The translations under genes and the position numbers were made by a program. This document shows, one piece after another, positions 1-64,000 of a DNA stretch of 64,000 bases; the stretch's first letter is position 1; the number at the start of each line of letters is the position of its first letter. This stretch comes from Citricoccus sp. SGAir0253. GTDB taxonomy: Bacteria > Actinomycetota > Actinomycetes > Actinomycetales > Micrococcaceae. The stretch spans positions 3,224,001-3,288,000 of the forward strand of contig NZ_CP039424.1 of NCBI RefSeq assembly GCF_005877055.1. Reading direction: 5' to 3'. The notes beneath the pieces were generated by a model. The model had not been told where the DNA came from. It saw only the letters and a list, made by a program, of their open reading frames with translations, and ran no database searches.

Positions 1-415
1 TCGTCAGCACCGGGCCCGCGGCGGGGGTGGGGCGGGCGTCGGGGACGTGGCGGGCCTCGAGCGCGGGCGCGGCGAGGGTGAGGGCGAGCAGGCCGTGGTG
101 ACCGGTGAAGTGCACGGAGCCACGGCAGCGCAGCACGGGCTCCCCTGCGGCGGTCGCGGCCATGCCGTCCGGCTCCCGGCCGTCGGACGCGCCGTCGGCC
201 TTCCCACCCTCGGCCACGGCGCCCGCGGCCGCGGCCGACGGGAAGGAGATCCGGCCGTCGGGGAGGACTGCGGCTCCGTCCTCGGCGTCGATGCGGCCGT
301 CCGGCAGGCGGGACACGTAGGCGGCAAATCCCTCGTGGAAGGCCCACGCGAGGCCGCGGGGCGCCCCGGCCACGGCGCCGGTCCCGGTGGCGGAGGGTGC
401 GGCAGTGGCGGTCAT
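1..415 (-). CDS. HtaA-domain protein, N-terminal part (cut by window edge)
   Basis: The reading frame starts at an ATG at 415 with an AGGAG ribosome site 6-7 bases upstream and stays open to the window edge (138 codons). Translated residues 20-45 (LAWAFHEGFAAYV) and 95-125 (RGSVHFTGHHGLLALTLAAP) match the start and the GSVxFxGHxGxL core of the HtaA domain, found in corynebacterial heme-binding proteins that bind hemin at the cell surface. No signal peptide is visible at this start, which is odd for an HtaA protein. A glycine/alanine-rich insert splits the domain. The gene diverges from the LysR gene at 589, which could regulate it. Heme uptake is an inference from the family. Confidence 0.7.
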   Translation of the reverse strand, partial: MTATAAPSATGTGAVAGAPRGLAWAFHEGFAAYVSRLPDGRIDAEDGAAVLPDGRISFPSAAAAGAVAEGGKADGASDGREPDGMAATAAGEPVLRCRGSVHFTGHHGLLALTLAAPALEARHVPDARPTPAAGPVLT

Positions 416-588
416 CGGTGCTCCTCAGTGCTCCTCGGTCGGGCCGGGCGGGGCCGGTCGTGTCCGGGGCGGCGCCCGGACGGTGGCCGCCGGGGCCGGA
501 CGCCTCCGGCCCCCACCCCACTGTGATCCGCACCTCAACTACAGTGCAACTGACCATTTCTGCTCACCAACCGCAGGAGCGTTGCGTT

Positions 589-1515
589 ATGGACCACCCC
601 TCGCCCGGCCCCGGCCCCCGGTTCACCCTGCGGCAGCTCGAGCTGTTCGTGGCCGCGGCCGAGCAGGGCTCCTTTACCCGGGCGGCCCAGCAGCTCTTCG
701 TGACGCCCAACGCCGTCGCCCAGGCCGTGGGCGAGCTCGAGGGGATCCTCGGCGTGACGCTGGCCGTCCGCCGCCGGGCCCGGGGGCTGACCCTCACCCC
801 CGCAGGGACGAGGCTGCTCGAGGGGGCCCGCGCGCTGCTGCGGCAGGCGACCGACCTGGGGCTCAGCGTCGGGGAGGGCGCCGGGGAGCCGTCCGGACCG
901 GTCGCCGTCGGGTTCTACTCGACGCTGGCGCCCACGCTGGCCCCCGAGCTCTGGGAGCGGCTGGCCGAGCGTCACCCGGACGTGGAGCTGTCCGTGGTCG
1001 AGGGCACCACCGACGAGCTCGTGGACCAGCTGCACGCCGGCCGGCTGGACCTGCTGATCGCCTACGAGGTGGCCCTGCCGCCGGGGCTGGCGGTCCGCCC
1101 GCTCTTCACGGCACGCCCCTGGGTGGTCCTGCCCCGCCCACACCGCCTGGCCGGGGAACGGGCGGTGGACCTGCGGGACCTCGCGGACGACCCGCTCGTG
1201 CTGTTCGACCTGCCGCCCAGCGGCCGGAACACCCTGGAGCTGCTGCGCCGGCGCGGCGTCCGGCCGCGGATCGCGCACCGCACCACGGACTTCGAGCTCG
1301 TCCACTCGCTCGTCGGCCGCGGGATGGGCTACGGCATCCAGCTGCAGCGGTCCGTGGTGGAGGTCAGCCGGGAGGGGCGTCCACTGGCGATCCTGCCCAT
1401 CACGCCGGAGCCGGAAGCCGAGCCCGTGGTCGTCGCGTGGGCCGGGCAGGTGCCGCTGACCTCGCGCGCGGGGGCCGTCGTCGCGCTCGCGCGGGAGTGC
1501 CTGCCGGCGCGGTGA
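589..1515 (+). CDS. LysR-family transcriptional regulator
   Basis: 308 residues, the normal LysR length. Residues 12-70 form the winged helix-turn-helix (LRQLELFVAAAEQGSFTRAA, then NAVAQAVGELE). Residues 95-300 form the periplasmic-binding-like effector domain with the usual start PVAVGFYSTLAP. I chose the ATG at 589 because CAGGAG lies about 9 bases upstream and the LysR fold begins just after it; longer in-frame extensions are proline/arginine-rich and non-conserved. It is divergent from the HtaA-domain gene, the usual arrangement of a LysR regulator with its target. The inducer cannot be read from sequence. Confidence 0.93.
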   Translation: MDHPSPGPGPRFTLRQLELFVAAAEQGSFTRAAQQLFVTPNAVAQAVGELEGILGVTLAVRRRARGLTLTPAGTRLLEGARALLRQATDLGLSVGEGAGEPSGPVAVGFYSTLAPTLAPELWERLAERHPDVELSVVEGTTDELVDQLHAGRLDLLIAYEVALPPGLAVRPLFTARPWVVLPRPHRLAGERAVDLRDLADDPLVLFDLPPSGRNTLELLRRRGVRPRIAHRTTDFELVHSLVGRGMGYGIQLQRSVVEVSREGRPLAILPITPEPEAEPVVVAWAGQVPLTSRAGAVVALARECLPAR

Positions 1516-1571
1516 CGGGACGGCCGGCCCCGGGCCCGGAGGAGCCCGGCCGCGCCGCCGGGACGCCGGGC

Positions 1572-2120
1572 TCAGTCCTCCGGGATCGCGTACTCCGAGC
1601 TGGAGGCCGTCCGCTCGAGCAGCGCGGCGTCCACGAGGTACCGGCGGAGCATCGCCACGTCCGGGTGGAACACGCGCAGCCGCTGGTTCAGCTCCGCCTC
1701 CGTCAGCACCTCGCCGGGCTCGAGCGCGTGGTCGCGCACCCAGCGCAGCAGCTCGTCCCGTGCCGTCGGCGCCGCGGGCATCGCGGTGATGCGCGGCCCG
1801 TCCAGGAACCGCCCGACGCCGGCCCGGCCCCCGGGGGAGGTTCCGCCCGGTCCCCTACCCACCCCCTCGGGCGACTGCGCATGCTCGGGCGGGGCGAGGG
1901 GCGCGCGCAGGGCGGCGCCGTCCACGGCGAGGGAGCCGTCGTCGCCCTCGACCAGGACGCCCAGCTCCACCCAGGCCTCGACGGCACGGCGTTCGCGGGC
2001 GTTCAGCTCCCCGCGCGCGGCCTGGTCCAGCCGGCCCAGCGCCGCGTAGGCGAAGACGGTCCGGGATGCCTCGTTGCCCAGCGCGGCCAGCACCGGCCTC
2101 CACCCGGCCACCCTCAGCAC
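1572..2120 (-). CDS. DUF2087-type winged-helix protein
   Basis: 182 residues. The N-terminal part (WRPVLAALGNEASRTVFAYA) resembles the MarR/ArsR-like winged helix often found before DUF2087. The C-terminal part (residues 105-180) has the DUF2087 pattern: GEVLTEAELNQRLRVFHPDV followed by LRRYLVDAALLER and a YAIPE ending. Such proteins are thought to bind DNA; no target is known. The start is a GTG at 2120 without a good ribosome site. A much better site (AGGAG) stands before an ATG at 2209 whose frame runs into a stop overlapping this GTG, so the true N-terminus is uncertain (see the small ORF entry). Confidence 0.8.
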   Translation of the reverse strand: MLRVAGWRPVLAALGNEASRTVFAYAALGRLDQAARGELNARERRAVEAWVELGVLVEGDDGSLAVDGAALRAPLAPPEHAQSPEGVGRGPGGTSPGGRAGVGRFLDGPRITAMPAAPTARDELLRWVRDHALEPGEVLTEAELNQRLRVFHPDVAMLRRYLVDAALLERTASSSEYAIPED

Positions 2121-2209
2121 CCCGCCGGAACGGGGGTGCCTGCCTGCGGGCGGACGCCGGGGACCGGGGAGGCACCACCGGGGGCGGCCCAGGACCTCGG
2201 GACGGTCAT
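2114..2209 (-). other. Possible 31-codon leader ORF or frameshifted 5' end of the DUF2087 gene
   Basis: The ATG at 2209 has an AGGAG ribosome site at the right distance. Its frame codes 31 residues (MTVPRSWAAPGG...) and ends at a TGA that lies inside the GTG-CTG-A start of the DUF2087 gene. Either this is a translationally coupled leader, or one base is missing and it is the original N-terminus. I cannot decide from one sequence. Confidence 0.3.
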
Positions 2210-2426
2210 GGTCGGCTCCTCAGCTCGCGACGGCGGTCAGCACGGCGGCCCGGCAGGACCGTGCGCCGCGGCGGGCCACCGCGGAGCCGGCCACCCCAGT
2301 CTCCCCGCGGGGACGGCCGGGCAGCGAGAGCCGGTCGACGCCCGGGGCGCCGGGCCCGGAGGGCGGGCTCCGACACTGGCCCGGGCTCCGGGCCCACGGC
2401 CCCGACCGGGGGTGCGACCATGGAGC

Positions 2427-2978
2427 ATGCGCCTGACCGTCTACACCGGCTCGTCCTCCGGACTGGATCCGCTCTGGACCGAGACCGCGCACGCGCTGGG
2501 GCACGCCCTCGGCGCGGGCGGCCACCACCTCGTGTACGGCGGCGGGCAGGTGGGGCTCATGGGCACCTTGGCAGACGCGGCGCTCGAGGCCGGCGCCCCG
2601 GTCACCGGCGTCATCCCCGCCGCGCTCGTGGAGGCCGAGCACGCGCACCCGGGACTGACGACGCTCGAGGTGGTGGCCGACGTCGGCGAGCGCAAGCGCC
2701 GCCTGGCCGACCTCGGCGAGGCGATGGTCGCCCTGCCCGGGGGTGCCGGCACGCTCGAGGAGTTCTTCGAGTCCTGGACGTGGCAGCAGCTGGGGGTGCA
2801 CGCCAAGCCGGTGGCGCTCTACTCCCCCGGCGGCTTCTGGGACCCGCTCACCGGGATGCTGGACCACCTCGTGGAGTCCGGGTTCCTCCGCCGCTCCTTC
2901 CGCGAGGGACTGATCGTGGCCGATACCCCGGACGGGCTGTTCCGCGCGTTGCGGGAGTGGATGCCGCCGGAGCGGTGA
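2427..2978 (+). CDS. LOG-family protein (cytokinin riboside 5'-monophosphate phosphoribohydrolase type)
   Basis: 183 residues, the usual size of the LOG/TIGR00730 family. Both family motifs are intact: GGGQVGLMG near residue 40 and PGGAGTLEE near residue 105. Members remove ribose 5'-phosphate from N6-modified AMP or, in many bacteria, act on AMP/nucleotide monophosphates; they were once mislabelled lysine decarboxylases. The cytosolic protein starts with MRLTVYTGSSSG, the typical N-terminal nucleotide-binding strand. The upstream ribosome site is weak, with GGAG directly at the ATG. The gene converges on the flavin monooxygenase at 2995-4185 with a 16-base gap. Confidence 0.93.
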   Translation: MRLTVYTGSSSGLDPLWTETAHALGHALGAGGHHLVYGGGQVGLMGTLADAALEAGAPVTGVIPAALVEAEHAHPGLTTLEVVADVGERKRRLADLGEAMVALPGGAGTLEEFFESWTWQQLGVHAKPVALYSPGGFWDPLTGMLDHLVESGFLRRSFREGLIVADTPDGLFRALREWMPPER

Positions 2979-2994
2979 GCCTCCCGGCGCCGGC

Positions 2995-4185
2995 TCAGGA
3001 CCCGGCGAGCATGTCCAGCACGAGCGGCTTGACCTGCGCGCCGTAGAGCTCGATCGAGTCCACCATGTACTCGTGCGGCAGCGAGCCGTTGCCGTACTTC
3101 ATGCCGAAGCGGCTGGCCCCCAGGGCGCGCACGCTGCGGGCCACCTTGCGGGCCACGGTCTCCGGGGAGCCCAGGTGCAGCGCGCCATGCTCGATCTCCT
3201 GGCGGAACTGGATGGGGCTCGGCGCCGGCCAGCCGCGCTCGGCGGCCATCTTGCGCATGTTGAACTCCCAGTGCGGGTAGTACCGCTCGGCGGCCTCCTC
3301 GTCCGTGGGACCCACGAAGCCGTGGGAGTGCACGGCCACCCGGCGCGGCTCGAGCCCGGCCTCGTCCACGGAGCGGCGGAAGAGCTCGGCGAAGGGGGCG
3401 AAGCGCTCCGGGGCTCCGCCGATGACGGCCAGCTCCAGCCCGAACCCGTGCCGCGCGGCCCGGACCACGGAGGCCGGGGTGCCGCCCACGGCGACCCAGG
3501 CCGGCAGGCCGTGCTCGTGGGCCGTCGTCGGGAAGACGGACTGGCGCTGCAGGGCCGCGCGGGTGCTGCCCTGCCAGGTCACCGGCCCCTCGCCGCGCAG
3601 CCGCGCGAACAGGTCCAGCTTCTCCTCGAAGAGCCGCTCGTAGTCCTGCAGGTCGTAGCCGAACAGGGGGAAGGACTCGATGAAGGAGCCGCGGCCCAGG
3701 GAGATCTCGGCACGGCCGGCGGAGACCGCGTCCAGGGTGGCGAAGCGCTGGTACACCCGGACCGGGTCGTCCGAGGACAGCACGGTCACGGCGGAGGTCA
3801 GCTTGATGTCCCGCGTCTGCCCGGCGATCGCGGCGAGCACCATCTCCGGGGCGGAGACCGTGTAGTCGGGGCGGTGGTGCTCGCCGATGCCGATGACGTC
3901 CACGCCGGCCCGGTCCGCCACGACGCCCTCGGCGACCACGTTGCGCAGCACCTCGGGGTGCTCCAGCGGGCGCCCCTGCAGGTCGTGGGTGACGTCCCCG
4001 AAGGTGTGCACGGCGAACTCGACGGTGCCCTCCGGCAGGGAGTCGGCGCGCTCGGTGCCGGGGTTGGGCCGGGGCGCGGCGAGCGCGGCGGGCGCAGCGG
4101 GGCGCGCGCCGGCGTCGGGTCCGACGGCGGCCCGCGGGTCCGGGGTGGGGAGCGGCTGGGCGTGGGGGCGGGGGTTCTCGGTCAC
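2995..4185 (-). CDS. LLM-class flavin-dependent oxidoreductase (TIGR03858-like)
   Basis: Luciferase-like monooxygenase using reduced FMN; substrate unknown. From about residue 56 the protein follows the family closely: EFAVHTFGDVTHD, GIGEHHRPDYTVSAPE, TSAVTVLSSDDPVRVYQ, GRAEISLGRGSFIESFPLFG. The first ~50 residues from the GTG at 4185 are proline/alanine-rich and not part of the fold. A later start (for example a GTG near residue 55) is possible. It lies downstream of the DUF3237 and MarR genes on the same strand, with a palindrome (4221-4232) in the gap, so control by that MarR protein is likely but inferred. Confidence 0.9.
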   Translation of the reverse strand: MTENPRPHAQPLPTPDPRAAVGPDAGARPAAPAALAAPRPNPGTERADSLPEGTVEFAVHTFGDVTHDLQGRPLEHPEVLRNVVAEGVVADRAGVDVIGIGEHHRPDYTVSAPEMVLAAIAGQTRDIKLTSAVTVLSSDDPVRVYQRFATLDAVSAGRAEISLGRGSFIESFPLFGYDLQDYERLFEEKLDLFARLRGEGPVTWQGSTRAALQRQSVFPTTAHEHGLPAWVAVGGTPASVVRAARHGFGLELAVIGGAPERFAPFAELFRRSVDEAGLEPRRVAVHSHGFVGPTDEEAAERYYPHWEFNMRKMAAERGWPAPSPIQFRQEIEHGALHLGSPETVARKVARSVRALGASRFGMKYGNGSLPHEYMVDSIELYGAQVKPLVLDMLAGS

Positions 4186-4220
4186 GGCGGCGTCAACGTC
4201 CCGGCTGGGCGAATCATTCC

Positions 4221-4232
4221 TTCAAGCTTTAA
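4221..4232. promoter_or_regulatory. AAGCTT-centred palindrome upstream of the LLM gene, candidate MarR-type operator
   Basis: TTCAAGCTTTAA is a near-perfect palindrome in an AT-rich island just upstream of the flavin oxidoreductase gene, inside otherwise >70% GC DNA. Its size and symmetry fit a MarR-family operator, and a MarR gene is two genes upstream. Function is inferred. Confidence 0.4.
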
Positions 4233-4249
4233 CTTAGTATCCGCCGGGC

Positions 4250-4732
4250 TCAGCGCACGCGGAACACCTCGATCCGCACCCCGCCCGGCCGGCGCTCGCC
4301 CGTGCCGAGGAACAGGCTCCGGTTCATCCACGCGTACGGGCCGGACTCGTCGGCCGAGAGCTCGGGGACACACCGGAAGTAGATGCGGGCCGGGTCCACC
4401 GCCTGGCCGGACATCAGCGCGCGCAGGTCCTCCGGGCTGCCGGTGCGCAGCGCGCGGTTCTCCACCAGTACCCGGTGCCCGCCCTCGAGCTCGAGGACGT
4501 AGTTGGCCTGCAGGTGGGCGACGTCGGCGGTGGGGTAGCGCTGGAAGTCCGCGCCGGCGTCGAGCACCACCCCGACAATGCCGGGGCCGGTCACCCGGCC
4601 CCCGCGGATGGGGGCGACGCGGCGCGCGCCCTGGGCGGTGGTGCCGATGTCCACGGTCTCGCTGACCTCGACCTCGATGGTGGCGACGAAGTCCAGCGCG
4701 GGCGGGGCGGGGGTGGGGTCCTCGGCGGTCAT
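4250..4732 (-). CDS. DUF3237 domain-containing protein
   Basis: 160 residues, about the family length. The pattern is that of DUF3237/UPF0311: GTTAQGARRVAPIRGGRVTG near residue 32, GADFQRYPTADVAHLQANYV near 62, then PARIYFRCVPELSADESGPY and WMNRSLFLGTGER close to the C-terminus. The family has a beta-barrel-like fold and no established reaction. The ATG at 4732 has AGGAT upstream. It follows the MarR gene by 32 bases and precedes the LLM oxidoreductase, suggesting a small co-regulated group, perhaps for modification of an aromatic or lipophilic compound (inference). Confidence 0.87.
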   Translation of the reverse strand: MTAEDPTPAPPALDFVATIEVEVSETVDIGTTAQGARRVAPIRGGRVTGPGIVGVVLDAGADFQRYPTADVAHLQANYVLELEGGHRVLVENRALRTGSPEDLRALMSGQAVDPARIYFRCVPELSADESGPYAWMNRSLFLGTGERRPGGVRIEVFRVR

Positions 4733-4764
4733 GGGACGATCCTGACACGGACGCCCCCGGAAGA

Positions 4765-5184
4765 TCACTCCACGCTGCGCGTCAGGGCGGTGAGGAACTT
4801 GGCCACGGCCGCCAGTTCCTCCGGGGAGAGGGACTCGGCGGCCTCGAGCATGCGCCGGTGCATGGCCCCGAGCGTGGAGCGCACGTCCTCGTCGCTCTTC
4901 TGCGTGGGCTCGATGGACACCGAGCGCCGGTCGTCCGGGTGCGCCACGCGCTGGGCGTAGCCGTCCCGCACGAGACGGTCCACGAGCGCGCTGGCCGAGG
5001 CGCTCGTGATCTCCAGGACCTGGGCCAGGTCCCGCTGGCGGACCCGCTCCCCGGCGCGGGTGGCGCGCAGCAGGTAGCGCAGCGCCACGAGGTCGGTCTC
5101 CCCCATGCCCATGGAGTCCCGCGTGCGGGTGCGCATCCGCCGCTCGGCGTCCCGGTACTTGCGCAGCAGGTTGAGCACGTCCAC
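4765..5184 (-). CDS. MarR-family transcriptional regulator
   Basis: The winged-helix core is clear: MGMGETDLVALRYLLRA, then VRQRDLAQVLEITSASASAL (recognition region), then RVAHPDDRRSVSIEPT (the DxRS/R wing motif). I give the GTG at 5184 as start because GGAG lies 4 bases before it, but conserved-looking residues (WYVDAGGG...) continue upstream in frame with no canonical start codon, so the real protein may be longer and use a rare start. An AT-rich promoter with inverted repeats (5319-5349) precedes it. It is divergent from the Asp23-like gene at 5428 and probably controls itself, that gene and the DUF3237/LLM pair. Confidence 0.88.
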   Translation of the reverse strand: MDVLNLLRKYRDAERRMRTRTRDSMGMGETDLVALRYLLRATRAGERVRQRDLAQVLEITSASASALVDRLVRDGYAQRVAHPDDRRSVSIEPTQKSDEDVRSTLGAMHRRMLEAAESLSPEELAAVAKFLTALTRSVE

Positions 5185-5318
5185 GGGCTCCGGCCCCCCG
5201 CCGGCGTCGACATACCAATAGCCCGATCCGGGCTCGCGCTTGTCCCCGATGATGGTCCCGGCTCCCCTCGGTCGCAGGTCAGAGGCAGCTGGGGCGATTT
5301 GCCGCCCACTCCGGAAGA

Positions 5319-5349
5319 TGTATAGGCTGCCTAACAGATAGCTGTTCAA
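5319..5349 (-). promoter_or_regulatory. MarR gene promoter overlapped by two inverted repeats
   Basis: On the minus strand, TTGAAC (5349-5344) and TATACA (5324-5319) are separated by 19 bases. The spacer contains TAGGCTGCCTA (5323-5333, perfect palindrome) abutting AACAGATAGCTGTT (5333-5346, arms AACAG/CTGTT). Overlap of promoter and palindromes is typical of MarR autoregulation. The AT-rich stretch AATTATATC nearby may serve the divergent gene. Confidence 0.55.
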
Positions 5350-5427
5350 CCAATTATATCGCAGTCCGTGGTGCCTCGGCCGAACCTGCGCCGGGCTCCC
5401 CCGGAGCGTGCGGGGAGGACCGGAGTC

Positions 5428-5880
5428 ATGAGCATGAACACCGACGGACAGCAGGAGCAGGACACCACGGTAGCGGCAGGCGCCGACTGGACGTCCCGGG
5501 CCCACACCCTGGCCCACAGCGCCTCGCGCGCCACAGAACTCGTCCCGGGCGTGGTGTCCGCGGACTTCCGGATCTCGGGCAGCCCCAGCGCGCCGGCCCT
5601 GGAGATCGACTGCACCCTCGCCCGGGGCGAGGACCCCACCCCCGTCATCGAGATCGTCACCCACTCCACGGTGGAGGACCTCGAGGAGCTGATCGGGGTG
5701 CCCTTCGCCCGCCGGGACATCCAGGTGATGATCGCCGAGGAGGAGGTGCCCGAGACCACCCCGCTCACGATCGTGCCGGCCACGGTCACCCCGGCGGCGG
5801 GCCTCGCCGCCGCGGCGTTCGGGGCCCCGGCCACGGGGGTGGACGGCACGGCCGCGCTGGACCTGGCGGTCGCGTCCTAG
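5428..5880 (+). CDS. Asp23/Gls24-like hypothetical protein
   Basis: 150 residues. The middle part (LVPGVVSADFRISGSPSAPA, EIDCTLARGEDPTPVIEIVT, then RRDIQVMIAEEE) has the alternating pattern of Asp23/Gls24 alkaline-shock proteins, cytosolic or membrane-associated stress proteins. The similarity is weak and I infer it from pattern alone. No signal peptide or membrane segment is present; the last 40 residues are alanine-rich and probably disordered. The start at 5428 has two candidate ribosome sites, GGAGG and GGAG. No amaP-like partner gene follows. It is divergent from the MarR gene and shares its control region. Confidence 0.55.
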   Translation: MSMNTDGQQEQDTTVAAGADWTSRAHTLAHSASRATELVPGVVSADFRISGSPSAPALEIDCTLARGEDPTPVIEIVTHSTVEDLEELIGVPFARRDIQVMIAEEEVPETTPLTIVPATVTPAAGLAAAAFGAPATGVDGTAALDLAVAS

Positions 5881-5917
5881 GCGTACCCGGACGGCCGCGC
5901 GCCACGGGTCCCCGTGG

Positions 5918-6220
5918 TCAGTCCCGGGGATCCGCCGGGGACTGCCCACCGTCCCGGCGGGCGACCGGCGCCGCCGGGCGGTCCTCGGCCAGCATCCTCC
6001 GGGCCTCGGCCAGGGCCCACGCGGCATCCTCCTCGTCCACCCGGGCGAGGGTGAGCAGGTTGGCGATGCGCTGTTCCCGGGCGAGCCGCTCCGTGCTGTC
6101 CGTCAGGCCGATCATCGCCAGCACGCGCGCGTGGGCACGACGGCCCCGTGCCTTGGTGCTCGCGTCGTTCACCTTGGTGTCACCGAGGACCGCCAGGGCC
6201 CGCGCCAACAGCTCATTCAC
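5918..6220 (-). CDS. Small hypothetical protein, helical
   Basis: 100 residues from a GTG at 6220. I do not recognise the family. The sequence is almost all charged helix (DASTKARGRRAHARVLAMIG, LAREQRIANLLTLARVDEED) with a disordered C-terminus and no membrane segment or cysteine. The C-terminal half (EDAAWALAEARRMLAED) looks like a short helix pair. Codon use matches neighbours, which supports it being real. It stands alone, downstream of and convergent with the Asp23-like gene. Confidence 0.6.
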   Translation of the reverse strand: MNELLARALAVLGDTKVNDASTKARGRRAHARVLAMIGLTDSTERLAREQRIANLLTLARVDEEDAAWALAEARRMLAEDRPAAPVARRDGGQSPADPRD

Positions 6221-6363
6221 TTCCGTACCCCCGTCACGCTCTTCGTCTGGTGCCCCGGCGGGCAGCGGCCCGTCCCGCGCCGCCCGGGGTGATCCGTGAC
6301 TCTAGCAACGGCCCGCGGTGACGGTCGCCACATGGTGTCACACGGTGGCACCCGCCTCCCGGC

Positions 6364-7056
6364 TCAGTTCCCGCACGGCATCGCGCGGAAGACGCCGTCC
6401 CGGGGCCCGGCCCAGACGGCCCCGCCGCCGGGGCAGGCGGCCACCTCGAACGCCATGCCGTCCCGCTCGGCCCGCAACCGGCCGTCGTCGTCCTGGACGA
6501 TGTCCCAGCCGGCCGCGGGCAGGGCCTGGCGGTAGTGGCCCAGGGCGTCCACGCCGGCCCCGGTGACGAAGCGGACGTCGCAGCCGTCCACCCCCACGGA
6601 GGCCTCCCCGCCGAAGGAGCCGACGTGCTCGATGGAGTCGAAGACCGCCTGGTACTCCCGCACGGCGGCCAGCCGATCCCCGGTGAACCCCTCGGTGAGG
6701 CAGTGCGGCGCGGTGGTGAACTGCTCCTGGGCCTTCTGGCGCAGCGCCCACGGCGTGGCGGCGATCATCGCCACCACCATGAGGACGGGCACGGCCACGG
6801 CGGTCGCCCGCACCCAGGGCAGGGGCAGGAGCACCGCGGCCATCAGGCCGAGGAACCCCACGAGGGCCACGGGCAGCAGGGAGGAGGCGAGGACGCGGGC
6901 GATGCCCTCGAGCGGGCCCTCGGTGATGTCCCCGTACTCGGCGGTGAAGGCGTAGTGGAACCACACCGCGATCCCGGCCACCACGACGGCGGCCCCCAGC
7001 AGCACCGCGGACGTGACGGTGCGCGTCCGGCGCGGTCTCGTCACCTGCATGGCCAT
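6364..7056 (-). CDS. Membrane protein with C-terminal extracytoplasmic domain, unknown function
   Basis: 230 residues. Three hydrophobic segments lie at about 14-34, 54-77 and 82-102. A soluble domain of ~120 residues follows, with four cysteines (PHCLTEGF, VDGCDVRF, AACPGG, MPCGN) that could form two disulfides outside the cell. The domain pattern (DALGHYRQALPAAGWDIVQD) resembles small lipoprotein-like folds that compare two states of a residue pair, but I cannot name a family. The ATG at 7056 has AGGA upstream; an ATG six bases later is an alternative. It follows the MFS gene by 45 bases on the same strand, so the two may be co-transcribed. Confidence 0.75.
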   Translation of the reverse strand: MAMQVTRPRRTRTVTSAVLLGAAVVVAGIAVWFHYAFTAEYGDITEGPLEGIARVLASSLLPVALVGFLGLMAAVLLPLPWVRATAVAVPVLMVVAMIAATPWALRQKAQEQFTTAPHCLTEGFTGDRLAAVREYQAVFDSIEHVGSFGGEASVGVDGCDVRFVTGAGVDALGHYRQALPAAGWDIVQDDDGRLRAERDGMAFEVAACPGGGAVWAGPRDGVFRAMPCGN

Positions 7057-7101
7057 GGCTCATCCTACGGCGCTGACGAGGGCCGTCCCAGCCCCGAGAC
7101 C

Positions 7102-8319
7102 TCAGCGGTTGCGGGAGAACAGCAGGGCCGCGGACCCCGCCGCGAGGACCCCCAGCAGGACCACCGCGGCCGGCACGAGCCCCCACAGGTCCCCCACGAG
7201 GCCGAGGGACACCGTGAACACGGCCAGGCAGAGGTAGGCGATCGCGAAGTACCGGCTCATCCACGGCCCGGCCCGCTCCGGGCGCCGGCGGATGAGCGAG
7301 CCCATCTCCTGCGTCGCGCTGAGGTACGTGAACCCGTGCCCGACGCCGGCCCCCACCGAGGCGAACAGCGCCAGCCACAGGTTCCCCGTCAGCAGCATCG
7401 CGGCGAAGCCGGCGATCCCGAGGACGAGGAATCCCAGGCCCAGCCGGCGGGCGAGCGGGACGGCCACCCCGCGCGATGCGACCTGGACCACGCCGGCCAC
7501 GGCCAGGACGATGGCCACGATGCCGCCGAGGGCCGTGAGGCTGTCCACGCCGAGGGCCGCGCCGAGGAGCCCGGGGCCCACGGACTGGTAGAGCCCGACG
7601 AGGGACCAGCTGGCGCCGGCGGTCAGGCTGATGGCGAGGTGCCCGCGCGGCTCGACGTCGGCCTGCCCGGTGGCGCCGGACCCGGCGGCGGAGGCGTCGG
7701 CCGCCGGGGGCACGGGGGCATCGGCCGCCGCGGACGCCACGGCGTCACGGGCGGTGGACGAGGCCCCGTGGACCGTGACGAGGCCCAGCACGAGGGTCAG
7801 GGCCACGGCGGCGCCGACCATCGGCAGGGTGGTGCCGCCGGAGGCGTCGGCGAGCAGGCCGGCGCCGACGGGCCCCAGGCTGGCCCCGAGGATGGCGGTC
7901 AGGGTGACGAGCAGGGCGGTCGTCGTCCGGGGCCGCGGCGGCACGGCCTGGTACAGCGCGGCACTGCTGGCGGCCATGATCACCCCCAGCCCCAGGCCCT
8001 GCACCAGGCGGGCGGCGACCAGCGTGACGGGGTCCGCGGCCACGGCGAGCACCAGCGCGGCGACGACCGATCCGGCGGTCGCCCAGCCCAGCAGGAGCCG
8101 GGGGCCGGTCCGGCCGAGCCACCGGCCGGTGAGCACGAGGCCCGGGACGAGGCCCGCCACGTAGGCGGCGTAGACGAGGGTCTGGGTGGTGGCGCCGAAG
8201 CCCAGCTGCTCGCGCCAGGCGGCGTAGAGCACGGTGGGCGCGTTGACGGCGGCGAAGGCGACGATGGCGGCCAGGAAGCTCGTGATCCGGGGAACCGGTC
8301 GCGCCTCGGCCACTCGCAC
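7102..8319 (-). CDS. MFS transporter
   Basis: About 405 residues with 12 predicted membrane helices in two halves joined by a long alanine/proline-rich loop (around residues 185-225). The loop between helices 2 and 3 carries the MFS signature as TGRWLGRTGPRLLLG. The fold and size fit a drug or metabolite exporter of the DHA1 type; substrate unknown. I place the start at the GTG at 8319, 4-5 bases after GGAGGAGG; a second GTG at 8313 is equally possible. It heads a likely two-gene transcript with the membrane protein at 6364-7056. Confidence 0.9.
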   Translation of the reverse strand: MRVAEARPVPRITSFLAAIVAFAAVNAPTVLYAAWREQLGFGATTQTLVYAAYVAGLVPGLVLTGRWLGRTGPRLLLGWATAGSVVAALVLAVAADPVTLVAARLVQGLGLGVIMAASSAALYQAVPPRPRTTTALLVTLTAILGASLGPVGAGLLADASGGTTLPMVGAAVALTLVLGLVTVHGASSTARDAVASAAADAPVPPAADASAAGSGATGQADVEPRGHLAISLTAGASWSLVGLYQSVGPGLLGAALGVDSLTALGGIVAIVLAVAGVVQVASRGVAVPLARRLGLGFLVLGIAGFAAMLLTGNLWLALFASVGAGVGHGFTYLSATQEMGSLIRRRPERAGPWMSRYFAIAYLCLAVFTVSLGLVGDLWGLVPAAVVLLGVLAAGSAALLFSRNR

Positions 8320-8534
8320 CCCTCCTCCGGTGACCGGCCACTCAGGGGGACCGGCCCGCCTCACGCTCGCCGTCGCCGTCGCGACACGCCGGGGCGGACC
8401 GCCACCGGCGCGCTCCCGATGCTACTGGCGCGGCCCTCCGGGCCAACCCCGATGACGCCCCGCCCCGCCCGGGACATGCGGGGACGGCGGGCCGACCCCG
8501 GGCCGCCCCGCCGGTCACGCCGCGGAGGGCGCGC

Positions 8535-8942
8535 TCAGCTCCCGCTCGTCGATGCGGGCGTCCCGCCCGTGCCGGGGGTGCCGCCCTCGCCGGTGGCGGA
8601 GGACTCGTCGTCCTCGACCAGGACGTAGCGGTACCCCTCCTGGAACGGCTTGGGCTGGCGGCGCCACGGCGGAGGGGACTGCTCGCCCGCATCCCCCTCG
8701 ACGTCCTCGCCGGCGGCGCGGCGGACCTCGGGCGGCGGCTCCCTGCCCTCCGTCCGGTAGGCCGTGGCCACGCGCTGGGCGCGCTCGACCCTCAGCTGTT
8801 CACGGGGGTTCAGGCTCGGCTGGCGGCTGGCGGGGCCGTAGACGTCGTTCGCGGCGTAGCGGATGCGCCACAGGATCCGGTAGCCGAGGGACAATCCGGT
8901 GTTGTCCTTGACGAGCGGATGGACCCTCTCGTATTCATGCAT
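8535..8942 (-). CDS. Small conserved protein, paralog of the gene at 42838
   Basis: 135 residues starting at ATG 8942 with GGGAGG six bases upstream. I do not know the family. Residues 15-75 (LSLGYRILWRIRYAANDVYG, PASRQPSLNPREQLRVERAQ, RVATAYRTEGREPP) match, segment by segment, the 79-residue protein at 42838-43077. The extra ~60 residues at this C-terminus are disordered and acidic, ending in G/T/S. No signal peptide is present. The shared GYRxxWRxxY and PASRQ...LRxERAxR patterns suggest a basic amphipathic region that may contact membrane or nucleic acid (inference). Confidence 0.7.
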   Translation of the reverse strand: MHEYERVHPLVKDNTGLSLGYRILWRIRYAANDVYGPASRQPSLNPREQLRVERAQRVATAYRTEGREPPPEVRRAAGEDVEGDAGEQSPPPWRRQPKPFQEGYRYVLVEDDESSATGEGGTPGTGGTPASTSGS

Positions 8943-9112
8943 GGCATGCCTCCCAGGGGACTGCCGTTGCGGCAGCAGCGGCCACGCCCCCAGTCTAGGA
9001 TCGCGCCGCTCCGGGGTGAACGGCTGCCGCCCCGGACGGCGGGGCGAGCCCGGGCGGTCGGCGGGGTGGACCAGGCGGGCGAGACCCGGCCGGCGGGACC
9101 GGGCCGAGGCGG

Positions 9113-9913
9113 TCAGGCCGGCTTGGTGGCCCAGTGGATGGCGAGGGTGCCGAACAGGTGGGTCTCGTGGCCCACGTCCACGAAGCCGGCGTCCTCGAGC
9201 AGTGCCTGGATCTCGGCGGGGGTCTTGAAGCCCCGGCTGGACTCCGAGAGGTACTCGTAGGCGGAGGAGTCGCCGGTGATGAGCCGGGACAGCCTCGGGA
9301 CCACGTACTTGATGTACGCGGTGGAGAACGGCTTGACGATGTTGTCCGGGGCCGGCGAGGTCTCCAGCGCCACCATCCGCCCGCCGGGCCTGAGCACGCG
9401 GAACTGCTCGGCCAGCGTGGTCGGGATGTCCGCGACGTTGCGCAGCAGGTAGCCGTGGGTGACGGCGTCGAAGGTGGCGTCCGCGAAGGGCAGGTCCATG
9501 GCGTCGGCCTCGACCCACGTGATGCGCTCGCCGCCGGGGCGGGCCTTGCCCACCTCCATCATCTCCGGGGCGAAGTCCGCTCCCGTGACCTGTGCCCCGT
9601 AGTGCGAGCGCAGCACCTCGAGGGCGATGTCCCCGGTGCCGGTGGCCAGGTCCAGCACCACCGGGGCGTCCGGCAGCTGGGCCCGCTCGACCGTGCGCCG
9701 CACGAACCGAGGCTCCTGGCCCCACGTCATGACGAGGTTCATCAGGTCGTAGCGGGAGGCGATGCCGTCGAACATCGAGGAGACCCGGGCGCCGTGGTCG
9801 GCGGACCGCGCCTCGGACGGGGCACCGGACCGCCCCGCGTCGGCCGGCGGCGCGTCACGTCGCGTCACGTCGGCGGGCTGGGCGTCTTCGGGGACCGGCT
9901 GCTCGCTGCTCAC
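9113..9913 (-). CDS. menG: Demethylmenaquinone methyltransferase
   Basis: Class I SAM methyltransferase that makes the last step to menaquinone, the respiratory quinone of this phylum. The UbiE/MenG motifs are all present: VSSMFDGIASRYDLMN, VLDLATGTGDIALEV (SAM site), DLPFADATFDAVTHGYLLRN, VLRPGGRMVALETSP and a C-terminal ITGDSSAYEYLSESS. I use the GTG at 9913: a TAGCGT box lies 9-14 bases before it, as for a leaderless transcript. An ATG at 9982 would add 23 non-conserved residues. The ~45 residues before the fold are disordered. It diverges from the siderophore importer operon. Confidence 0.93.
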   Translation of the reverse strand: MSSEQPVPEDAQPADVTRRDAPPADAGRSGAPSEARSADHGARVSSMFDGIASRYDLMNLVMTWGQEPRFVRRTVERAQLPDAPVVLDLATGTGDIALEVLRSHYGAQVTGADFAPEMMEVGKARPGGERITWVEADAMDLPFADATFDAVTHGYLLRNVADIPTTLAEQFRVLRPGGRMVALETSPAPDNIVKPFSTAYIKYVVPRLSRLITGDSSAYEYLSESSRGFKTPAEIQALLEDAGFVDVGHETHLFGTLAIHWATKPA

Positions 9914-10122
9914 GGGCTCCACGCTAGCCGCTGCCCGGTCCGCCCGCGCGCACGGCACCCGCCGCGCCCCTTGCGCCGTCATGGTCCAGGAGACACGTCA
10001 CCGGGGGCACCGCACCGGACATGTCCTCCGGGTCATGACGGATCCAGGGCCTGCACCTCGAGAGCCGCCGCCAGCGGCGCCCGGCCTCTCCCGGCACACC
10101 CCCGGCACACCCCCGGCGCGCA

Positions 10123-10177
10123 CCCGGTGACCAGCCCGGCCCTGGGAGGGGAATGCACGTCCGGGCTGGTCACCGGG
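10123..10177. repeat. Perfect 17-bp inverted repeat with 21-base spacer
   Basis: CCCGGTGACCAGCCCGG (10123-10139) is exactly complementary to CCGGGCTGGTCACCGGG (10161-10177). It stands between two divergent genes (menG and the siderophore importer), so it is not in the place expected for a terminator. No T-tract follows on either strand. It could be a transcribed leader hairpin, a protein site or an insulator; function unknown. Confidence 0.85.
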
Positions 10178-10237
10178 CACCCGTCACCGGTCCCGGCCAC
10201 GTGGCGGGAGCCCCGCACGGCTCCTTGCACCACGTGG

Positions 10238-10256
10238 TTAGGCTAGGCTAACCTCC
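10238..10256 (+). promoter_or_regulatory. Iron box (IdeR/DtxR operator)
   Basis: TTAGGCTAGGCTAACCTCC matches the actinobacterial IdeR/DtxR consensus TTAGGTTAGGCTAACCTAA at 16 of 19 positions. It is about 145 bases before the siderophore-binding lipoprotein gene. Iron-loaded IdeR would repress the operon, releasing it under iron starvation. Confidence 0.88.
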
Positions 10257-10400
10257 CGGAATTAGGCAATGGCAACGTTGGCAATTGGTCCGGACCGGGA
10301 GAACGCCGGGCGGATCGCCGCCGTGCCGCCCGCCCGCCGGCTCCCCCACTGGTTGCCGGTCCGTCCGCAGGTCCCCCTGTGACTGCCGAAAGGTCACTCC

Positions 10401-11525
10401 GTGCCCTCTTCCCCGTTCCACCCCGTCTCCGCCGCCCGCTCGGCCGTCCTGCGCTCCGGACCGAGCCGACGTCGCGTCCTGGGCGCCGGCTCGCTGGCCC
10501 TCGGCGCGGCCCTGCTCGCCGGCTGTTCCACCGGTCCCACCGGCTCCGGCGAGGAGTCGGCCACCGGTTCCTCGAGCGCCTCCGCGAGCGCGGACGCCGC
10601 CTTCCCCCGCACGATCGAGCACGCCTTCGGCACCACCGAGATCCCGGAGCAGCCCGAGCGCGTGGCCACCGTGTCCTGGGTGAACCAGGACATCGCCCTG
10701 GCCCTGGGCGTGGTCCCGGTGGGCGTGGCGGCCACGGAGTACGGCGGCAACGAGAACCAGTCCACCGACTGGTTCGACGCCGCCCTCGAGGAGGCCGGCG
10801 GCGAGGAGCCCGTGCAGTACTCCGAGGCGGACGGGATCGACTTCGAGGCGATCGCCGCCACCGAGCCGGACGTGATCCTGGCGACCTACTCCGGCATCAC
10901 GCAGGAGGACTATGACAAGCTCTCCCAGATCGCCCCCGTGGTGGCCTATCCGGAGGGCACCGCCCCGTTCGGCACCCCGTGGCAGGACTCGACCCGCATC
11001 ATCGGCGAGGCCCTCGGCAAGGAGCAGGAGGCCGAGCAGGTCGTCTCGGACGTCGAGGCCCAGGTGGCCGAGGCCGCCGAGGCCCACCCGGAGCTGGACG
11101 GCAAGACGTTCCTCTACGGCACCGTGGACCCCGCCGCCGCGGACCAGGTCTACCTGTTCACCGCCACGGACAACCGCCCGAAGTTCCTCTCCGCCCTCGG
11201 CATGGAACTGGCCCCCGTGGTCGCGGAGAACGAGGACGCGAAGGACGCCTTCTACATCACGTGGTCCCCGGAGCGGGCGGACGAGCTCGAGTCGGACATC
11301 CTCGTCTCCTCCGCCGCGGACGCCTCCGTGGGCGAGGCCATCAAGAAGGACCCGCTGCTGGGCTCCATCCCGGCCGTGCAGGACGACACCCTCGTGCTGC
11401 AGACCGACGAGCAGGAGGTGCTGTCCATCTCGGCGACCTCCCCGCTGTCCATCCCGTGGGCCCTCGAGAACGCGCTGCCGAAGATCTCCGAGGCCGCCGA
11501 GAAGGCGGGCGGCTCCGCTGAGTAG
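10401..11525 (+). CDS. Iron-siderophore ABC transporter, substrate-binding lipoprotein
   Basis: 374 residues, the usual size. The N-terminus has a twin-arginine-like stretch (SRRRVLGAGSLALGAALLAGC) ending in a lipobox, so the mature protein is a lipid-anchored exoprotein, probably Tat-exported. After a Ser/Ala-rich linker the FepB/FecB fold begins (IPEQPERVATVSWVNQDIAL). Later come DGIDFEAIAATEPDVILATY, QIAPVVAYP, and a C-terminal VLSISATSPLSIPWALEN. It captures ferric siderophore and passes it to the permeases encoded next. The GTG at 10401 has AAAGG nine bases upstream. First gene of a four-gene operon behind the iron box. Confidence 0.93.
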   Translation: MPSSPFHPVSAARSAVLRSGPSRRRVLGAGSLALGAALLAGCSTGPTGSGEESATGSSSASASADAAFPRTIEHAFGTTEIPEQPERVATVSWVNQDIALALGVVPVGVAATEYGGNENQSTDWFDAALEEAGGEEPVQYSEADGIDFEAIAATEPDVILATYSGITQEDYDKLSQIAPVVAYPEGTAPFGTPWQDSTRIIGEALGKEQEAEQVVSDVEAQVAEAAEAHPELDGKTFLYGTVDPAAADQVYLFTATDNRPKFLSALGMELAPVVAENEDAKDAFYITWSPERADELESDILVSSAADASVGEAIKKDPLLGSIPAVQDDTLVLQTDEQEVLSISATSPLSIPWALENALPKISEAAEKAGGSAE

Positions 11526-11546
11526 CCGACCGACCACCCACCCGGC

Positions 11547-12662
11547 GTGCCCCGGGGCCACGGCGTGAACCCGGCCCCGGTCCCGCCGGCGCCCGCCGCG
11601 GCTCCCCCACGGCGCGCAGGCACCCCGCGGGCCCGACGGCGGCCGGTCACCTTCCTGGTGGCCCCCGCCGTCGTGCTCGCGGTGCTGTGCGTGGCGGCCC
11701 TGGCCCTCGGCGCCCGGTCCGTGGACGCCGGCACCACGGTCGAGACGCTGCGCGCGGTCCTGTCCGGGGCACCCCTGCAGGCCGGGGACATCGACGCCGC
11801 CGCGGTCGCCTCCCGCATCCCGCGCACCGTCACGGCCGTGCTGGTCGGCGCGGCCCTGGCCGTGTCCGGGGTGGCCCTGCAGGGGGCCACGCGCAATCCG
11901 CTGGGTGATTCCGGGCTGCTCGGGCTGACGGCGGGGGCCTCGCTGGCCGTCGCCCTCGGGCTCGGCGCGGGGTTGTCCTCGGGCCTGGGCACCGCGGTGC
12001 TGCTGGCGATCGTCGGCACGGTCGCCGCCGCCGCGGTGGTCTACGCGGCGGCCGCGGCCGCCTCCCGGCTGGGCGCCGGCACCGGCTCCGCGCCCGGTCC
12101 GCTGTCCCTCGTGCTGGCCGGGGCGGCCGTGACCGCCGGGTGCACCGCCGCCACGAGCGCGCTGCTGATCCTCTCCCCCGCCGTGCTCGAGCGCTTCCGG
12201 TTCTGGACGGTGGGCTCCGTGGCGCGCACCTCCCTGGAGGACGCCGGGTGGCTGGCCCCCGTGATCGCCGTGGGCATCCTGATCGTGGTGGCGGCCGCCC
12301 CCGGCCTGGACGCCCTGGCCCTGGGGGACGAGCTCGCCCACGGCCTGGGCTCGCGGCCCGAGCGGCTGCGCCTCGTGCTGCTCGGGGCCACCGTGCTGCT
12401 GACCGCCGCGGCCACCGCCCTGGCCGGTCCCGTGGTGTTCGTGGGCCTGCTCGTCCCCCACGCCCTGCGCCGGTTCCGGCCCGCCTCCACGCGCGTGCTC
12501 GTGGCCGGCTGCGCGCTGTGGGGGGCGGTCCTGCTGGTGGCCGCGGACCTCGCCGGCCGCCTGGTCATCGCCCCGCAGGAGATCCACGTGGGCGTCAGCA
12601 CGGTGCTGATCGGCGTGCCCGTGCTGCTCATGCTGCTGCGCCGGAAGGCGGTGTCCCTGTGA
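11547..12662 (+). CDS. FecCD-family iron-siderophore permease (first subunit)
   Basis: About 371 residues with ~9-10 membrane helices. The FecCD signatures are clear: RIPRTVTAVLVGAALAVSG, LQGATRNPLGDSGLLGLTAG, the ATPase-contact region (ALGDELAHGLGSRPERLR), and GPVVFVGLLVPHALRRF. The first ~30 residues are a disordered cytosolic extension. The start could be the GTG at 11547 or 11565; neither has a strong ribosome site. Its stop overlaps the next gene's GTG by four bases (GTGA), indicating coupled translation with the second permease. Confidence 0.92.
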   Translation: MPRGHGVNPAPVPPAPAAAPPRRAGTPRARRRPVTFLVAPAVVLAVLCVAALALGARSVDAGTTVETLRAVLSGAPLQAGDIDAAAVASRIPRTVTAVLVGAALAVSGVALQGATRNPLGDSGLLGLTAGASLAVALGLGAGLSSGLGTAVLLAIVGTVAAAAVVYAAAAAASRLGAGTGSAPGPLSLVLAGAAVTAGCTAATSALLILSPAVLERFRFWTVGSVARTSLEDAGWLAPVIAVGILIVVAAAPGLDALALGDELAHGLGSRPERLRLVLLGATVLLTAAATALAGPVVFVGLLVPHALRRFRPASTRVLVAGCALWGAVLLVAADLAGRLVIAPQEIHVGVSTVLIGVPVLLMLLRRKAVSL

Positions 12663-13870
12663 TCCCCTCGGCCCGGCACCGCGACCCGGCGCCCGCCGGC
12701 AACCCCGCACCCGCGGCACCGGAGACCCCGGGGATCCCGGAGGCCCCGACGGGCGGCTCCCGCGTGGCCACCCCCGCCACCGCCTCGCCCGCGGCCGTGG
12801 CCGCCGTGCGCGCCCTGCACGCCGGGTCACGACGCCGGCTGCTCGCCGCCGCGGGCGGCCTCGCCCTGGCCCTGGTGCTGGCGATGGGCGTGCGGGTGCT
12901 GCTGGGCGGCTACACCGTCACCGTGCCGGACTTCCTCGCGATCCTCGGCGGGGAGACCATCCCGGGCGCCTCGTTCATCGTGCTCCAGGAGAAGCTGCCG
13001 CGCGCGGTGGCCGGGGCCCTGGCGGGCGCCGGCTTCGGCGCCGCCGGCGCCCTGTTCCGCCGCACCCTGCGCAACCCGCTGGCGAGCCCGGACGTCCTGG
13101 GGGTCACGCAGGGGGCCGCCGTGGCCGCCGTCGGGGTCCTGGCCCTGGGACCGGCCGCCGCGCGTGGCACCGGGATGGCCGTGGCCGCCCTGGCCGGCGG
13201 GCTGGCCGCGACCGCGGTGGTGCTGGGCTTCTCCACGGCAGGCCGCGGCGGCGGCCGGCTCGGCGGTGGCACCGGCGCCGGCTCCGGCGGCCTGGCCGGG
13301 GCGCTGGGCGGGACCACGTTCATCGTGGCCGGCATCGCCGTGGCCACCCTGTGCCAGGCCGTGCTGTCCGGGGCGATGCTGGGCCTGGACCAGCACGACC
13401 TGCAGTCCGCGGCCGTGTGGATCGCCGGCTCGCTCAACGCGGTGACGTGGGAGCGGATCACCCTGCTCGCGGTGCTGCTGCTCGTGCTGCTGCCGCTCGG
13501 CGCGGCCCTGCACGCCCGGCTGGCGCCCGCCGACCTCGGCGGGGAGCTCGCCCACGGCCTGGGCTCCCGACCCGGCCGGACGGGACTGGCCGCGCTGGCC
13601 GCCGGGGCCCTGCTGGCCGCCGCGGCGACCGCCGCCACCGGGCCGCTGGCCTTCGTGGCGCTGCTGTCCACCCCCGTGGCGCGCGGGCTCACGGGCGGGC
13701 GGCCCTCGCTGCCCGTGGCCGCCCTGTGCGGCGCGGTGATCGTGGTGGTGGCCGACTTCCTGGCCGCCGAGGCCTTCGGCGGCACCCGCCTGCCGACGGG
13801 CGTACTGACCGGGGCGGCCGGCGCGCCGCTGATGCTGTGGCTGCTCGTGCGGTCCGGACGGAGGAGCTGA
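12659..13870 (+). CDS. FecCD-family iron-siderophore permease (second subunit)
   Basis: 403 residues. A proline/alanine-rich cytosolic tail of ~65 residues precedes the fold. FecCD features: LPRAVAGALAGAGFGAAGAL, LFRRTLRNPLASPDVLGVTQ, WIAGSLNAVTW, the coupling loop LGGELAHGLGSRPGRTG, and TGPLAFVALLSTPVAR. It pairs with the preceding permease to form the heterodimeric channel. The GTG start overlaps the previous stop (GTGA), and the stop abuts the ATG of the ATPase gene, so translation is coupled through all three. Confidence 0.92.
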   Translation: MIPSARHRDPAPAGNPAPAAPETPGIPEAPTGGSRVATPATASPAAVAAVRALHAGSRRRLLAAAGGLALALVLAMGVRVLLGGYTVTVPDFLAILGGETIPGASFIVLQEKLPRAVAGALAGAGFGAAGALFRRTLRNPLASPDVLGVTQGAAVAAVGVLALGPAAARGTGMAVAALAGGLAATAVVLGFSTAGRGGGRLGGGTGAGSGGLAGALGGTTFIVAGIAVATLCQAVLSGAMLGLDQHDLQSAAVWIAGSLNAVTWERITLLAVLLLVLLPLGAALHARLAPADLGGELAHGLGSRPGRTGLAALAAGALLAAAATAATGPLAFVALLSTPVARGLTGGRPSLPVAALCGAVIVVVADFLAAEAFGGTRLPTGVLTGAAGAPLMLWLLVRSGRRS

Positions 13871-14758
13871 ATGGACACGCAGACGCCGAGGGACACGGGG
13901 GCCGGCGCGGCGCCCGCCGTCCGCCTGCGCGGGGTGACGCTGGGCTACGGCGACCACGTGGTCGTCGGGGCGGAGCGGCCGCTGGACCTGGACCTGCCCG
14001 CGGGGCGGACCACGGCGATCATCGGCGCGAACGGCTGCGGCAAGTCCACGCTGCTGCGCGGGCTGACCCGGCAGCTGCCCCTGCGCAGCGGCACGCTGGA
14101 GGTGCTCGGGCGCTCCACCGAGCACTGGCCGGCGCGCGGCTATGCCCGCTCCGTGGCGCTGTTGCCGCAGTCCCCCGTGGCCCCGGACGGGATGACGGTG
14201 GAGCAGCTCGTGGACCGCGGACGGCATCCCCACCGCGGCTGGTTCGGCGCGCGCACCGCCGCGGACGTGGCGGCGGTGGCCCGCGCCCTCGAGCTGACCG
14301 ACCTGGTGGAGCTGGCCGGTGCGGACCTCTCCGAGCTCTCCGGCGGGCAGCGCCAGCGCGCGTGGCTGGCGCTGGTCCTGGCCCAGCAGACCCCCGTGGT
14401 GCTGCTGGACGAGCCGACCAGCTACCTGGACCTGTCCCACCAGGTCGAGCTGATGGACCTGGTGCGCCGGCTGCCGGACCCGACGGCGGCCGGGACGGTC
14501 GGCGGGGAGGCCGCGGGGCCGGCGGGGCCGCGGGCGACCGTGGTGGCCGTGCTCCACGAGCTGAACCTGGCCGCGCGCTGCGCCGACCACGTCGTGGCCA
14601 TGGCCCGGGGCCAGGTCGTGGCCGCGGGAGCGCCGGGCACCGTCCTGACCCCCGCCCTGCTGGCGGAGGTCTACGGACTGGACGCCGACGTCGTGCCCGA
14701 TCCGCTGCTGGGCCACCCGGTGGTGCTGCCGCGCACGCGCGCCGACCGGCGGGGCTGA
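13871..14758 (+). CDS. Iron-siderophore ABC transporter, ATP-binding protein
   Basis: 295 residues, FepC/FhuC-type ATPase. Walker A (GANGCGKST, ~residue 53), Q-loop region (SVALLPQSPVAPDGMTVEQL), signature (LSELSGGQRQRAWLALVLAQ), Walker B (VVLLDEPTSYLDL) and H-loop (VLHELNLAARCADHVV) are intact. It drives import through the two FecCD permeases encoded immediately upstream. A Gly/Ala-rich insert of ~20 residues between Walker B and the H-loop is unusual but outside the catalytic motifs. The start ATG directly follows the previous stop. Confidence 0.94.
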   Translation: MDTQTPRDTGAGAAPAVRLRGVTLGYGDHVVVGAERPLDLDLPAGRTTAIIGANGCGKSTLLRGLTRQLPLRSGTLEVLGRSTEHWPARGYARSVALLPQSPVAPDGMTVEQLVDRGRHPHRGWFGARTAADVAAVARALELTDLVELAGADLSELSGGQRQRAWLALVLAQQTPVVLLDEPTSYLDLSHQVELMDLVRRLPDPTAAGTVGGEAAGPAGPRATVVAVLHELNLAARCADHVVAMARGQVVAAGAPGTVLTPALLAEVYGLDADVVPDPLLGHPVVLPRTRADRRG

Positions 14759-14777
14759 GGGCCGCGCCGCGGCCCGG

Positions 14778-14996
14778 TCAGGACAGCCGGGCGCGCCACC
14801 GGGCGATCTCGGCCTGGAACCCGGCCAGCTCCTCGGCCTCCGCCCACAGCTCGCCCAGCTCGTTGCCGCGCGGCTCGTGCATGCGGTCCAGCACGCGGGT
14901 GGCCGTGGCCCGGAGGTCCCCCGGCAGCGGCTCGGCGGTCCGCGGCCACGGCGTGAAGTCCTCGTCCGCCGCGGCTCGGGGCCGGCCACGGACCGG
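14778..14996 (-). pseudogene. Remnant of a DUF4259 protein (C-terminal half only)
   Basis: The reading frame codes 72 residues ending in EPLPGDLRATATRVLDRM, NELGELWAEAEELAGFQ and AEIARWRARLS. This is the C-terminal pattern of DUF4259 proteins, normally ~130 residues beginning with MGTWGxGPFDND. The N-terminal half is missing and no normal start codon lies at the front. The frame begins directly after two tandem TGA stops (14997-15002), in the same frame as the membrane-protein gene that ends there. Most likely a decayed gene; in-frame readthrough is a less likely option. Confidence 0.55.
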
Positions 14997-14999
14997 TCA

Positions 15000-16376
15000 T
15001 CATGACCGCGTGGCGGTCGGCGCGGTGCCCGACCCCGCCCCCGAGCTGCCGGACGGATCGGCGGCGCCCTCGCCGTCGAACCATGCCCGGCCGTGGCGAT
15101 AGCGCACGGCTTCCCCGTACAGCCCGGCCGGGCGCAGGTCGATGCGATCGAGCACGCCGTGGGTGGGCCGCCGCGGAGAGTCCCCTTCCAGGTCCTCGTC
15201 CTCGCGGTCGCTGCTGGTCCTCTCCTCGGGGAAGAGGGCGGTGACGGGATCGACCCGGACGTGCCCGTTCGTGAGGCGCCCCGGAAACCCCAGATGGGCA
15301 TGGCCGGCAAACCCCACCAGCAGGGACCTGACCACGCCTGGCGCGTTCGGGTCCGGCTCGGGAGACTCCGGGTCCCACAGCCACGACTCGGCGACCCGTG
15401 ACCTGAACTGCTCCGGGGAGAGGGCATTGACCTGGTCGATGCCGTGGCGTGGGCAGTACTCGGCCGCCGGCACCCCGCAGCCCTCCATGGACTCCTCGTC
15501 CTCATCGGGTTCCGCGCGGCGCCAGTCCTCGATGCAGCTGCATCCCGGGACCGTCCGCGCCTGACGCCACGAGAGCCTTCCCGCCCGGCCCTCCCCGGGC
15601 GACGGCAGGTCCATGACCGGCCCGGGACCCGTCGGGACCTGCCAGATCACCGGACCCACGACGGCCCGGGAGACGGCCCGCCAGGCCCAGTGCAACCATT
15701 GACCGAGGGCCAGGATGGCCGCTGCCACGGCGCCGGTGGCCAGCACGTCCGAGAACGATCCCCCCTCCAGTTCCGTGGCGGTGCGCCCCAGCTCCCCGTC
15801 CAGGACCCCGACCGTGGCGGCCCACCCCACGGCGGCGACGCCGCTCAGCCCCGCCGCCCAGTACAGGCTGCCGCGGCCGGCCGCGCCCATCGTCGCCCGG
15901 GCGCCGTCCTCCAGCTCTGCGGTCCGCCCCGTGGCGGACCGACGGGCCAGGGCCCGGACGGCACCCAGCTGCCGAGCCGACGTGGCGGCCTGGACGCACG
16001 CCCAGAGCGCAGCGGCACCGGCCCCCGTCCACCAGACCCAGGCGGAGTCGTAGTGGTCGACCGCGTGGGGCACCGCCGCGTAGGCCAGCACCAGGGGGGC
16101 GGCGACGACGGCCCGCCCGCCCAGGACCCAGCCTCCGAGCGCGAAGGCCATGCTGAGGAACATCGCGGAGAGACCGAGCATGTCCACGACCCGGAAGGGG
16201 CCCTCCCAGGCCTCCACGTCGGGCGTCTCCCAGCCACGATCGGCAATGAAGGCACCTCCCGTGGTCGCCACCGCGATCAACCAGGCAACCGATGCTCGGC
16301 GCCAACCGGCGAGGCGTACGGGCAGGCTCGCCCACTCCTCGGCATCGGGCCACGTCAGGATCCACTTCTCGGTCAT
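15000..16376 (-). CDS. Membrane protein with cysteine-rich cytosolic or external tail, unknown function
   Basis: 458 residues from ATG 16376 (GAGAG upstream). About six hydrophobic segments lie between residues 25 and 235 (for example VAWLIAVATTGGAFIA and VLATGAVAAAILALGQWLHW). A hydrophilic C-terminal half contains two cysteine clusters (GCSCIEDW and GCGVPAAEYCPRHG), which could bind a metal, and the segment LLVGFAGHAHLGFPGRLTNG. I recognise no family. It ends with tandem TGA codons followed in frame by the DUF4259 remnant. Third-position composition is slightly less GC-biased than its neighbours, so recent gain is possible. Confidence 0.75.
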   Translation of the reverse strand: MTEKWILTWPDAEEWASLPVRLAGWRRASVAWLIAVATTGGAFIADRGWETPDVEAWEGPFRVVDMLGLSAMFLSMAFALGGWVLGGRAVVAAPLVLAYAAVPHAVDHYDSAWVWWTGAGAAALWACVQAATSARQLGAVRALARRSATGRTAELEDGARATMGAAGRGSLYWAAGLSGVAAVGWAATVGVLDGELGRTATELEGGSFSDVLATGAVAAAILALGQWLHWAWRAVSRAVVGPVIWQVPTGPGPVMDLPSPGEGRAGRLSWRQARTVPGCSCIEDWRRAEPDEDEESMEGCGVPAAEYCPRHGIDQVNALSPEQFRSRVAESWLWDPESPEPDPNAPGVVRSLLVGFAGHAHLGFPGRLTNGHVRVDPVTALFPEERTSSDREDEDLEGDSPRRPTHGVLDRIDLRPAGLYGEAVRYRHGRAWFDGEGAADPSGSSGAGSGTAPTATRS

Positions 16377-16452
16377 GCTGCGCTCTCGGGGACGTCCACG
16401 GCCCCATTCTGGCATTCCGTTCAGGCACGGTGTCCCCCGGGATCCGGGACCC

Positions 16453-17016
16453 TCAGCGCCGGGTCCCGTACCGGGTCAGGAGCACGCCGTCGGGGAACGG
16501 GCGGGTCTCCACCAGGGCCAAGTCCACCCAGGCGTCCAGGGGCGCGAAGAACGGCGTGCCACCGCCCACGAGCACCGGGTGGGTGACCAGCACGTACTCG
16601 TCGACCAGCCCGGCCCGCATGGCCGCGGCGGCGAGCGTGGCGCCGCCGATGTCCATGGGCCCGCCCTCCCCGGCCCGCAGCCGGGCGATCTCGGCGACGG
16701 CGTCACCGGTGACCAGGCGGGCGTTGCCGTCCACCGCATCGATCGTCGAGGAGAACACCACCTTGGGCATCGCCCGCCAGCGGCGGGCGTACTCGACGTG
16801 CGCCGGCGTGGCCCCGGGCTGCCGGTCGGCGGTCGGCCAGTGGGCGTCCATCGTCTCCCACAACCGGCGCCCGTACAGCGCCAGGCCCGTGGCGGCCACC
16901 CGGTCGGACCACCACTGGAACAGTTCGTCGCTCGGCGTGCTCCAGCCGAGGTCGTCGCCCGGCGCGGCGACGTAGCCGTCCAGGCTCACGTTCATGGCGA
17001 AGGCCAGGGTCCGCAT
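16453..17016 (-). CDS. Dihydrofolate reductase-family (RibD C-terminal-like) protein
   Basis: 187 residues. Family motifs: NVSLDGYVAAPGDDLGW at the N-terminus, LYGRRLWETMDAHWP, VVFSSTIDAVDGNARLV and DIGGATLAAAAMRAGLVDEY, ending with PVLVGGGTPFF. These proteins bind NADPH in a DHFR-like fold; the substrate is generally unknown. I take the ATG at 17016 because the domain starts at once; the longer in-frame extension is not conserved. It is one of four such genes in the window. Confidence 0.9.
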   Translation of the reverse strand: MRTLAFAMNVSLDGYVAAPGDDLGWSTPSDELFQWWSDRVAATGLALYGRRLWETMDAHWPTADRQPGATPAHVEYARRWRAMPKVVFSSTIDAVDGNARLVTGDAVAEIARLRAGEGGPMDIGGATLAAAAMRAGLVDEYVLVTHPVLVGGGTPFFAPLDAWVDLALVETRPFPDGVLLTRYGTRR

Positions 17017-17386
17017 GCCCCCCAGCGTCCCGCGCCGTCCCGGTCGGCGTACAGGTCCCGACGGCGGCCGGACCCGTCGCGGGGGCCGGGGGGACGGCCA
17101 CCGTTCGGCCCGCCGGCACCCTCGGCCGCGAGGGCGCGCGGCCGCGCGGTCCACGACGCCCGTCTTTGGCAAATCCTGAAGGAATCCACGGCGAAAGGAC
17201 GGGGATCGCTTGAGGTCCGCTCCATGGAATGGGCCGCGGAGGGGAATCGTGACCCGGCCCACATCCCATCGGCCGGCCATGGCCCCCCCACGCATCCGGT
17301 ACCGGACCGCCCCGGCATCCCGGCCCTCCGGTGCGTCGTCTCACTGGGCTGCCGTCCCCGGCCGCCCCGGACCCAAGGGGTACACG
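17017..17386. other. Intergenic region between divergent genes
   Basis: 370 bases with no convincing gene. It holds the start regions of the DHFR-like gene (minus) and the coiled-coil gene (plus). An AT-richer stretch around 17163-17195 (CTTTGGCAAATCCTGAAGG) is the best place for a promoter. AAGGGG at 17376-17380 is the ribosome site of the coiled-coil gene. Confidence 0.5.
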
Positions 17387-19702
17387 ATGAAGCACACCAC
17401 CCAGCGCGCCCTGGCCACCAGCCTGGGCCTGACCCTGCTGATCGGCGGCGGCACCCTCGCCGCCGGACCGGCCACGGCGGCCGCGGCGCCCGCCACCTCC
17501 GGCCACGCCATCTGCAACGGCGTGGTCAACCAGCTGGCGCACCGCGGCACGGTGCAGCAGAACCTGCTGAAGGCGGCCGCGCAGAAGAACGCCGCCCAGA
17601 TCGCCCAGCTGCAGGCCGAGAGGGCCTCCCTGGCCTCCACCGCCCAGGAGCTGACGGCGAGGATCGCGGCGGAGCAGCAGGCCCTCACCGACCTCGAGGC
17701 CCGGGTCGCCCAGGCCGAGGAGGACATCGCCTCCACCGAGGCGGAGATCACGCGGCTGCAGACGCAGCAGGCCGAGGCCGCGGACGCCGTGACGGCCACG
17801 CAGGAGGCGCTGGCCGGCCTGCAGGACCAGCGCCAGGCGCTGGAGCAGGCGATCGCCCCACTGCAGGCCGACCTCTCCTCGGCCCGGCAGGAGCTCGAGG
17901 GCCTGCAGGCCGACCTCGCCACCACGGAGGAGGCCCGGACCGCCACGCAGGAGCAGCTCGACGCCGCCCGCGCCGGGCTGGAGGCCCTGCAGGACACGGC
18001 GGCGAAGGCCGCCGCCACAGTCACCGCGCAGGAGGAGCGGATCGGCGACGCCGAGGCCCGGCTGGGCACGCTGCAGGACGCCGCCGCGACGGCCGAGGCC
18101 ACGGTCCGTGCCGCAGCGGAGGCGGTCACCGCCGCCGAGACGGAGCTGCAGCGCCTCGAGGACGCCGCCACCACCGCCCAGTCCGAGCTGGAGGCCCAGC
18201 GCGCCGCGGTCGCGGCGGCGAAGGAGGCCCTCGGGGACGCCCGCGCCGAGGCCCAGCAGGCCGCGGACGCGCTGGCGTCCCAGCAGGCGCGGATCACCGA
18301 GGCCCGGGCCGAGCTGGCCTCGCTCGAGGAGGCCGCGGACCGCGCCGCCATGGCGCTGGAGTCCCAGCAGGCGGAGGTCACCCAGGCGGAGGCCCAGCTG
18401 ACGGAGCTCCAGGCCACCGCCGCGCGGGCCGCGGATGCCGTGGCGGCGCAGCAGCAGCAGGTCCGCGCCGCGGAGGCCGAGGTGGCCGACCTGCAGCAGC
18501 AGCTGGAGGCCCAGCAGGCGGAGATCACGGCCACGCAGGCCGAGCTCGCCCAGGCCCAGGACGAGCTGCGCGCGCTCCAGGAGCGCAAGGCGTTCCTGGA
18601 GTCCGAGATCGCCCGCCTGGAGGCCATCCGCGGTGACGGCCAGGGCAAGAAGGAGCGCGAGGCCCAGGTCGCCGCCTACAAGGCCGAGCTGACCACCGTC
18701 AACGCCCAGATCGCGGACAAGACCGCGCGGATCTCCGGACTGCAGGGGGACCTCACCGCCCTGCAGGCCGCCGTCGCCGACCTGAACACCCGGCTCACGG
18801 CGAAGCAGGCGGAGAGCAGCGCCCTGCAGCAGCAGCTGGCTCCGCTGCAGGACGGGCTGGCGGCGGCGAACGCGGCGGTCGAGGCGAAGAAGGCCGAGAT
18901 CACCGCGCTCGAGGCGAGCCTGCCGGAGCTCCGCACCGCCCTCTCGGACGCGACGACGGCGGTCGAGGCCCAGCAGGACGAGCTTGCCGCGCTCGAGGCC
19001 GCCGTGCCCTCGCTCCAGGAGGCCGTCGCCACGGCGAACGCCGGGGTCGAGCAGCAGGAGCAGCTCGTCGCCGGCCTCGAGGCCGCGCTGCCGGGGCTCG
19101 AGGCCGGCGACGAAGCCGCCCGCCAGGAGCTGGCGGACCAGCAGGCGGTCCTGTCCGGCCTGCGCGATGCCCTGGACCGGGCCACCCGGGACCTCGAGGC
19201 GGCGAACGCGCAGGTCAGCGCCGCGCAGGACGAGCTCGCAGGCCTCCGCGAGCAGTTGCCCGCCCTCGAGCAGGACGCCGAGGAGGCGGCCGCCGCGGCC
19301 GCCGCGCGGCAGGCCGAGGTGAAGGCCCTGGAGGCCCGCATCGCGGACCTCTCGTCCGCGGCGACCGCCCTGAACGGGCAGGTCGCCGCGAAGGAGGCCG
19401 AGATCCTGGACCTGCAGGAGCGCGTCTCGCCGCTGCTGGAGGACCTCAACCGCGTCAACGGGGACATCTCCGCCGCGGAGCAGCAGCTGGCCGCCTTGCA
19501 GTCGCAGTCGACCACGCTGGACGGCCGGCTCACCGCCGCGAACGCCACCCTGCGGGACCTCAGGGCCCAGAAGAAGCAGGACAAGGACGCGATCGCGCAG
19601 CAGACGGCCGTGGTCAAGGACCTGCAGGACCGGCTCGGGACCGTCCAGAACCAGATCCGGGCCCTCGACGGCTCGATCGCGCTGGGCGGCTGCGTGGCCT
19701 GA
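17387..19702 (+). CDS. Large secreted coiled-coil protein with two terminal cysteines
   Basis: 771 residues. Residues 1-35 are a Sec signal peptide (LGLTLLIGGGTLAAGPATAA). From ~50 to ~765 the sequence is nearly unbroken Ala/Glu/Gln/Leu heptads (for example LQAERASLASTAQELTARIA). One clear break, RGDGQGKKERE near residue 410-418, divides the rod into two almost equal arms. Only two cysteines occur: one just after the signal peptide (HAICNG) and one three residues from the end (GGCVA). There is no LPXTG, anchor helix or cell-wall domain. A fold-back hairpin closed by a disulfide is inferred. The family is unknown to me; an SMC-like annotation would be due to coil composition only. Start supported by AAGGGG. 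Confidence 0.85.
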   Translation: MKHTTQRALATSLGLTLLIGGGTLAAGPATAAAAPATSGHAICNGVVNQLAHRGTVQQNLLKAAAQKNAAQIAQLQAERASLASTAQELTARIAAEQQALTDLEARVAQAEEDIASTEAEITRLQTQQAEAADAVTATQEALAGLQDQRQALEQAIAPLQADLSSARQELEGLQADLATTEEARTATQEQLDAARAGLEALQDTAAKAAATVTAQEERIGDAEARLGTLQDAAATAEATVRAAAEAVTAAETELQRLEDAATTAQSELEAQRAAVAAAKEALGDARAEAQQAADALASQQARITEARAELASLEEAADRAAMALESQQAEVTQAEAQLTELQATAARAADAVAAQQQQVRAAEAEVADLQQQLEAQQAEITATQAELAQAQDELRALQERKAFLESEIARLEAIRGDGQGKKEREAQVAAYKAELTTVNAQIADKTARISGLQGDLTALQAAVADLNTRLTAKQAESSALQQQLAPLQDGLAAANAAVEAKKAEITALEASLPELRTALSDATTAVEAQQDELAALEAAVPSLQEAVATANAGVEQQEQLVAGLEAALPGLEAGDEAARQELADQQAVLSGLRDALDRATRDLEAANAQVSAAQDELAGLREQLPALEQDAEEAAAAAAARQAEVKALEARIADLSSAATALNGQVAAKEAEILDLQERVSPLLEDLNRVNGDISAAEQQLAALQSQSTTLDGRLTAANATLRDLRAQKKQDKDAIAQQTAVVKDLQDRLGTVQNQIRALDGSIALGGCVA

Positions 19703-19711
19703 TCGCCGGCC

Positions 19712-19738
19712 GGGGGCGGGCCGCACCGGCCCGCCCCC
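19712..19738 (+). terminator. Terminator hairpin 1 after the coiled-coil gene
   Basis: GGGGGCGGGCCG pairs perfectly with CGGCCCGCCCCC around a three-base CAC loop, starting 9 bases after the stop codon. No T-tract is seen, as is common in high-GC actinobacteria. Confidence 0.75.
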
Positions 19739-19756
19739 CGCACCACCGCGGGCCGC

Positions 19757-19804
19757 GGGAGGGGCCCCGGACCGCTGGAACCCCTGCGGTCCGGGGCCCC
19801 TCCC
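19757..19804 (+). terminator. Terminator hairpin 2 after the coiled-coil gene
   Basis: A perfect 19-bp stem (19757-19775 with 19786-19804) and a 10-base loop. Two strong hairpins in a row suggest a highly expressed transcript and a need to protect the downstream gene at 19891. Confidence 0.8.
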
Positions 19805-19890
19805 GCCTCCGGCTCCCGCCCGCCGTCCGCCCCGCGGCACCGGGTAAAGTTGACGGGATCCCCGCACGCCCCGCCAGCCGAAGAAGCGCC

Positions 19891-20883
19891 ATGTACTCCC
19901 ACCTGTTCCAGTCGGTCCACCGGCCCTACTTCCGGGACCACGTCGAGGGGGCGGCCCGGGTGCCCCTCGGGTTGATGGACCGCTCGGAGGTGCGGGAGCT
20001 GATCCGGACGGTCGGGGACGTGGTGCGCGCCCAGATGCGCCAGCACGGCCCCGGGGCCCGCCGCGTGCGCACGGTCAACGCCGAGCTGGAGCACGCCGAG
20101 TCCTCCCTCATCCTCATCGGCTCCGCGGTGGTCGGGTCGATCGACCAGGACGTCTTCGCCGGCTTCCGCCGGTTCACCGTCCACCTGATGCGCGAGCTGG
20201 TGCCGGTGCTGGCCGGCGTCGGGATCCACGTCATCAGCCCCGAGGGCGAGGACCTCAAGGGCGCGGCCGGGTGGCGCCCCTTCCTGGGCATCGCCGCGTG
20301 GCGCAGCGTGGACGAGCCCCAGGACGAGCCCTTCCTCGAGGCCGGGACCGCCCGCTGCTGCCACGTGCGCGTGCCCGGGGACGCCGACGCGTGGGCCTCG
20401 CCCGTGCACATCGCCAACGAGGTGACGGCGGACCTCGCCGACGTGCTGCGCCGGCTGTGGGAGGAGGAGCAGCGGATCGCCGCCCGGCCCCCGGTCCCGA
20501 CGGCGGCCGGTCCGGCTCCCGAGGCGCCGGGCCCCGGGGGCACCGCGCCGGGCGGTGCGGCCCCGGCGAGCCCGACGGCGGCCGGCGCTCCGGGGGCGAC
20601 CGCCGCCGAGGGGCCGGACGAGGAGGACGGGCCGGCCGAACCGGTCCAGTACGTCAACGCGGCGATGATCGCCGCGGCGCTGGGCGTGTCCCGCCCGGGC
20701 GTGCGGCACCTGTCCGGCTTCCCGCGCCCGGCGGTGACCCTGGCCGGCCCGCAGGTCTCCCAGCAGGGCTGGGACCGGGCCGCCGTGGACCGCTGGGCCG
20801 CCGCGACCGGCCGCCCGGTCCACTGGCCGGACGCGCCGGAGCCCGAGCCCCTCGAGGCCCAACCCGCCCTCTGGACGCCCTGA
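19891..20883 (+). CDS. Hypothetical two-part protein with possible C-terminal DNA-binding segment
   Basis: 330 residues. The N-terminal ~200 residues form a globular domain I do not recognise (DRSEVRELIRTVGDVVRAQM, SSLILIGSAVVGSIDQDVFA). A ~60-residue Pro/Gly/Ala linker follows. The last ~75 residues (VNAAMIAAALGVSRPGVRHL, SGFPRPAVTLAG, WDRAAVDRWAAATGRP) look like a MerR/excisionase-type helix-turn-helix as in helix_turn_helix AlpA-like proteins. That would make it a sensor-plus-DNA-binding protein (inference). Start ATG 19891 follows GAAGAAG. It is not in an obvious operon. Confidence 0.65.
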   Translation: MYSHLFQSVHRPYFRDHVEGAARVPLGLMDRSEVRELIRTVGDVVRAQMRQHGPGARRVRTVNAELEHAESSLILIGSAVVGSIDQDVFAGFRRFTVHLMRELVPVLAGVGIHVISPEGEDLKGAAGWRPFLGIAAWRSVDEPQDEPFLEAGTARCCHVRVPGDADAWASPVHIANEVTADLADVLRRLWEEEQRIAARPPVPTAAGPAPEAPGPGGTAPGGAAPASPTAAGAPGATAAEGPDEEDGPAEPVQYVNAAMIAAALGVSRPGVRHLSGFPRPAVTLAGPQVSQQGWDRAAVDRWAAATGRPVHWPDAPEPEPLEAQPALWTP

Positions 20884-20944
20884 GGAACCCGCCGGGCCGG
20901 ACGGGCGCTCCGGTGGCCCCGTCCTCCCCGCGGTCCGGGCGGGC

Positions 20945-21151
20945 TCAGCGCACCCCGCGCAGGGCGGTCTCGAGGACGTCGAGGGCGTCGTGCAGCAGCG
21001 GCTCGTCGATGACCAGCGGGGGCAGCAGGCGGATGACGTTGCCGCCGGTGCCGCAGGCGAGGGCGCGCAGCCGCCCGAGGACGATCGCCTCGATCGCGCG
21101 GGCCCGGCCCGCGAGGTCCCGCTCGCGCATGGCGTCCAGGCTCGTCAGGGC
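20945..21151 (-). pseudogene. Remnant of a class-III aminotransferase (GabT/EctB-like)
   Basis: An open frame codes about 68 residues: ALTSLDAMRERDLAGRARAI, VLGRLRAL, then GNVIRLLPPLVIDEPLLHDA and LDVLETALRGVR. Both parts match the C-terminal third of PLP class-III aminotransferases (GabT/diaminobutyrate type), but the normal ~60-80 residues between them are deleted and the whole N-terminal catalytic domain with its lysine is absent. It ends with a normal TGA. A decayed fragment with internal deletion. Confidence 0.65.
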
Positions 21152-21379
21152 AGTGGGCCGCACTCGTCCGGGTGCCGCCCCGGCCGCGGGTCGTGCGGCG
21201 TCGCCGTCGGGCCGGACCCCGGCGTCCTGTGGAAGCATGGGTCCAGAGCGCCGCACCCGGCACGACCACCCCCGGCATGCCGACGCGGATCCCGCCGGGC
21301 TTGCCCCGGGCAGGTCCCCGGGAGACGATGGCGGCGCGGACCCTGAGACCGGGCGGCCGTCCCGTCCCGAGGAGGCACG

Positions 21380-22282
21380 ATGACCCAGCACCCCGCCGAG
21401 ACCACCCTGATGCCCGCGGCCTTCTTCGGCCACGGCAACCCCATGAACGCCCTGGAGACCAACCGCTACACCGAGGCGTGGCGGGCATTCGGCCGGGCCG
21501 TGCCGCGGCCACGCGCGATCCTCGTGGTCAGCGCGCACTGGTACATCAACGCCACCGCGGTGACCGCCATGCCGGACCCGCGCACGATCCACGACTTCTA
21601 CGGGTTCCCGCAGGAGCTGTTCGACGTCCAGTACCCCGCCCCCGGCCTGCCCGGCCTGGTGGAGGAGATCAGCGACACGGTGCACCCCACGTGGGTCGGC
21701 GCGGACGTCGACAGCTGGGGCATCGACCACGGCACGTGGTCCGTGCTCACCCACGCCTTCCCGGACGCCTCCATCCCCGTGGTGCAGATGAGCATCAACG
21801 CGGACAAGCCGCTGGACTACCACCTCGAGCTCGGCGCGTCCCTGGCCCCCCTGCGGGAGCAGGGCGTGCTGATCGTGACGAGCGGGAACATCGTGCACAA
21901 CCTGCGCAGCATGGACTGGAAGCGGACGGACGACGGCTTCGACTGGGCGCACCGGTTCAACGAGGACGCCAAGGAGCGCCTGCTCAGCGACCCCACCGAG
22001 ATGCCCACCCTGGACGCCCACCGCGACTGGGGCCAGGCCGTGCCCACCCCGGACCACTTCATCCCCTCGCTCTACCTGGCGGGGCTGGCCGGGGCCGCGG
22101 GCACCTCCGGCGCCGCGGGCGCGCCGGCCGCCCCCGGCCTGGACGTGCTCGTGGACGGCTACTCCTACGGCTCGCTGTCCATGACGGCGTACACCCTGGG
22201 CCTGGAGTGCCCGCGCTCGGACGGCCGGGGCGGGTCCTCCCAGCCCCCGGCCGACCTGCCGCCGGACGGCTCGAACATCTGA
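21380..22282 (+). CDS. ygiD: Extradiol ring-cleavage dioxygenase, YgiD/4,5-DOPA dioxygenase type
   Basis: 300 residues. Zinc/iron-ligand motifs of the LigB-like superfamily are present: AAFFGHGNPMNALE, ILVVSAHWYINATAV, WGIDHGTWSVLTHAFP, VQMSIN and SGNIVHNLRSMDW. The family opens catechol rings such as L-DOPA; E. coli YgiD has DOPA dioxygenase activity. The extra Gly/Ala stretch near residue 245 is outside the core. GGAGG precedes the ATG. Its TGA overlaps the ATG of the acetyltransferase gene (TGATG), so the two are translationally coupled. Confidence 0.9.
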   Translation: MTQHPAETTLMPAAFFGHGNPMNALETNRYTEAWRAFGRAVPRPRAILVVSAHWYINATAVTAMPDPRTIHDFYGFPQELFDVQYPAPGLPGLVEEISDTVHPTWVGADVDSWGIDHGTWSVLTHAFPDASIPVVQMSINADKPLDYHLELGASLAPLREQGVLIVTSGNIVHNLRSMDWKRTDDGFDWAHRFNEDAKERLLSDPTEMPTLDAHRDWGQAVPTPDHFIPSLYLAGLAGAAGTSGAAGAPAAPGLDVLVDGYSYGSLSMTAYTLGLECPRSDGRGGSSQPPADLPPDGSNI

Positions 22283-22962
22283 TGGACCCCGTGCCCGACG
22301 GCGGCGGGCCCGGGGCGCGCGGCACTCGCCCGCGCGCCGGGCCGGGCTCCGGACGCGTGCGCGGGGCCGCCGGCGGCCCGGACTTCTCCGCCAAGCCCGT
22401 CCTGGAGGGCGAGCTCGTCCGGCTGGTCCCCGCCACCGGGCGGCACGCCCCCGCCCTGCATGCCCTGCTGGCCGATCCCGAGGTCGGCCGGCTCACCGGG
22501 TCCGTGCACCACCGCGGGGACGCGGCGGGGGCCTCCGGGTCCGGCCGGGACTGGAGCGTGGAGCGGCTCGTGGAGGTCTACGACCGCTGGTCGGTGGCGG
22601 AGGACCGCACGGTGTGGGCGATCGAGGACCGTTCCTCCGGGCGGGTGGTCGGGGAGTCCGTTCTCAACGACGTGGACCCGGACAACCTCTCGTGCGGCTT
22701 CCGCATCTGGATCTCCGGCGCCCGGGACCGCGGACTGGGCACGGAGGCGGTCCGGCTGACCCTGCGGCACGCCTTCGAGGACCAGCGCCTGCACCGGGTG
22801 GAGCTCGAGGTCTACGCCTTCAACCCGCGGGCCCGGCACGTCTACGAGAAGGCCGGCTTCGTCCTGGAGGGGACGCTGCGCGAGGCCCTGCTGTTCGACG
22901 GCGAGTGGATCGACTGCCACGTCATGGGCCTGCTGGCCCACGAGTGGCGGCGGGCCCCCTAG
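22282..22962 (+). CDS. GNAT-family N-acetyltransferase
   Basis: 226 residues. A ~35-residue Gly/Arg-rich lead is followed by a RimJ/RimL-type acetyltransferase domain: LVRLVPATGRHAPALHALLA, VWAIEDRSSGRVVGESVLND, the acetyl-CoA site SGARDRGLGTEAVRLTLRHA, then FNPRARHVYEKAGFVLEGT. It transfers acetyl groups from acetyl-CoA to an unknown amine. The start overlaps the stop of the upstream ygiD-like gene; a later start near residue 35 cannot be excluded. Confidence 0.9.
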   Translation: MDPVPDGGGPGARGTRPRAGPGSGRVRGAAGGPDFSAKPVLEGELVRLVPATGRHAPALHALLADPEVGRLTGSVHHRGDAAGASGSGRDWSVERLVEVYDRWSVAEDRTVWAIEDRSSGRVVGESVLNDVDPDNLSCGFRIWISGARDRGLGTEAVRLTLRHAFEDQRLHRVELEVYAFNPRARHVYEKAGFVLEGTLREALLFDGEWIDCHVMGLLAHEWRRAP

Positions 22963-23000
22963 GGTTCACCGGGCCCGCGCGCCGGCGCACACTGTCTGCC

Positions 23001-23369
23001 ATGGCCCATGGAGACATCACCCACATCGACATCCCCGTGTCCGACACCCGGCGCGCCACGGAGTTCTACGGGACGCTGTTCGGCTGGGACATCACCGAGT
23101 ACCCCGGCTTCGAGGGCTACCCCATGTGGCGGGCGCCCAACCAGGTCAGCGGCGGCGGGCTCGCCCCGCGCAGCGAGGGCTTCACCCAGCCGCGCTCCAC
23201 GGTGGAGGTCGACTCGATCGACGAGACCCTGGCGCGGGTCACCGAGCTCGGCGGCGAGGTGCTGGCCCCGAAGACCCCCATCGACGCCACCAGCTGGTGG
23301 GCCGTGTTCCGGGACCTGGACGGCAACGAGATCGGCCTCTACGAGGGCACGACGGCGTCCGGACAGTGA
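23001..23369 (+). CDS. VOC-family (glyoxalase/bleomycin-resistance fold) protein
   Basis: 122 residues, a single VOC unit: ITHIDIPVSDTRRATEFYGT, LFGWDITEYPGFEGYPMW, VEVDSIDETLARVTELGG and the closing FRDLDGNEIGLYEG. VOC proteins bind a metal in a homodimer and act as dioxygenases, isomerases or drug-binding proteins; which one is not clear here. The ATG at 23001 has no strong ribosome site, so it may be leaderless. Confidence 0.9.
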   Translation: MAHGDITHIDIPVSDTRRATEFYGTLFGWDITEYPGFEGYPMWRAPNQVSGGGLAPRSEGFTQPRSTVEVDSIDETLARVTELGGEVLAPKTPIDATSWWAVFRDLDGNEIGLYEGTTASGQ

Positions 23370-23397
23370 CGCTCGCCCCGCCCCGACCGCGGGGCGG

Positions 23398-24021
23398 TCA
23401 GGTGAGCTGCAGCGTGGTCAGGCAGGTGGGGTCCCCCGCCCCGGTGGCGATGTCCGCGGTGGCGGACTTGCCCCTCGCCTCCACCGTGATGGTGCCCTCG
23501 ATGCCCGCCGGCAGCCACAGGCCCACGAAGCCGTTGGCGTAGGTGGTGCGCTCCTCGTCCACGAGCACCTCGCCGTCCGCGGCCGTGACGCTCACGTGCA
23601 CGGGCGTGTCCACGAGTTCGCCCTGGCAGCCGGCCAGGCTGTGGTGGAAGCACTCGTGCGTGGTGGTCTCGAAGGGCGCCACCGCGAGGTAGAACCGGCC
23701 CTCGGGGACGGGCAGGGTCTCCTGGCGCTCCCCGTCCGCGAGGACCACCTCCTCCGGGGTCACGGAGGCCGCCAGGCCCCGCTCGCGGTCCTCGTGGGTG
23801 GCGTCGAGGGCCTCCACGACCTCCTCGGTGCCGCGGTCCTCCAGGCCATAGTCGGCCAGCAGCGAATCGCCGGGCCCGGCGGCCGCCGTCGCCGGGGACG
23901 AACCGGACGCGGAACCGGAGGCGCCGCCGTCGGCACCCGGGGTGGCGGCCGGTGCGGAGCAGCCGGCCAGCAGGAGGACGGCCGCGGCCGCCCCGAGGAC
24001 TCGGTGGAGGGAAGACGTCAT
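23398..24021 (-). CDS. CueP-family copper-binding lipoprotein
   Basis: 207 residues. The N-terminus is a lipoprotein signal (VLGAAAAVLLLAGCSA), so the protein is anchored outside the membrane. The C-terminal half has the CueP pattern: THECFHHSLAGCQGEL, then GFVGLWLPAGIEGTITVEA and the closing DPTCLTTLQL, giving the three conserved cysteines. CueP of Salmonella is a periplasmic copper-resistance protein. No copper ATPase or CueR gene is next to it. The ATG at 24021 is very close to GGAGG; the ATG at 24030 may be the real start. Confidence 0.85.
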   Translation of the reverse strand: MTSSLHRVLGAAAAVLLLAGCSAPAATPGADGGASGSASGSSPATAAAGPGDSLLADYGLEDRGTEEVVEALDATHEDRERGLAASVTPEEVVLADGERQETLPVPEGRFYLAVAPFETTTHECFHHSLAGCQGELVDTPVHVSVTAADGEVLVDEERTTYANGFVGLWLPAGIEGTITVEARGKSATADIATGAGDPTCLTTLQLT

Positions 24022-24120
24022 GGCCTCCATTCTGCCGGGAGCCGAAGGCACTGGCCTTCCCGGCCGTCACGGTGACACAGTGGCGGGAGGAGACCGCACC
24101 CGGACGGAAGGACCCCACGC

Positions 24121-24780
24121 ATGGCGAAATACCTGATCATCGGCGGACACGGCAAGGTCGCCCTGCTCACCGCTCCCCTGCTGGCCCGCGAGGGGCACGA
24201 GGTCACGGCCGTGATCCGCAATCCGGAGCACGCCGGGGACGTGGAGGCCGCGGGCGCCACCCCGCTCGTGCTGGACGTGGAGACCGCCTCGCAGGACGAG
24301 CTGGCGAGCGCGTTCGCCGGCCAGGACGCGATCGTCTGGTCGGCCGGGGCCGGCGGGGGCGACCCGCGGCGCACCTACGCGGTGGACCGGGACGCCGCCA
24401 TCCGGTCCATGGACGCCGCCGAGCAGGCCGGCGTGCGGCGCTACGTCATGGTGTCCTACCTGGGCGCCCGTCCGGACCACGGCATCCCGGAGGACGACTC
24501 CTTCCACGCGTACGCCGAGGCCAAGGCTGCCGCGGACGAGCACCTGCGCCGCTCCGGGCTGGACTGGACCATCCTCGGCCCGGGCGCGCTGACGCTGGAC
24601 GAGCCCACGGGCCGGATCCGGCTCGCGAGCCCGGAGTCGGTCGGCGAGCGCCGGGAGACCTCGCGCGGCAACGTCGCCGAGGCGATCCGCGTGGTGCTGG
24701 CCGCCGAGCACGCCGTCGGCCACCAGTACGAGTTCGTGGACGGCGAGGAGCCCATCGTCGCCGCCGTCGCCGCCTCCTGA
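24121..24780 (+). CDS. NAD(P)H-binding atypical SDR (NmrA-like)
   Basis: 219 residues. Rossmann motif IIGGHGKVALLTAPLLAREG at the N-terminus. Then VIRNPEHAGDVEAAGA, a strand reading AIVWSAGAGGGD, and YAEAKAAADEHLRRSGLDWT with the Y-x3-K equivalent of the SDR active site. YwnB/SDR5-type proteins act as flavin or quinone reductases or redox sensors. The start ATG at 24121 follows GGAAGG. It is followed by five 9-bp repeats and the YCII gene. Confidence 0.9.
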   Translation: MAKYLIIGGHGKVALLTAPLLAREGHEVTAVIRNPEHAGDVEAAGATPLVLDVETASQDELASAFAGQDAIVWSAGAGGGDPRRTYAVDRDAAIRSMDAAEQAGVRRYVMVSYLGARPDHGIPEDDSFHAYAEAKAAADEHLRRSGLDWTILGPGALTLDEPTGRIRLASPESVGERRETSRGNVAEAIRVVLAAEHAVGHQYEFVDGEEPIVAAVAAS

Positions 24781-24811
24781 GTCCCCGGCCCCCGCCGGAG
24801 TACCCACCCCC

Positions 24812-24856
24812 CAGCCGTCCCAGCCGTCCCAGCCGTCCCAGCCGTCCCAGCCGTCC
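24812..24856 (+). repeat. Five perfect copies of a 9-bp direct repeat
   Basis: The unit CAGCCGTCC repeats five times without error, between the SDR stop codon and the GAGGAGG ribosome site of the YCII gene at 24869. It lies outside any coding frame that I accept. Copy number could vary by slippage and alter the leader length. Confidence 0.95.
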
Positions 24857-24868
24857 GAGGAGGACGCC

Positions 24869-25231
24869 ATGCCCCAGTTCATGATCTCCGTCTGGCACGC
24901 CCCCGGCATCCAGCAGCGGCCCACGGGCCCCTACGGATCCGAGGAGGAGATGCAGGCGGCGTTCCAGGCCGTCGGCGAGTTCAACGAGCAGCTCCAGGCC
25001 GAGGGGGCCTGGGTCTTCGCCTGCGGGCTGGACGCCCCGGAGCTGGCCTCCGTGGTGGACGGCCGGCGGGAGGAGCCACGGGTCACCCAGGGTCCGCTCG
25101 CGAAGTCCATGGAGTCCATGGGCGGGTTCTGGATCGTGGAGGCCTCGGGGCCCGAGCAGGCGCGGGAGATCGCCACCCGCGCCTCGCGGGCGTGCGGCCA
25201 GCGCGTGGAGCTCCGGCCCCTCCAGGGCTGA
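24869..25231 (+). CDS. YCII-domain protein
   Basis: 120 residues. The YCII/DGPF pattern is recognisable: MPQFMISVWHAPGIQ, FQAVGEFNEQLQAEGAWVFA, GGFWIVEASGPEQAREIATR. These small dimeric proteins resemble muconolactone isomerase-like folds; the function is usually unknown. GAGGAGG directly precedes the ATG at a suitable distance. Downstream of the SDR gene on the same strand and perhaps co-transcribed with it. Confidence 0.88.
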   Translation: MPQFMISVWHAPGIQQRPTGPYGSEEEMQAAFQAVGEFNEQLQAEGAWVFACGLDAPELASVVDGRREEPRVTQGPLAKSMESMGGFWIVEASGPEQAREIATRASRACGQRVELRPLQG

Positions 25232-25276
25232 GCGCCGCCGTCGGGCGCGCCCGAGCGCCTCCCGCCGGGGACCGGC

Positions 25277-26659
25277 TCAGCCGACGAGGCCGAGCAGGAT
25301 CCCGCCCACGGCCACCACTCCGGCGACCACCACGAACACGTTGGACAGCGCGCCGCGGAAGGGCGCCAGGGCGGGCACCTTCCGGATGGCGTACATGGGC
25401 ATCAGGTAGAGCACGGCGGCGATGACCGGCCCGGCCAACGACTCGATGAGCCCCAGGATGCTCGGGTTGAGCACGCCCGCCAGCCACGTGCTGGCGATGA
25501 GGAACACGCTGATGCCGATCCGCAGGGCGCGGTCGGGGATGCGCCGGGCCTGCGGGTCCACCATGCCGCGCACGATGCCCTGGGCGCCCTCGAAGGCGCC
25601 GAGCCAGTGGCCGAAGAAGGACGAGCCGATCGCGGTCACGGCCACCGCGGGGCCCAGCCAGGCGATGACCGGCAGGCCCATGACGTTGGCCAGGTGCGAG
25701 AGCACGGGCAGGTTGGCGTCCTTGGCCTCCTGCAGCCCCTCCGGGCCGAGGGCGAGCACGCAGGACCACACGAAGCCCATGGTGAAGACCACCAGCAGGG
25801 TCGCGGTGACGCGCAGGATGGAGGAGGCCTTCCGCACCGAGCCCGCGCCGTACTCGCGGCGCAGGGACAGGGAGAACTGGGAGATCGCCGGGGAGTGGTT
25901 GAAGGCGAAGACGAGCACCGGGATCATCAGCCACAGGGACATCCCGAAGTCGCCCGCGGCGGGCACGGCGCCGAAGCCCTCGAGGGACCAGGACGGGATC
26001 AGCAGCAGGGTGACGGCGAACAGCACGGCGATCAGCGGGTAGACGAGCCACTGGGTGACCACCAGCATGACGCGCTGGCCGGCCACCATCACGGCGGACA
26101 TCAGCAGCACGAGCACCCCGGACAGCAGCCAGCGCGGCCACGGGTCCAGACCGAGCTGGTTCACCATGAGGCTGTCCACGGTGTTGGTGATGCCCACGCC
26201 GTAGATCAGCACGATCGGGAAGATCGCCAGGAAGTACAGGACGGTGACCACGCGGCCGGCGGCCGGGCCGAAGTAGTCCGCCACCACGCCGGTGATGTCC
26301 CGGTCCGGGCGCGGGGAGGCGCACACCATGCGGGACAGGGCGCGGTGGGAGAGGTAGGTCATGGGCCAGATCAGCACCGTGGCGACCAGCAGCGGCCACA
26401 GCCCGCCCAGGCCGGCGTTGATCGGCAGGAACAGCACGCCGGCGCCCACGGCAGTGCCGAACAGCCCGATCGTCCAGCTCGTGTCGAAGCGGTTCCAGCG
26501 CGGCGCGGCGGGACTGTCGGCGGCGGGGCCGGCCGCGGTGCCGCCGGCTCGGCCCTCGCGGACGAGGGTGGCGGTCGGCGCGGCGGGGCCGGCGTCGGTC
26601 CCGACGGCGGCCGGGCCGGCCTCGGTCCCGGTGGCGGGCCCGGTGGGGCGGGGTTCCAT
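25277..26659 (-). CDS. HAAAP-family amino-acid permease (serine/threonine type)
   Basis: 460 residues. After a ~50-residue disordered lead the protein has 11 membrane helices, starting with WTIGLFGTAVGAGVLFLPIN, the usual TMH1 unwound motif of HAAAP transporters such as SdaC and TdcC. Other conserved runs: SRMVCASPRPDRDITGVVAD, VFAFNHSPAISQFSLSLRRE, and GSSFFGHWLGAFEGAQGIVR. It takes up an amino acid with a cation. Start ATG 26659 has AGGAG. The leader upstream is a tandem glycine riboswitch, so substrate or regulation involves glycine/serine metabolism (inference). Confidence 0.92.
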   Translation of the reverse strand: MEPRPTGPATGTEAGPAAVGTDAGPAAPTATLVREGRAGGTAAGPAADSPAAPRWNRFDTSWTIGLFGTAVGAGVLFLPINAGLGGLWPLLVATVLIWPMTYLSHRALSRMVCASPRPDRDITGVVADYFGPAAGRVVTVLYFLAIFPIVLIYGVGITNTVDSLMVNQLGLDPWPRWLLSGVLVLLMSAVMVAGQRVMLVVTQWLVYPLIAVLFAVTLLLIPSWSLEGFGAVPAAGDFGMSLWLMIPVLVFAFNHSPAISQFSLSLRREYGAGSVRKASSILRVTATLLVVFTMGFVWSCVLALGPEGLQEAKDANLPVLSHLANVMGLPVIAWLGPAVAVTAIGSSFFGHWLGAFEGAQGIVRGMVDPQARRIPDRALRIGISVFLIASTWLAGVLNPSILGLIESLAGPVIAAVLYLMPMYAIRKVPALAPFRGALSNVFVVVAGVVAVGGILLGLVG

Positions 26660-26701
26660 GGGTACTCCTCAGGTGGACGGGGGACGGTCGGTCCCTGCGT
26701 G

Positions 26702-26915
26702 TCCTCCCCGCTCTGTCCGTGGACCTGAGAGTGTTCGCGCCGCTCCGCCCGTTGCCGGGCGGCCCGCTTGCCCCGTCGGTGGCCGCGCGTGGGTGTGGCG
26801 GCGCTCTCCAGAGGTGCCCAGCGGTCCGGTACGGGTGCCTGTGAGTTTCCCGGGGAGGGCTTGCTCCGTCGGCGTCGCGCATCCGGGTGGAGCGGGATCT
26901 CTCCCGGACCGCTCA
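26702..26915 (-). promoter_or_regulatory. Tandem glycine riboswitch upstream of the HAAAP permease
   Basis: On the minus strand two consecutive aptamers show the glycine-riboswitch blocks. Aptamer 1 (26913-26820): P1 AGCGGTCCGG pairs perfectly with CCGGACCGCT; inside are CGGGAGAGATCC, CGACGGAGCAAG and AAACTCACAGGC. Aptamer 2 (about 26816-26702): CTCTGGAGAGCGCC, CACCGACGGGGCAAG, ACACTCTCAGGTCCA and GGACAGAGCGGGGAGG. The -10 (TACAGT, 26941-26936) gives a start near 26929. Glycine binding most likely alters termination or access to the AGGAG ribosome site. Canonical genes under such switches are glycine cleavage and Na-alanine/glycine carriers. Confidence 0.88.
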
Positions 26916-27033
26916 GTGGCTGATTCCGGGAGGACACTGTAATGCGCCTCACACGCGGGGGCGAATTCGCGCATCCGCCGCCGGGGGCGTATAAGCCGGT
27001 CCGGAGGCGCGGCCGGGCGGGCCGGTGCGGCGC

Positions 27034-27417
27034 TCAGTCCTGGTGCAGGCAGATGAGGTTGCCCACCGTGTCGTCCACCAGCGCGTCCGTGCCGCCGTAC
27101 TGCTGCCGGGTCGGCTCCATGACCACGCGGGCGCCGCGGGCCCGGACCTGCTCGAACTCCTCGGCACCGCCGGTCAGGGTCATCGCGAAGGCGGGTCTCC
27201 CCGCCGCGCGGGTCTCCTCCTGGTAGGCCCGCGCGGCACCCTCCGCACGGCCGAGCACCAGCGAGGCGCCGCCGTCGGGCCCCGGGGCGCGCAGCGAGAG
27301 CCAGCGGAAGTCCCCGGCGGCGTAGTCGGTCTCCACCTCGAGACCGAGCACCTCGGTGTAGAACCTCTTGGCGGCGTCCTGGTCGTCGACGAGCAGGTGG
27401 GCCTGGGTGATCTTCAT
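27034..27417 (-). CDS. VOC-family protein
   Basis: 127 residues. Glyoxalase-like unit: ITQAHLLVDDQDAAKRFYTE, VLGLEVETDYAAGDFRWLSL and the C-terminal MEPTRQQYGGTDALVDDTVG, where the end of the domain carries the substrate pocket. The second half of the metal-binding pattern is only partly visible, so activity cannot be claimed. The ATG at 27417 follows GGAGAGGACC. It is divergent from the FMN-reductase gene and shares a hairpin-containing promoter region with it. Confidence 0.9.
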   Translation of the reverse strand: MKITQAHLLVDDQDAAKRFYTEVLGLEVETDYAAGDFRWLSLRAPGPDGGASLVLGRAEGAARAYQEETRAAGRPAFAMTLTGGAEEFEQVRARGARVVMEPTRQQYGGTDALVDDTVGNLICLHQD

Positions 27418-27465
27418 GGGCTGGTCCTCTCCGCAGGGCCGCGCTGCCGCGGCGTCACCCCCTAG

Positions 27466-27522
27466 TGTGGTGGCGGGGCACCGGCCCCGCCACCACATCC
27501 GCCACCACGTCCGCCACCACGG
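27466..27522. repeat. 14-bp hairpin overlapping three 12-bp direct repeats
   Basis: TGTGGTGGCGGGGC (27466-27479) pairs with GCCCCGCCACCACA (27484-27497) around ACCG. The second arm begins a row of three 12-bp repeats (CCGCCACCACAT, then two variants) to 27522. It lies between divergent VOC and reductase genes, where both promoters would be. Confidence 0.85.
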
Positions 27523-27541
27523 CACCCGGGAGGACCACGTC

Positions 27542-28120
27542 ATGAGGATCGGCATCGTCATCGGATCGGTTCGCGAGGGGCGCCTGGGCGCATCGGTCGG
27601 CGACTGGGTGGCCGCCCGGGCCCGCGCGCTGGACGCCGGCGCGGAGGTGGAGTGGGAGGTGCTGGACCTCAAGGACTTCGACCTGCCCCTGATGACGGAC
27701 GAGGACTGGGCGCAGGCCGAGGACGGGCCGGCCGAGGTGCACCGCTGGCGGGACGCCGTCGCGGCCTGCGACGGCTTCGTGTTCATCACCCCCGAGTACA
27801 ACCGGAACATCCCGGGCGCGTTCAAGAACGCCTACGACCTGCTCTCGCGCCAGTGGATGGACAAGACGCTGGCGATCGTGGCCTACGGCGGCCTCGGCGG
27901 CGTGCGGGCCAACGAGGCCTGGCGGATCACCACCGCCGCGTACAACATGCACGTGGTGGGCGACTCCGTGAACCTCGTGCGGCGCACGGACTTCCCGGGC
28001 GGCGAGCTGGCCCTGACCGACCACCATGACCGCTCCCTGGCCAAGGTCCTGCACCGGCTCGTGGAGCTCACGCGCGCCGTGACCCCCGCGCGCGCCGAGC
28101 GCGCCGCCGTGCGCGGCTGA
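27542..28120 (+). CDS. NAD(P)H-dependent FMN reductase
   Basis: 192 residues, flavodoxin-like. FMN-binding loop: GIVIGSVREGRLGASVGDW. The second motif ITPEYNRNIPGAFKNAYDLL and the later AIVAYGGLGGVRANE are typical of the NADPH_dep FMN reductase (YwqN/ArsH-like) family. It reduces FMN or quinones with NADPH and may protect against redox-active compounds. The ATG at 27542 follows GGGAGG. Divergent from a VOC gene, a common pairing in detoxification loci. Confidence 0.92.
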   Translation: MRIGIVIGSVREGRLGASVGDWVAARARALDAGAEVEWEVLDLKDFDLPLMTDEDWAQAEDGPAEVHRWRDAVAACDGFVFITPEYNRNIPGAFKNAYDLLSRQWMDKTLAIVAYGGLGGVRANEAWRITTAAYNMHVVGDSVNLVRRTDFPGGELALTDHHDRSLAKVLHRLVELTRAVTPARAERAAVRG

Positions 28121-28215
28121 GCCCGGCGGGATCCCATGGACTCCCCCGCACCGGTGCGGACGGCGCCGGGCCGCCTCCCCACCCCCGGGGCACGGCCCGG
28201 GGATCGGGAGGACCG

Positions 28216-28821
28216 GTGACGCGCCCGACGCCGGCCCCGCCGCCCCCCGTGCCCCTGCACACCGAGCGACTCGTGCTGCGCTACGTCCGCGAGGCGGACG
28301 CCCCGGCCCTGCTGCGCTACTACCGCCGCGAGGACACCACCCGGTACCTGCTGGACGGCCCGTGGGACGGGGAGAAGGCCCACCGGGAGGCGTCGCTGCG
28401 CTCGGGCCGGCTGCACATCGAGGCCGCCGGGTTCGCCGTGTGCCTCGTCGCCGAGGAGGTGCCCCCGGCGGTCCCGCCGGCGCCGGCGGGCGCCGTCGTC
28501 GGGGACCTGTCCCTGTGGGCCGTGGACGGGACGCTGTCCCTCGGCGAGGTCAGCTGGGTGTTCGACCCGGACGCGGGCGGCCGCGGGCTGGCCACGGAGG
28601 CGGCGGGAGCCCTGCTGGACCTCGCGTTCGGGCACTACGGCATGCACCGGGTGCGGGCGCGGATGGACGCCCGCAACACCGCCTCGGCGCGGCTCTGCGA
28701 GCGCCTGGGGTTCCGGCGCGAGGGGCTGCTGCGCCAGGACTGGCTCATCAAGGGCGAGTGGACGGACACCCTCGTCTACGGGCTGCTCGCCGCGGAGTGG
28801 CGGGGCGGTCCGGGGGCCTGA
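28216..28821 (+). CDS. GNAT-family N-acetyltransferase (RimJ/RimL type)
   Basis: 201 residues. Motifs: HTERLVLRYVREADAPALLR, SWVFDPDAGGRGLATEAAGA (acetyl-CoA loop), DARNTASARLCERLGFRREG. The likely substrates are ribosomal protein N-termini or small amines. The GTG at 28216 has GGGAGG directly upstream. Codon use matches neighbours. It ends 15 bases from the TIGR03086-like gene, which is on the opposite strand (convergent). Confidence 0.9.
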   Translation: MTRPTPAPPPPVPLHTERLVLRYVREADAPALLRYYRREDTTRYLLDGPWDGEKAHREASLRSGRLHIEAAGFAVCLVAEEVPPAVPPAPAGAVVGDLSLWAVDGTLSLGEVSWVFDPDAGGRGLATEAAGALLDLAFGHYGMHRVRARMDARNTASARLCERLGFRREGLLRQDWLIKGEWTDTLVYGLLAAEWRGGPGA

Positions 28822-28836
28822 GCCCCTGGACCGGGC

Positions 28837-29394
28837 TCAGAGGGTCTGGGGGCGCCGCCGCCGCACCGCGCGGCCCGTGCGCCCCAGCACCTGCTCCTGG
28901 CGGGAGGCGCCCGGGGCCACGGGCACGGCCTCCTTGAAGATGCCGGGGGCGTAGGCGGCCTGGCCGTAGCCGTCCACGGCGGCATCGACCTCGGCGAGCT
29001 CCTCGTCCGTGAGGCGGTGGTCCTCGCCCTGCGAGGTCGCCAGGTCCCAGCGGTGGACGATGAGGTCCATGCCGTAGAAGTCGAGCAGCACCTGGCCCAC
29101 CGTCGAGTCCCCGAACGGCGTCTCCAGCGGCCGGGACACGAGGTCCCCGTCCCGCACCAGGGCGGCCATGGCCGCGGCGTGCGCGTTCCACTGCTCCGCC
29201 GGGGTGCCGGCTACGAGCGGGACCTCCCGGCCGTGCCGGAGCATGAACTCGCGGTGGGTCTGCATGAGGTGGTCCAGCACGTCGGCGGCCGTCCAGCCCT
29301 CGCAGGGGCTGGGGGCGTCCCAGTCGGTGACGGCGTTGACGACCTCGGTCAGCGGGTCGGCGTGTCGGTCCCAGGTCTCGGCGAGTGTGCTCAT
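28837..29394 (-). CDS. TIGR03086-type DinB-fold protein
   Basis: 185 residues. The DinB/mycothiol-dependent isomerase-like pattern is clear: SPCEGWTAADVLDHLMQTHR, MAALVRDGDLVSRPLETPFG, and LLDFYGMDLIVHRWDLATSQ. The histidines of these segments form the metal site (HLMQTH... and VHRWD). In actinobacteria such proteins are often linked to mycothiol, but the reaction is unknown. Start ATG 29394; no strong ribosome site. An 11-bp repeat array lies upstream of it. Confidence 0.87.
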   Translation of the reverse strand: MSTLAETWDRHADPLTEVVNAVTDWDAPSPCEGWTAADVLDHLMQTHREFMLRHGREVPLVAGTPAEQWNAHAAAMAALVRDGDLVSRPLETPFGDSTVGQVLLDFYGMDLIVHRWDLATSQGEDHRLTDEELAEVDAAVDGYGQAAYAPGIFKEAVPVAPGASRQEQVLGRTGRAVRRRRPQTL

Positions 29395-29476
29395 GGCTCC
29401 ATGGTGCCCACACCCGGGCCCACGTGGGAGGTCTGGCCGCCAATCGGTCGCCCCGGGCGCGCCGGCGGGCGCCCGG

Positions 29477-29520
29477 CCGGCGTCCGGCCGGCGTCCGACC
29501 GGCGTCCGGCCGGCGCCGAG
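29477..29520. repeat. Four tandem copies of an 11-bp repeat
   Basis: CCGGCGTCCGG repeats with small changes at 29477, 29488, 29499 and 29510 in a gap between the DHFR-like gene at 29583 and the DinB-fold gene at 29394. No coding frame accounts for it. Confidence 0.85.
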
Positions 29521-29582
29521 TCCGCATCCCCCGGCCCGCGGGATTCTCCCGGTGCCGGACGCGCGAGGGCCTTCGCCCGGGC

Positions 29583-30164
29583 TCAGGCCTCGGCGCCGGC
29601 CGCGAGCCGCTCCACCCGGTGGCGCAGCGCCACCGCACCGCCGGCGAACCGCCGTTCCGCGACCAGCTCGAGGTCCATCCGCAGTCCCGCGGGGAACACC
29701 GCCAGCCCGCCGCCGATGACGATCGGCAGCAGCACCTGGCTCACCTCGTCCACGAGGCCGGCGCGCAGCGCCTGGGCGGCCAGGGTGGGCCCGCCGATCA
29801 GCAGGTCCCCGTCCGCCTCCTCCTTGAGCCGGCGCACCACCGCGGGGTCGAAGTGCCGCCGCAGCGTGGTGCGCCGCGTGGACACCTCGTCCAGCGTGGA
29901 GGAGTAGACCACCTTGTCCGCCTCCTGCCAGACCCGCGCGAACTCCGCGGTCACGGGGTGGCCCTCGATCAGCTCGGTGTCGTGTTCCCAGGCCGTCATC
30001 AGCTCGTAGGTGCGGCGGCCGTAGAGGTGGACGGCCACGCCGGCCAGCTCGTCGTTGGCGTACTGGTGCACCTCGGCGTCCGGCTCGGCCCACGAGAAGT
30101 CCCCCGCCTCGTCGGCGATGAACCCGTCCAGCGAGGCGATGACCGAGTAGACGAGACGTCCCAT
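29583..30164 (-). CDS. Dihydrofolate reductase-family protein (second of two in operon)
   Basis: 193 residues. Motifs: VYSVIASLDGFIADEAGDFS, YGRRTYELMTAWEHD, VVYSSTLDEVSTRRTTL, DLLIGGPTLAAQALRAGLVD and VIGGGLAVFP. RibD C-terminal-like NADPH-dependent reductase, substrate unknown. Its ATG comes three bases after the stop of the gene at 30168-30806, so the two are coupled. It belongs to a three-gene operon beginning with the phosphoribosyltransferase at 31526. Confidence 0.9.
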   Translation of the reverse strand: MGRLVYSVIASLDGFIADEAGDFSWAEPDAEVHQYANDELAGVAVHLYGRRTYELMTAWEHDTELIEGHPVTAEFARVWQEADKVVYSSTLDEVSTRRTTLRRHFDPAVVRRLKEEADGDLLIGGPTLAAQALRAGLVDEVSQVLLPIVIGGGLAVFPAGLRMDLELVAERRFAGGAVALRHRVERLAAGAEA

Positions 30165-30167
30165 GGC

Positions 30168-30806
30168 TCAGTCCTCCTGCTCCGAGCCCAGCCCGGCCAG
30201 GGTTTCCTCGCCCGCGTCGGCACCGGCGGCGGACGCCCGCGGACGCACGGGGGTGTCCAGGCCGGCCGGCTGGTAGGCCGCGTACACGACCCCACCCGGG
30301 AAGACCCGGCCGTCCACCCGGCGCAGGTGCGGCACGTCGAACCCGTCCGGGAAGAAGGACCGGCCGCGGCCCTGCCAGGCCGGGTACGTGAACATCCGGA
30401 ACTCGTCCACGAGGGCCGCGAGGATGAGCGCGTGGGCCAGGCGGATGCTGCCGGTGACGACCACGTCGCGGCCCGGCGCCCGGCGCAGTGCTCGCACGGC
30501 CTCGAGCGGGTCGCCGGGGACCACGGTGGTGTTCCGCCACCGCGGGTCGGTGAGGGTGGAGGAGACCACGCGCTTGTCCGCGGCGTCCAGGGCCGCGGCC
30601 ACCCCGGTGGTGTCCCCGGACTGCCGCGGCCAGTAGCCCCGGAGGTCCTCGAAGGTCCGCCGTCCCAGCAGCAGCACGTCCTCCTGGGCGGTCTGGCGGC
30701 GCAGCTCCGCGGAGAGCTCGGGGTCCTGCCGGGCGGGGTCGAACCAGTCCTCGAGCATCTCGACCCGGCCGTCCAGGGTCATGTTCTGGGAGACGACGAT
30801 GCGCAC
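30168..30806 (-). CDS. Dihydrofolate reductase-family protein (first of two in operon)
   Basis: 212 residues from a GTG at 30806. Motifs: VVSQNMTLDGRVEMLEDWFD, LLLGRRTFEDLRGYWPRQSG, VSSTLTDPRWRNTTVVPGDP and VVTGSIRLAHALILAALVDE. The C-terminal ~25 residues are disordered. Same superfamily as its neighbour but clearly divergent in sequence, so not a recent duplication. It starts three bases after the stop of the phosphoribosyltransferase gene, indicating an operon of phosphoribosyltransferase and two reductases. Confidence 0.9.
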   Translation of the reverse strand: MRIVVSQNMTLDGRVEMLEDWFDPARQDPELSAELRRQTAQEDVLLLGRRTFEDLRGYWPRQSGDTTGVAAALDAADKRVVSSTLTDPRWRNTTVVPGDPLEAVRALRRAPGRDVVVTGSIRLAHALILAALVDEFRMFTYPAWQGRGRSFFPDGFDVPHLRRVDGRVFPGGVVYAAYQPAGLDTPVRPRASAAGADAGEETLAGLGSEQED

Positions 30807-30809
30807 GGC

Positions 30810-31526
30810 TCAGCCGCTCCCCTCGGACCCCGCGGACCCCTCCGGGCCGACGCCCCCCGCCGGACCGCCCGGGGAGGGGCCACGGCCCGCACCGAGGATG
30901 GCGGCCACCCGGGCGTCGTCCACGGCGGAGAAGTCGCGGTAGTGCTCCCCCACGGCCCGGAAGCGGCGCGGGGTGGCCAGCACCTCGATCTCGTCCGCCT
31001 CCCGGCTCATGAGCATCGTGTCGACCGTCGTGCGCGAGGCCACCGGCAGGGCCAGCACCACGTGGGCCGCCCCCAGCTGCCGGGCCACCCGGCACGCCAC
31101 GCGCGCCGTGGCGCCCGTGGCCATGCCGTCGTCGATGATCACCGCCGTCTTCCCCCGGAGGTCCAGCGGTTCCCGGCCGGCGCGGAAGGTCCCGGCGCGC
31201 CGCTCCAGGGTGGCGTGCTCCTGCTGCTCCACGAGGCGCAACTGCTCGGCGGTGACGGCGAAGTGCCGGATGGTGCCCTCGTCCGTCAGGCGCACCCCGT
31301 GCTCGCCGATCGCGCCCATCGCGAGCTCCGGATAGGCCGGCACGCCCAGCTTGCGCACCATGATGACGTCCAGCGGGGCACCGAGTTCGCGGGCCACCAC
31401 CTCCGCGACCGGCACCCCGCCGCGCGGCAGGCCCAGGACCACGACGTCGGCCCGCCCGGCCCAGCGCGGGGCGAGCCGCGCGGCCAACTGGGCGCCGGCG
31501 TCGTACCGATCCGTGAACTCGGGCAC
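30810..31526 (-). CDS. Phosphoribosyltransferase-domain protein
   Basis: 238 residues from the GTG at 31526, which has GGGAGGG upstream. The type-I PRT signature is AVIIDDGMATGATARV (PRPP loop), preceded by DVIMVRKLGVPAYPE and followed by ALPVASRTTVD. Proteins of this type (dienelactone hydrolase-like PRT partner in actinobacteria) have no known substrate. The C-terminal 30 residues are Gly/Ser-rich. First gene of the operon with two DHFR-like reductases; divergent from the small protein at 31732. Confidence 0.88.
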   Translation of the reverse strand: MPEFTDRYDAGAQLAARLAPRWAGRADVVVLGLPRGGVPVAEVVARELGAPLDVIMVRKLGVPAYPELAMGAIGEHGVRLTDEGTIRHFAVTAEQLRLVEQQEHATLERRAGTFRAGREPLDLRGKTAVIIDDGMATGATARVACRVARQLGAAHVVLALPVASRTTVDTMLMSREADEIEVLATPRRFRAVGEHYRDFSAVDDARVAAILGAGRGPSPGGPAGGVGPEGSAGSEGSG

Positions 31527-31731
31527 ATGCCCTCCCGGCGGTGGGTGGTGGTTGCGCCCAGCGTAGGCGGAGCGCCCGAGGTCACGGTAGGGACGGCCGC
31601 CGGAGCTCCGGCGCCGGGGCCGCCGGGACACCCGGCGGGCGTGACCCGGGCGGGCATCCCGTGCCAACGCGCCGGCACCGGGGCTAGCGTGGGGCATTCC
31701 GACCACGTGTGACGAGGGAAGGACCACGGAC

Positions 31732-31980
31732 ATGTCCCATCACGGCGACGACGAGCACCAGCAGGGATCCGCCGGCCCGGACCGTGGTGAGCGGTCCCGG
31801 CCGGAGGAGATCCTGGAGGACCGTGCCGACGAGTGGGTCGTCTCGGACGAGGAGGCCGTCCTGGCCTACAACGCGAATGCCGAGCGCCCGGACACGCCCG
31901 GGGCCGAGGGTTCCGGGCAGGCCAACGAGGCCGACGAGGCCGACGAGGCCGACGACAGTGGTACCGAGCGGGCGGAGTGA
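31732..31980 (+). CDS. Small acidic hypothetical protein
   Basis: 82 residues, strongly acidic (ending NEADEADEADDSGTERAE) and likely disordered. ATG 31732 has GGAAGG and GAC upstream; GCTAGCGT at 31683 resembles a -10. I recognise no family. It lies 17 bases before the OBAP gene and may be its leader gene. The middle sequence EDRADEWVVSDEEAVLAYNA is the only non-repetitive part. Confidence 0.65.
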   Translation: MSHHGDDEHQQGSAGPDRGERSRPEEILEDRADEWVVSDEEAVLAYNANAERPDTPGAEGSGQANEADEADEADDSGTERAE

Positions 31981-31997
31981 CGGGGAGGGAGGCAGGC

Positions 31998-32726
31998 ATG
32001 GCCAAGCGGGACAGCCCGACCACGCCGGCGGGCGAGGGCAAGGGAGCATGGCTCGCCACGCTGGAACTGGGCGCCAGGATGCTGCAGGACACGGCGCCGC
32101 TGAAGGGGTTCGACGTCTACGTGTGCGGGTTCCACCCCGCGAAGGACGACCCCTCGATGCAGATGGAGGCGCACCACTACTGCCGGGTCGTCAACGACGA
32201 CTTCATCCAGGCGGTGCTCTTCGACGGCAACACCGCCGAAGCCAACCTCATCGGGATCGAGTACATCGTCTCGGAGGAGCTGTACGGGACCCTGCCGGTG
32301 GAGGAACGCGACTACTGGCATCCCCACAACTTCGAGGTGCTCTCCGGCCAGCTCGTGGCCCCGGGCCTGCCCGCCGTCGCGGAGAAGGCGCTGATGAGGC
32401 GACTGCTCAACAGCTACGGCAAGACCTGGCACACGTGGCACACCGGCCGGCACGACCTCGGCGGCGGGCACCAGCTGCCGCTGGGCGACCCCATGCTGAT
32501 GTGGTCCTTCAACCGGGACGGCGAGAACGACCCGGCCCTGGAACGGGACCGCGAGTCGGCCCTGGGCCTGGACACGGCCGCCACGCGCCGGCAGCGCCAG
32601 GACCTCGCGGACCACGCGCATCCGCAGCACGGCGTCGACGCCCTCGCCGACCGGTTCACCGGCACGGTGCCCCTGCCCGGGGTCGTCGACGCCGACGCGC
32701 CGGAGGCGGGCCCGGCAGGGGGCTGA
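31998..32726 (+). CDS. OBAP (DUF1264) family protein
   Basis: 242 residues. The family pattern is strong: GARMLQDTAPLKGFDVYVCG, MQMEAHHYCRVVNDDFIQAV, LIGIEYIVSEELYGTLPVEE, RDYWHPHNFEVLSGQLVAPG and DPMLMWSFNRDGE. OBAP proteins were first found with plant oil bodies; bacterial members have no assigned role. There is no membrane segment. The ATG at 31998 has a GGGAGG ribosome site. It sits between a small acidic protein and a DUF4383 membrane protein in a run of stress-type genes. Confidence 0.9.
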   Translation: MAKRDSPTTPAGEGKGAWLATLELGARMLQDTAPLKGFDVYVCGFHPAKDDPSMQMEAHHYCRVVNDDFIQAVLFDGNTAEANLIGIEYIVSEELYGTLPVEERDYWHPHNFEVLSGQLVAPGLPAVAEKALMRRLLNSYGKTWHTWHTGRHDLGGGHQLPLGDPMLMWSFNRDGENDPALERDRESALGLDTAATRRQRQDLADHAHPQHGVDALADRFTGTVPLPGVVDADAPEAGPAGG

Positions 32727-32842
32727 AAGGGGTGGTTGCCGGGCTGCCGGGACCACGAGGCCTTCACTCTCCGGGATCCGGGGAGCATGATCGGCGCCAT
32801 GGCATCCGCCATGAACCCGCTGTCCGCCCGAGGGGGTACACC

Positions 32843-33334
32843 ATGAGTACCGCACCGGGCCGGTCGCCGACCGGCCGCACCCATGCCGGAGACACCACGC
32901 ACCGCAGTCCGGTCCAGGTCGTGGCGCTGCTCTACGGCATCGTCTTCCTGCTCGTGGGGATCGCCGGGTTCATCCCCGGCCTCACCACCAACTACGACTC
33001 CCTGCAGTTCGCGGGCCACCAGTCCGAGGCCATGCTGCTGGGGATCTTCCAGGTCTCCATCCTGCACAACGTCGTCCACCTGCTCTACGGCATCGCCGGA
33101 CTGGCCCTGTCCCGCACGGGCACCGCCGCACGCCAGTTCCTGCTGTGGGGCGGCATCGTCTACCTCGTCCTGTGGCTCTACGGCCTGTTCGTCGGCCAGG
33201 ACTCCCCGGCCAACTTCGTGCCGCTGAACAGCCCAGACAACTGGCTGCACCTGGCGCTGGGCGTGACCATGGTCGCCCTGTCCTTCCTGCCCCGCAGGAC
33301 CACCACGGACCACTACGCGGCGGATCGTCCCTGA
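32843..33334 (+). CDS. DUF4383 domain membrane protein
   Basis: 163 residues. Four membrane helices, as in DUF4383: VQVVALLYGIVFLLVGIAGF, then SILHNVVHLLYGIAGLALSR (the family signature), FLLWGGIVYLVLWLYGLFVG and DNWLHLALGVTMVALSFLPR. Small inner-membrane proteins of unknown role, common in actinobacteria. GAGGGGG lies upstream of ATG 32843. It precedes the CBS gene by 29 bases on the same strand. Confidence 0.9.
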   Translation: MSTAPGRSPTGRTHAGDTTHRSPVQVVALLYGIVFLLVGIAGFIPGLTTNYDSLQFAGHQSEAMLLGIFQVSILHNVVHLLYGIAGLALSRTGTAARQFLLWGGIVYLVLWLYGLFVGQDSPANFVPLNSPDNWLHLALGVTMVALSFLPRRTTTDHYAADRP

Positions 33335-33363
33335 CCGCTGCCGACCGACCCGAGAGGAATCCC

Positions 33364-33780
33364 ATGAAGACCGCACGTGATGTCATGACCGCCGGCGCCG
33401 AGTGCATCGGCGAGAACGACACCCTGGAGGAGGCCGCCCGCAGGATGAAGGACCTGGACGTCGGCCAGCTGCCGATCTGTGGCGAGGACAACCGCCTCAA
33501 GGGCGTCCTCACCGATCGCGACATCGTCGTGAAGTGCCTGGCCACGGGCGGTGACCCGCGGCAGACCAGGGCCGGGGAACTGGCCGAGGGCAAGCCGGTG
33601 ACCATCGGCGCCGACGACAGCATCGAGGAGGCCATCAAGACGATGAAGGACCACCAGGTGCGGCGCCTGCCGGTCATCGACGGCCACGACCTGGTCGGCA
33701 TGGTCAGCCAGGCCGACATCGCCCGCAACTGGCCCGAGGAGCGCGTCGGCGAGCTGCTGGAGGCCATCTCCCAGGACTGA
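33364..33780 (+). CDS. CBS-domain protein (two CBS motifs)
   Basis: 138 residues, made almost wholly of a CBS pair: ARDVMTAGAECIGENDTLEE, LPICGEDNRLKGVLTDRDIV, then VTIGADDSIEEAIKTMKDHQ and RLPVIDGHDLVGMVSQADIA. CBS pairs bind adenosine nucleotides and act as energy or stress sensors; stand-alone pairs in actinobacteria are linked to hypoxia-type stress. GAGAGG precedes the ATG. It lies between the DUF4383 and hemerythrin genes, all same strand. Confidence 0.93.
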   Translation: MKTARDVMTAGAECIGENDTLEEAARRMKDLDVGQLPICGEDNRLKGVLTDRDIVVKCLATGGDPRQTRAGELAEGKPVTIGADDSIEEAIKTMKDHQVRRLPVIDGHDLVGMVSQADIARNWPEERVGELLEAISQD

Positions 33781-33880
33781 GCCACTTTTCCCGAGTGCCG
33801 TGGTCCCGCCGGGACGCCACCGTCCCGGCGGGACCCTGCACGCCCCGAGAACCGAACCGTCATCCACCTGGAGGCACACC

Positions 33881-34456
33881 ATGACCGATACCCCCACCCC
33901 CGGCCGGGAGACCGATGCCGTGGACATCCTCACCGCCGACCACCGCTCCATGCTCGAGCTCCTCGGACAGGTCGAGGGCGAGACCGACCCGCAGCGGCGC
34001 CGCGACCTGGCGGACACCGTGATCGCCGAGGTCGTGCGTCACTCCGTGGCCGAGGAGATGTACGTGTACCCGGCGATGGAGAAGCACCTGCCCAACGGGC
34101 CCGAGGAGGTCGAGCACGACAAGAAGGAGCATGACGAGATCGTGCAGGTGATGAAGGCGCTCGAGGACGTCGACGCCGCCACGCCCCGCTTCATGGAACT
34201 GGTCCGGGACCTGGAGGGCCAGCTCCGCCACCACGTCGACGACGAGGAGTCCGACCAGTTCCCCCGGCTGCGGGCCGGCATCCCGGCGGACGAGCTCGTC
34301 GAGTTGGGACGGAAGGTGGAGAAGGCCAAGACGGCCGCGCCCACCCGGCCCCACCCGCACGCCCCGCACTCCGAGCTGTTCCACAAGACGATCGGCCCGG
34401 GCGTCGGGATGGTCGACCGCCTGCGGGACCGGCTCTCCGGCCGGTCCACCGGCTGA
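33881..34456 (+). CDS. Hemerythrin domain-containing protein
   Basis: 191 residues. Hemerythrin HHE pattern: AVDILTADHRSMLELLGQVE, VIAEVVRHSVAEEMYVYPAM, EHDKKEHDEIVQVMKALED, LRHHVDDEESDQFPRL. The histidines and acidic residues for a di-iron site are all there (H in ADHRS, H in RHSVAEE, H in EHDEI, H in HHVDDEE). It binds O2 or NO, or has regulatory use. GGAGG precedes the ATG. The C-terminal ~50 residues are a basic extension. End of the OBAP-DUF4383-CBS-hemerythrin run. Confidence 0.93.
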   Translation: MTDTPTPGRETDAVDILTADHRSMLELLGQVEGETDPQRRRDLADTVIAEVVRHSVAEEMYVYPAMEKHLPNGPEEVEHDKKEHDEIVQVMKALEDVDAATPRFMELVRDLEGQLRHHVDDEESDQFPRLRAGIPADELVELGRKVEKAKTAAPTRPHPHAPHSELFHKTIGPGVGMVDRLRDRLSGRSTG

Positions 34457-34501
34457 CGCCGGGGGTGCCGAGGAGTCCCCGGCCCGCACTACCCTGTCCT
34501 G

Positions 34502-35242
34502 GTGACGATCCTCGACGCCGTCCTCGCCTTCGCCGTGGTGGCCGGCCTGCTGACCCTCGTGCCCGGGCTGGACACCGCCCTGGTCCTCCGGTCCTCCCTG
34601 ACCCGCACCCGCTCCTACGCCTGGGCGACCGCCCTCGGCATCGCGACGGGCGCCATGGTGTGGGGCGTCGCCGCGGCCGTGGGCGTCTCCGCGCTGTTGG
34701 CCGCCTCGGAGCTGGCCTACCGGGTCCTGAGCACGACGGGCGCCGCGTACATGCTGTGGCTCGGCGTCTCGATGATCCGGACCTCGCTCCGCGCCGCCCC
34801 CCGGGACACCGGGGCCCGGGCGGCCGGCGGAACCGCCGACGCCGACCGCGGGCCGGCCACCGCGGAGGGTGTCGTCGTCGGCCGGTCCGCGGGCGCCGTC
34901 GCCCCCTCGCACGGAGGCCCTCCCTGGCGCGGCTGGCTGACCGGCACCGGCACCAACCTGCTCAACCCCAAGGTGGGGGTGTTCTACATCGCCACCATCC
35001 CGCAGTTCCTGCCGGAAGGGACGTCCCCCCTGCTGATGGGCGCCGCCCTCGCCGGCGTCCACTGCGTGCTGACCATGGCGTGGTTCACCGTGCTGATCGT
35101 CGGGGGCGGCTACGCCCGGCGCTGGCTGTCCAGCGCGCGCGCCCTGGCCGTGGTCGACCGCGTGACGGGCCTCGTGCTCCTGGGCTTCGGCGGCACCCTG
35201 CTGGCGGACGCCCTCGCCCCACCCGCCCCCGCCCGGACATGA
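34502..35242 (+). CDS. LysE-family amino-acid/metabolite exporter
   Basis: 246 residues, about six helices. Family signature: VAGLLTLVPGLDTALVLRSS, then ATALGIATGAMVWGVAAAVG, AAYMLWLGVSMIRT, a ~50-residue polar loop, and GTGTNLLNPKVGVFYIATIP. Members export lysine, homoserine or threonine-like solutes. The start GTG 34502 lies 8 bases after TACCCT, suggesting a leaderless transcript. Convergent or unrelated to the hemerythrin gene 45 bases upstream. The alpha/beta-hydrolase-like gene follows after 13 bases. Confidence 0.9.
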   Translation: MTILDAVLAFAVVAGLLTLVPGLDTALVLRSSLTRTRSYAWATALGIATGAMVWGVAAAVGVSALLAASELAYRVLSTTGAAYMLWLGVSMIRTSLRAAPRDTGARAAGGTADADRGPATAEGVVVGRSAGAVAPSHGGPPWRGWLTGTGTNLLNPKVGVFYIATIPQFLPEGTSPLLMGAALAGVHCVLTMAWFTVLIVGGGYARRWLSSARALAVVDRVTGLVLLGFGGTLLADALAPPAPART

Positions 35243-35255
35243 CCCGGGCCCGTCC

Positions 35256-35957
35256 GTGATCACCGTCCTGCCGAGCCCGCTGCTCCCGGCGGTGGCCTAT
35301 GCGGACCTCCTCGCAGGACTCCGCCGTGCTGGACTCCCCTCCTCCCTGGCCCGCGCCGGCCTGGCTCCCGGCGAGGGCGCTGGGGAGCTCGTGCGCCGCT
35401 GGTCCGCGTCCGTGGAGCCCGGCACCATCCTGCTCGCGCACAGCAACGCCGGGTTCCTCGCCCCGCTCGTCCGCCGGCGCATCGGCCCGGGCGCCGCGCC
35501 CGGGACGCCCATCGTCTTCGTGGACGCCGCCCTGCCCGCGGAACGGGGGGAGTTCACCCTGGCACCGGAGGCCTTCCGGGTCCACCTCGCGGCCCTGGCC
35601 GGCGAGGACGGGATGCTGCCGCCCTGGACCCGGTGGTGGCCGCGGCAGGCCCTCGCCCAGGTCATCCCCGAGGACCGGTTCGAGGCGCTGGACTCCGCCT
35701 GTCCACGCCTTCCCCTGGCGTACTTCGACACGCGGCAGACGGCGCCCGGGGACTGGACCCGCGGGCCGAACGCCTACCTCGCCTTCAGAGGCACCTACGC
35801 CGAGGAGCTCGAGTCCGCCCACCGATGGGGCTGGCCCACGGCGATGCTGGACGGCGGCCACCTGGCCTGGTTGGCGGCCCCGGACGACGTCGCGGCCGCC
35901 GTCGTGGACCTCGTCGGGCGGATGGGCCGCGGGACGGCAGGAGGCTGCGCCGGGTAG
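35256..35957 (+). CDS. Alpha/beta-hydrolase-like protein
   Basis: 233 residues from a GTG at 35256. The segment TILLAHSNAGFLAPLVRRRI has the shape of a hydrolase nucleophile elbow (HSNAG instead of GxSxG). Further on, LDGGHLAWLAAPDDVAAAVV has the C-terminal histidine of the fold, and PIVFVDAALP supplies an acidic residue. So the catalytic triad could be intact but the substrate is unknown. It follows the LysE gene by 13 bases on the same strand and may be co-transcribed. Confidence 0.7.
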   Translation: MITVLPSPLLPAVAYADLLAGLRRAGLPSSLARAGLAPGEGAGELVRRWSASVEPGTILLAHSNAGFLAPLVRRRIGPGAAPGTPIVFVDAALPAERGEFTLAPEAFRVHLAALAGEDGMLPPWTRWWPRQALAQVIPEDRFEALDSACPRLPLAYFDTRQTAPGDWTRGPNAYLAFRGTYAEELESAHRWGWPTAMLDGGHLAWLAAPDDVAAAVVDLVGRMGRGTAGGCAG

Positions 35958-36033
35958 GCGACCTGTCGCCATCACCCCCGGGCCGCGCCCGCGCGGGACG
36001 GCCCGGAGGGTCCGTGATCCGCCCGGCCCGCCC

Positions 36034-36747
36034 TCACCGGTCGCCGTACCACCGCGCGATGTCCGCGGCCTCCGGCCAGCCGGAATAGGTCTCCCGCTGC
36101 GGCCAGCCCGCCGGGACGTCCTGCCACTCCTCCTGCCGGCCGTAGGGCAGCAGGTCCACGAGCGGGAACACGTGCGAGACCTGCTCCACGCCCCGGCTGA
36201 AGGTCACCCACGTGCGGTAGACGTCCTCGCCGTCCCGCAGGAACACGTTGAGGGCGAACCCGCCGTCCGGCGGGGCGCCCACGTCGGCGCCGAAGGGGCT
36301 GTGCGCCGTGGAGTACCACGTCATCCGGTTGCCCACGCGACGCCGGTAGGCGAGCGCCTCGTCGATCGGGCCCTGGGTGACCACCACGAAGCGGGCGTCG
36401 TAGTTCTCCAGGGACTCCAGGCGGGTGAACTGGGAGGTGAAGTAGGTGCAGCCGCCGCACTGGAACTCCGCGCCGGGGTGCCACATGTGGTGGTAGGTGA
36501 TCAGCTGGTGGCGGCCCTCGAAGACGTCCACGAGGCGCAGCGGGCCGAAGGCCCCCTCGAGCGTGTACTCGGGCATCCTCACCATGGGCAGGCGGCGGCG
36601 CTGGGCGGCGATGGCGTCGAGCTCCCGCGTGGCCGCCTTCTCCCGGACACGCAACGCGTCGAGCTCGGCCTGCCACGTCGCCTCGTCGACGACCGGCGGA
36701 AGGGCCGGGGCGGCGTCGTGGTGCCGGAGTGATTCCTCGACGGACAT
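36034..36747 (-). CDS. DUF899 thioredoxin-like protein
   Basis: 237 residues. DUF899 pattern: LRVREKAATRELDAIAAQRR, TLEGAFGPLRLVDVFEGRHQ, YHHMWHPGAEFQCGGCTYFT (with a CGGC motif), DARFVVVTQGPIDEALAYRR, and VFLRDGEDVYRTWVTFSRGV. The family has a thioredoxin fold; the CGGC pair could be redox-active. Start ATG 36747 is supported by GAGGGGGTCACC upstream. It is divergent from the methyltransferase gene at 36910. Confidence 0.92.
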   Translation of the reverse strand: MSVEESLRHHDAAPALPPVVDEATWQAELDALRVREKAATRELDAIAAQRRRLPMVRMPEYTLEGAFGPLRLVDVFEGRHQLITYHHMWHPGAEFQCGGCTYFTSQFTRLESLENYDARFVVVTQGPIDEALAYRRRVGNRMTWYSTAHSPFGADVGAPPDGGFALNVFLRDGEDVYRTWVTFSRGVEQVSHVFPLVDLLPYGRQEEWQDVPAGWPQRETYSGWPEAADIARWYGDR

Positions 36748-36909
36748 GGTGACCCCCTCGGATCGGGCGCCGGGACCACCGTGGCCCCGGTGATGACTCC
36801 ACGCTAGGCCCGCGGGCCGGCCCCGGCACCTCCGATCCTGCGCGGTTGCCGCGCCTTCCGCGGCCGCCCGTCCCGCGCGGATACTGGACGTCGAGGGAGG
36901 CGGCCGAGC

Positions 36910-37527
36910 ATGGGGTTCTACACCGAGAGGATCCTCCCGCGGCTGGTCGACGCGGGCTGCGGGACCGCGGCGGTCGAGCCCCTGCGCCGGCGAACGTGCG
37001 CGGGCCTGCACGGCGAGGTGCTCGAGCTCGGCTTCGGCTCCGGGCTCAACGTGCCCTTCTATCCTCCGGCGGTCACCCGGGTCCGCGCCGTCGATCCCTC
37101 CGATCTCGCGTGGCGCCTCGCCTCCACCCGCGTCGCGGCCTCCCCCATCCCGGTGGAGCGGGGCGGACGGGACGGCCAGTCGCTCCCCTTCGCGGACGGC
37201 ACCTTCGACACGGCGCTGTCGACCTGGACGCTCTGCACGATCCCGGACCCCGCTGCGGCGCTGCGGGAGCTACGGCGCGTGCTGACGCCCGGCGGCACGC
37301 TGCACTTCGTGGAGCACGGCCTGGCCCTGGAGGAGGCGGTGCGCACGTGGCAGCGCCGGCTCGAACCGCTGCAGAAGCGCGTCTGTGGCGGGTGCCACCT
37401 CACCCGGGAGCCGCTGCGACTGATCCGGGAGGCCGGCTTCACGGTGACGTCGGTCGAGCGCTTCTACGAGGAGGGGGTCCCGCGTCCCTTCGGGGCGGAC
37501 TCCCTCGGCGTCGCCACCGCCCGCTGA
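36910..37527 (+). CDS. Class I SAM-dependent methyltransferase
   Basis: 205 residues. SAM site: GEVLELGFGSGLNVPFYPPA; then VRAVDPSDLAWRLA, SLPFADGTFDTALSTWTLCT and LRRVLTPGGTLHFVEHGLAL. The tail (KRVCGGCHLTREPLRLIREA) is typical of the UbiE/MenG-like Methyltransf_11 group of unknown substrate. GAGGGAGG lies upstream of the ATG. Divergent from the DUF899 gene. Confidence 0.92.
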   Translation: MGFYTERILPRLVDAGCGTAAVEPLRRRTCAGLHGEVLELGFGSGLNVPFYPPAVTRVRAVDPSDLAWRLASTRVAASPIPVERGGRDGQSLPFADGTFDTALSTWTLCTIPDPAAALRELRRVLTPGGTLHFVEHGLALEEAVRTWQRRLEPLQKRVCGGCHLTREPLRLIREAGFTVTSVERFYEEGVPRPFGADSLGVATAR

Positions 37528-37708
37528 CCCGGCGGAGCGCCGCCGCGGCCACCGCGCGGCATCGCCGTGCCGTGGCCCCCGGTTCCGCGGGCTCCGTCGC
37601 CGCGCCCGCTCCGCGGGCGCCCACCCCTCGCCTCGGTCGCTATTTAGTCATATCATCGAACTATTCCATCCCCCCCGCGCAGCCGCGCCCCTCCGGAAGG
37701 ACAGCACC

Positions 37709-38362
37709 ATGGACACCACCGAGGTCTGGGCAGCCGTCGACGACCGCCGGCACGCCCTCGCCGAGCTCCTCGGGCGCCTGGAGCCCGGCGAGTGGGACCG
37801 CCAGTCCCTGTGCGAGGCCTGGACGGTCCGCGAGGTCGCCGCCCACCTGACACTCGTGCGATTGCCGCTGCCGCGCCTGTTCGCCCTCTTCCTGCAGTAT
37901 CCCGGCAGCACCAACCGGACCATCCGGGACGGCTCCAAGGCCCTCGCGCGACGCATGACGAACGAGGAGATCGTCGAGGCGCTGCGCTCGATGGTCGGCC
38001 TGCACCACCACTTCCCCGGACTGACCTGCCGCGAGGCACTCATCGACTCCGTCGGCCACACCCTGGACATCACCCTCCCGCTCGGCCGCGAGGTCGAGCT
38101 CCCGACGGCGGCGCTCGCCGAGGCCGCCGACCACGTCCTGTCCTACGGCGGGCGGGGCAACGCCCGCGTCTTCCGGCACCTGCCGACCGAGGGGTTCCGC
38201 CTCGTGGCCACCGACCACGACTGGTCGCGGGGGTCCGGTCCCGAGGTCACGGGCACCATGGCGGACCTGTTCCTGGTCCTCACCGGCCGGACCGTTCACC
38301 TGGACCGGCTGGGCGGCGAGGGCGCAGACCGGCTGCGGGACGCCGTCGTCCAGCCCGCCTGA
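37709..38362 (+). CDS. Maleylpyruvate isomerase-family (TIGR03083-like) DinB-fold protein
   Basis: 217 residues. Pattern: LLGRLEPGEWDRQSLCEAWT, VREVAAHLTLVRLPLPRLFA (metal-ligand His), ALRSMVGLHHHFPGLTCREA, LIDSVGHTLDITLPLG. Mycothiol-dependent maleylpyruvate isomerases share this fold and N-terminal half. The metal histidines seem to be present, but the mycothiol-binding C-terminal part is not certain. The ATG at 37709 follows GGAAGG. An AT-rich segment (TATTTAGTCATATCATCG) about 60 bases upstream may hold its promoter. Confidence 0.88.
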   Translation: MDTTEVWAAVDDRRHALAELLGRLEPGEWDRQSLCEAWTVREVAAHLTLVRLPLPRLFALFLQYPGSTNRTIRDGSKALARRMTNEEIVEALRSMVGLHHHFPGLTCREALIDSVGHTLDITLPLGREVELPTAALAEAADHVLSYGGRGNARVFRHLPTEGFRLVATDHDWSRGSGPEVTGTMADLFLVLTGRTVHLDRLGGEGADRLRDAVVQPA

Positions 38363-38376
38363 CGCGGACCGGCCCC

Positions 38377-38907
38377 TCAGCCGCGCACGTCGTGGAGGTG
38401 GTGCTCCATCTCGTGGCCGATGTACTGCCCCAGCGAGTCGATCGTGAAGGCCGTGCCGTCCGAGCGCCGGCCCGGGCGGCCGCGGTCCTGCGCCGGCACG
38501 GAGTCCAGGATGGCCACCGTGCGCCGGGTGGAGCGCTCCAGGTCCTCCCACGTGGTGCCCGGGTCTGCGGCCCAGTAGGCCAGCTGGACGGCCTTGGCGT
38601 TGCCGTCCCAGTCCGCCAGGACCGGGTCCTGCTGGTCCCGCATCGACTTCACCCGCTCACCCAGCAGCCGCACCATGTCCCGGACGTGACAGGCGTACTC
38701 CAGGGGTGACCAGACCTCCGGCACCGGGCGGACGGCCACGTCCGGCCGCTGCAGGACCGGCAGCCACCGCCGGGTCCCCTCCCTGATCCGGTCCGCCACC
38801 TGCGCCGGGTCGAAGGGCCGGAAGCCGCACTCCGCACAGCCGTCGGTGATGACGGCGGTCCAGTCGCGGTCGTCTGCGGGCACGGGGGCCGGGGCCGGGG
38901 TGTTCAT
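38377..38907 (-). CDS. DinB-family protein
   Basis: 176 residues. C-terminal half: LEYACHVRDMVRLLGERVKS and IGHEMEHHLHDVRG hold the two histidine groups of a DinB/YfiT metal site. The N-terminal CAECGFRPFDPAQVADRI carries two cysteines near DWTAVITDG, as in other actinobacterial DinB proteins. Function not known. ATG 38907; weak ribosome site. Convergent with the TIGR03083-like gene at a 14-base gap; both share the fold but not recent ancestry. Confidence 0.87.
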   Translation of the reverse strand: MNTPAPAPVPADDRDWTAVITDGCAECGFRPFDPAQVADRIREGTRRWLPVLQRPDVAVRPVPEVWSPLEYACHVRDMVRLLGERVKSMRDQQDPVLADWDGNAKAVQLAYWAADPGTTWEDLERSTRRTVAILDSVPAQDRGRPGRRSDGTAFTIDSLGQYIGHEMEHHLHDVRG

Positions 38908-38975
38908 CCGCCCATCCTGCCCATCCGGACCGGGCCCGTCGAGGGCGGGCGACCGGTGCTGGGTACGCTGTGGGC

Positions 38976-39455
38976 GTGACCGACCAGCCCGCCGGACTGC
39001 CCGCGATCGCGGCCTCCGGCATCCCCTACACCCTCACCCGGCACGGGCCGGTGTCCTCGCTCGCCGAGGCCGCGGCCGCCCGGGGCGTGGACCCGGCCCG
39101 CCTGGTGAAGACCCTCGTGGTGCGCCGAGGCGAGGGAGACTACGTCTTCGTGCTCGTCCCGGGCCTGCGCAGCATCGCCTGGCCGAAGCTGCGCGCCCTG
39201 CTGGGGGTCAACCGCCTGTCCCTGCCCCCGGCCGAGGAGGCCCGGGCGGCCACCGGCTACCCGCGCGGGTCCATCACGCCCTTCGGGGCGACGACGGCCT
39301 GGCCGGTCATCGCGGACGTCACCCTGCGCGGCCAGGAGGTCTCGATCGGCGCCGGCGCGCCGGGCGCGGCCGTCACCGTGGCCGCCGACGCGCTCCTGGA
39401 GGTGCTGGGCGCCCGGGTCGCGGACGTCACCGAGCCCGAACCGGACCGGGGTTGA
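38976..39455 (+). CDS. YbaK/EbsC-family (aminoacyl-tRNA deacylase-like) protein
   Basis: 160 residues from GTG 38976. TACGCT seven bases upstream suggests a leaderless start; a GTG at 38970 is an alternative. The fold is clear: VSSLAEAAAARGVDPARLVK, TLVVRRGEGDYVFVLVPGLR, PKLRALLGVNRLSLPPAEEA, TGYPRGSITPFGA. YbaK-type proteins hydrolyse mischarged Cys-tRNA(Pro) and related substrates; EbsC members have uncertain roles. The essential lysine of YbaK (RLVKTLVV) is present. Confidence 0.9.
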   Translation: MTDQPAGLPAIAASGIPYTLTRHGPVSSLAEAAAARGVDPARLVKTLVVRRGEGDYVFVLVPGLRSIAWPKLRALLGVNRLSLPPAEEARAATGYPRGSITPFGATTAWPVIADVTLRGQEVSIGAGAPGAAVTVAADALLEVLGARVADVTEPEPDRG

Positions 39456-39596
39456 GCCTCCGGGGGCGGGGCACCGTCGTCGTCCCGGTGTCCGGGCCCG
39501 CGTGCGGGAGCCGATCCCCCACCACGCATCCCCGGCCGGCGCCCTGCCCGGCCGACGTCGACTCCGGGCTCCCTCCCAGCCCCCGTTCACGCAGGT

Positions 39597-39610
39597 GACA
39601 TCGGGATGTC
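39597..39610. promoter_or_regulatory. GACATC-GG-GATGTC inverted repeat upstream of the SsuD-like gene
   Basis: GACATCGGGATGTC has perfect 6-base arms with a two-base spacer, 115 bases before the monooxygenase start. It is a candidate operator. The protein that would bind it is unknown. Confidence 0.4.
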
Positions 39611-39724
39611 GCCCTCCTTTGCCCGGCCGCGCCAGTCTGGTGGGATGGGCAGGGGCCGTGGACGCGCCCCGCCCGCCGCCGGCCACGGCGGCCCGGGACG
39701 AGACGAGACGAAGGATGATGACGC

Positions 39725-40843
39725 GTGACCCAGGAGATCGACCTCGGCTGGTTCATCCCCACCATGGGGGACACCTCACGGCTCGGTGACCCGGCCGCCG
39801 CGACCCCGCCGAGCCTCGAGCTGTTCACGCACATCGCGCGCACCGCGGAGGACGCGGGCTTCACCTACCTGCTCGTGCCGGTGATGCCGGAGTGCCACGA
39901 GGCCTACATCTCGTGCGCCATGGTCTCGGCCCGGACGGAGCGGATCGACATGCTGGTCGCCGCCCGCGCGGGGTTCATGGCCCCCACCGTCATGGCCAAG
40001 ATGCTCGCCACCTTCGACCGGCTCTCCGGGGGCCGGCTGCGCGTCAACCTCATCACGGGCGGCGACTCCGCCGAGATGGCCGCGGACGGGATGTTCCACG
40101 GGCATGACGAGCGCTACGCCGTGCTCACCGAGACGGTGCAGGTCCTCAAGGACGCCTGGACGCGCGAGGAGCCGTTCGACGTGGACGGGACGTACTTCAC
40201 GGCGCGCGGCGTGGACGTCCGGCCGAAGCCCGTGCAGCGCCCGCACCCGCCGTTCTACCTCGGCGGGATGTCCCCGGCCGCCCGGGAGCTGTGCGCCGCC
40301 CACGCGGACGTGCACCTGTTCTGGGGCGACACCCCGGCGAACATCGCCGGCCACGTGCGGGACATGACGGCCCGGGCCGCGGCGAAGGGGCGCACCCTGG
40401 ACTTCGGCATGCGGCTCCAGGTGGTCGTCCGGGAGACCGAGGCCGAGGCGTGGGCCGCCGCCGAGGACCTCATCTCCCACGCCAGCGCCGAGCACAAGGA
40501 GTCCGTGAAGGGCCGCTGGAGCGAGTCGCAGGCCAACGACCGGATGAAGGAGCTGGCGCAGGCCGAGGGCCACCTGGTGGACGATCACCTGTGGAGCGGC
40601 ATCGCCACGGTGCGCCACGGCGCGGGGATCGCGATCGTGGGCGACCCGGCGCAGGTCGCCGCCAAGATCGCCGAGTTCGTGGAGGCCGGCTGCTCCAGCT
40701 TCTGCCTGTCCGGCTACCCGCACGCCGAGGAGGCCGAGCGCTTCGGCCGGCTCGTCATGCCGCTGCTGCGCGAGCGCTTCGCCGTCCGGCTCCCCGGCGG
40801 GGGCGCGACGCCGGCCCCGGACCTGGCCGGCTCCGTCGCCTGA
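39725..40843 (+). CDS. SsuD-like LLM-class monooxygenase (alkanesulfonate monooxygenase type)
   Basis: 372 residues. The SsuD motifs are visible: LGWFIPTMGDTSRLGD, DAGFTYLLVPVMPECHEAYI, MLVAARAGFMAPTVMAKMLA, NLITGGDSAEMAADGMFHGH, PPFYLGGMSPAARELCAAHA and HADVHLFWGDTPANIAG. Such enzymes use reduced FMN to split sulfonates to sulfite and aldehyde. No ssuE reductase or ABC transporter is adjacent; the FMN reductase at 27542 is far away. GTG start with GAAGGA upstream. Its stop codon begins a five-copy 16-bp repeat. Confidence 0.9.
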   Translation: MTQEIDLGWFIPTMGDTSRLGDPAAATPPSLELFTHIARTAEDAGFTYLLVPVMPECHEAYISCAMVSARTERIDMLVAARAGFMAPTVMAKMLATFDRLSGGRLRVNLITGGDSAEMAADGMFHGHDERYAVLTETVQVLKDAWTREEPFDVDGTYFTARGVDVRPKPVQRPHPPFYLGGMSPAARELCAAHADVHLFWGDTPANIAGHVRDMTARAAAKGRTLDFGMRLQVVVRETEAEAWAAAEDLISHASAEHKESVKGRWSESQANDRMKELAQAEGHLVDDHLWSGIATVRHGAGIAIVGDPAQVAAKIAEFVEAGCSSFCLSGYPHAEEAERFGRLVMPLLRERFAVRLPGGGATPAPDLAGSVA

Positions 40844-40920
40844 CCGGGCGGTGGCCTGGCCGGGAGGTGGCCTGGCCGGGAGGTGGCCTGACCAGGGCGT
40901 GTCCCGACCGGGCGGTGGCC
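40841..40920. repeat. Five tandem 16-bp repeats starting at the SsuD stop codon
   Basis: Units of 16 bases at 40841, 40857, 40873, 40889 and 40905 follow the pattern TGACCGGGCGGTGGCC, with the second and third identical (TGGCCGGGAGGTGGCC). The first unit begins with the TGA stop of the monooxygenase gene. No gene explains the array. Confidence 0.9.
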
Positions 40921-41006
40921 GGGGCGCGGTACCGGCGGGTGCCGGCATCGCGGGAGTGCCGCCATCGTGAGGTTCCCCCGCTCCGGGCCCGCCGTCGCGG
41001 GACGCG

Positions 41007-41038
41007 GGAAGGCCCCCGACCGGGGCCGGGGGCCTTCC
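41007..41038. terminator. Bidirectional terminator hairpin
   Basis: GGAAGGCCCCCG (41007-41018) pairs perfectly with CGGGGGCCTTCC (41027-41038), with an 8-base loop. It lies between the convergent SsuD-like and repeat-protein genes, so it can serve both. Confidence 0.8.
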
Positions 41039-41109
41039 GTGCGGCCGTGCGCCCAGGGCGCAGCGGGCCGCCGCGACCGGTCAGGGAAGACGACCGGTCA
41101 GGGGAGACA

Positions 41110-41592
41110 TCAGCCGAGCACGATCGACTGGTCGATGGTGATGGCCTCCGGGGCCGGCGCGGTCACGTCACCCTCGGCGGGGGCCGTGGCCTCGGTCTCG
41201 ACCGGGGCGGTCTCCTCCACCGGGGCCTCCTCGGTCACCTCACCCTCGGCCGGGGCGGTCTCCTCCACCGGGGCCTCCTCGGTCACCTCACCCTCGGCGG
41301 GGGCGGCCTCCTCGGTCACCTCACCCTCGACCGGGGCTGGCTCCGTCACCTCACCCTCGGCCGGGACGGTCTCCTCCACCGGGGCCGGCTCCGTCACCTC
41401 ACCCTGCTGCTGGCCGGGCGCGAACTCGTGAGCCACGTCGGCGTTGGAGGTGCCCGGCGCCTTCTGCTGCGCCTCTTCGGAGATCGACGCTCCGGGGTTG
41501 TCGGCAGGGGCGGCGTTGGCAGCACCCATGGTGCCGGCGACGCCGAGGGCGCCCATCGCGGAGGCGGACAGGATCTTGTGGACCAGCTTCAT
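41110..41592 (-). CDS. Secreted acidic repeat protein
   Basis: 160 residues. A Sec signal peptide (SASAMGALGVAGTMGAANAA) leads the ATG at 41592, which has an AAGGGTGG ribosome site. The mature part begins APADNPGASIS. From ~65 to 145 it is a set of about six imperfect repeats of the form GEVTEEAPVEETAPAE, rich in Glu, Pro and Thr, with almost no Lys or Arg. No anchor is seen. Function unknown; such repeats may vary in number and may bind cations or stay extended in the cell wall (inference). The repeat DNA (41230-41410) is itself a tandem array. Confidence 0.8.
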   Translation of the reverse strand: MKLVHKILSASAMGALGVAGTMGAANAAPADNPGASISEEAQQKAPGTSNADVAHEFAPGQQQGEVTEPAPVEETVPAEGEVTEPAPVEGEVTEEAAPAEGEVTEEAPVEETAPAEGEVTEEAPVEETAPVETEATAPAEGDVTAPAPEAITIDQSIVLG

Positions 41593-41680
41593 GGTTCCAC
41601 CCTTCCTTTCGGGGTTGGTGTCCTCTGGGTTGGGGGGCCCGGGACGTGGTGGCAACTCGGCGAGCGCCGGTCACGTTCCG

Positions 41681-41706
41681 GGTGCGCGTCGTCCGGACGA
41701 CGCACC
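41681..41706. repeat. Palindrome near the start of the DoxX region
   Basis: GTCGTCCGGACGAC (41688-41701) is perfect, flanked by GGTGCGC and GCACC, giving a longer hairpin. It lies in the 450-base gap between the repeat protein and doxX-like gene. It may be a site or a leader structure. Confidence 0.7.
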
Positions 41707-41745
41707 ATCCACTGGAACAGGCCCAGCCCTCGGAGGTAAAGGCCC

Positions 41746-41979
41746 ATGTCAGATCCGACGGCGAGTTCTGAGCCAGCGCCAAGGCCCTGTCAAGGAGACC
41801 GGGCGCCCGGGGAGAAGGTGTCCAAGATCACTTCACGAGTCTCCCTTCCGCTCGCGATCCGCGACATCCCGGGGCTCAGGGCGGCACCTACTCGTCGGTA
41901 TACGAACTACCCCGCCTCCGACACGCACCTCCGGCTTGACGCAGGACCGCCCTCCGGGGCACATTTAGTTGACGCGTAA
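41746..41979 (+). CDS. Doubtful small ORF (77 codons)
   Basis: ATG 41746 follows a GGAGG ribosome site nine bases upstream, and the frame reaches TAA at 41979. Codon use is far less GC-biased at the third position than in surrounding genes, and I find no family (MSDPTASSEPAPRPCQ...TRRYTNYPASDTH). It may be non-coding, or a foreign or cryptic gene. The rest of the gap 41593-42043 shows only a palindrome and the doxX operator. Confidence 0.25.
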   Translation: MSDPTASSEPAPRPCQGDRAPGEKVSKITSRVSLPLAIRDIPGLRAAPTRRYTNYPASDTHLRLDAGPPSGAHLVDA

Positions 41980-41981
41980 AT
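41963..41981. promoter_or_regulatory. ATTTA...TAAAT inverted repeat and promoter before the DoxX gene
   Basis: ATTTAGTTGACGCGTAAAT has 5-base arms ATTTA/TAAAT around a 9-base centre, in an AT-rich patch ~60 bases before the DoxX start. Upstream TTGACG (41936-41941) is a possible -35. Shape suits a MarR-type operator; the regulator is unknown. Confidence 0.4.
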
Positions 41982-42043
41982 CATTTGCGCCCGGGCCGAG
42001 GCCGGGGCGCCACTCCCCGACGAACGACCACAAGGAGCCGTCC

Positions 42044-42484
42044 GTGACCACCTCTGCCCAGATCCTCCCCGCCCCCCGCCCCGTCCAGGATTCGCTGCTG
42101 CTCGTGGCCCGCGTGATCCTCGGTGTCATCTTCATGGCCCACGGGGCCCAGAAGTTCTTCGAGTGGACCTTGGCCGGCACCGGCGCTGCCTTCGCCGAGA
42201 TGGGCATCCCGCTGCCGCAGGTCGCCGCCACCTTCGCCGCCATCGTCGAGTTCGGCGCCGGCGCCCTGCTCATCCTCGGCCTGTTCACCCCGATCGCCGC
42301 CGCCCTCACCCTGGTCGTCACAGTGGGCGCCTGGCTGATGGTCCACCTGTCCAACGGCATCATGGTCGCCAACAACGGCTGGGAGCTCGTCGCCGCCCTC
42401 GCCCTCGGCGCCCTGGTGTTCGTGGCCGTCGGCCCCGGCCGGTTCAGCCTGGACGCGCTGATCGCCCGCCGCCGCAGCGCCTGA
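42044..42484 (+). CDS. DoxX-family membrane protein
   Basis: 146 residues from GTG 42044, with AAGGAG six bases upstream. Four membrane helices in the DoxX layout: LLLVARVILGVIFMAHGAQK, FAAIVEFGAGALLILGLFTP, AALTLVVTVGAWLMVHLSNG, ALALGALVFVAVGPGRFSLD. The MAHGAQKFFEW segment is characteristic of the family. DoxX-type proteins act in quinone-linked electron transfer or redox homeostasis. A hairpin with TTT (42522-42578) follows it. MarR-type sites lie upstream. Confidence 0.92.
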   Translation: MTTSAQILPAPRPVQDSLLLVARVILGVIFMAHGAQKFFEWTLAGTGAAFAEMGIPLPQVAATFAAIVEFGAGALLILGLFTPIAAALTLVVTVGAWLMVHLSNGIMVANNGWELVAALALGALVFVAVGPGRFSLDALIARRRSA

Positions 42485-42521
42485 CCACCACGCGACAGCC
42501 TGCCCCCGTGGGGCACGGCTC

Positions 42522-42578
42522 GGCCCGCCCCCGCCACGCCCCCGCCCCTCCGGGTCGGAGCGACGGGGGCGGGCCTTT
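42522..42578 (+). terminator. Terminator after the DoxX gene
   Basis: GGCCCGCCCCCG (42522-42533) pairs with CGGGGGCGGGCC (42564-42575), followed by TTT. The 30-base loop is long, but the T-run and position 38 bases after the stop support a terminator. Confidence 0.65.
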
Positions 42579-42747
42579 CGCGTGCGGCCACCCCCGCCCC
42601 ACCGGACGGGTCCACCGGTACGGCCGCTCGGTCTCGGGCGATCACGGCGGCGGCGCAGTCCTCGGCCGGGAGGACGCCCTGTTCGGGGTGGAGTGTCGGG
42701 GCATGGCCCGGCACCGGACGCCCTCCGGATCGACCGGCCGGCCGGGG

Positions 42748-42764
42748 TTCTACGACGTGTAGAA
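42748..42764. promoter_or_regulatory. TTCTAC...GTAGAA inverted repeat before the small protein at 42838
   Basis: TTCTACGACGTGTAGAA has perfect 6-base arms and a 5-base centre, 74 bases before the start of the small conserved protein. The AT-rich tract TAGAATACATAG directly overlaps and may hold the -10. No binding protein is known. Confidence 0.45.
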
Positions 42765-42837
42765 TACATAGCGCACTAACTAATTGCGTCCATGGAGTCC
42801 CGTGCCATGCTCCCGGGGTTCCTCGAGGGAGAGCCAC

Positions 42838-43077
42838 ATGCGCGAGAAGCCCTACTCCGTCACGTCCGACCGCACCGGGCTGGGATTCGGGTACCGACTG
42901 GGCTGGCGGCTGGCCTACATGGTCACGTTCGTCACGGGTTCGGCCAGTCGCCAGGGCACGCTGGATCCGAGTGCGCAGCTGCGCAGGGAACGGGCCCGGC
43001 GGCTCGTCGAGGCCTACCGCGCGCGGGGCGAGGAACCTCCGGCCGGTGCGCTGACCGCCGCCGGCTACGCCGGCTAG
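42838..43077 (+). CDS. Small conserved protein, paralog of the gene at 8535
   Basis: 79 residues. Residues 12-70 (GLGFGYRLGWRLAYMVTFVT, GSASRQGTLDPSAQLRRERA, LVEAYRARGEEPP) match the protein at 8535-8942, which has an additional acidic tail. ATG 42838 has GAGGGAG upstream. Basic and amphipathic; no known family. Its TAG stop shares the bases CTAG with the stop of the convergent OhrR-type gene (tail-to-tail overlap of 4 bases). It has its own operator-like repeat upstream, so it may be stress-induced. Confidence 0.72.
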   Translation: MREKPYSVTSDRTGLGFGYRLGWRLAYMVTFVTGSASRQGTLDPSAQLRRERARRLVEAYRARGEEPPAGALTAAGYAG

Positions 43078-43532
43078 TCCCCCGGCCGAGGGTGGACCCG
43101 GTCCATCAGCATGCTCATCAGCCGGTGGAGTTCCTGGAGCTCGGTCCGGTCCATCTGCAGGCGTTCCATCATCTGCACCGGCACGGCCTCGGCCTGCCGG
43201 CGCAGGTCCCGGCCGGCCTCGGTGAGGTCGATGGCCAGGGCCCGGTCGTCCTCGGGATCCCGGCCCCGGTGGATGTACCCCAGGGCCTCCAGTCGCTTGG
43301 TCAGCGGGGACAGGGTGGCCGGCTCCATGTGCAGCAGCGCCGCCAGGTCCTTGATCGACAGGGGCGCGTGCTGCCACAGGGCCAGCATGACCAGGTACTG
43401 CGGGTGGGTGAGCCTCAGGGGCTCGAGCACGGGCCGGTACGCGGCGATGACCCCTCGGGAGGCTACCGACAGGGCGAAGCAGATCTGGCTCTCCAGCGCC
43501 AAGGGGTCGGTGAACGGGGCACTGTGGTCCAT
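43074..43532 (-). CDS. ohrR: OhrR-type MarR-family regulator
   Basis: 152 residues. Compared with OhrR, the segment LALESQICFALSVASRGVIA has the reactive cysteine (QICFAL), and RPVLEPLRLTHPQYLVMLAL, HAPLSIKDLAALLHMEPATL and RGRDPEDDRALAIDLTEAG complete the winged helix. It is a peroxide-sensing repressor of organic hydroperoxide resistance; no ohr gene is next to it, although osmC lies at 58780. The ATG at 43532 is close to GGAGG; an ATG at 43550 is an alternative. Convergent with the small conserved gene. Confidence 0.85.
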   Translation of the reverse strand: MDHSAPFTDPLALESQICFALSVASRGVIAAYRPVLEPLRLTHPQYLVMLALWQHAPLSIKDLAALLHMEPATLSPLTKRLEALGYIHRGRDPEDDRALAIDLTEAGRDLRRQAEAVPVQMMERLQMDRTELQELHRLMSMLMDRVHPRPGD

Positions 43533-43783
43533 GCCTCCAGCATGCCCCATCCCGGCCCGCACGGGATCCCATGTCCGGCCTCCCCGGATCGGGCTTGGGC
43601 GCCGTCGGCTTCCACCTCTACCCCTGCGGGGGAACCCTCGCCGGCGCCCACTGGATGAACGGTCACCTACCGGACCAGCACCAGGAGAACACGTGGACCG
43701 GCCCCTCTGGTTGACTACCTGACAGGTCACGGCGTGCCACCACCCGTGGCAGCCATTCGCCGGTCGAGACCCCAGGAGTCGGC

Positions 43784-44725
43784 TTGGTTCTCCCCCTCGG
43801 ATCCTTCCCCCCGATCCACGGTACGTACCCGGCCATCCTCGACTGGCTCGATGCACACGGCGGTGGGCAGTGGCAGGACAGGCTGCGCTACGCCCTCGCG
43901 TTCTCCGAGCAGGGCTTCGACCCGGGCGAACAAGAACTGGCCGACGCGTGGCCGAGTGGCGCCCAGGTCAGTTGGCTCGGCGGGCCGGCCGTGGACACCG
44001 GCGCCTGGCCGCACGACGCCGACGGCGTGCCGCTGACCCACGTCGCCACCATCGACCTCGCCGGACTGGACGGAGCCCTGGACCGCGCCGGGAAGGCCAT
44101 CTGGCCCACCGCCCAACTGCAGGAAGGCCTACCCCGGGCAGGCATCCTGCAGGTCTTCCATGACCTGCGGACCTACGGCCACGAGCCCGGTGATCGAGAA
44201 CGGAAGGCCTGGGTCGTCATTGTCAGCGGGGACCCTGCATACCCTACGGGCGGCCCAACCCCTGCGCCGACCGGGCGGCGGCCGGCCCTCGTCGACCGTC
44301 CCGGAGCCTGGGCCGCACCCACCCGGGCCTGCCAGTTGGTGCTGCCCTTCTCCGGCTTCGCGCTGCCTTCGCCCTTGGACCTCTCCCCCCGGGAGGCGGG
44401 CGAGTTCGATCGACTCGAGGAGCTCACCGAGACCGTGCACCTGGCATGGATGAGCCAGCGCGGCGTCGGCGGTTCCTCCGCGATCCCCACCACCCATGCC
44501 TACGGGTACAGCTCCCGAGGTCACCACGCGGCCTCCATGGACCTCCTGCCCGAGGCGCTCCCGCTGGCCGATGGCGACCGGTACCGATTGATCCTGGAGA
44601 TCGAGGGCTGGACCGTGCTGGAGGGGTGGTTCGGCGACGCCGGCAGCCTGGAGGTCTGGATGCGCCAGTCCGACCTGGATGCCGGCGCCTTCGAGAACAC
44701 ATGGTGCCTCGTCCGCACCGACTGA
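43784..44725 (+). CDS. YwqG-like (DUF1963) protein
   Basis: 313 residues from a TTG at 43784. AGGAG lies six bases before it, supporting this rare start. The DUF1963 pattern appears in VPLTHVATIDLAGLDGALD, AGILQVFHDL, and the C-terminal DGDRYRLILEIEGWTVLEGW and FGDAGSLEVWMRQSDLDAGA. Function is unknown in bacteria. A palindrome (ACCTGACAGGT, 43717-43727) and TTGACT lie upstream. Ends 65 bases before the rRNA terminator, convergent with the operon. Confidence 0.82.
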   Translation: MVLPLGSFPPIHGTYPAILDWLDAHGGGQWQDRLRYALAFSEQGFDPGEQELADAWPSGAQVSWLGGPAVDTGAWPHDADGVPLTHVATIDLAGLDGALDRAGKAIWPTAQLQEGLPRAGILQVFHDLRTYGHEPGDRERKAWVVIVSGDPAYPTGGPTPAPTGRRPALVDRPGAWAAPTRACQLVLPFSGFALPSPLDLSPREAGEFDRLEELTETVHLAWMSQRGVGGSSAIPTTHAYGYSSRGHHAASMDLLPEALPLADGDRYRLILEIEGWTVLEGWFGDAGSLEVWMRQSDLDAGAFENTWCLVRTD

Positions 44726-44789
44726 GGACACGGTCGGGCCAGTGGGCCTGGCGGTGCCGGTGGCGCTGGGGGGTGGGGGGTGTTAAAGG

Positions 44790-44825
44790 CCAGGAGCCCT
44801 GGACCGTGTGGTCCAGGGCTCCTGG
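44790..44825 (-). terminator. rRNA operon terminator
   Basis: A perfect 16-bp stem (44790-44805 with 44810-44825) closed by GTGT. It lies just after the 5S end on the minus strand. No T-run is needed in this high-GC group. It also protects the convergent DUF1963 gene. Confidence 0.85.
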
Positions 44826-44834
44826 TGAATGGTT

Positions 44835-44952
44835 GTCCGGCGGCGTCCTACTCTCCCACATCCTCCCGGATGCAGTACCATCGGCGCTGTGGGCCTTAGC
44901 TTCCGGGTTCGGAATGGGACCGGGCGTTTCCCCCACGCTATGACCGCCGTAA
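44835..44952 (-). rRNA. rrf: 5S ribosomal RNA
   Basis: 118 bases. On the minus strand it begins GTTACGGCGGTCATAGCG and ends ...GGACGCCGCCGGAC, forming the terminal helix, with the conserved CCCATTCCGAACCCGGAAGC in loop/helix II-III. Boundaries are accurate to a few bases. Confidence 0.93.
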
Positions 44953-45256
44953 CCCTGTGACCGCCCTGTCCGGGCCCGTGCCCCGCACTCCCCGGGTGGG
45001 GGGTGGGGTGGGCCGCCGTGTCGGGGGTGGCTTGGTGGTTACAACACTGTGGTTGCACTGTTCAATTGTACCCATACTGGGCCCCGGCCGGGCCCGGCGT
45101 GCCGGGGGGCTGGTGGGGTGCCCGGGGTGGTGCCCCGGGCTGGCCGCCCCCCGCGGGGGGTGGTGGTTCGGTCGGGTTGTTGTTCCGCAACCGCATAGTG
45201 GACGCTGCGCACCTGGCCCTCCCCGGCCGGTGAAGCCCGGCCCGGGGGTGGTGTTG
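44953..45256 (-). other. 23S-5S spacer of the rRNA operon
   Basis: About 300 bases with no tRNA gene. It contains CGGGTTGTTGTT and GCATAGTGGACGC (45173-45213), which are inverted copies of a segment in the 16S-23S spacer (48490-48532); they probably pair to form the 23S processing stem. Confidence 0.75.
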
Positions 45257-50498
<5,242 letters not shown>

Positions 50499-50733
50499 AA
50501 CTACAGAAGAAACAACACCACGCCCGGCGGAAAACCCGGCACGGCATCATTCAATCCCTGGCAAGAGGCCCTCCACCACACGGGGGTGCGGCGGTCAGGC
50601 CATCCACCAATTTCAAACAATTGGCATCAACAAACTTGGCACACTATTGAGTTCTCAAACAACAGGCACGTGATCAGTACCGGCGAAGGAAACCGGTTTC
50701 ACCCGGCCGTTTCTTCGCTTTCCTCATCCGCGG
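50499..50733 (-). other. rRNA leader with boxA-like antitermination/processing signals
   Basis: The transcribed leader upstream of 16S. On the minus strand it carries TTGTTTGAGAACTCAATAGT (about 50645-50664), the actinobacterial rrn leader boxA/processing element. The AT-rich CAATTGGTGGATGG region lies nearby. No ORF is credible. Confidence 0.75.
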
Positions 50734-50740
50734 CTTTCAA

Positions 50741-50769
50741 AGCGTAGTCCCTCTTCCCCGGCCCGTCAA
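50741..50769 (-). promoter_or_regulatory. rRNA promoter P2 (near 16S)
   Basis: Minus-strand -35 TTGACG (50769-50764), 17-base spacer, -10 TACGCT (50746-50741). It matches housekeeping sigma signals. Start near 50734. Confidence 0.75.
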
Positions 50770-50878
50770 ACCGGCGTTCCCGCCGCGCTCACCGCACCCG
50801 GACCGAAGTCCCACCGCCGCCCCCGGACCACCCGCCGGCCGCCACAGCGACCCGCCAGCTCCCCGGAGCAACTTTCCC

Positions 50879-50908
50879 ATCCTAGACCCTCCCGGGCCCC
50901 GGCGTCAA
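50879..50908 (-). promoter_or_regulatory. rRNA promoter P1 (upstream)
   Basis: Minus-strand -35 TTGACG (50908-50903), 18-base spacer, -10 TAGGAT (50884-50879). Second of two tandem promoters about 135 bases apart. Confidence 0.75.
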
Positions 50909-51261
50909 ACCCGCCGCACCCGGCCGGCCCCCGGCACCAGGCCGGACACCGCCCCAGTCAAGGACAGCCGCACCACCACCGGAAGGACAACCGCCCCTCC
51001 ACGCCGTGGCACGAGGAGCAACCCTACACCCCCACCCACCCCCACGCAAACCGGGACGGCCTCGCGCCTCCGACGTGGAGGGAGCAACCCGATATCCCGG
51101 CCCCCAACCGCAGCCGGCGGACGGCCGGTGGACGATGTCGAGTAGCCGGCGGCCGGGGTGTGAGGCGTCCAGGGCCAACGCCCCGGCGGCATGGGCTCCG
51201 AGGAACCCCGTGCCCAGCACCTCGCAAGCCGCGGGCACGACAACGGCCCGGAGACGCGGCT
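50909..51261. other. Intergenic region without a recognised gene
   Basis: About 350 bases upstream of the rRNA promoters. Short frames exist on both strands, but none has a family match, ribosome site and good codon use together. I see no tRNA or strong promoter. It ends at the NlpC/P60 terminator. Confidence 0.5.
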
Positions 51262-51295
51262 GGGCCCGGCATCCCGTTCCGGGGATGCCGGGCCC
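51262..51295 (-). terminator. Terminator hairpin after the NlpC/P60 gene
   Basis: A perfect 14-bp stem (GGGCCCGGCATCCC with GGGATGCCGGGCCC) and a 6-base loop, 75 bases past the stop codon of the minus-strand gene. Confidence 0.75.
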
Positions 51296-51369
51296 TGTCC
51301 CTCCGCGAGGGTGCCGGTGCAGCGTTCAGCCGCGAGGTGGTCCGGCACCGGGCCGGACCGGGGGTCCAC

Positions 51370-52044
51370 TCAGTAGCGGACCGCGGTGCTCATCATGTTC
51401 CAGGGGCTGTAGTCGAGGTCGGTGACCGCGACGCCCATCTGGGGGTTGCGAGCGTGGGCGATCTTGCCGTCGCCGATGTAGATGGCCACGTGGTAGACGC
51501 CGGAGCCAGAGCCGTTGTTGGACCAGAACACCAGGTCGCCGACCTGGAGGTTGCTCATGGAGACCTGCTGGCCGCCGTAGAACTGGGCCGAGGAGGTCCG
51601 CGGGATGCTCTTGCCGGCCTGGGCGAAGGCCTGCTGGGTGTAGCCGGAGCAGTCGTAGGCGGTCGGGCCGTTGCCGCCCCAGCTGTAGTAGACGCTCGGG
51701 TCGGCGGCCTTGGCGGCGGCCCACTGCGCCACGTCCGCCTGCCAGCCGGTGGCCGAGGAGGTGGAGTACGAGGCGAGCTGGTAGGTGCCCCCGGAGGCGG
51801 TCGAGGTGGAGGCCGTCGAGGAGCTCGTCGAGGTGGACGCGGAGCTGTAGCTGTAGTCCTGCTGGGCCGAGTAATCGGTGGTGGACACTCCACCGTCGTG
51901 GGCCGAGGCGGGGGCGACACCGGCGAGGGTGGCACCGGCGAGCGTGGCCAGGCCCGCGGCGCTGACCGTCAGGGAGCGACGGCGGCGGGAGCGGGCGGAC
52001 AGCTTCTCGGCCTCGAGACGGGCACGGCGGGAGGGGTAGTTCAT
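51370..52044 (-). CDS. Secreted NlpC/P60 peptidoglycan hydrolase
   Basis: 224 residues. Charged N-terminus, hydrophobic stretch (SLTVSAAGLATLAGATLAGV) and APASA signal-peptidase site indicate secretion. A Ser/Thr-rich linker follows. The catalytic domain occupies ~105-224: cysteine in PTAYDCSGYTQQAFAQAG, histidine in GVYHVAIYIGDGKIAHARNP. NlpC/P60 proteins cut D-Glu-mDAP/D,L-peptide links. The domain stands alone with no cell-wall binding module. The upstream region holds ATAACG-type direct repeats that resemble MtrA sites. Confidence 0.93.
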   Translation of the reverse strand: MNYPSRRARLEAEKLSARSRRRRSLTVSAAGLATLAGATLAGVAPASAHDGGVSTTDYSAQQDYSYSSASTSTSSSTASTSTASGGTYQLASYSTSSATGWQADVAQWAAAKAADPSVYYSWGGNGPTAYDCSGYTQQAFAQAGKSIPRTSSAQFYGGQQVSMSNLQVGDLVFWSNNGSGSGVYHVAIYIGDGKIAHARNPQMGVAVTDLDYSPWNMMSTAVRY

Positions 52045-52067
52045 GGGGATACTCTCAATACCTAGCG

Positions 52068-52104
52068 CGTTATCTGAACGTTATCCACCGTACACGCTCG
52101 TTAT
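52068..52104. promoter_or_regulatory. Spaced ATAACG repeats, candidate MtrA operator
   Basis: CGTTAT (ATAACG on the minus strand) occurs at 52068, 52079 and 52099. The first two are 11 bases apart, one helical turn, as in MtrA boxes of Corynebacterium and Streptomyces. MtrA often controls NlpC/P60 and Rpf-type cell-wall hydrolases, which is the gene next door. No mtrA is in this window. Confidence 0.5.
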
Positions 52105-52239
52105 GGAAACGCAACACTGAAGGAACGCTGATCGTTCGCTGGGAACGGCACGCACCACGCCACTCGGGCGCGAGAGCGCCGCCCGAAGGCCGACCTGCCC
52201 ACGTTACCACTTCGTGATCACGACGGGCGTCCTCGGTGG

Positions 52240-52797
52240 TCAGGCGGACGTCGGCCGGACGTCGTAGACCAGCCTCGCCCACTCGCCGACCTTCTCGGCC
52301 GAGCACAGCCGCAGCCGGTCCCATCGCGCGTCGCCGGCGAACAACGGCTTCCCCGTGACCAACGTCACGGGCGCGACCGTCAGGCAGATCCGGTCCAGCG
52401 CCCCCGCGTCGAGGAACCGGGCCGCCAGGCCGCCCCCGCCCATGAGCCAGACGTCACCGTCCCCCGCGGCCGCACGGATCTCCGGAAGGTGACGGCCGAC
52501 GTCGCCGTCCACGACCCGGACGTCCGCTCCCTCCGGGACGGGCAGGTCCCGGCTCGAGAAGACGAACAGGGGCTGCCGGCCCAGGTACTCCGGCCACTTC
52601 TCCGGATGGGCCAGCAGGTCCTCGGTCCGCAGGACCCACTCATAGGTGGTCGAGCCCATGACGATGGCCGTGGCGGCCTCCATGAACGGCTTCAGGTCCG
52701 GTTGCTCGCCCGGGATGGCGAACAGCCAGTCGAGCGAGTCGTCCTCGGTCGCGAGGAATCCGTTGAGCGTGCACGCGGTCTCGTAGATGACGGCCAT
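52240..52797 (-). CDS. Dihydrofolate reductase-family protein
   Basis: 185 residues. Motifs: IYETACTLNGFLATEDDSLD, IVMGSTTYEWVLRTEDLLAH, LFVFSSRDLPVPEGADVRVV and VWLMGGGGLAARFLDAGALD. NADPH-binding fold; substrate unknown. Fourth of the DHFR/RibD-like genes in this window, all different in sequence. ATG 52797; no strong ribosome site. It is divergent from the ScyD-like gene at 53116. Confidence 0.9.
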   Translation of the reverse strand: MAVIYETACTLNGFLATEDDSLDWLFAIPGEQPDLKPFMEAATAIVMGSTTYEWVLRTEDLLAHPEKWPEYLGRQPLFVFSSRDLPVPEGADVRVVDGDVGRHLPEIRAAAGDGDVWLMGGGGLAARFLDAGALDRICLTVAPVTLVTGKPLFAGDARWDRLRLCSAEKVGEWARLVYDVRPTSA

Positions 52798-53115
52798 GCC
52801 GGAACGCTAGCAACGCGGCGGAGCCCGCGGCAGGGAGCGGCGGCCGAGCGGGTACGGCAGCCAGGACGGGGAAGGGTTAATTCGCGCCCGGGGGGTTGTG
52901 CGGTCATGGACCCCGTGCCGGGCCCGCCCTACTGTCTGCCCTGTCCCGGCATCCCGCCCTCCCGGCTTCCTCCACCGTTCTCCGTGCACACCCAGCAGCC
53001 GATCACTCCACTACCGACAGCGCTCCACGGCGCAGACTCCACCGGCGGCTCCACCGGGCACCGACCGTCTCGACCGAGGCGGCCTTCGGCACCATCCCCT
53101 CCCGGAGGAATCACC
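52798..53115 (+). other. Upstream region of the first ScyD-like gene, copied before the second
   Basis: About 320 bases, non-coding. Most of it (from ~52870) is repeated, with changes, at 54385-54623 before the paralogous gene. Shared blocks include GGGTTAA, TACTGTC and a 60-base stretch before the GGAGG ribosome site. The conserved TACTGT could be the -10 of both. Confidence 0.7.
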
Positions 53116-54339
53116 ATGCGTACCAAACCACTGCTCGCCGGGGCCGGCGCCCTGGCCCTTGCCACCACCCTCGTCGGCGCGCCCGCACAGGCCCACGAGA
53201 GCCCGAGGCCCCCGCGGGCCCACGAGCTGGCCAGCGGGCTCGTCAGCCCCCTCAGCCTGGACCTGGGCCGCCGCGGGGACGTGTACGTCACGCAGAATTT
53301 CGCCGGCGCCCTGTCGAAGGTGGACCGCCGGGGCACCGTGACGGACGTCCATCGCGGCAACCTGGCCGAACTGGCCGGCGTCGCCTATGACCGGGGAGCC
53401 ACGTATCACGTGGAGACGAACGCCCCCGAGGGCGGGACGCCCACCTCCCACGTGATCAAGACCGCGCGGGACGGCATGCGGACGGTGGTCAGCGACGACT
53501 TCATGAAGTACGAGCGTGACCACAACCCGGACGGTGACGAGACCTACGGCTTCGTCCGCCTCCGCGGTACCTGCGCGGCCCAGCTGGACGCGTTCCAGGA
53601 CTCGCTGGCAGACCTGGCGGGACCGGGCGGAGGAACCCCCCAGTTCGCGCGGTACACCGGCATCGAGGAGTCCCACGCCTACCAACTCGAGGTCGATCGC
53701 GGCACCATCTACGTCGCGGACGCCGCCGCCAACGCGATCCTGAAGGTCAACGAGCGCACGAAGCGGATCTCCACCGTCGCCGTCATCCCGGCCACCCCTG
53801 TGAGGTTCACGGCGGCCATGGAGACCTACCTGGAGGAGACCATCGAGGGCGCCCTGCAGCAGCAGGGCCAGGAGCGGGACATCGACATGCCGGACTGCCT
53901 GGTCGGCCAGCGGTACGTGCCCGAGCCGGTGCCGACGGACGTCGTCAAGGGGGGCCGGGGCGAGCTGTTCGTGTCCACGCTGGGCGGCGGGGTCGGCGAG
54001 GCCACTGCGCAGAGCAAGGTGTACCGCATCGAGCAGCGCCGTGGACCGGACCGGGTCACCACGGTGGCCCGTGGCCTGTTCGGTGCCACCGGACTGGACC
54101 GCGCCCCGAACGGCGACCTCTACGTCGCCGAGATGTTCGGCGGCGAGATCTCGCGCCTGAAGGCCCACGACGTCCGACACGCCCACCACGGCCACACCGC
54201 CAAGGCCTGGACCGTGGTCAAGGCCGAGACGCCGGCCGACGTCAAGGTGAGCGGTCACCACCTGTACGCCACCATCAAGGCCCTCTCCCCCACCGGCGGC
54301 GACCTGGTGAGGTACGACCTCAAGAACCGGAGGCCGTGA
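53116..54339 (+). CDS. ScyD/ScyE-family secreted protein (copy 1)
   Basis: 407 residues. Sec signal peptide (LLAGAGALALATTLVGAPAQ). The mature part resembles ScyD/ScyE proteins with NHL-like beta-propeller repeats: GDVYVTQNFAGALSKVDRRG, GTIYVADAAANAILKVNERT, PEPVPTDVVKGGRGELFVST, DRVTTVARGLFGATGLDRAP. ScyD/ScyE are named after scytonemin loci of cyanobacteria; in actinobacteria function is unknown. A GAGGGCG-like loop of charged residues (LQQQGQERDIDMPDCLVGQR) is unlike copy 2. GGAGG precedes the ATG. Tandem duplicate of the next gene, together with the upstream region. Confidence 0.88.
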   Translation: MRTKPLLAGAGALALATTLVGAPAQAHESPRPPRAHELASGLVSPLSLDLGRRGDVYVTQNFAGALSKVDRRGTVTDVHRGNLAELAGVAYDRGATYHVETNAPEGGTPTSHVIKTARDGMRTVVSDDFMKYERDHNPDGDETYGFVRLRGTCAAQLDAFQDSLADLAGPGGGTPQFARYTGIEESHAYQLEVDRGTIYVADAAANAILKVNERTKRISTVAVIPATPVRFTAAMETYLEETIEGALQQQGQERDIDMPDCLVGQRYVPEPVPTDVVKGGRGELFVSTLGGGVGEATAQSKVYRIEQRRGPDRVTTVARGLFGATGLDRAPNGDLYVAEMFGGEISRLKAHDVRHAHHGHTAKAWTVVKAETPADVKVSGHHLYATIKALSPTGGDLVRYDLKNRRP

Positions 54340-54623
54340 CCGCACGGGGTGGGGGACCGCTGGCCGACATCTCCGCCGGGCGGGGTTAACCCGCCCCCGG
54401 GGAGTCGTGCGGGCATGGACCCCCGGGACAGGGCGCCATACTGTCGCCCTGTCCCGGCCCGCCACCCTCCCGGCATCCCCCACCGTTCTCCGTGCACACC
54501 CGACCGCCGATACATCCAGCACCGCTTGCGCTCCAGACCGCAGACTCCACCGGTGGCCTCCCCGGGCACCGACCGTCTCGACCGAGGCGGCCTTCGGCAC
54601 CATCCCCTCCCGGAGGAATGACC

Positions 54624-55820
54624 ATGCGTATCAAGCCACTGCTCGCCGGGGCCGGCGCCCTGGCGCTGGCGACCACCCTCGTCGGCGCGCCCGCCCAGGC
54701 GCACTCGGAGAAGCCCAGGAACCAGGAACCACACGTGCTCGCCAGCGGGCTGGCCGGCCCGCTGACCCTGGCGGTCGGCCAGCGCCGGGACGTCTACGTC
54801 ACGGAGGTGTTCGCCCCGAGACCCACCCTGACCAAGGTGGACCGCCGGGGCGCCGAGAGCACCGTCTACGAGATGCCGAATCCCCCCGGGACCACGGAAC
54901 TCGTGGGCGTCGCCTACGACCGCGGCTCGACGTACCACGTGGAGACGGACCATGCCGCCGAGGGAGGGCCCACGTCCCACGTGGTCAAGACGAACCGTAA
55001 CGGTCAGCGGACCATCGTCAGCGACGACCTCTGGGACCACGAGGCCCGCAGGAACCCCGACGCGGGCCAGACCTACGGGTTCCACGGCCTGGACCGCCAG
55101 TGTGCCGCCGAAGTGGCGGCCTACGAGGCCCCGGAGAACGTCCCGGACATCTTCACGGGCTACCGGGGCATCGTCGAGTCGCACGCCTACCAGCTCGAGG
55201 TCCACCTGGGCACCATCTACGTGGCCGACGCCGCCGCCAACGCGGTGCTGAAGGTCGACGAGCACACGAAGCGGATCTCCACGGTCGCGGCCATCCCGGC
55301 CTCGCCGATCCGGTTCACGGATGAACTGGAGGAGTTCGTCGAGGACACCTTCGGCGGGGACTTCCCCGGATGCACCGTCGGCGAGAGGTACGCGCCGGAG
55401 CCCGTGCCCACCGATATCGCGGTCGGCCGTCGCGGTGAGCTGTTCGTCTCCACCCTGCAGGGAGGGGCGGGCGAGGTCGTCCCCATCAGCCGGGTGCACC
55501 GCATCGAGCAGCGCCGCGGCCCGGACCGGGTCACCACCGTGGCGCGCGGGCTGTTCGGGGCCACGGGCCTCGACCGGACCCGCAACGGTGACCTCTACGT
55601 CGCCGAGATGTTCGGTGACGAGATCTCCGTCCTCGAGGGCCGCGACGTCCGCCATGCCCACCCCGGCCACCTGGCCAGGGCCCACACCCTGTTCGAGGCC
55701 GAGACCCCGGCCGACGTCCAGGTGAGCGGCCGCCACCTGTACGCGACCGTCAACGCCACCGCCGAGCCCGAGGTCGGCGGCGACCTCGTGCGGTACGAGC
55801 TCAAGCACCACGGGAGGTGA
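54624..55820 (+). CDS. ScyD/ScyE-family secreted protein (copy 2)
   Basis: 398 residues, same architecture and nearly the same signal peptide as copy 1 (MRIKPLLAGAGALALATTLV). The C-terminal halves are very alike (RVTTVARGLFGATGLDRTRN, GDLYVAEMFGDEIS), while the middle parts differ, with a shorter acidic loop here. I use ATG 54624 (GGAGG seven bases before); ATG 54618 is also in frame. The whole unit of upstream region plus gene is a tandem duplication of about 1.5 kb that has diverged mostly in the central part. Confidence 0.88.
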   Translation: MRIKPLLAGAGALALATTLVGAPAQAHSEKPRNQEPHVLASGLAGPLTLAVGQRRDVYVTEVFAPRPTLTKVDRRGAESTVYEMPNPPGTTELVGVAYDRGSTYHVETDHAAEGGPTSHVVKTNRNGQRTIVSDDLWDHEARRNPDAGQTYGFHGLDRQCAAEVAAYEAPENVPDIFTGYRGIVESHAYQLEVHLGTIYVADAAANAVLKVDEHTKRISTVAAIPASPIRFTDELEEFVEDTFGGDFPGCTVGERYAPEPVPTDIAVGRRGELFVSTLQGGAGEVVPISRVHRIEQRRGPDRVTTVARGLFGATGLDRTRNGDLYVAEMFGDEISVLEGRDVRHAHPGHLARAHTLFEAETPADVQVSGRHLYATVNATAEPEVGGDLVRYELKHHGR

Positions 55821-55879
55821 GGACGCCGGGCCGGCGTCGCCGTCGGTGACCGGCGACCGAAGGCCGAGGCCGTACGGGC

Positions 55880-55912
55880 GGCCCCGGGTCCTGTCCCAGG
55901 ATCCGGGGCCGC
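55880..55912. terminator. Bidirectional terminator between ScyD copy 2 and the amidohydrolase
   Basis: CGGCCCCGGGTCCTG pairs with CAGGATCCGGGGCCG with one mismatch/bulge and a three-base loop. It lies between convergent genes. Confidence 0.7.
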
Positions 55913-55916
55913 CGCG

Positions 55917-56831
55917 TCAGCGGGCGTCCGCCACGACGCCGTCCGCCCCGAGTATCCGGTGCGGCGTGTGCCACAGGGCGGTGCGCATCCACTCGTCGTC
56001 CATCCCCCAGCGCACGAGGGCCTCGACCTGGTGGCTGTAGGGATAGGGGATGGAGGGGAAGTCGGAGCCGAACACCACCTTCCCCTCGAGGGCGGCCAAC
56101 ACCTCCGGGTACCGCTCGGGGGCGGGGTGCTGCTGCTCCATGTATCCCGTGCCGACCATGGTGGTGTCCAGGTAGACGTTGGGGCTCTCCGCGGCCAGCG
56201 CCGCGAACTCGAGGTACTCGGGCAGTCCGGCGTGGGCGATCACCAGCACGAGCCCGGGGTGGCGGTCGACGAGCTCGCGGATGCGCCCGGGGCCCGTGAA
56301 CTCGCCCGGATGGGGGCCGCTGCCGCAGTGGATGACGACCGGCACGGCGGCCTCCTCGAGGCTCCGCCAGGCATGGTCCAGCCGCGGGTCCAGGGGCGAG
56401 AACCCCCCGACCTGCACGTGCACCTTGAACAGCCGGGCCCCCCGTTCCAGGCTGCGGGCCACCTCGGCGTCCACCCCGTCCTCCGGGTAGAGGGTGGCCG
56501 AGTGGATCGCGTCCGGGTGCTCGGCGGCGAAGGCTGCCGAGTAGTCGTTGAGCCAGGCGGCCATGCCCGGCCGGTGGGCGTAGTTCAGGGTGCCGTAGGC
56601 GCTGACGCCGAGGTCCCGGAGGACCCGCACCCGGTACTCCTCCGAGTGCCGGTACTCGATGTGCCACGGCGGCCCGCCCCGCTCCGCCTCGGCGTCGAAG
56701 AAGGCCCACACCTTCTCCTGGACGTTGGCCGGCATGAAGTGCACGTGCAGGTCGACGATCCCCGGCAGGCCGAGCGCGTCGAGGTACGGGCGCAGTTCCG
56801 CGTCCGAGCGGGGGGCGGGCGTGTGGGCCAT
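55917..56831 (-). CDS. Amidohydrolase-family protein (amidohydrolase 2)
   Basis: 304 residues. TIM-barrel metal-site signature: LPGIVDLHVHFMPANVQEKV (DLHVHF), then AHAGLPEYLEFAALA, VYLDTTMVGTGYM and KVVFGSDFPSIPYPYSHQVE, with the conserved aspartate in GSDFP. Such enzymes hydrolyse or decarboxylate aromatic or carboxylic substrates (ACMSD-like). Substrate unknown. ATG 56831; no clear ribosome site. Next to the YczE-like membrane gene on the same strand. Confidence 0.92.
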   Translation of the reverse strand: MAHTPAPRSDAELRPYLDALGLPGIVDLHVHFMPANVQEKVWAFFDAEAERGGPPWHIEYRHSEEYRVRVLRDLGVSAYGTLNYAHRPGMAAWLNDYSAAFAAEHPDAIHSATLYPEDGVDAEVARSLERGARLFKVHVQVGGFSPLDPRLDHAWRSLEEAAVPVVIHCGSGPHPGEFTGPGRIRELVDRHPGLVLVIAHAGLPEYLEFAALAAESPNVYLDTTMVGTGYMEQQHPAPERYPEVLAALEGKVVFGSDFPSIPYPYSHQVEALVRWGMDDEWMRTALWHTPHRILGADGVVADAR

Positions 56832-56926
56832 CGTGCGGTTCCTCGGTGGTCTGGGTCCGTGGTCTGGTGGCGGGTCCGTGGCCGCTCAGCCGCAGGACCC
56901 GGAGCGGCGCGGCTCGTGGTGCCACC

Positions 56927-57715
56927 CTAGGTGCACTGGGCGCTCCCGGGCACGTCCTCCCCGGTGGTCCCGGGCGCGTCCGGGGCGGCCCGGCGGCGGA
57001 GCTGCCAGCGCGAGTGCAGCGACTCGATGGCCTTGATCAGGGCCCCCACGCCGAGGGCGGAGAGGAGGGTGCCCTCCCGCACCCCGTACAGCTGCCCGAG
57101 CAGGGCCAGGGACAGGGCCACGGCGAGGACGACCAGCGTCCAGTCGAACACCTGCTTCACCGTGCCGAAGCGCGCCCCCAGCAGGCGGTGCAGCACCACC
57201 ACGATCCCGTCCCCCGGAAGGTAGGCGATGCGGGCGTTGACCTCGATGTAGACCCCGACGGCGGCCACCACCACGCTGAGCACCGTCCACCCGGCCTGCG
57301 CCGCGTAGTGGACCGGCTCGATCCACTCCGTGGCCCACAGCGCCACGTCGCACATCAGCCCGAACACGAGCGTCAGGGGAACCTGCAGGAGCTGCAGCGG
57401 GGGGAACCGGCGCCGCAGCAGGGCGAGCTGGAGCAGCACGAACACCATGTTCAGGGCGGCGATGTAGGCGCCCACCGTGAACGGGGTGGCCGCGGCCAGG
57501 ACGTTGGGGATCGTGGAGATCGGCGTGGCGCCGAGCCCGGCCCGGATGCTCAGCGCGATGCCGAAGGCCAGGATGAAGATGCCGAGGAAGAACCGCAGCC
57601 AGCGCCCGGCCGTGGACCGCGGGGGCGTACCGGCATCCGTGCGTTCCTCCACCGTCGCCGCGCCCCCCGTGCCGTCCCGCGCCGGCCGTCCGGCGCGCCG
57701 ATCACTATAGGCCAC
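56927..57715 (-). CDS. YczE/YitT-like membrane protein
   Basis: 262 residues. After a ~35-residue polar lead, five or six membrane helices follow: RFFLGIFILAFGIALSIRAG, LNMVFVLLQLALLRRRFPPL, TLVFGLMCDVALWATEWIEP, and the segment AYLPGDGIVVVLHRLLGARF. The PxxxGIxxxL pattern fits the YczE/YitT membrane family, which may act in lipid or regulatory functions. GTG 57715 is a possible leaderless start. Downstream of the alcohol dehydrogenase gene with a 16-base gap. Confidence 0.8.
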   Translation of the reverse strand: MAYSDRRAGRPARDGTGGAATVEERTDAGTPPRSTAGRWLRFFLGIFILAFGIALSIRAGLGATPISTIPNVLAAATPFTVGAYIAALNMVFVLLQLALLRRRFPPLQLLQVPLTLVFGLMCDVALWATEWIEPVHYAAQAGWTVLSVVVAAVGVYIEVNARIAYLPGDGIVVVLHRLLGARFGTVKQVFDWTLVVLAVALSLALLGQLYGVREGTLLSALGVGALIKAIESLHSRWQLRRRAAPDAPGTTGEDVPGSAQCT

Positions 57716-57731
57716 GGGCCGGGCGGGGCGC

Positions 57732-58733
57732 TCAGCCCACGCGCAGCACGGCCGCCCCGGTGACGCGGTCGGCGGCCAGGTCGGCGAGCGCCCGGTCGGC
57801 CTCGGCGAGCGGGTAGGACACCGTGGTGGGGCGCAGCCGCATCCGGGCGGCCAGGCGCAGGAACTCCTCGCCGTCCTGCCGGGTGTTCGCGGTGACGCTG
57901 CGCAACTGGCGCTCCTGGAACAGCTCGGCGGCGTAGTCCAGCACCGGGATGTCGCTGAGGTGGATGCCCGCCAGCGCGAGCGTGCCGCCGCGGTCCAGCG
58001 CCCGGAGGGCCGGCGGGACGAGGTCCCCGGCGGGGGCGAAGATGATCGAGGCGTCCAGCGGCACGGGCGGCGGCTCGGAGGCCTCCCCCACGAAGTCGGC
58101 GCCGAGCGCCCGGGCCAGCGCCCGGCCCCTCTCCCCGCGCGTCATGACGTACACCTCGGCGCCCTGGTGCAGGGCCACCTGGGCGGCCAGGTGGGCCGAG
58201 GCGCCGAAGCCGTAGATGCCCAGGCGACCGCCGGGCGGGAGCTGGGCGCGCTGCAGGGCGCGGTAGCCGATGATCCCCGCGCACAGCAGCGGGGCGGCCT
58301 CCTCGTCGCCGAAGTCCGGGGGCAGCTCGTACGCGTAGGCCTCGGGGACCACGGCGAGCTCGGCGTAGCCGCCGTCGGCGTCCCAGCCGGTGAACCGCGG
58401 GTCCAGGCACAGGTTCTCGGCGCCGCGGCGGCAGAAGCGGCAGTGCCCGCACGTGGAACGCAGCCACGCGATGCCCACCCGGGCGCCGGCGTCGAACCTC
58501 CGCGCCCCCGGGCCGGAGCCCACCACCTCGCCGACCACCTCGTGGCCCGGGACGACCGCCGGGCGGTGCAGGGGCAGGTCGCCCTCGGCCACGTGCAGGT
58601 CGGTGCGGCACACACCGCAGGCGAGGACGCGCACGAGCACCTCGCCGGGGCCCGGCTCCGGGTCGGGCCGCTCGCCGAACGCCAGCGGTCCCTCCTCCGC
58701 GGGGCCCTGGCGCTGCACCCACCAGGCGCGCAT
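57732..58733 (-). CDS. Zinc-dependent alcohol dehydrogenase (AdhP-like)
   Basis: 333 residues. Catalytic zinc motif [20 protein letters not shown] with [12 protein letters not shown]; structural zinc cysteines in [23 protein letters not shown](P) site [20 protein letters not shown]. It follows the AdhP/medium-chain dehydrogenase pattern, oxidising alcohols or reducing aldehydes. Substrate unspecified. GTG/ATG start at 58733 (ATG). It precedes osmC at a 46-base gap on the same strand; the two may act in aldehyde/peroxide stress. Confidence 0.93.
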
Positions 58734-58779
58734 GCGCTCCTCCTCCGTCCGTCCCGCTGCTGTCCGGCCGGGACGGCGC

Positions 58780-59214
58780 TCAGGCGAGCGTGGCCCGGAG
58801 GGTGATGTCCTCCACGGCGGCGAGCGCCTGGGACACGGGGCACTGTTCCTTGGCCTCCCCGGCGATCCGCTCGAAGTCCTCCGCGGAGATGCCCTCCACC
58901 TGGCCGGTGACCGCCAGTGCGATCGAGGTGATGCCCTTGCCGGCCTCGAAGGTGACCTCGGCGGTGGTGTCCAGCTGGGTGGGGGCGGTGCCGTTCTGCT
59001 TGAGCATGTTGGAGAACTGCATGGAGTAGCACGTGGCGTGGGCGGAGGCGATCAGCTCCTCCGGCGTGGTGGTGCCCCCGGACTCCTCGGCGCGGGACTT
59101 CCAGGCGACCGGGAAGCTGCCCGCCCCCGAGGTCTCCAGGCTGGTGGTGCCGGACCCGGTGAACAGGTCGCCCTTCCACTGCGTGCGGCCGGTGTTGGTG
59201 ATGGGGCGGGGCAT
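58780..59214 (-). CDS. osmC: OsmC-type organic hydroperoxide peroxidase
   Basis: 144 residues. The two redox cysteines are in [19 protein letters not shown] and [13 protein letters not shown], and the N-terminal [17 protein letters not shown] matches OsmC. It reduces organic hydroperoxides with thiol donors. GGAGG precedes ATG 59214. Divergent from a PPOX-fold gene. An OhrR-type regulator at 43074 is a possible partner at a distance. Confidence 0.95.
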
Positions 59215-59410
59215 GGTTCCTCCTGCGGGGGTGTGCGGTCGTTGGCGGTGTCCGTGGCCGGCGGGGGCCACCCGTGGCCACCGTAACGACATCCCGCTGC
59301 CGCTGTCAGGGGGTGCTGGTCGCCCCTTGCCCGCGCGGCGTGCGCGCACGAGAGTGGAACCACCGGGGTCCGGCACGGGCCCCGGCGAGGATCGTGACGA
59401 GGAGGACCGG

Positions 59411-59917
59411 ATGAGCCACCACCCCACACCGGCCGGGGAACTGACCGAGGACGCCTGCTGGGCGCGGCTGCGCGGCGGCGAGGTGGCCCGGCTGGCGGTC
59501 ATCGTGGACGGGCATCCGGAGATCTTCCCCATCAACTACGTGGTGGACCGCGGATCCCTCGTGTTCCGCACCGCGGAGGGCACCAAGGTCTCGGCGGCCC
59601 TGTCCGGACAGCCGGTCGCCGTCGAGACGGACGGCCTGGAGGCCACCGGGCCCGACGGCGGCGCCGGCACCGCGCCCGGCGAGGCAGGGCGGGCGCTGGC
59701 CTGGAGCGTGGTGCTCAAGGGCCGGGCCGAGCAGATCACCGGCACCGACGAGCTGATGGACACCACGGAACTGCCGCTGACCCCGTGGCAGGCCGGGGAG
59801 AAGGGCAAGTTCGTGCGGATCGTCCCGACCGAGGTGACCGGCCGCAGCTTCCCCGTCGTCTCCCCGGACACGTGGCGGACCGCCGTCTCGGGGACGCCGC
59901 ACGCCGCGGAGGAGTAG
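59411..59917 (+). CDS. Pyridoxamine 5'-phosphate oxidase-like (PPOX-fold) protein, copy 1
   Basis: 168 residues. PPOX/FMN-binding split-barrel pattern: EDACWARLRGGEVARLAVIV, HPEIFPINYVVDRGSLVFRT, GTKVSAALSGQPVAVETDGL, GWSVVLKGRAEQ-like WSVVLKGRAEQITGTDELMD. Such proteins bind FMN or F420. An acidic/Gly-rich insert (~residue 78-95) distinguishes it from copy 2 at 61977. GAGGAGG-like site (GAGGA) lies just upstream. Divergent from osmC; convergent with the fused hydrolase gene. Confidence 0.9.
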   Translation: MSHHPTPAGELTEDACWARLRGGEVARLAVIVDGHPEIFPINYVVDRGSLVFRTAEGTKVSAALSGQPVAVETDGLEATGPDGGAGTAPGEAGRALAWSVVLKGRAEQITGTDELMDTTELPLTPWQAGEKGKFVRIVPTEVTGRSFPVVSPDTWRTAVSGTPHAAEE

Positions 59918-59937
59918 GCCGCGGGCCCCGCGCGGCC

Positions 59938-61221
59938 TCAGGCGGTCGCCCGCACCCGCTGCTCCATCCAGGCGCCCACCGTCTCGAGCACCTCGGCGTC
60001 CGTCGGGCGGCGGACGAGCGCCGAGTAGGCGGCGAGGTTCGGCCGCTCGGGGTCCCGGCGCAGCAGGTGGGTCAGGTCCGGCACCCGGTGCACCTCCACC
60101 GGCCCGGCGACGGTGTCCCGGATGACGTCCAGGTCCGCGGGGTCGACCTGGAGGTCCTTCTCACCGGTGAGGGCCAGCACCGGGGCGGTGATGCGCCGCA
60201 GCGCGGGGACGGGGTCGAACGCCAGCAGCTCGCGCTGCCAGCGGGCGTTGACCCGGCGCCCGGCCATCCGGACGGTGTCCGCCGTCGAGGCCTGGACCCT
60301 GGCGATCGACCGCTGCTGGAGCCGGGCGAGGTCGATCCGGGCCAGCCGGACCACGGCTCGGGTGACGGGCGGCAGGGCGTCGGCGACCTGCCGGCCCTGC
60401 CAGGCCATGAGCTCGGTGCCGGTGGTGCCGGGCGCCGCGAGCAGCACCACGCCGTCGAGGCGGTCGTCCCCGGCGGCGACCAGTTCGGCGATGATGCCGC
60501 CCTCGCTGTGTCCCACCACGAAGGTCGGCCGGGACGCTCCGGACCCGGCCGAGCGCAGCCAGTCCAGCGCGGCCCGGGCGTCGTCCACGTTGTCCGAGAG
60601 CCCGGCGGCGTAGAAGTCGCCCGCCGAGGCCCCCACCCCGCGCTTGTCGTAGCGCAGCGAGGCGATGCCGCGCGCGGCGAGGGACACCGCGAGGTCCGAG
60701 CTGACGCCCAGCGGCAGCCGCGCATGGTCGGCGTCGCGGTCCACCTGGCCCGAGCCGGGGAGGATGAGCGCGGCCGCCACGGGCTCCCGGTCCCGGGGCG
60801 TGGCCAGGGTCCCGGCCAGGCGCAGGCCGCCGGAGGTGAACGCCACCTCGGCCTGGGACACCGCCGCGCGGCACCGACGGGCGGCCTCGAGGGCCCGGAG
60901 GTGCTCGCCGGCGTCCGGCAGGGCGACGACCAGCCCGGCCAGCCGGTGGCCGCGCAGGGTGACCTGCAGGCCCTCCCGGCCGCGGTGGGCCACCACGAAC
61001 CACCGTCCGCCGCGGCGCCACCACGTCCCGATACGGGCGCGGCCCGGGAGGTCCAGGCCCGGGGCCCGCAGGCCGTGCACGGCCGCGAGCGTGTCCGGGA
61101 CCACGCGGACGGCCGCGACCGCGTCGAGCGGGATGCGCAGGTCGCCGTGCAGTCCGGCCACCTTCTCCCGGGCGGTCAGGGCGAGGACGAGGTCCTTGGC
61201 GGTGAGGGTCAGCGTGGCCAT
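59938..61221 (-). CDS. Alpha/beta hydrolase with N-terminal PH-like domain
   Basis: 427 residues. Residues 1-125 form a bacterial PH-like domain (TLTAKDLVLALTAREKVAGL, IGTWWRRGGRWFVVAHRGRE). The hydrolase occupies ~130-425: AALILPGSGQVDRDADHARL, the GxSxG elbow FVVGHSEGGIIAELVAAGD, LTGEKDLQVDPADLDVI and the terminal histidine in HLLRRDPERP. Fused PH-like plus hydrolase is found in actinobacteria; the substrate is unknown. ATG 61221 lies six bases after GGAAGG. A consensus-like promoter (61252-61280) sits directly upstream, and the HTH gene just beyond it. Confidence 0.88.
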   Translation of the reverse strand: MATLTLTAKDLVLALTAREKVAGLHGDLRIPLDAVAAVRVVPDTLAAVHGLRAPGLDLPGRARIGTWWRRGGRWFVVAHRGREGLQVTLRGHRLAGLVVALPDAGEHLRALEAARRCRAAVSQAEVAFTSGGLRLAGTLATPRDREPVAAALILPGSGQVDRDADHARLPLGVSSDLAVSLAARGIASLRYDKRGVGASAGDFYAAGLSDNVDDARAALDWLRSAGSGASRPTFVVGHSEGGIIAELVAAGDDRLDGVVLLAAPGTTGTELMAWQGRQVADALPPVTRAVVRLARIDLARLQQRSIARVQASTADTVRMAGRRVNARWQRELLAFDPVPALRRITAPVLALTGEKDLQVDPADLDVIRDTVAGPVEVHRVPDLTHLLRRDPERPNLAAYSALVRRPTDAEVLETVGAWMEQRVRATA

Positions 61222-61251
61222 GCGCATCCTTCCGGAGGGTCGATGCGCTCG

Positions 61252-61280
61252 ATTATTCTCAATATCGCGAACGGTGTCAA
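61252..61280 (-). promoter_or_regulatory. Near-consensus promoter of the fused hydrolase gene
   Basis: Minus strand: TTGACA (61280-61275), 17-base spacer, AATAAT (61257-61252). It is an unusually good sigma-70-type promoter in an AT-rich patch. The repeats CACCGTTGACACCGTT overlap the -35 and may bind the HTH protein encoded just upstream. Confidence 0.75.
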
Positions 61281-61296
61281 CGGTGCAACCGCCGGC

Positions 61297-61839
61297 CTAC
61301 TCCTCCCCACCGGGGACGAGGACCGCGGAGAGCAGCCGGCGGACCCGGCCCTCCCCGGGCCCGTTCCCCGCCCGGGCCCGCACCAGGTCCCCGACCTCGG
61401 CGAGCAGCTCCCCCAGCTCGGCGTCCGTCAGCCACAGGGCGAGGTGCCGGTAGCCCACGCCGTCCCGGGCCAGGTCCACGTCCGGGCGCTCGAGGTAGCG
61501 CTCGAAGGAGGACAGCAGCCCGGCGAGGAAGGCGACGAAGGCCACCCGGTGCTCCTCGGGGGACATCCCGGCGACCTCGTCCGCGGACAGGTCCGCTGCC
61601 GGGGCGTGCAGCCCGTACGTGCGCTCCACCGCCCCGCGCACCCGCTGCTCGTCCACCACCTCGAGGATCCCCGCCTCGGCGAGGGTGGCCACGTGCCGGT
61701 AGAGCGTGGCCGTGGAGACGTCGTCCAGCTCCGCCGCGATCTGGGCGGTGGTGAGCTCGCGGCCGCCCAGCAGCGACTGGATGATCCGCAGCCGGACCGG
61801 GTGGAGGACGACGTCTGCCGTGCGGGGGGTGCCTGCCAT
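61297..61839 (-). CDS. Winged-helix regulator (ArsR-like)
   Basis: 180 residues. The N-terminal winged helix is clear: ADVVLHPVRLRIIQSLLGGR, ELTTAQIAAELDDVSTATLY, RHVATLAEAGILEVVDEQRV. The C-terminal half (SPEEHRVAFVAFLAGLLSSF, YRHLALWLTDAELGELLAEV) is a helical ligand or dimer domain. Similar proteins regulate a neighbouring hydrolase. ATG 61839. It is upstream of the fused hydrolase on the same strand and separate from it by a strong promoter, so it may repress that gene. Divergent from the second PPOX gene. Confidence 0.87.
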   Translation of the reverse strand: MAGTPRTADVVLHPVRLRIIQSLLGGRELTTAQIAAELDDVSTATLYRHVATLAEAGILEVVDEQRVRGAVERTYGLHAPAADLSADEVAGMSPEEHRVAFVAFLAGLLSSFERYLERPDVDLARDGVGYRHLALWLTDAELGELLAEVGDLVRARAGNGPGEGRVRRLLSAVLVPGGEE

Positions 61840-61976
61840 CCCCTCAGGATCACACAGCCGGGCTCCGGGGCCGAGTGCGGGCAGGCACCCCTCGAGTGCT
61901 GCGCCCCCTTGCCCGCCGCGCCCGCGCTGGGGACGATGGGACCCGGACCAGCCGAGGCACGAGTCGAGGAGGACGC

Positions 61977-62441
61977 ATGGCAGACGGACCCGCCGCGGAG
62001 GAACACCTCTCCGAGGACGAGTGCTGGGAGCGGCTGCGGCACGCCCCCGTGGGCCGGATCGGGCTCTGGGTGGAGGACCACCCGGAGGTGTTCCCGGTGA
62101 CGTTCGTCGTGGACCGCGGGACCATCGTGTTCCGCACCGCGCCCGGCCGCAAGCTCGATGCGGTCCTCTCCGGGGCGCCCGTGGCGTTCGAGGCCGACGC
62201 CCTGGACGCGAGCACCTCGGTCGTGTGGTCCGTGATGGTGCGCGGGCGGGCCGAACAGGTCACCCGCTCCCTGGACCTCATGGAGACGGCGGACCTGCCG
62301 CTGCGTCCCTGGCACGCCGGGGACAAGGCCCTGGCCGTGCGGATCGTGCCCACCGAGCTCACCGGTCGGCGCTTCCCCATCGCCGACCCGGACTGGTGGC
62401 GGCGGCTGGGCGCGGACGCCGCCCGCCCGGACCTCGACTGA
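61977..62441 (+). CDS. Pyridoxamine 5'-phosphate oxidase-like (PPOX-fold) protein, copy 2
   Basis: 154 residues. Same fold as copy 1: EDECWERLRHAPVGRIGLWV, HPEVFPVTFVVDRGTIVFRT, APGRKLDAVLSGAPVAFEAD, VWSVMVRGRAEQVTRSLDLM and PTELTGRRFPIADPDWW. It lacks the acidic insert. GAGGAGG precedes ATG 61977. FMN or F420 binding inferred. It diverges from the HTH regulator gene and converges on the SDR gene at 62458. Confidence 0.9.
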   Translation: MADGPAAEEHLSEDECWERLRHAPVGRIGLWVEDHPEVFPVTFVVDRGTIVFRTAPGRKLDAVLSGAPVAFEADALDASTSVVWSVMVRGRAEQVTRSLDLMETADLPLRPWHAGDKALAVRIVPTELTGRRFPIADPDWWRRLGADAARPDLD

Positions 62442-62457
62442 CGGGGCCGGTCCCGGC

Positions 62458-63315
62458 TCAGCGGGGCCGGCCGCCCGCGGCGAGCCAGTCCTCCACGGTC
62501 GTCCGGTCGACGACGGCCACGTCCGGCACCAGCGCGCCCGAGGCGATCGCCGGGCCCAGGTACGGCAGCTCCCGGACCAGGCGCGGGCGGCGGCCGCCGA
62601 TCGAGCCGTGGGCCGCCAGCATGGCGCGGGCCAGCTGCGCGGCGGTCTCCACGCGCGGGCCCCGGATGGCGACCTCCCGGACGCCGGTGGGGGCCGGGCC
62701 CGGCGCCGGGCCGCCGCGCGCCGCCTCCTCCGCCACGAGCCGGGCCACCGCGCCCACGTCCACGGCCGCCACCCGCATGGTGGGCAGCACCGCCACCGGG
62801 CCCAGCGTGGTGCGGGCGGCGATCTCGGAGACCTGGTCGAACCACAGGGTGGAGTGCACCAGGGTCACCGGCACCCCGGCGGCCCGGTAGGCCGCCTCCT
62901 GGGTGGCCTTGCCCGCGTAGTACCCCATCCAGCGGTGCACGGCCGGGTCGCTGGCCCCGGCGATCGACACGCACACGATCCGGCCCACCCCCGCGCGGCG
63001 GGATGCCTCGGAGACCGTGTGGGCCGCCGTCGAGAAGAACTCCACGGCCCGGGCGCGGTCCCCGGTGGGGATGTTCAGGGCGTCCACGACGGCGTCCGCA
63101 CCCGCCAGGGCGTCCTCCAGCCCGCGCCCGGTGACCGCGTCGATCCCCGTCCCGCGGGTCGCTGGGACCACCTCGTGGCCCGCGGCCTCGAGGGCCGCCC
63201 GGATCCGTGTCCCGACCAGCCCGCTGGCCCCCAGCACGACGATCCGCCGGCCCGCCGGGGCACCTCCCGCCCCGGGGACCGTCTCGTCCGCCGCAGCCGG
63301 GTCGTCCGTGGTCAT
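62458..63315 (-). CDS. NAD(P)H-binding protein (NmrA/SDR type)
   Basis: 285 residues. A ~20-residue lead precedes the Rossmann motif RIVVLGASGLVGTRIRAALE. Then ADAVVDALNIPTGDRARAVE, FFSTAAHTVSEASRRAGVGR, IVCVSIAGASDPAVHRWMGY, and GKATQEAAYRAAGVPVTLVH. Typical atypical SDR (NAD(P)-binding_10). Quinone reductase-like or sensing role unknown. ATG 63315. Downstream of the frameshifted FAD oxidoreductase gene by 25 bases, likely same transcript. Confidence 0.9.
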   Translation of the reverse strand: MTTDDPAAADETVPGAGGAPAGRRIVVLGASGLVGTRIRAALEAAGHEVVPATRGTGIDAVTGRGLEDALAGADAVVDALNIPTGDRARAVEFFSTAAHTVSEASRRAGVGRIVCVSIAGASDPAVHRWMGYYAGKATQEAAYRAAGVPVTLVHSTLWFDQVSEIAARTTLGPVAVLPTMRVAAVDVGAVARLVAEEAARGGPAPGPAPTGVREVAIRGPRVETAAQLARAMLAAHGSIGGRRPRLVRELPYLGPAIASGALVPDVAVVDRTTVEDWLAAGGRPR

Positions 63316-63340
63316 CGCGTCCTGCTCCTCCGTCCGGTCC

Positions 63341-64000
63341 TCAGCCCAGCGGGATCGTCCCGCGCAGGGACGCCGGGTCCTCCACCGGCTCCTCGCGCGT
63401 CCGCCCGATCAGCTCGCGCGCGGCCTTGACCTTCTCCCACACGTTCCACAGCAGCACGCCGCGCACGGCGCCGCCGTCGTCGAGGTAGTAGACGACCCCC
63501 TCGAGTGGTCCGCGCGGCCCTCCGCGTCCGTGGCCCAGTCCTCCACCATGCGCAGCCGGGAGTCCACCTCCCCCACGGCCTCGTAGCCGTGGTCGAACAG
63601 GTCGGACCAGAAGAACGGGGTGGTGGCATACGCCCGGTCCGCCCCCGCCATGTTGCGCCCGGCCGCGGTGCCCATCGTCTCGGCCGCGGCGGCGTGCTCC
63701 ACGCGGCGCGGCCCGAGCAGGCGGTCCGGGTACCGGGCGATGTCCCCCGCGGCGTACACGTCCGGGGCCGAGGTGCGCAGGTGGTCGTCCACCACCACGC
63801 CGTCGTCCACGGTGAGCCCGGCCGCCTCGGCCAGGCCGGTGCGCGGGCGCACCCCGATCCCGACGACGGCGGCGTCCGCGGCCAGTTCCGTCCCGTCCCC
63901 GAGGCGCACGGTCACGCCCCCGGCGTCCACCGATCCGCCGGCGAGGCGGCCCACCACGATCTCCACGCCGCGGTCGCGGTACTCGTGCGTGACCGTCGCG
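63341..64000 (-). pseudogene. FAD-dependent oxidoreductase (AIF/ferredoxin-reductase type), frameshifted and cut by window edge
   Basis: In frame from the edge the protein reads ...EIVVGRLAGGSVDAGGVTVR, LGDGTELAADAAVVGIGVRP, DDHLRTSAPDVYAAGDIARY (FAD motif) and SDLFDHGYEAVGEVD, then near 63510 the frame shifts: the encoded tail turns to ADHSRGSSTTSTTAAPC, while the expected reductase C-terminus (GVVYYLDDGGAVRGVLLW, NVWEKVKAARELIGR) lies in another frame and ends in TGA at 63341. One base appears missing in or near the run around 63500-63515. A sequencing error or a true mutation. The N-terminal part lies outside the window. Confidence 0.82.

Follow-up and report, generated by a model that had tools for sequence, protein, structure and literature searches.

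On the minus strand of the window, by which we mean the whole stretch of 64,000 nucleotides analysed, two glycine riboswitch aptamers arranged head to tail precede the gene of an amino-acid carrier. Aptamer 1 (26817..26916) scores 52.0 bits with the RF00504 covariance model, whose gathering score is 32 (E 8.2e-8 when all 64 kb of the window are scanned), and aptamer 2 (26711..26813) scores 31.5 bits (E 2e-4 in a permissive scan of 26500-27100, 601 nt), a value half a bit below that gathering score, with which aptamer 2 alone fails the curated threshold. The linker between the two matches is 3 nt long and the start codon of the carrier gene is located 51 nt past aptamer 2. The covariance scan that an earlier note on this DNA had called for bore out the tandem glycine riboswitch proposed there, the span of 26702-26915 assigned to it agreeing with the RF00504 matches within a few bases, and the observation of a riboswitch at this site is confirmed as real and far from chance. 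The 10-bp P1 claimed for aptamer 1 is likewise present and perfect, and can be read in the sequence as AGCGGTCCGG / CCGGACCGCT. Of the four blocks quoted for both aptamers, GGAGAG is indeed common to the two, whereas CACCGACGGGGCAA, ACTCTCAGG and GGACAGAG occur in aptamer 2 only, aptamer 1 reading CGCCGACGGAGCAA and CTCACAGG at the places of the quoted blocks.

The window copy shares with the tandem form of RF00504 the presence of two head-to-tail aptamers with a single platform, ahead of a translation start, and departs from it in having an SdaC-type carrier as target, an aptamer 2 that remains just below the gathering score and departures from the core in both aptamers. It is a riboswitch of the ordinary kind, whose novelty lies in its uncommon and coherent target. 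A leader-linker kink-turn is among the features of glycine riboswitches named in a passage of PMC12060979. Elsewhere in the window, a complete rRNA operon (16S, 23S, 5S) occupies 44835-50497 of the minus strand, and a 9-bp unit (CCCAGCCGT) is repeated perfectly in tandem (5.2 copies, 24810-24856) just before a YCII-domain gene.

The carrier gene (25277..26659, minus strand) encodes a protein of 460 aa. In keeping with the claim that this is a serine/threonine-type carrier of the HAAAP family, the protein matches the serine/threonine transporter model TIGR00814 over its full length (454.8 bits, model positions 1-396 of 397) and is 47% identical to SdaC and 40% to TdcC of E. coli K-12, the two E. 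coli HAAAP proteins compared. Since the curated NCBIfam cut-off of TIGR00814 (525.8) is not reached, we call the carrier an SdaC-type relative and not a curated member. Its score with the TdcC model is 320.5 bits, that with Pfam Aa_trans falls just short of the cut-off (25.1 vs 25.6), no PDB sequence matches it at E<=0.1, and within its own genome it is the sole strong match, the one other, at E 0.98, being noise. E. coli SdaC is annotated as an L-serine:H(+) symporter, and the carrier is most likely an SdaC-type L-serine importer, with both the substrate and the inward direction being predicted from sequence. In addition to the level of identity, it has in common with SdaC, the product of sdaC-sdaB, a link to a serine deaminase, here represented by sdaA, which is located in the regulon described below and not in the operon; it differs from SdaC in its N-terminus, longer by ~35 residues (the alignment begins at residue 41 vs residue 6), and in the glycine riboswitch of its leader. 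In two related genomes, G002 (L038:2989-4365) and G003 (L042), an ion/dicarboxylate-transporter-like gene comes next after that of the carrier and may share an operon with it; in G002 the N-terminal piece of the transporter-like product matches Na_H_antiport_2 (82.5 bits) and the whole protein gives a weak match to DcuC_1 (40 bits, cut-off 100).

Four tandem glycine riboswitches in one genome

The genome of the window (G000) contains eight RF00504 matches, which make up four tandem pairs having as targets gcvP, gcvH-glyA-sdaA, cycA and the SdaC-type carrier gene. The genes behind the other three tandems are all above their curated NCBIfam cut-offs, namely GcvP (1257.8 vs 859.2), GcvH (136.9 vs 115.85), serine hydroxymethyltransferase (590.3 vs 335), L-serine ammonia-lyase (575.6 vs 345.1, with 433 residues searched) and CycA, a D-serine/D-alanine/glycine transporter (754.8 vs 732). 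The shared handling of serine and glycine surmised for this locus finds support in these three sets of genes, and the four riboswitches apparently form one glycine/serine uptake-and-breakdown regulon.

Among glycine riboswitches of Actinobacteria, 74% are stated to control genes of glycine cleavage and 22% other genes related to glycine (in a passage of PMC6944388), and in Streptomyces tandem glycine riboswitches are described as controlling gcvT-gcvH-glyA-sdhA operons (in part of PMC12452182). The tandem that precedes gcvH-glyA-sdaA in the genome of the window resembles these Actinomycetota operons as they are depicted there, whereas the tandem of the window adds a serine carrier through a separate leader. 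A tandem ahead of an amino-acid carrier is also known from S. pyogenes, where it is placed before a sodium:alanine symporter gene (sections of PMC5829553; ‘transport’ class in PMC6944388), but the carrier of the window is of the HAAAP/SdaC type and a terminator scan of its leader found no terminator-like site. The serine carrier is an extension of a known theme of glycine riboswitches.

The composition of the regulon bears also upon the glycine export that the earlier note had envisaged. If the carrier exported glycine or serine, the riboswitch would switch export on for detoxification, a use for which there is a parallel in Streptomyces griseus, where PMC5829553 cites a glycine riboswitch as activating a system of detoxification; however, this is very improbable, SdaC, the nearer of the two E. 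coli proteins used for comparison, being annotated as an L-serine:H(+) symporter and cycA belonging to the same regulon. Judging from these similarities, the carrier more likely imports serine than exports glycine, and glycine export is disfavoured.

The possibility that the window riboswitch was recently copied from another leader of the same genome is not supported by the tandem tree, in which the three carrier-type tandems form a group of their own (100/100, branch length 0.65), apart from both the gcvP type and the gcvH/sdaA/cycA type of the genus.

Other leaders display features of their own. Between the riboswitch and gcvH (in G000, L033) or sdaA (in G002, L037, and G003, L041) there is an ORF of 45-47 codons, 46 in the case of G000, with a Shine-Dalgarno-like site of its own. 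In three species (G002, G003 and G004; L040, L044 and L045) a tandem glycine riboswitch precedes an ORF of 114-120 aa (MTNARA...), for whose G002 form no Pfam or NCBIfam match was found. Finally, in L181 (G008:C1:424450-426900) and L184 (G138:C35:146500-149050) the tandem stands before a gene for a DUF5058 membrane protein (PF16481, 152.9 bits on a 156-aa piece of the G008 protein, that of G138 being alike by eye), followed by a second membrane-protein-like gene, a piece of whose product has no Pfam match; neither whole protein has an NCBIfam match, and the two constitute a candidate glycine transporter pair.

Expression platform and direction of control

The expression platform (26660..26710, minus strand), delineated from the sequence and its folds, comprises the CGGGGAGG element, a GGGAC/GTCCC hairpin and the Shine-Dalgarno sequence GAGGAG (26670-26665, minus strand). 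Of the 18 leaders of the genus, 17 have the Shine-Dalgarno-like CGGGGAGG directly 3' of aptamer 2, in various gene contexts, and the eighteenth (that of cycA in G000) has GGGGGAGG in its place. Just upstream of aptamer 1 lies TGTGAGGCGCATTACA (26938..26953, minus strand), and similar stretches are found before the carrier in relatives; it may represent a -10 region (TTACAGT) or a CRP/GlxR-like site, and a scan with the sigma-70 consensus returned no promoter-like site.

We regard it as moderately probable that the tandem glycine riboswitch placed before the gene of an L-serine importer is a translational ON switch belonging to a regulon for glycine/serine uptake and breakdown, glycine binding, substrate, import, level of control and direction being what we infer. 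Glycine binding would stabilise aptamer 2, whose 3' strand (ACUCUCAGGU and the following bases) would be kept off the Shine-Dalgarno site or the start codon; translation of the serine importer would in this way be turned on, and the importer would thereby join gcvP, gcvH-glyA-sdaA and cycA in the regulon. Translational ON is the likely mode on account of the logic of the regulon, the habit of the family and some mild support from modelled folds. Actinobacteria are reported to favour translational platforms (passages of PMC6944388 and PMC12452182) and the glycine riboswitch of Streptomyces griseus mentioned above is cited as activating; against an ON switch, the actinobacterial operon is described, in part of PMC12452182, as acting when glycine is scarce.

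In the lowest-energy unconstrained fold of aptamer 2 and platform, ACUCUCAGGU of the window is base-paired to ACCUGAGgAGU, which spans the Shine-Dalgarno site, and the partner of GGUCCAUGG in the two sister leaders (G002 and G003) is CCAUGGAACC, in the region of the start codon, their Shine-Dalgarno being unpaired. In these models, which are devoid of tertiary contacts, the aptamer 2 fold can be forced at a cost of about 7 to 18 kcal/mol. With fragments extending to the AUG, the mean predicted openness of the Shine-Dalgarno changes upon forcing from 0.19 to 0.58 in the window, from 0.47 to 0.58 in G002 and from 0.27 to 0.58 in G003, and that of the AUG from 0.80 to 0.99, from 0.55 to 0.99 and from 0.81 to 0.99, respectively. 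With fragments that include 25 nt counted from the A of the AUG, the corresponding changes are 0.30 to 0.45, 0.79 to 0.55 and 0.75 to 0.54 for the Shine-Dalgarno and 0.52 to 0.55, 0.00 to 0.58 and 0.04 to 0.41 for the AUG. Altogether, the forced fold opens the AUG in six of six and the Shine-Dalgarno in four of six comparisons (three leaders, two lengths). An earlier comparison of free and bound states had yielded opposite signs for the window (0.28/0.54) and the sisters (0.89/0.71 and 0.88/0.68). Pairing between the 3' strand and the initiation region is equalled in strength by 3 of 54 control gene starts in the case of the window and by 8 of 54 in that of each sister; when longer stretches are used, the controls as strong number 9 of 80 for the window and 16 of 80 for each sister, so that the modelled pairing is not clearly, and at most modestly, above that of ordinary gene starts. 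Approached in four ways (two duplex-vs-control tests, the free/bound comparison, the unconstrained and the forced folds), the choice between ON and OFF by folding was not decisive.

The same riboswitch and a serine/glycine importer could also work as an OFF switch, with high glycine stopping the import of those amino acids from which the glycine pool is supplied. Such a behaviour is attributed, in sections of PMC5829553, to the tandem glycine riboswitch of S. pyogenes, which represses the sodium:alanine symporter gene, and the bound model does lower the openness of the Shine-Dalgarno in the two sister leaders when the longer fragments are considered; yet the same model raises the openness of the start codon in every one of the comparisons, and the riboswitches endowed with the same CGGGGAGG element include those of gcvP and gcvH-glyA-sdaA, whose role in breakdown leads one to expect induction by glycine. 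An OFF switch is unlikely, though to be taken seriously.

Distribution and evolution of the leader

In the family, the carrier is matched at E<=0.001 in 50 of 295 genomes, some of these matches being fragments, and a riboswitch lies within 3 kb of it in three of the 50 (G000, G002 and G003), the search for RF00504 in the 49 carrier genomes beside G000 having been made with stricter filters, by which some weak matches are lost. At the level of the order the carrier is found at E<=1e-60 in 9 of 396 genomes, with no RF00504 match at E<=0.01 in the five carrier genomes outside the family, and in a phylum sample it is present in a single genome of 396, which is G000. RF00504 at the gathering score is absent from all 80 named relatives sampled (Nesterenkonia, Kocuria, Rothia, Shewanella, Aeromonas and others), whose sequences were taken with as much as 3 kb of flank; they are the best 80 of at least 592 candidate stretches, from which records near the genome of the window may be left out. 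The pairing of riboswitch and carrier is lineage-restricted among the genomes searched; no paper pairing a glycine riboswitch with a serine transporter was found in open-licence PMC texts, supplements aside, a listing elsewhere being possible.

The carriers of G000, G002 and G003 belong to one clade (97/90) and their leaders align end to end. The window tandem is 90.5 and 94.3% identical to those of the two sisters and the platform 90 and 92%, the coding stretch being 88% and the upstream flank 75 and 73% identical; a compensated C-G/U-A change is seen in P2 of aptamer 2 in G002. The window copy departs from the core, in that its aptamer 1 has CUCACAGG vs the near-invariant strand CUCUCAGG and CTCACAGG (26845-26838, minus strand) where relatives read CTCTCAGG, the changed base costing P3 an A-U pair according to the Rfam pairing read from the alignment. 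Aptamer 2 keeps CUCUCAGG but has, as aligned with the sisters, one additional base in the bulge ahead of CTCTCAGG (near 26733). Core and bulge are regular in the G002 and G003 orthologues, and in the 76 aptamers of 38 tandem leaders (18 from the genus and 20 from other genera) CTCTCAGG is exact in all but two, the exceptions being aptamer 1 of the window and aptamer 2 of G223 (CTCGCAGG).

Decay, tuning and sequencing error are possible origins of these departures. That the changes in both aptamers altered the ligand response, towards serine or towards a weaker, serine-tolerant response to glycine matched to the serine carrier, is extremely improbable. The window copy might instead be a decaying riboswitch that senses glycine poorly and is en route to the aptamer-free leader of three species of the same genus (G001, G005 and G007), whose carriers have a shorter leader with no RF00504 match nearby, even at E<=10 in G005 and G001, which were scanned permissively. 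Besides the departures of the two aptamers from the core, the lower scores of the window (52.0/31.5 bits vs 62.0/45.1 in G002 and 62.1/41.6 in G003) would agree with decay, but the identity of the tandem to the sisters is above that of the flank and not below that of the coding stretch, and P1 of aptamer 1 is intact.

Relict aptamers would be a further sign of decay. Plain blastn of the leader against G001, G005 and G007 gave no match at E<=0.05, and since blastn-short at E<=10 returned many chance matches among these GC-rich leaders, local alignments were instead compared with those of 500 dinucleotide shuffles, the queries being, in this order, G000c, G002b and G003b. For the aptamer part the shuffles as good were 3, 9 and 17 of 500 in G005, 2, 50 and 5 in G001 and 241, 205 and 213 in G007, compared to 218, 50 and 225 in the outgroup G051 and 378, 237 and 213 in the outgroup L100. 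For the platform part they were 0, 1 and 0 in G005, 0, 0 and 0 in G007, 96, 312 and 198 in G001, 151, 283 and 309 in G051 and 23, 274 and 304 in L100. Thus, G005 shows a weak and collinear but significant similarity to aptamer 2, which is mostly significant in G001 too and is not so in G007, and that to the platform is significant in G005 and G007, but not in G001. The trace kept in G005 and G001 agrees with decay, and the results for G007 and with blastn speak against it. On the whole, decay of the window copy is quite unlikely.

In the carrier tree G001, G005 and G007 are placed together (95/95) and the junction of their group with that of G000, G002 and G003 is without resolution; G001 and G005 keep beside the carrier some of the neighbour genes of the window. 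Loss of the riboswitch in the former group is a little better supported than its gain in the latter, and these close species, in which the same carrier does or does not have a riboswitch ahead of it, lend themselves to a natural comparison of how the riboswitch is gained or lost. To the targets of the glycine riboswitch the locus adds a rare one, a probable importer of serine, while what a glycine riboswitch is stays unchanged; the finding suggests that in this organism uptake and breakdown of glycine and serine are run as one glycine-sensing regulon of four riboswitches.
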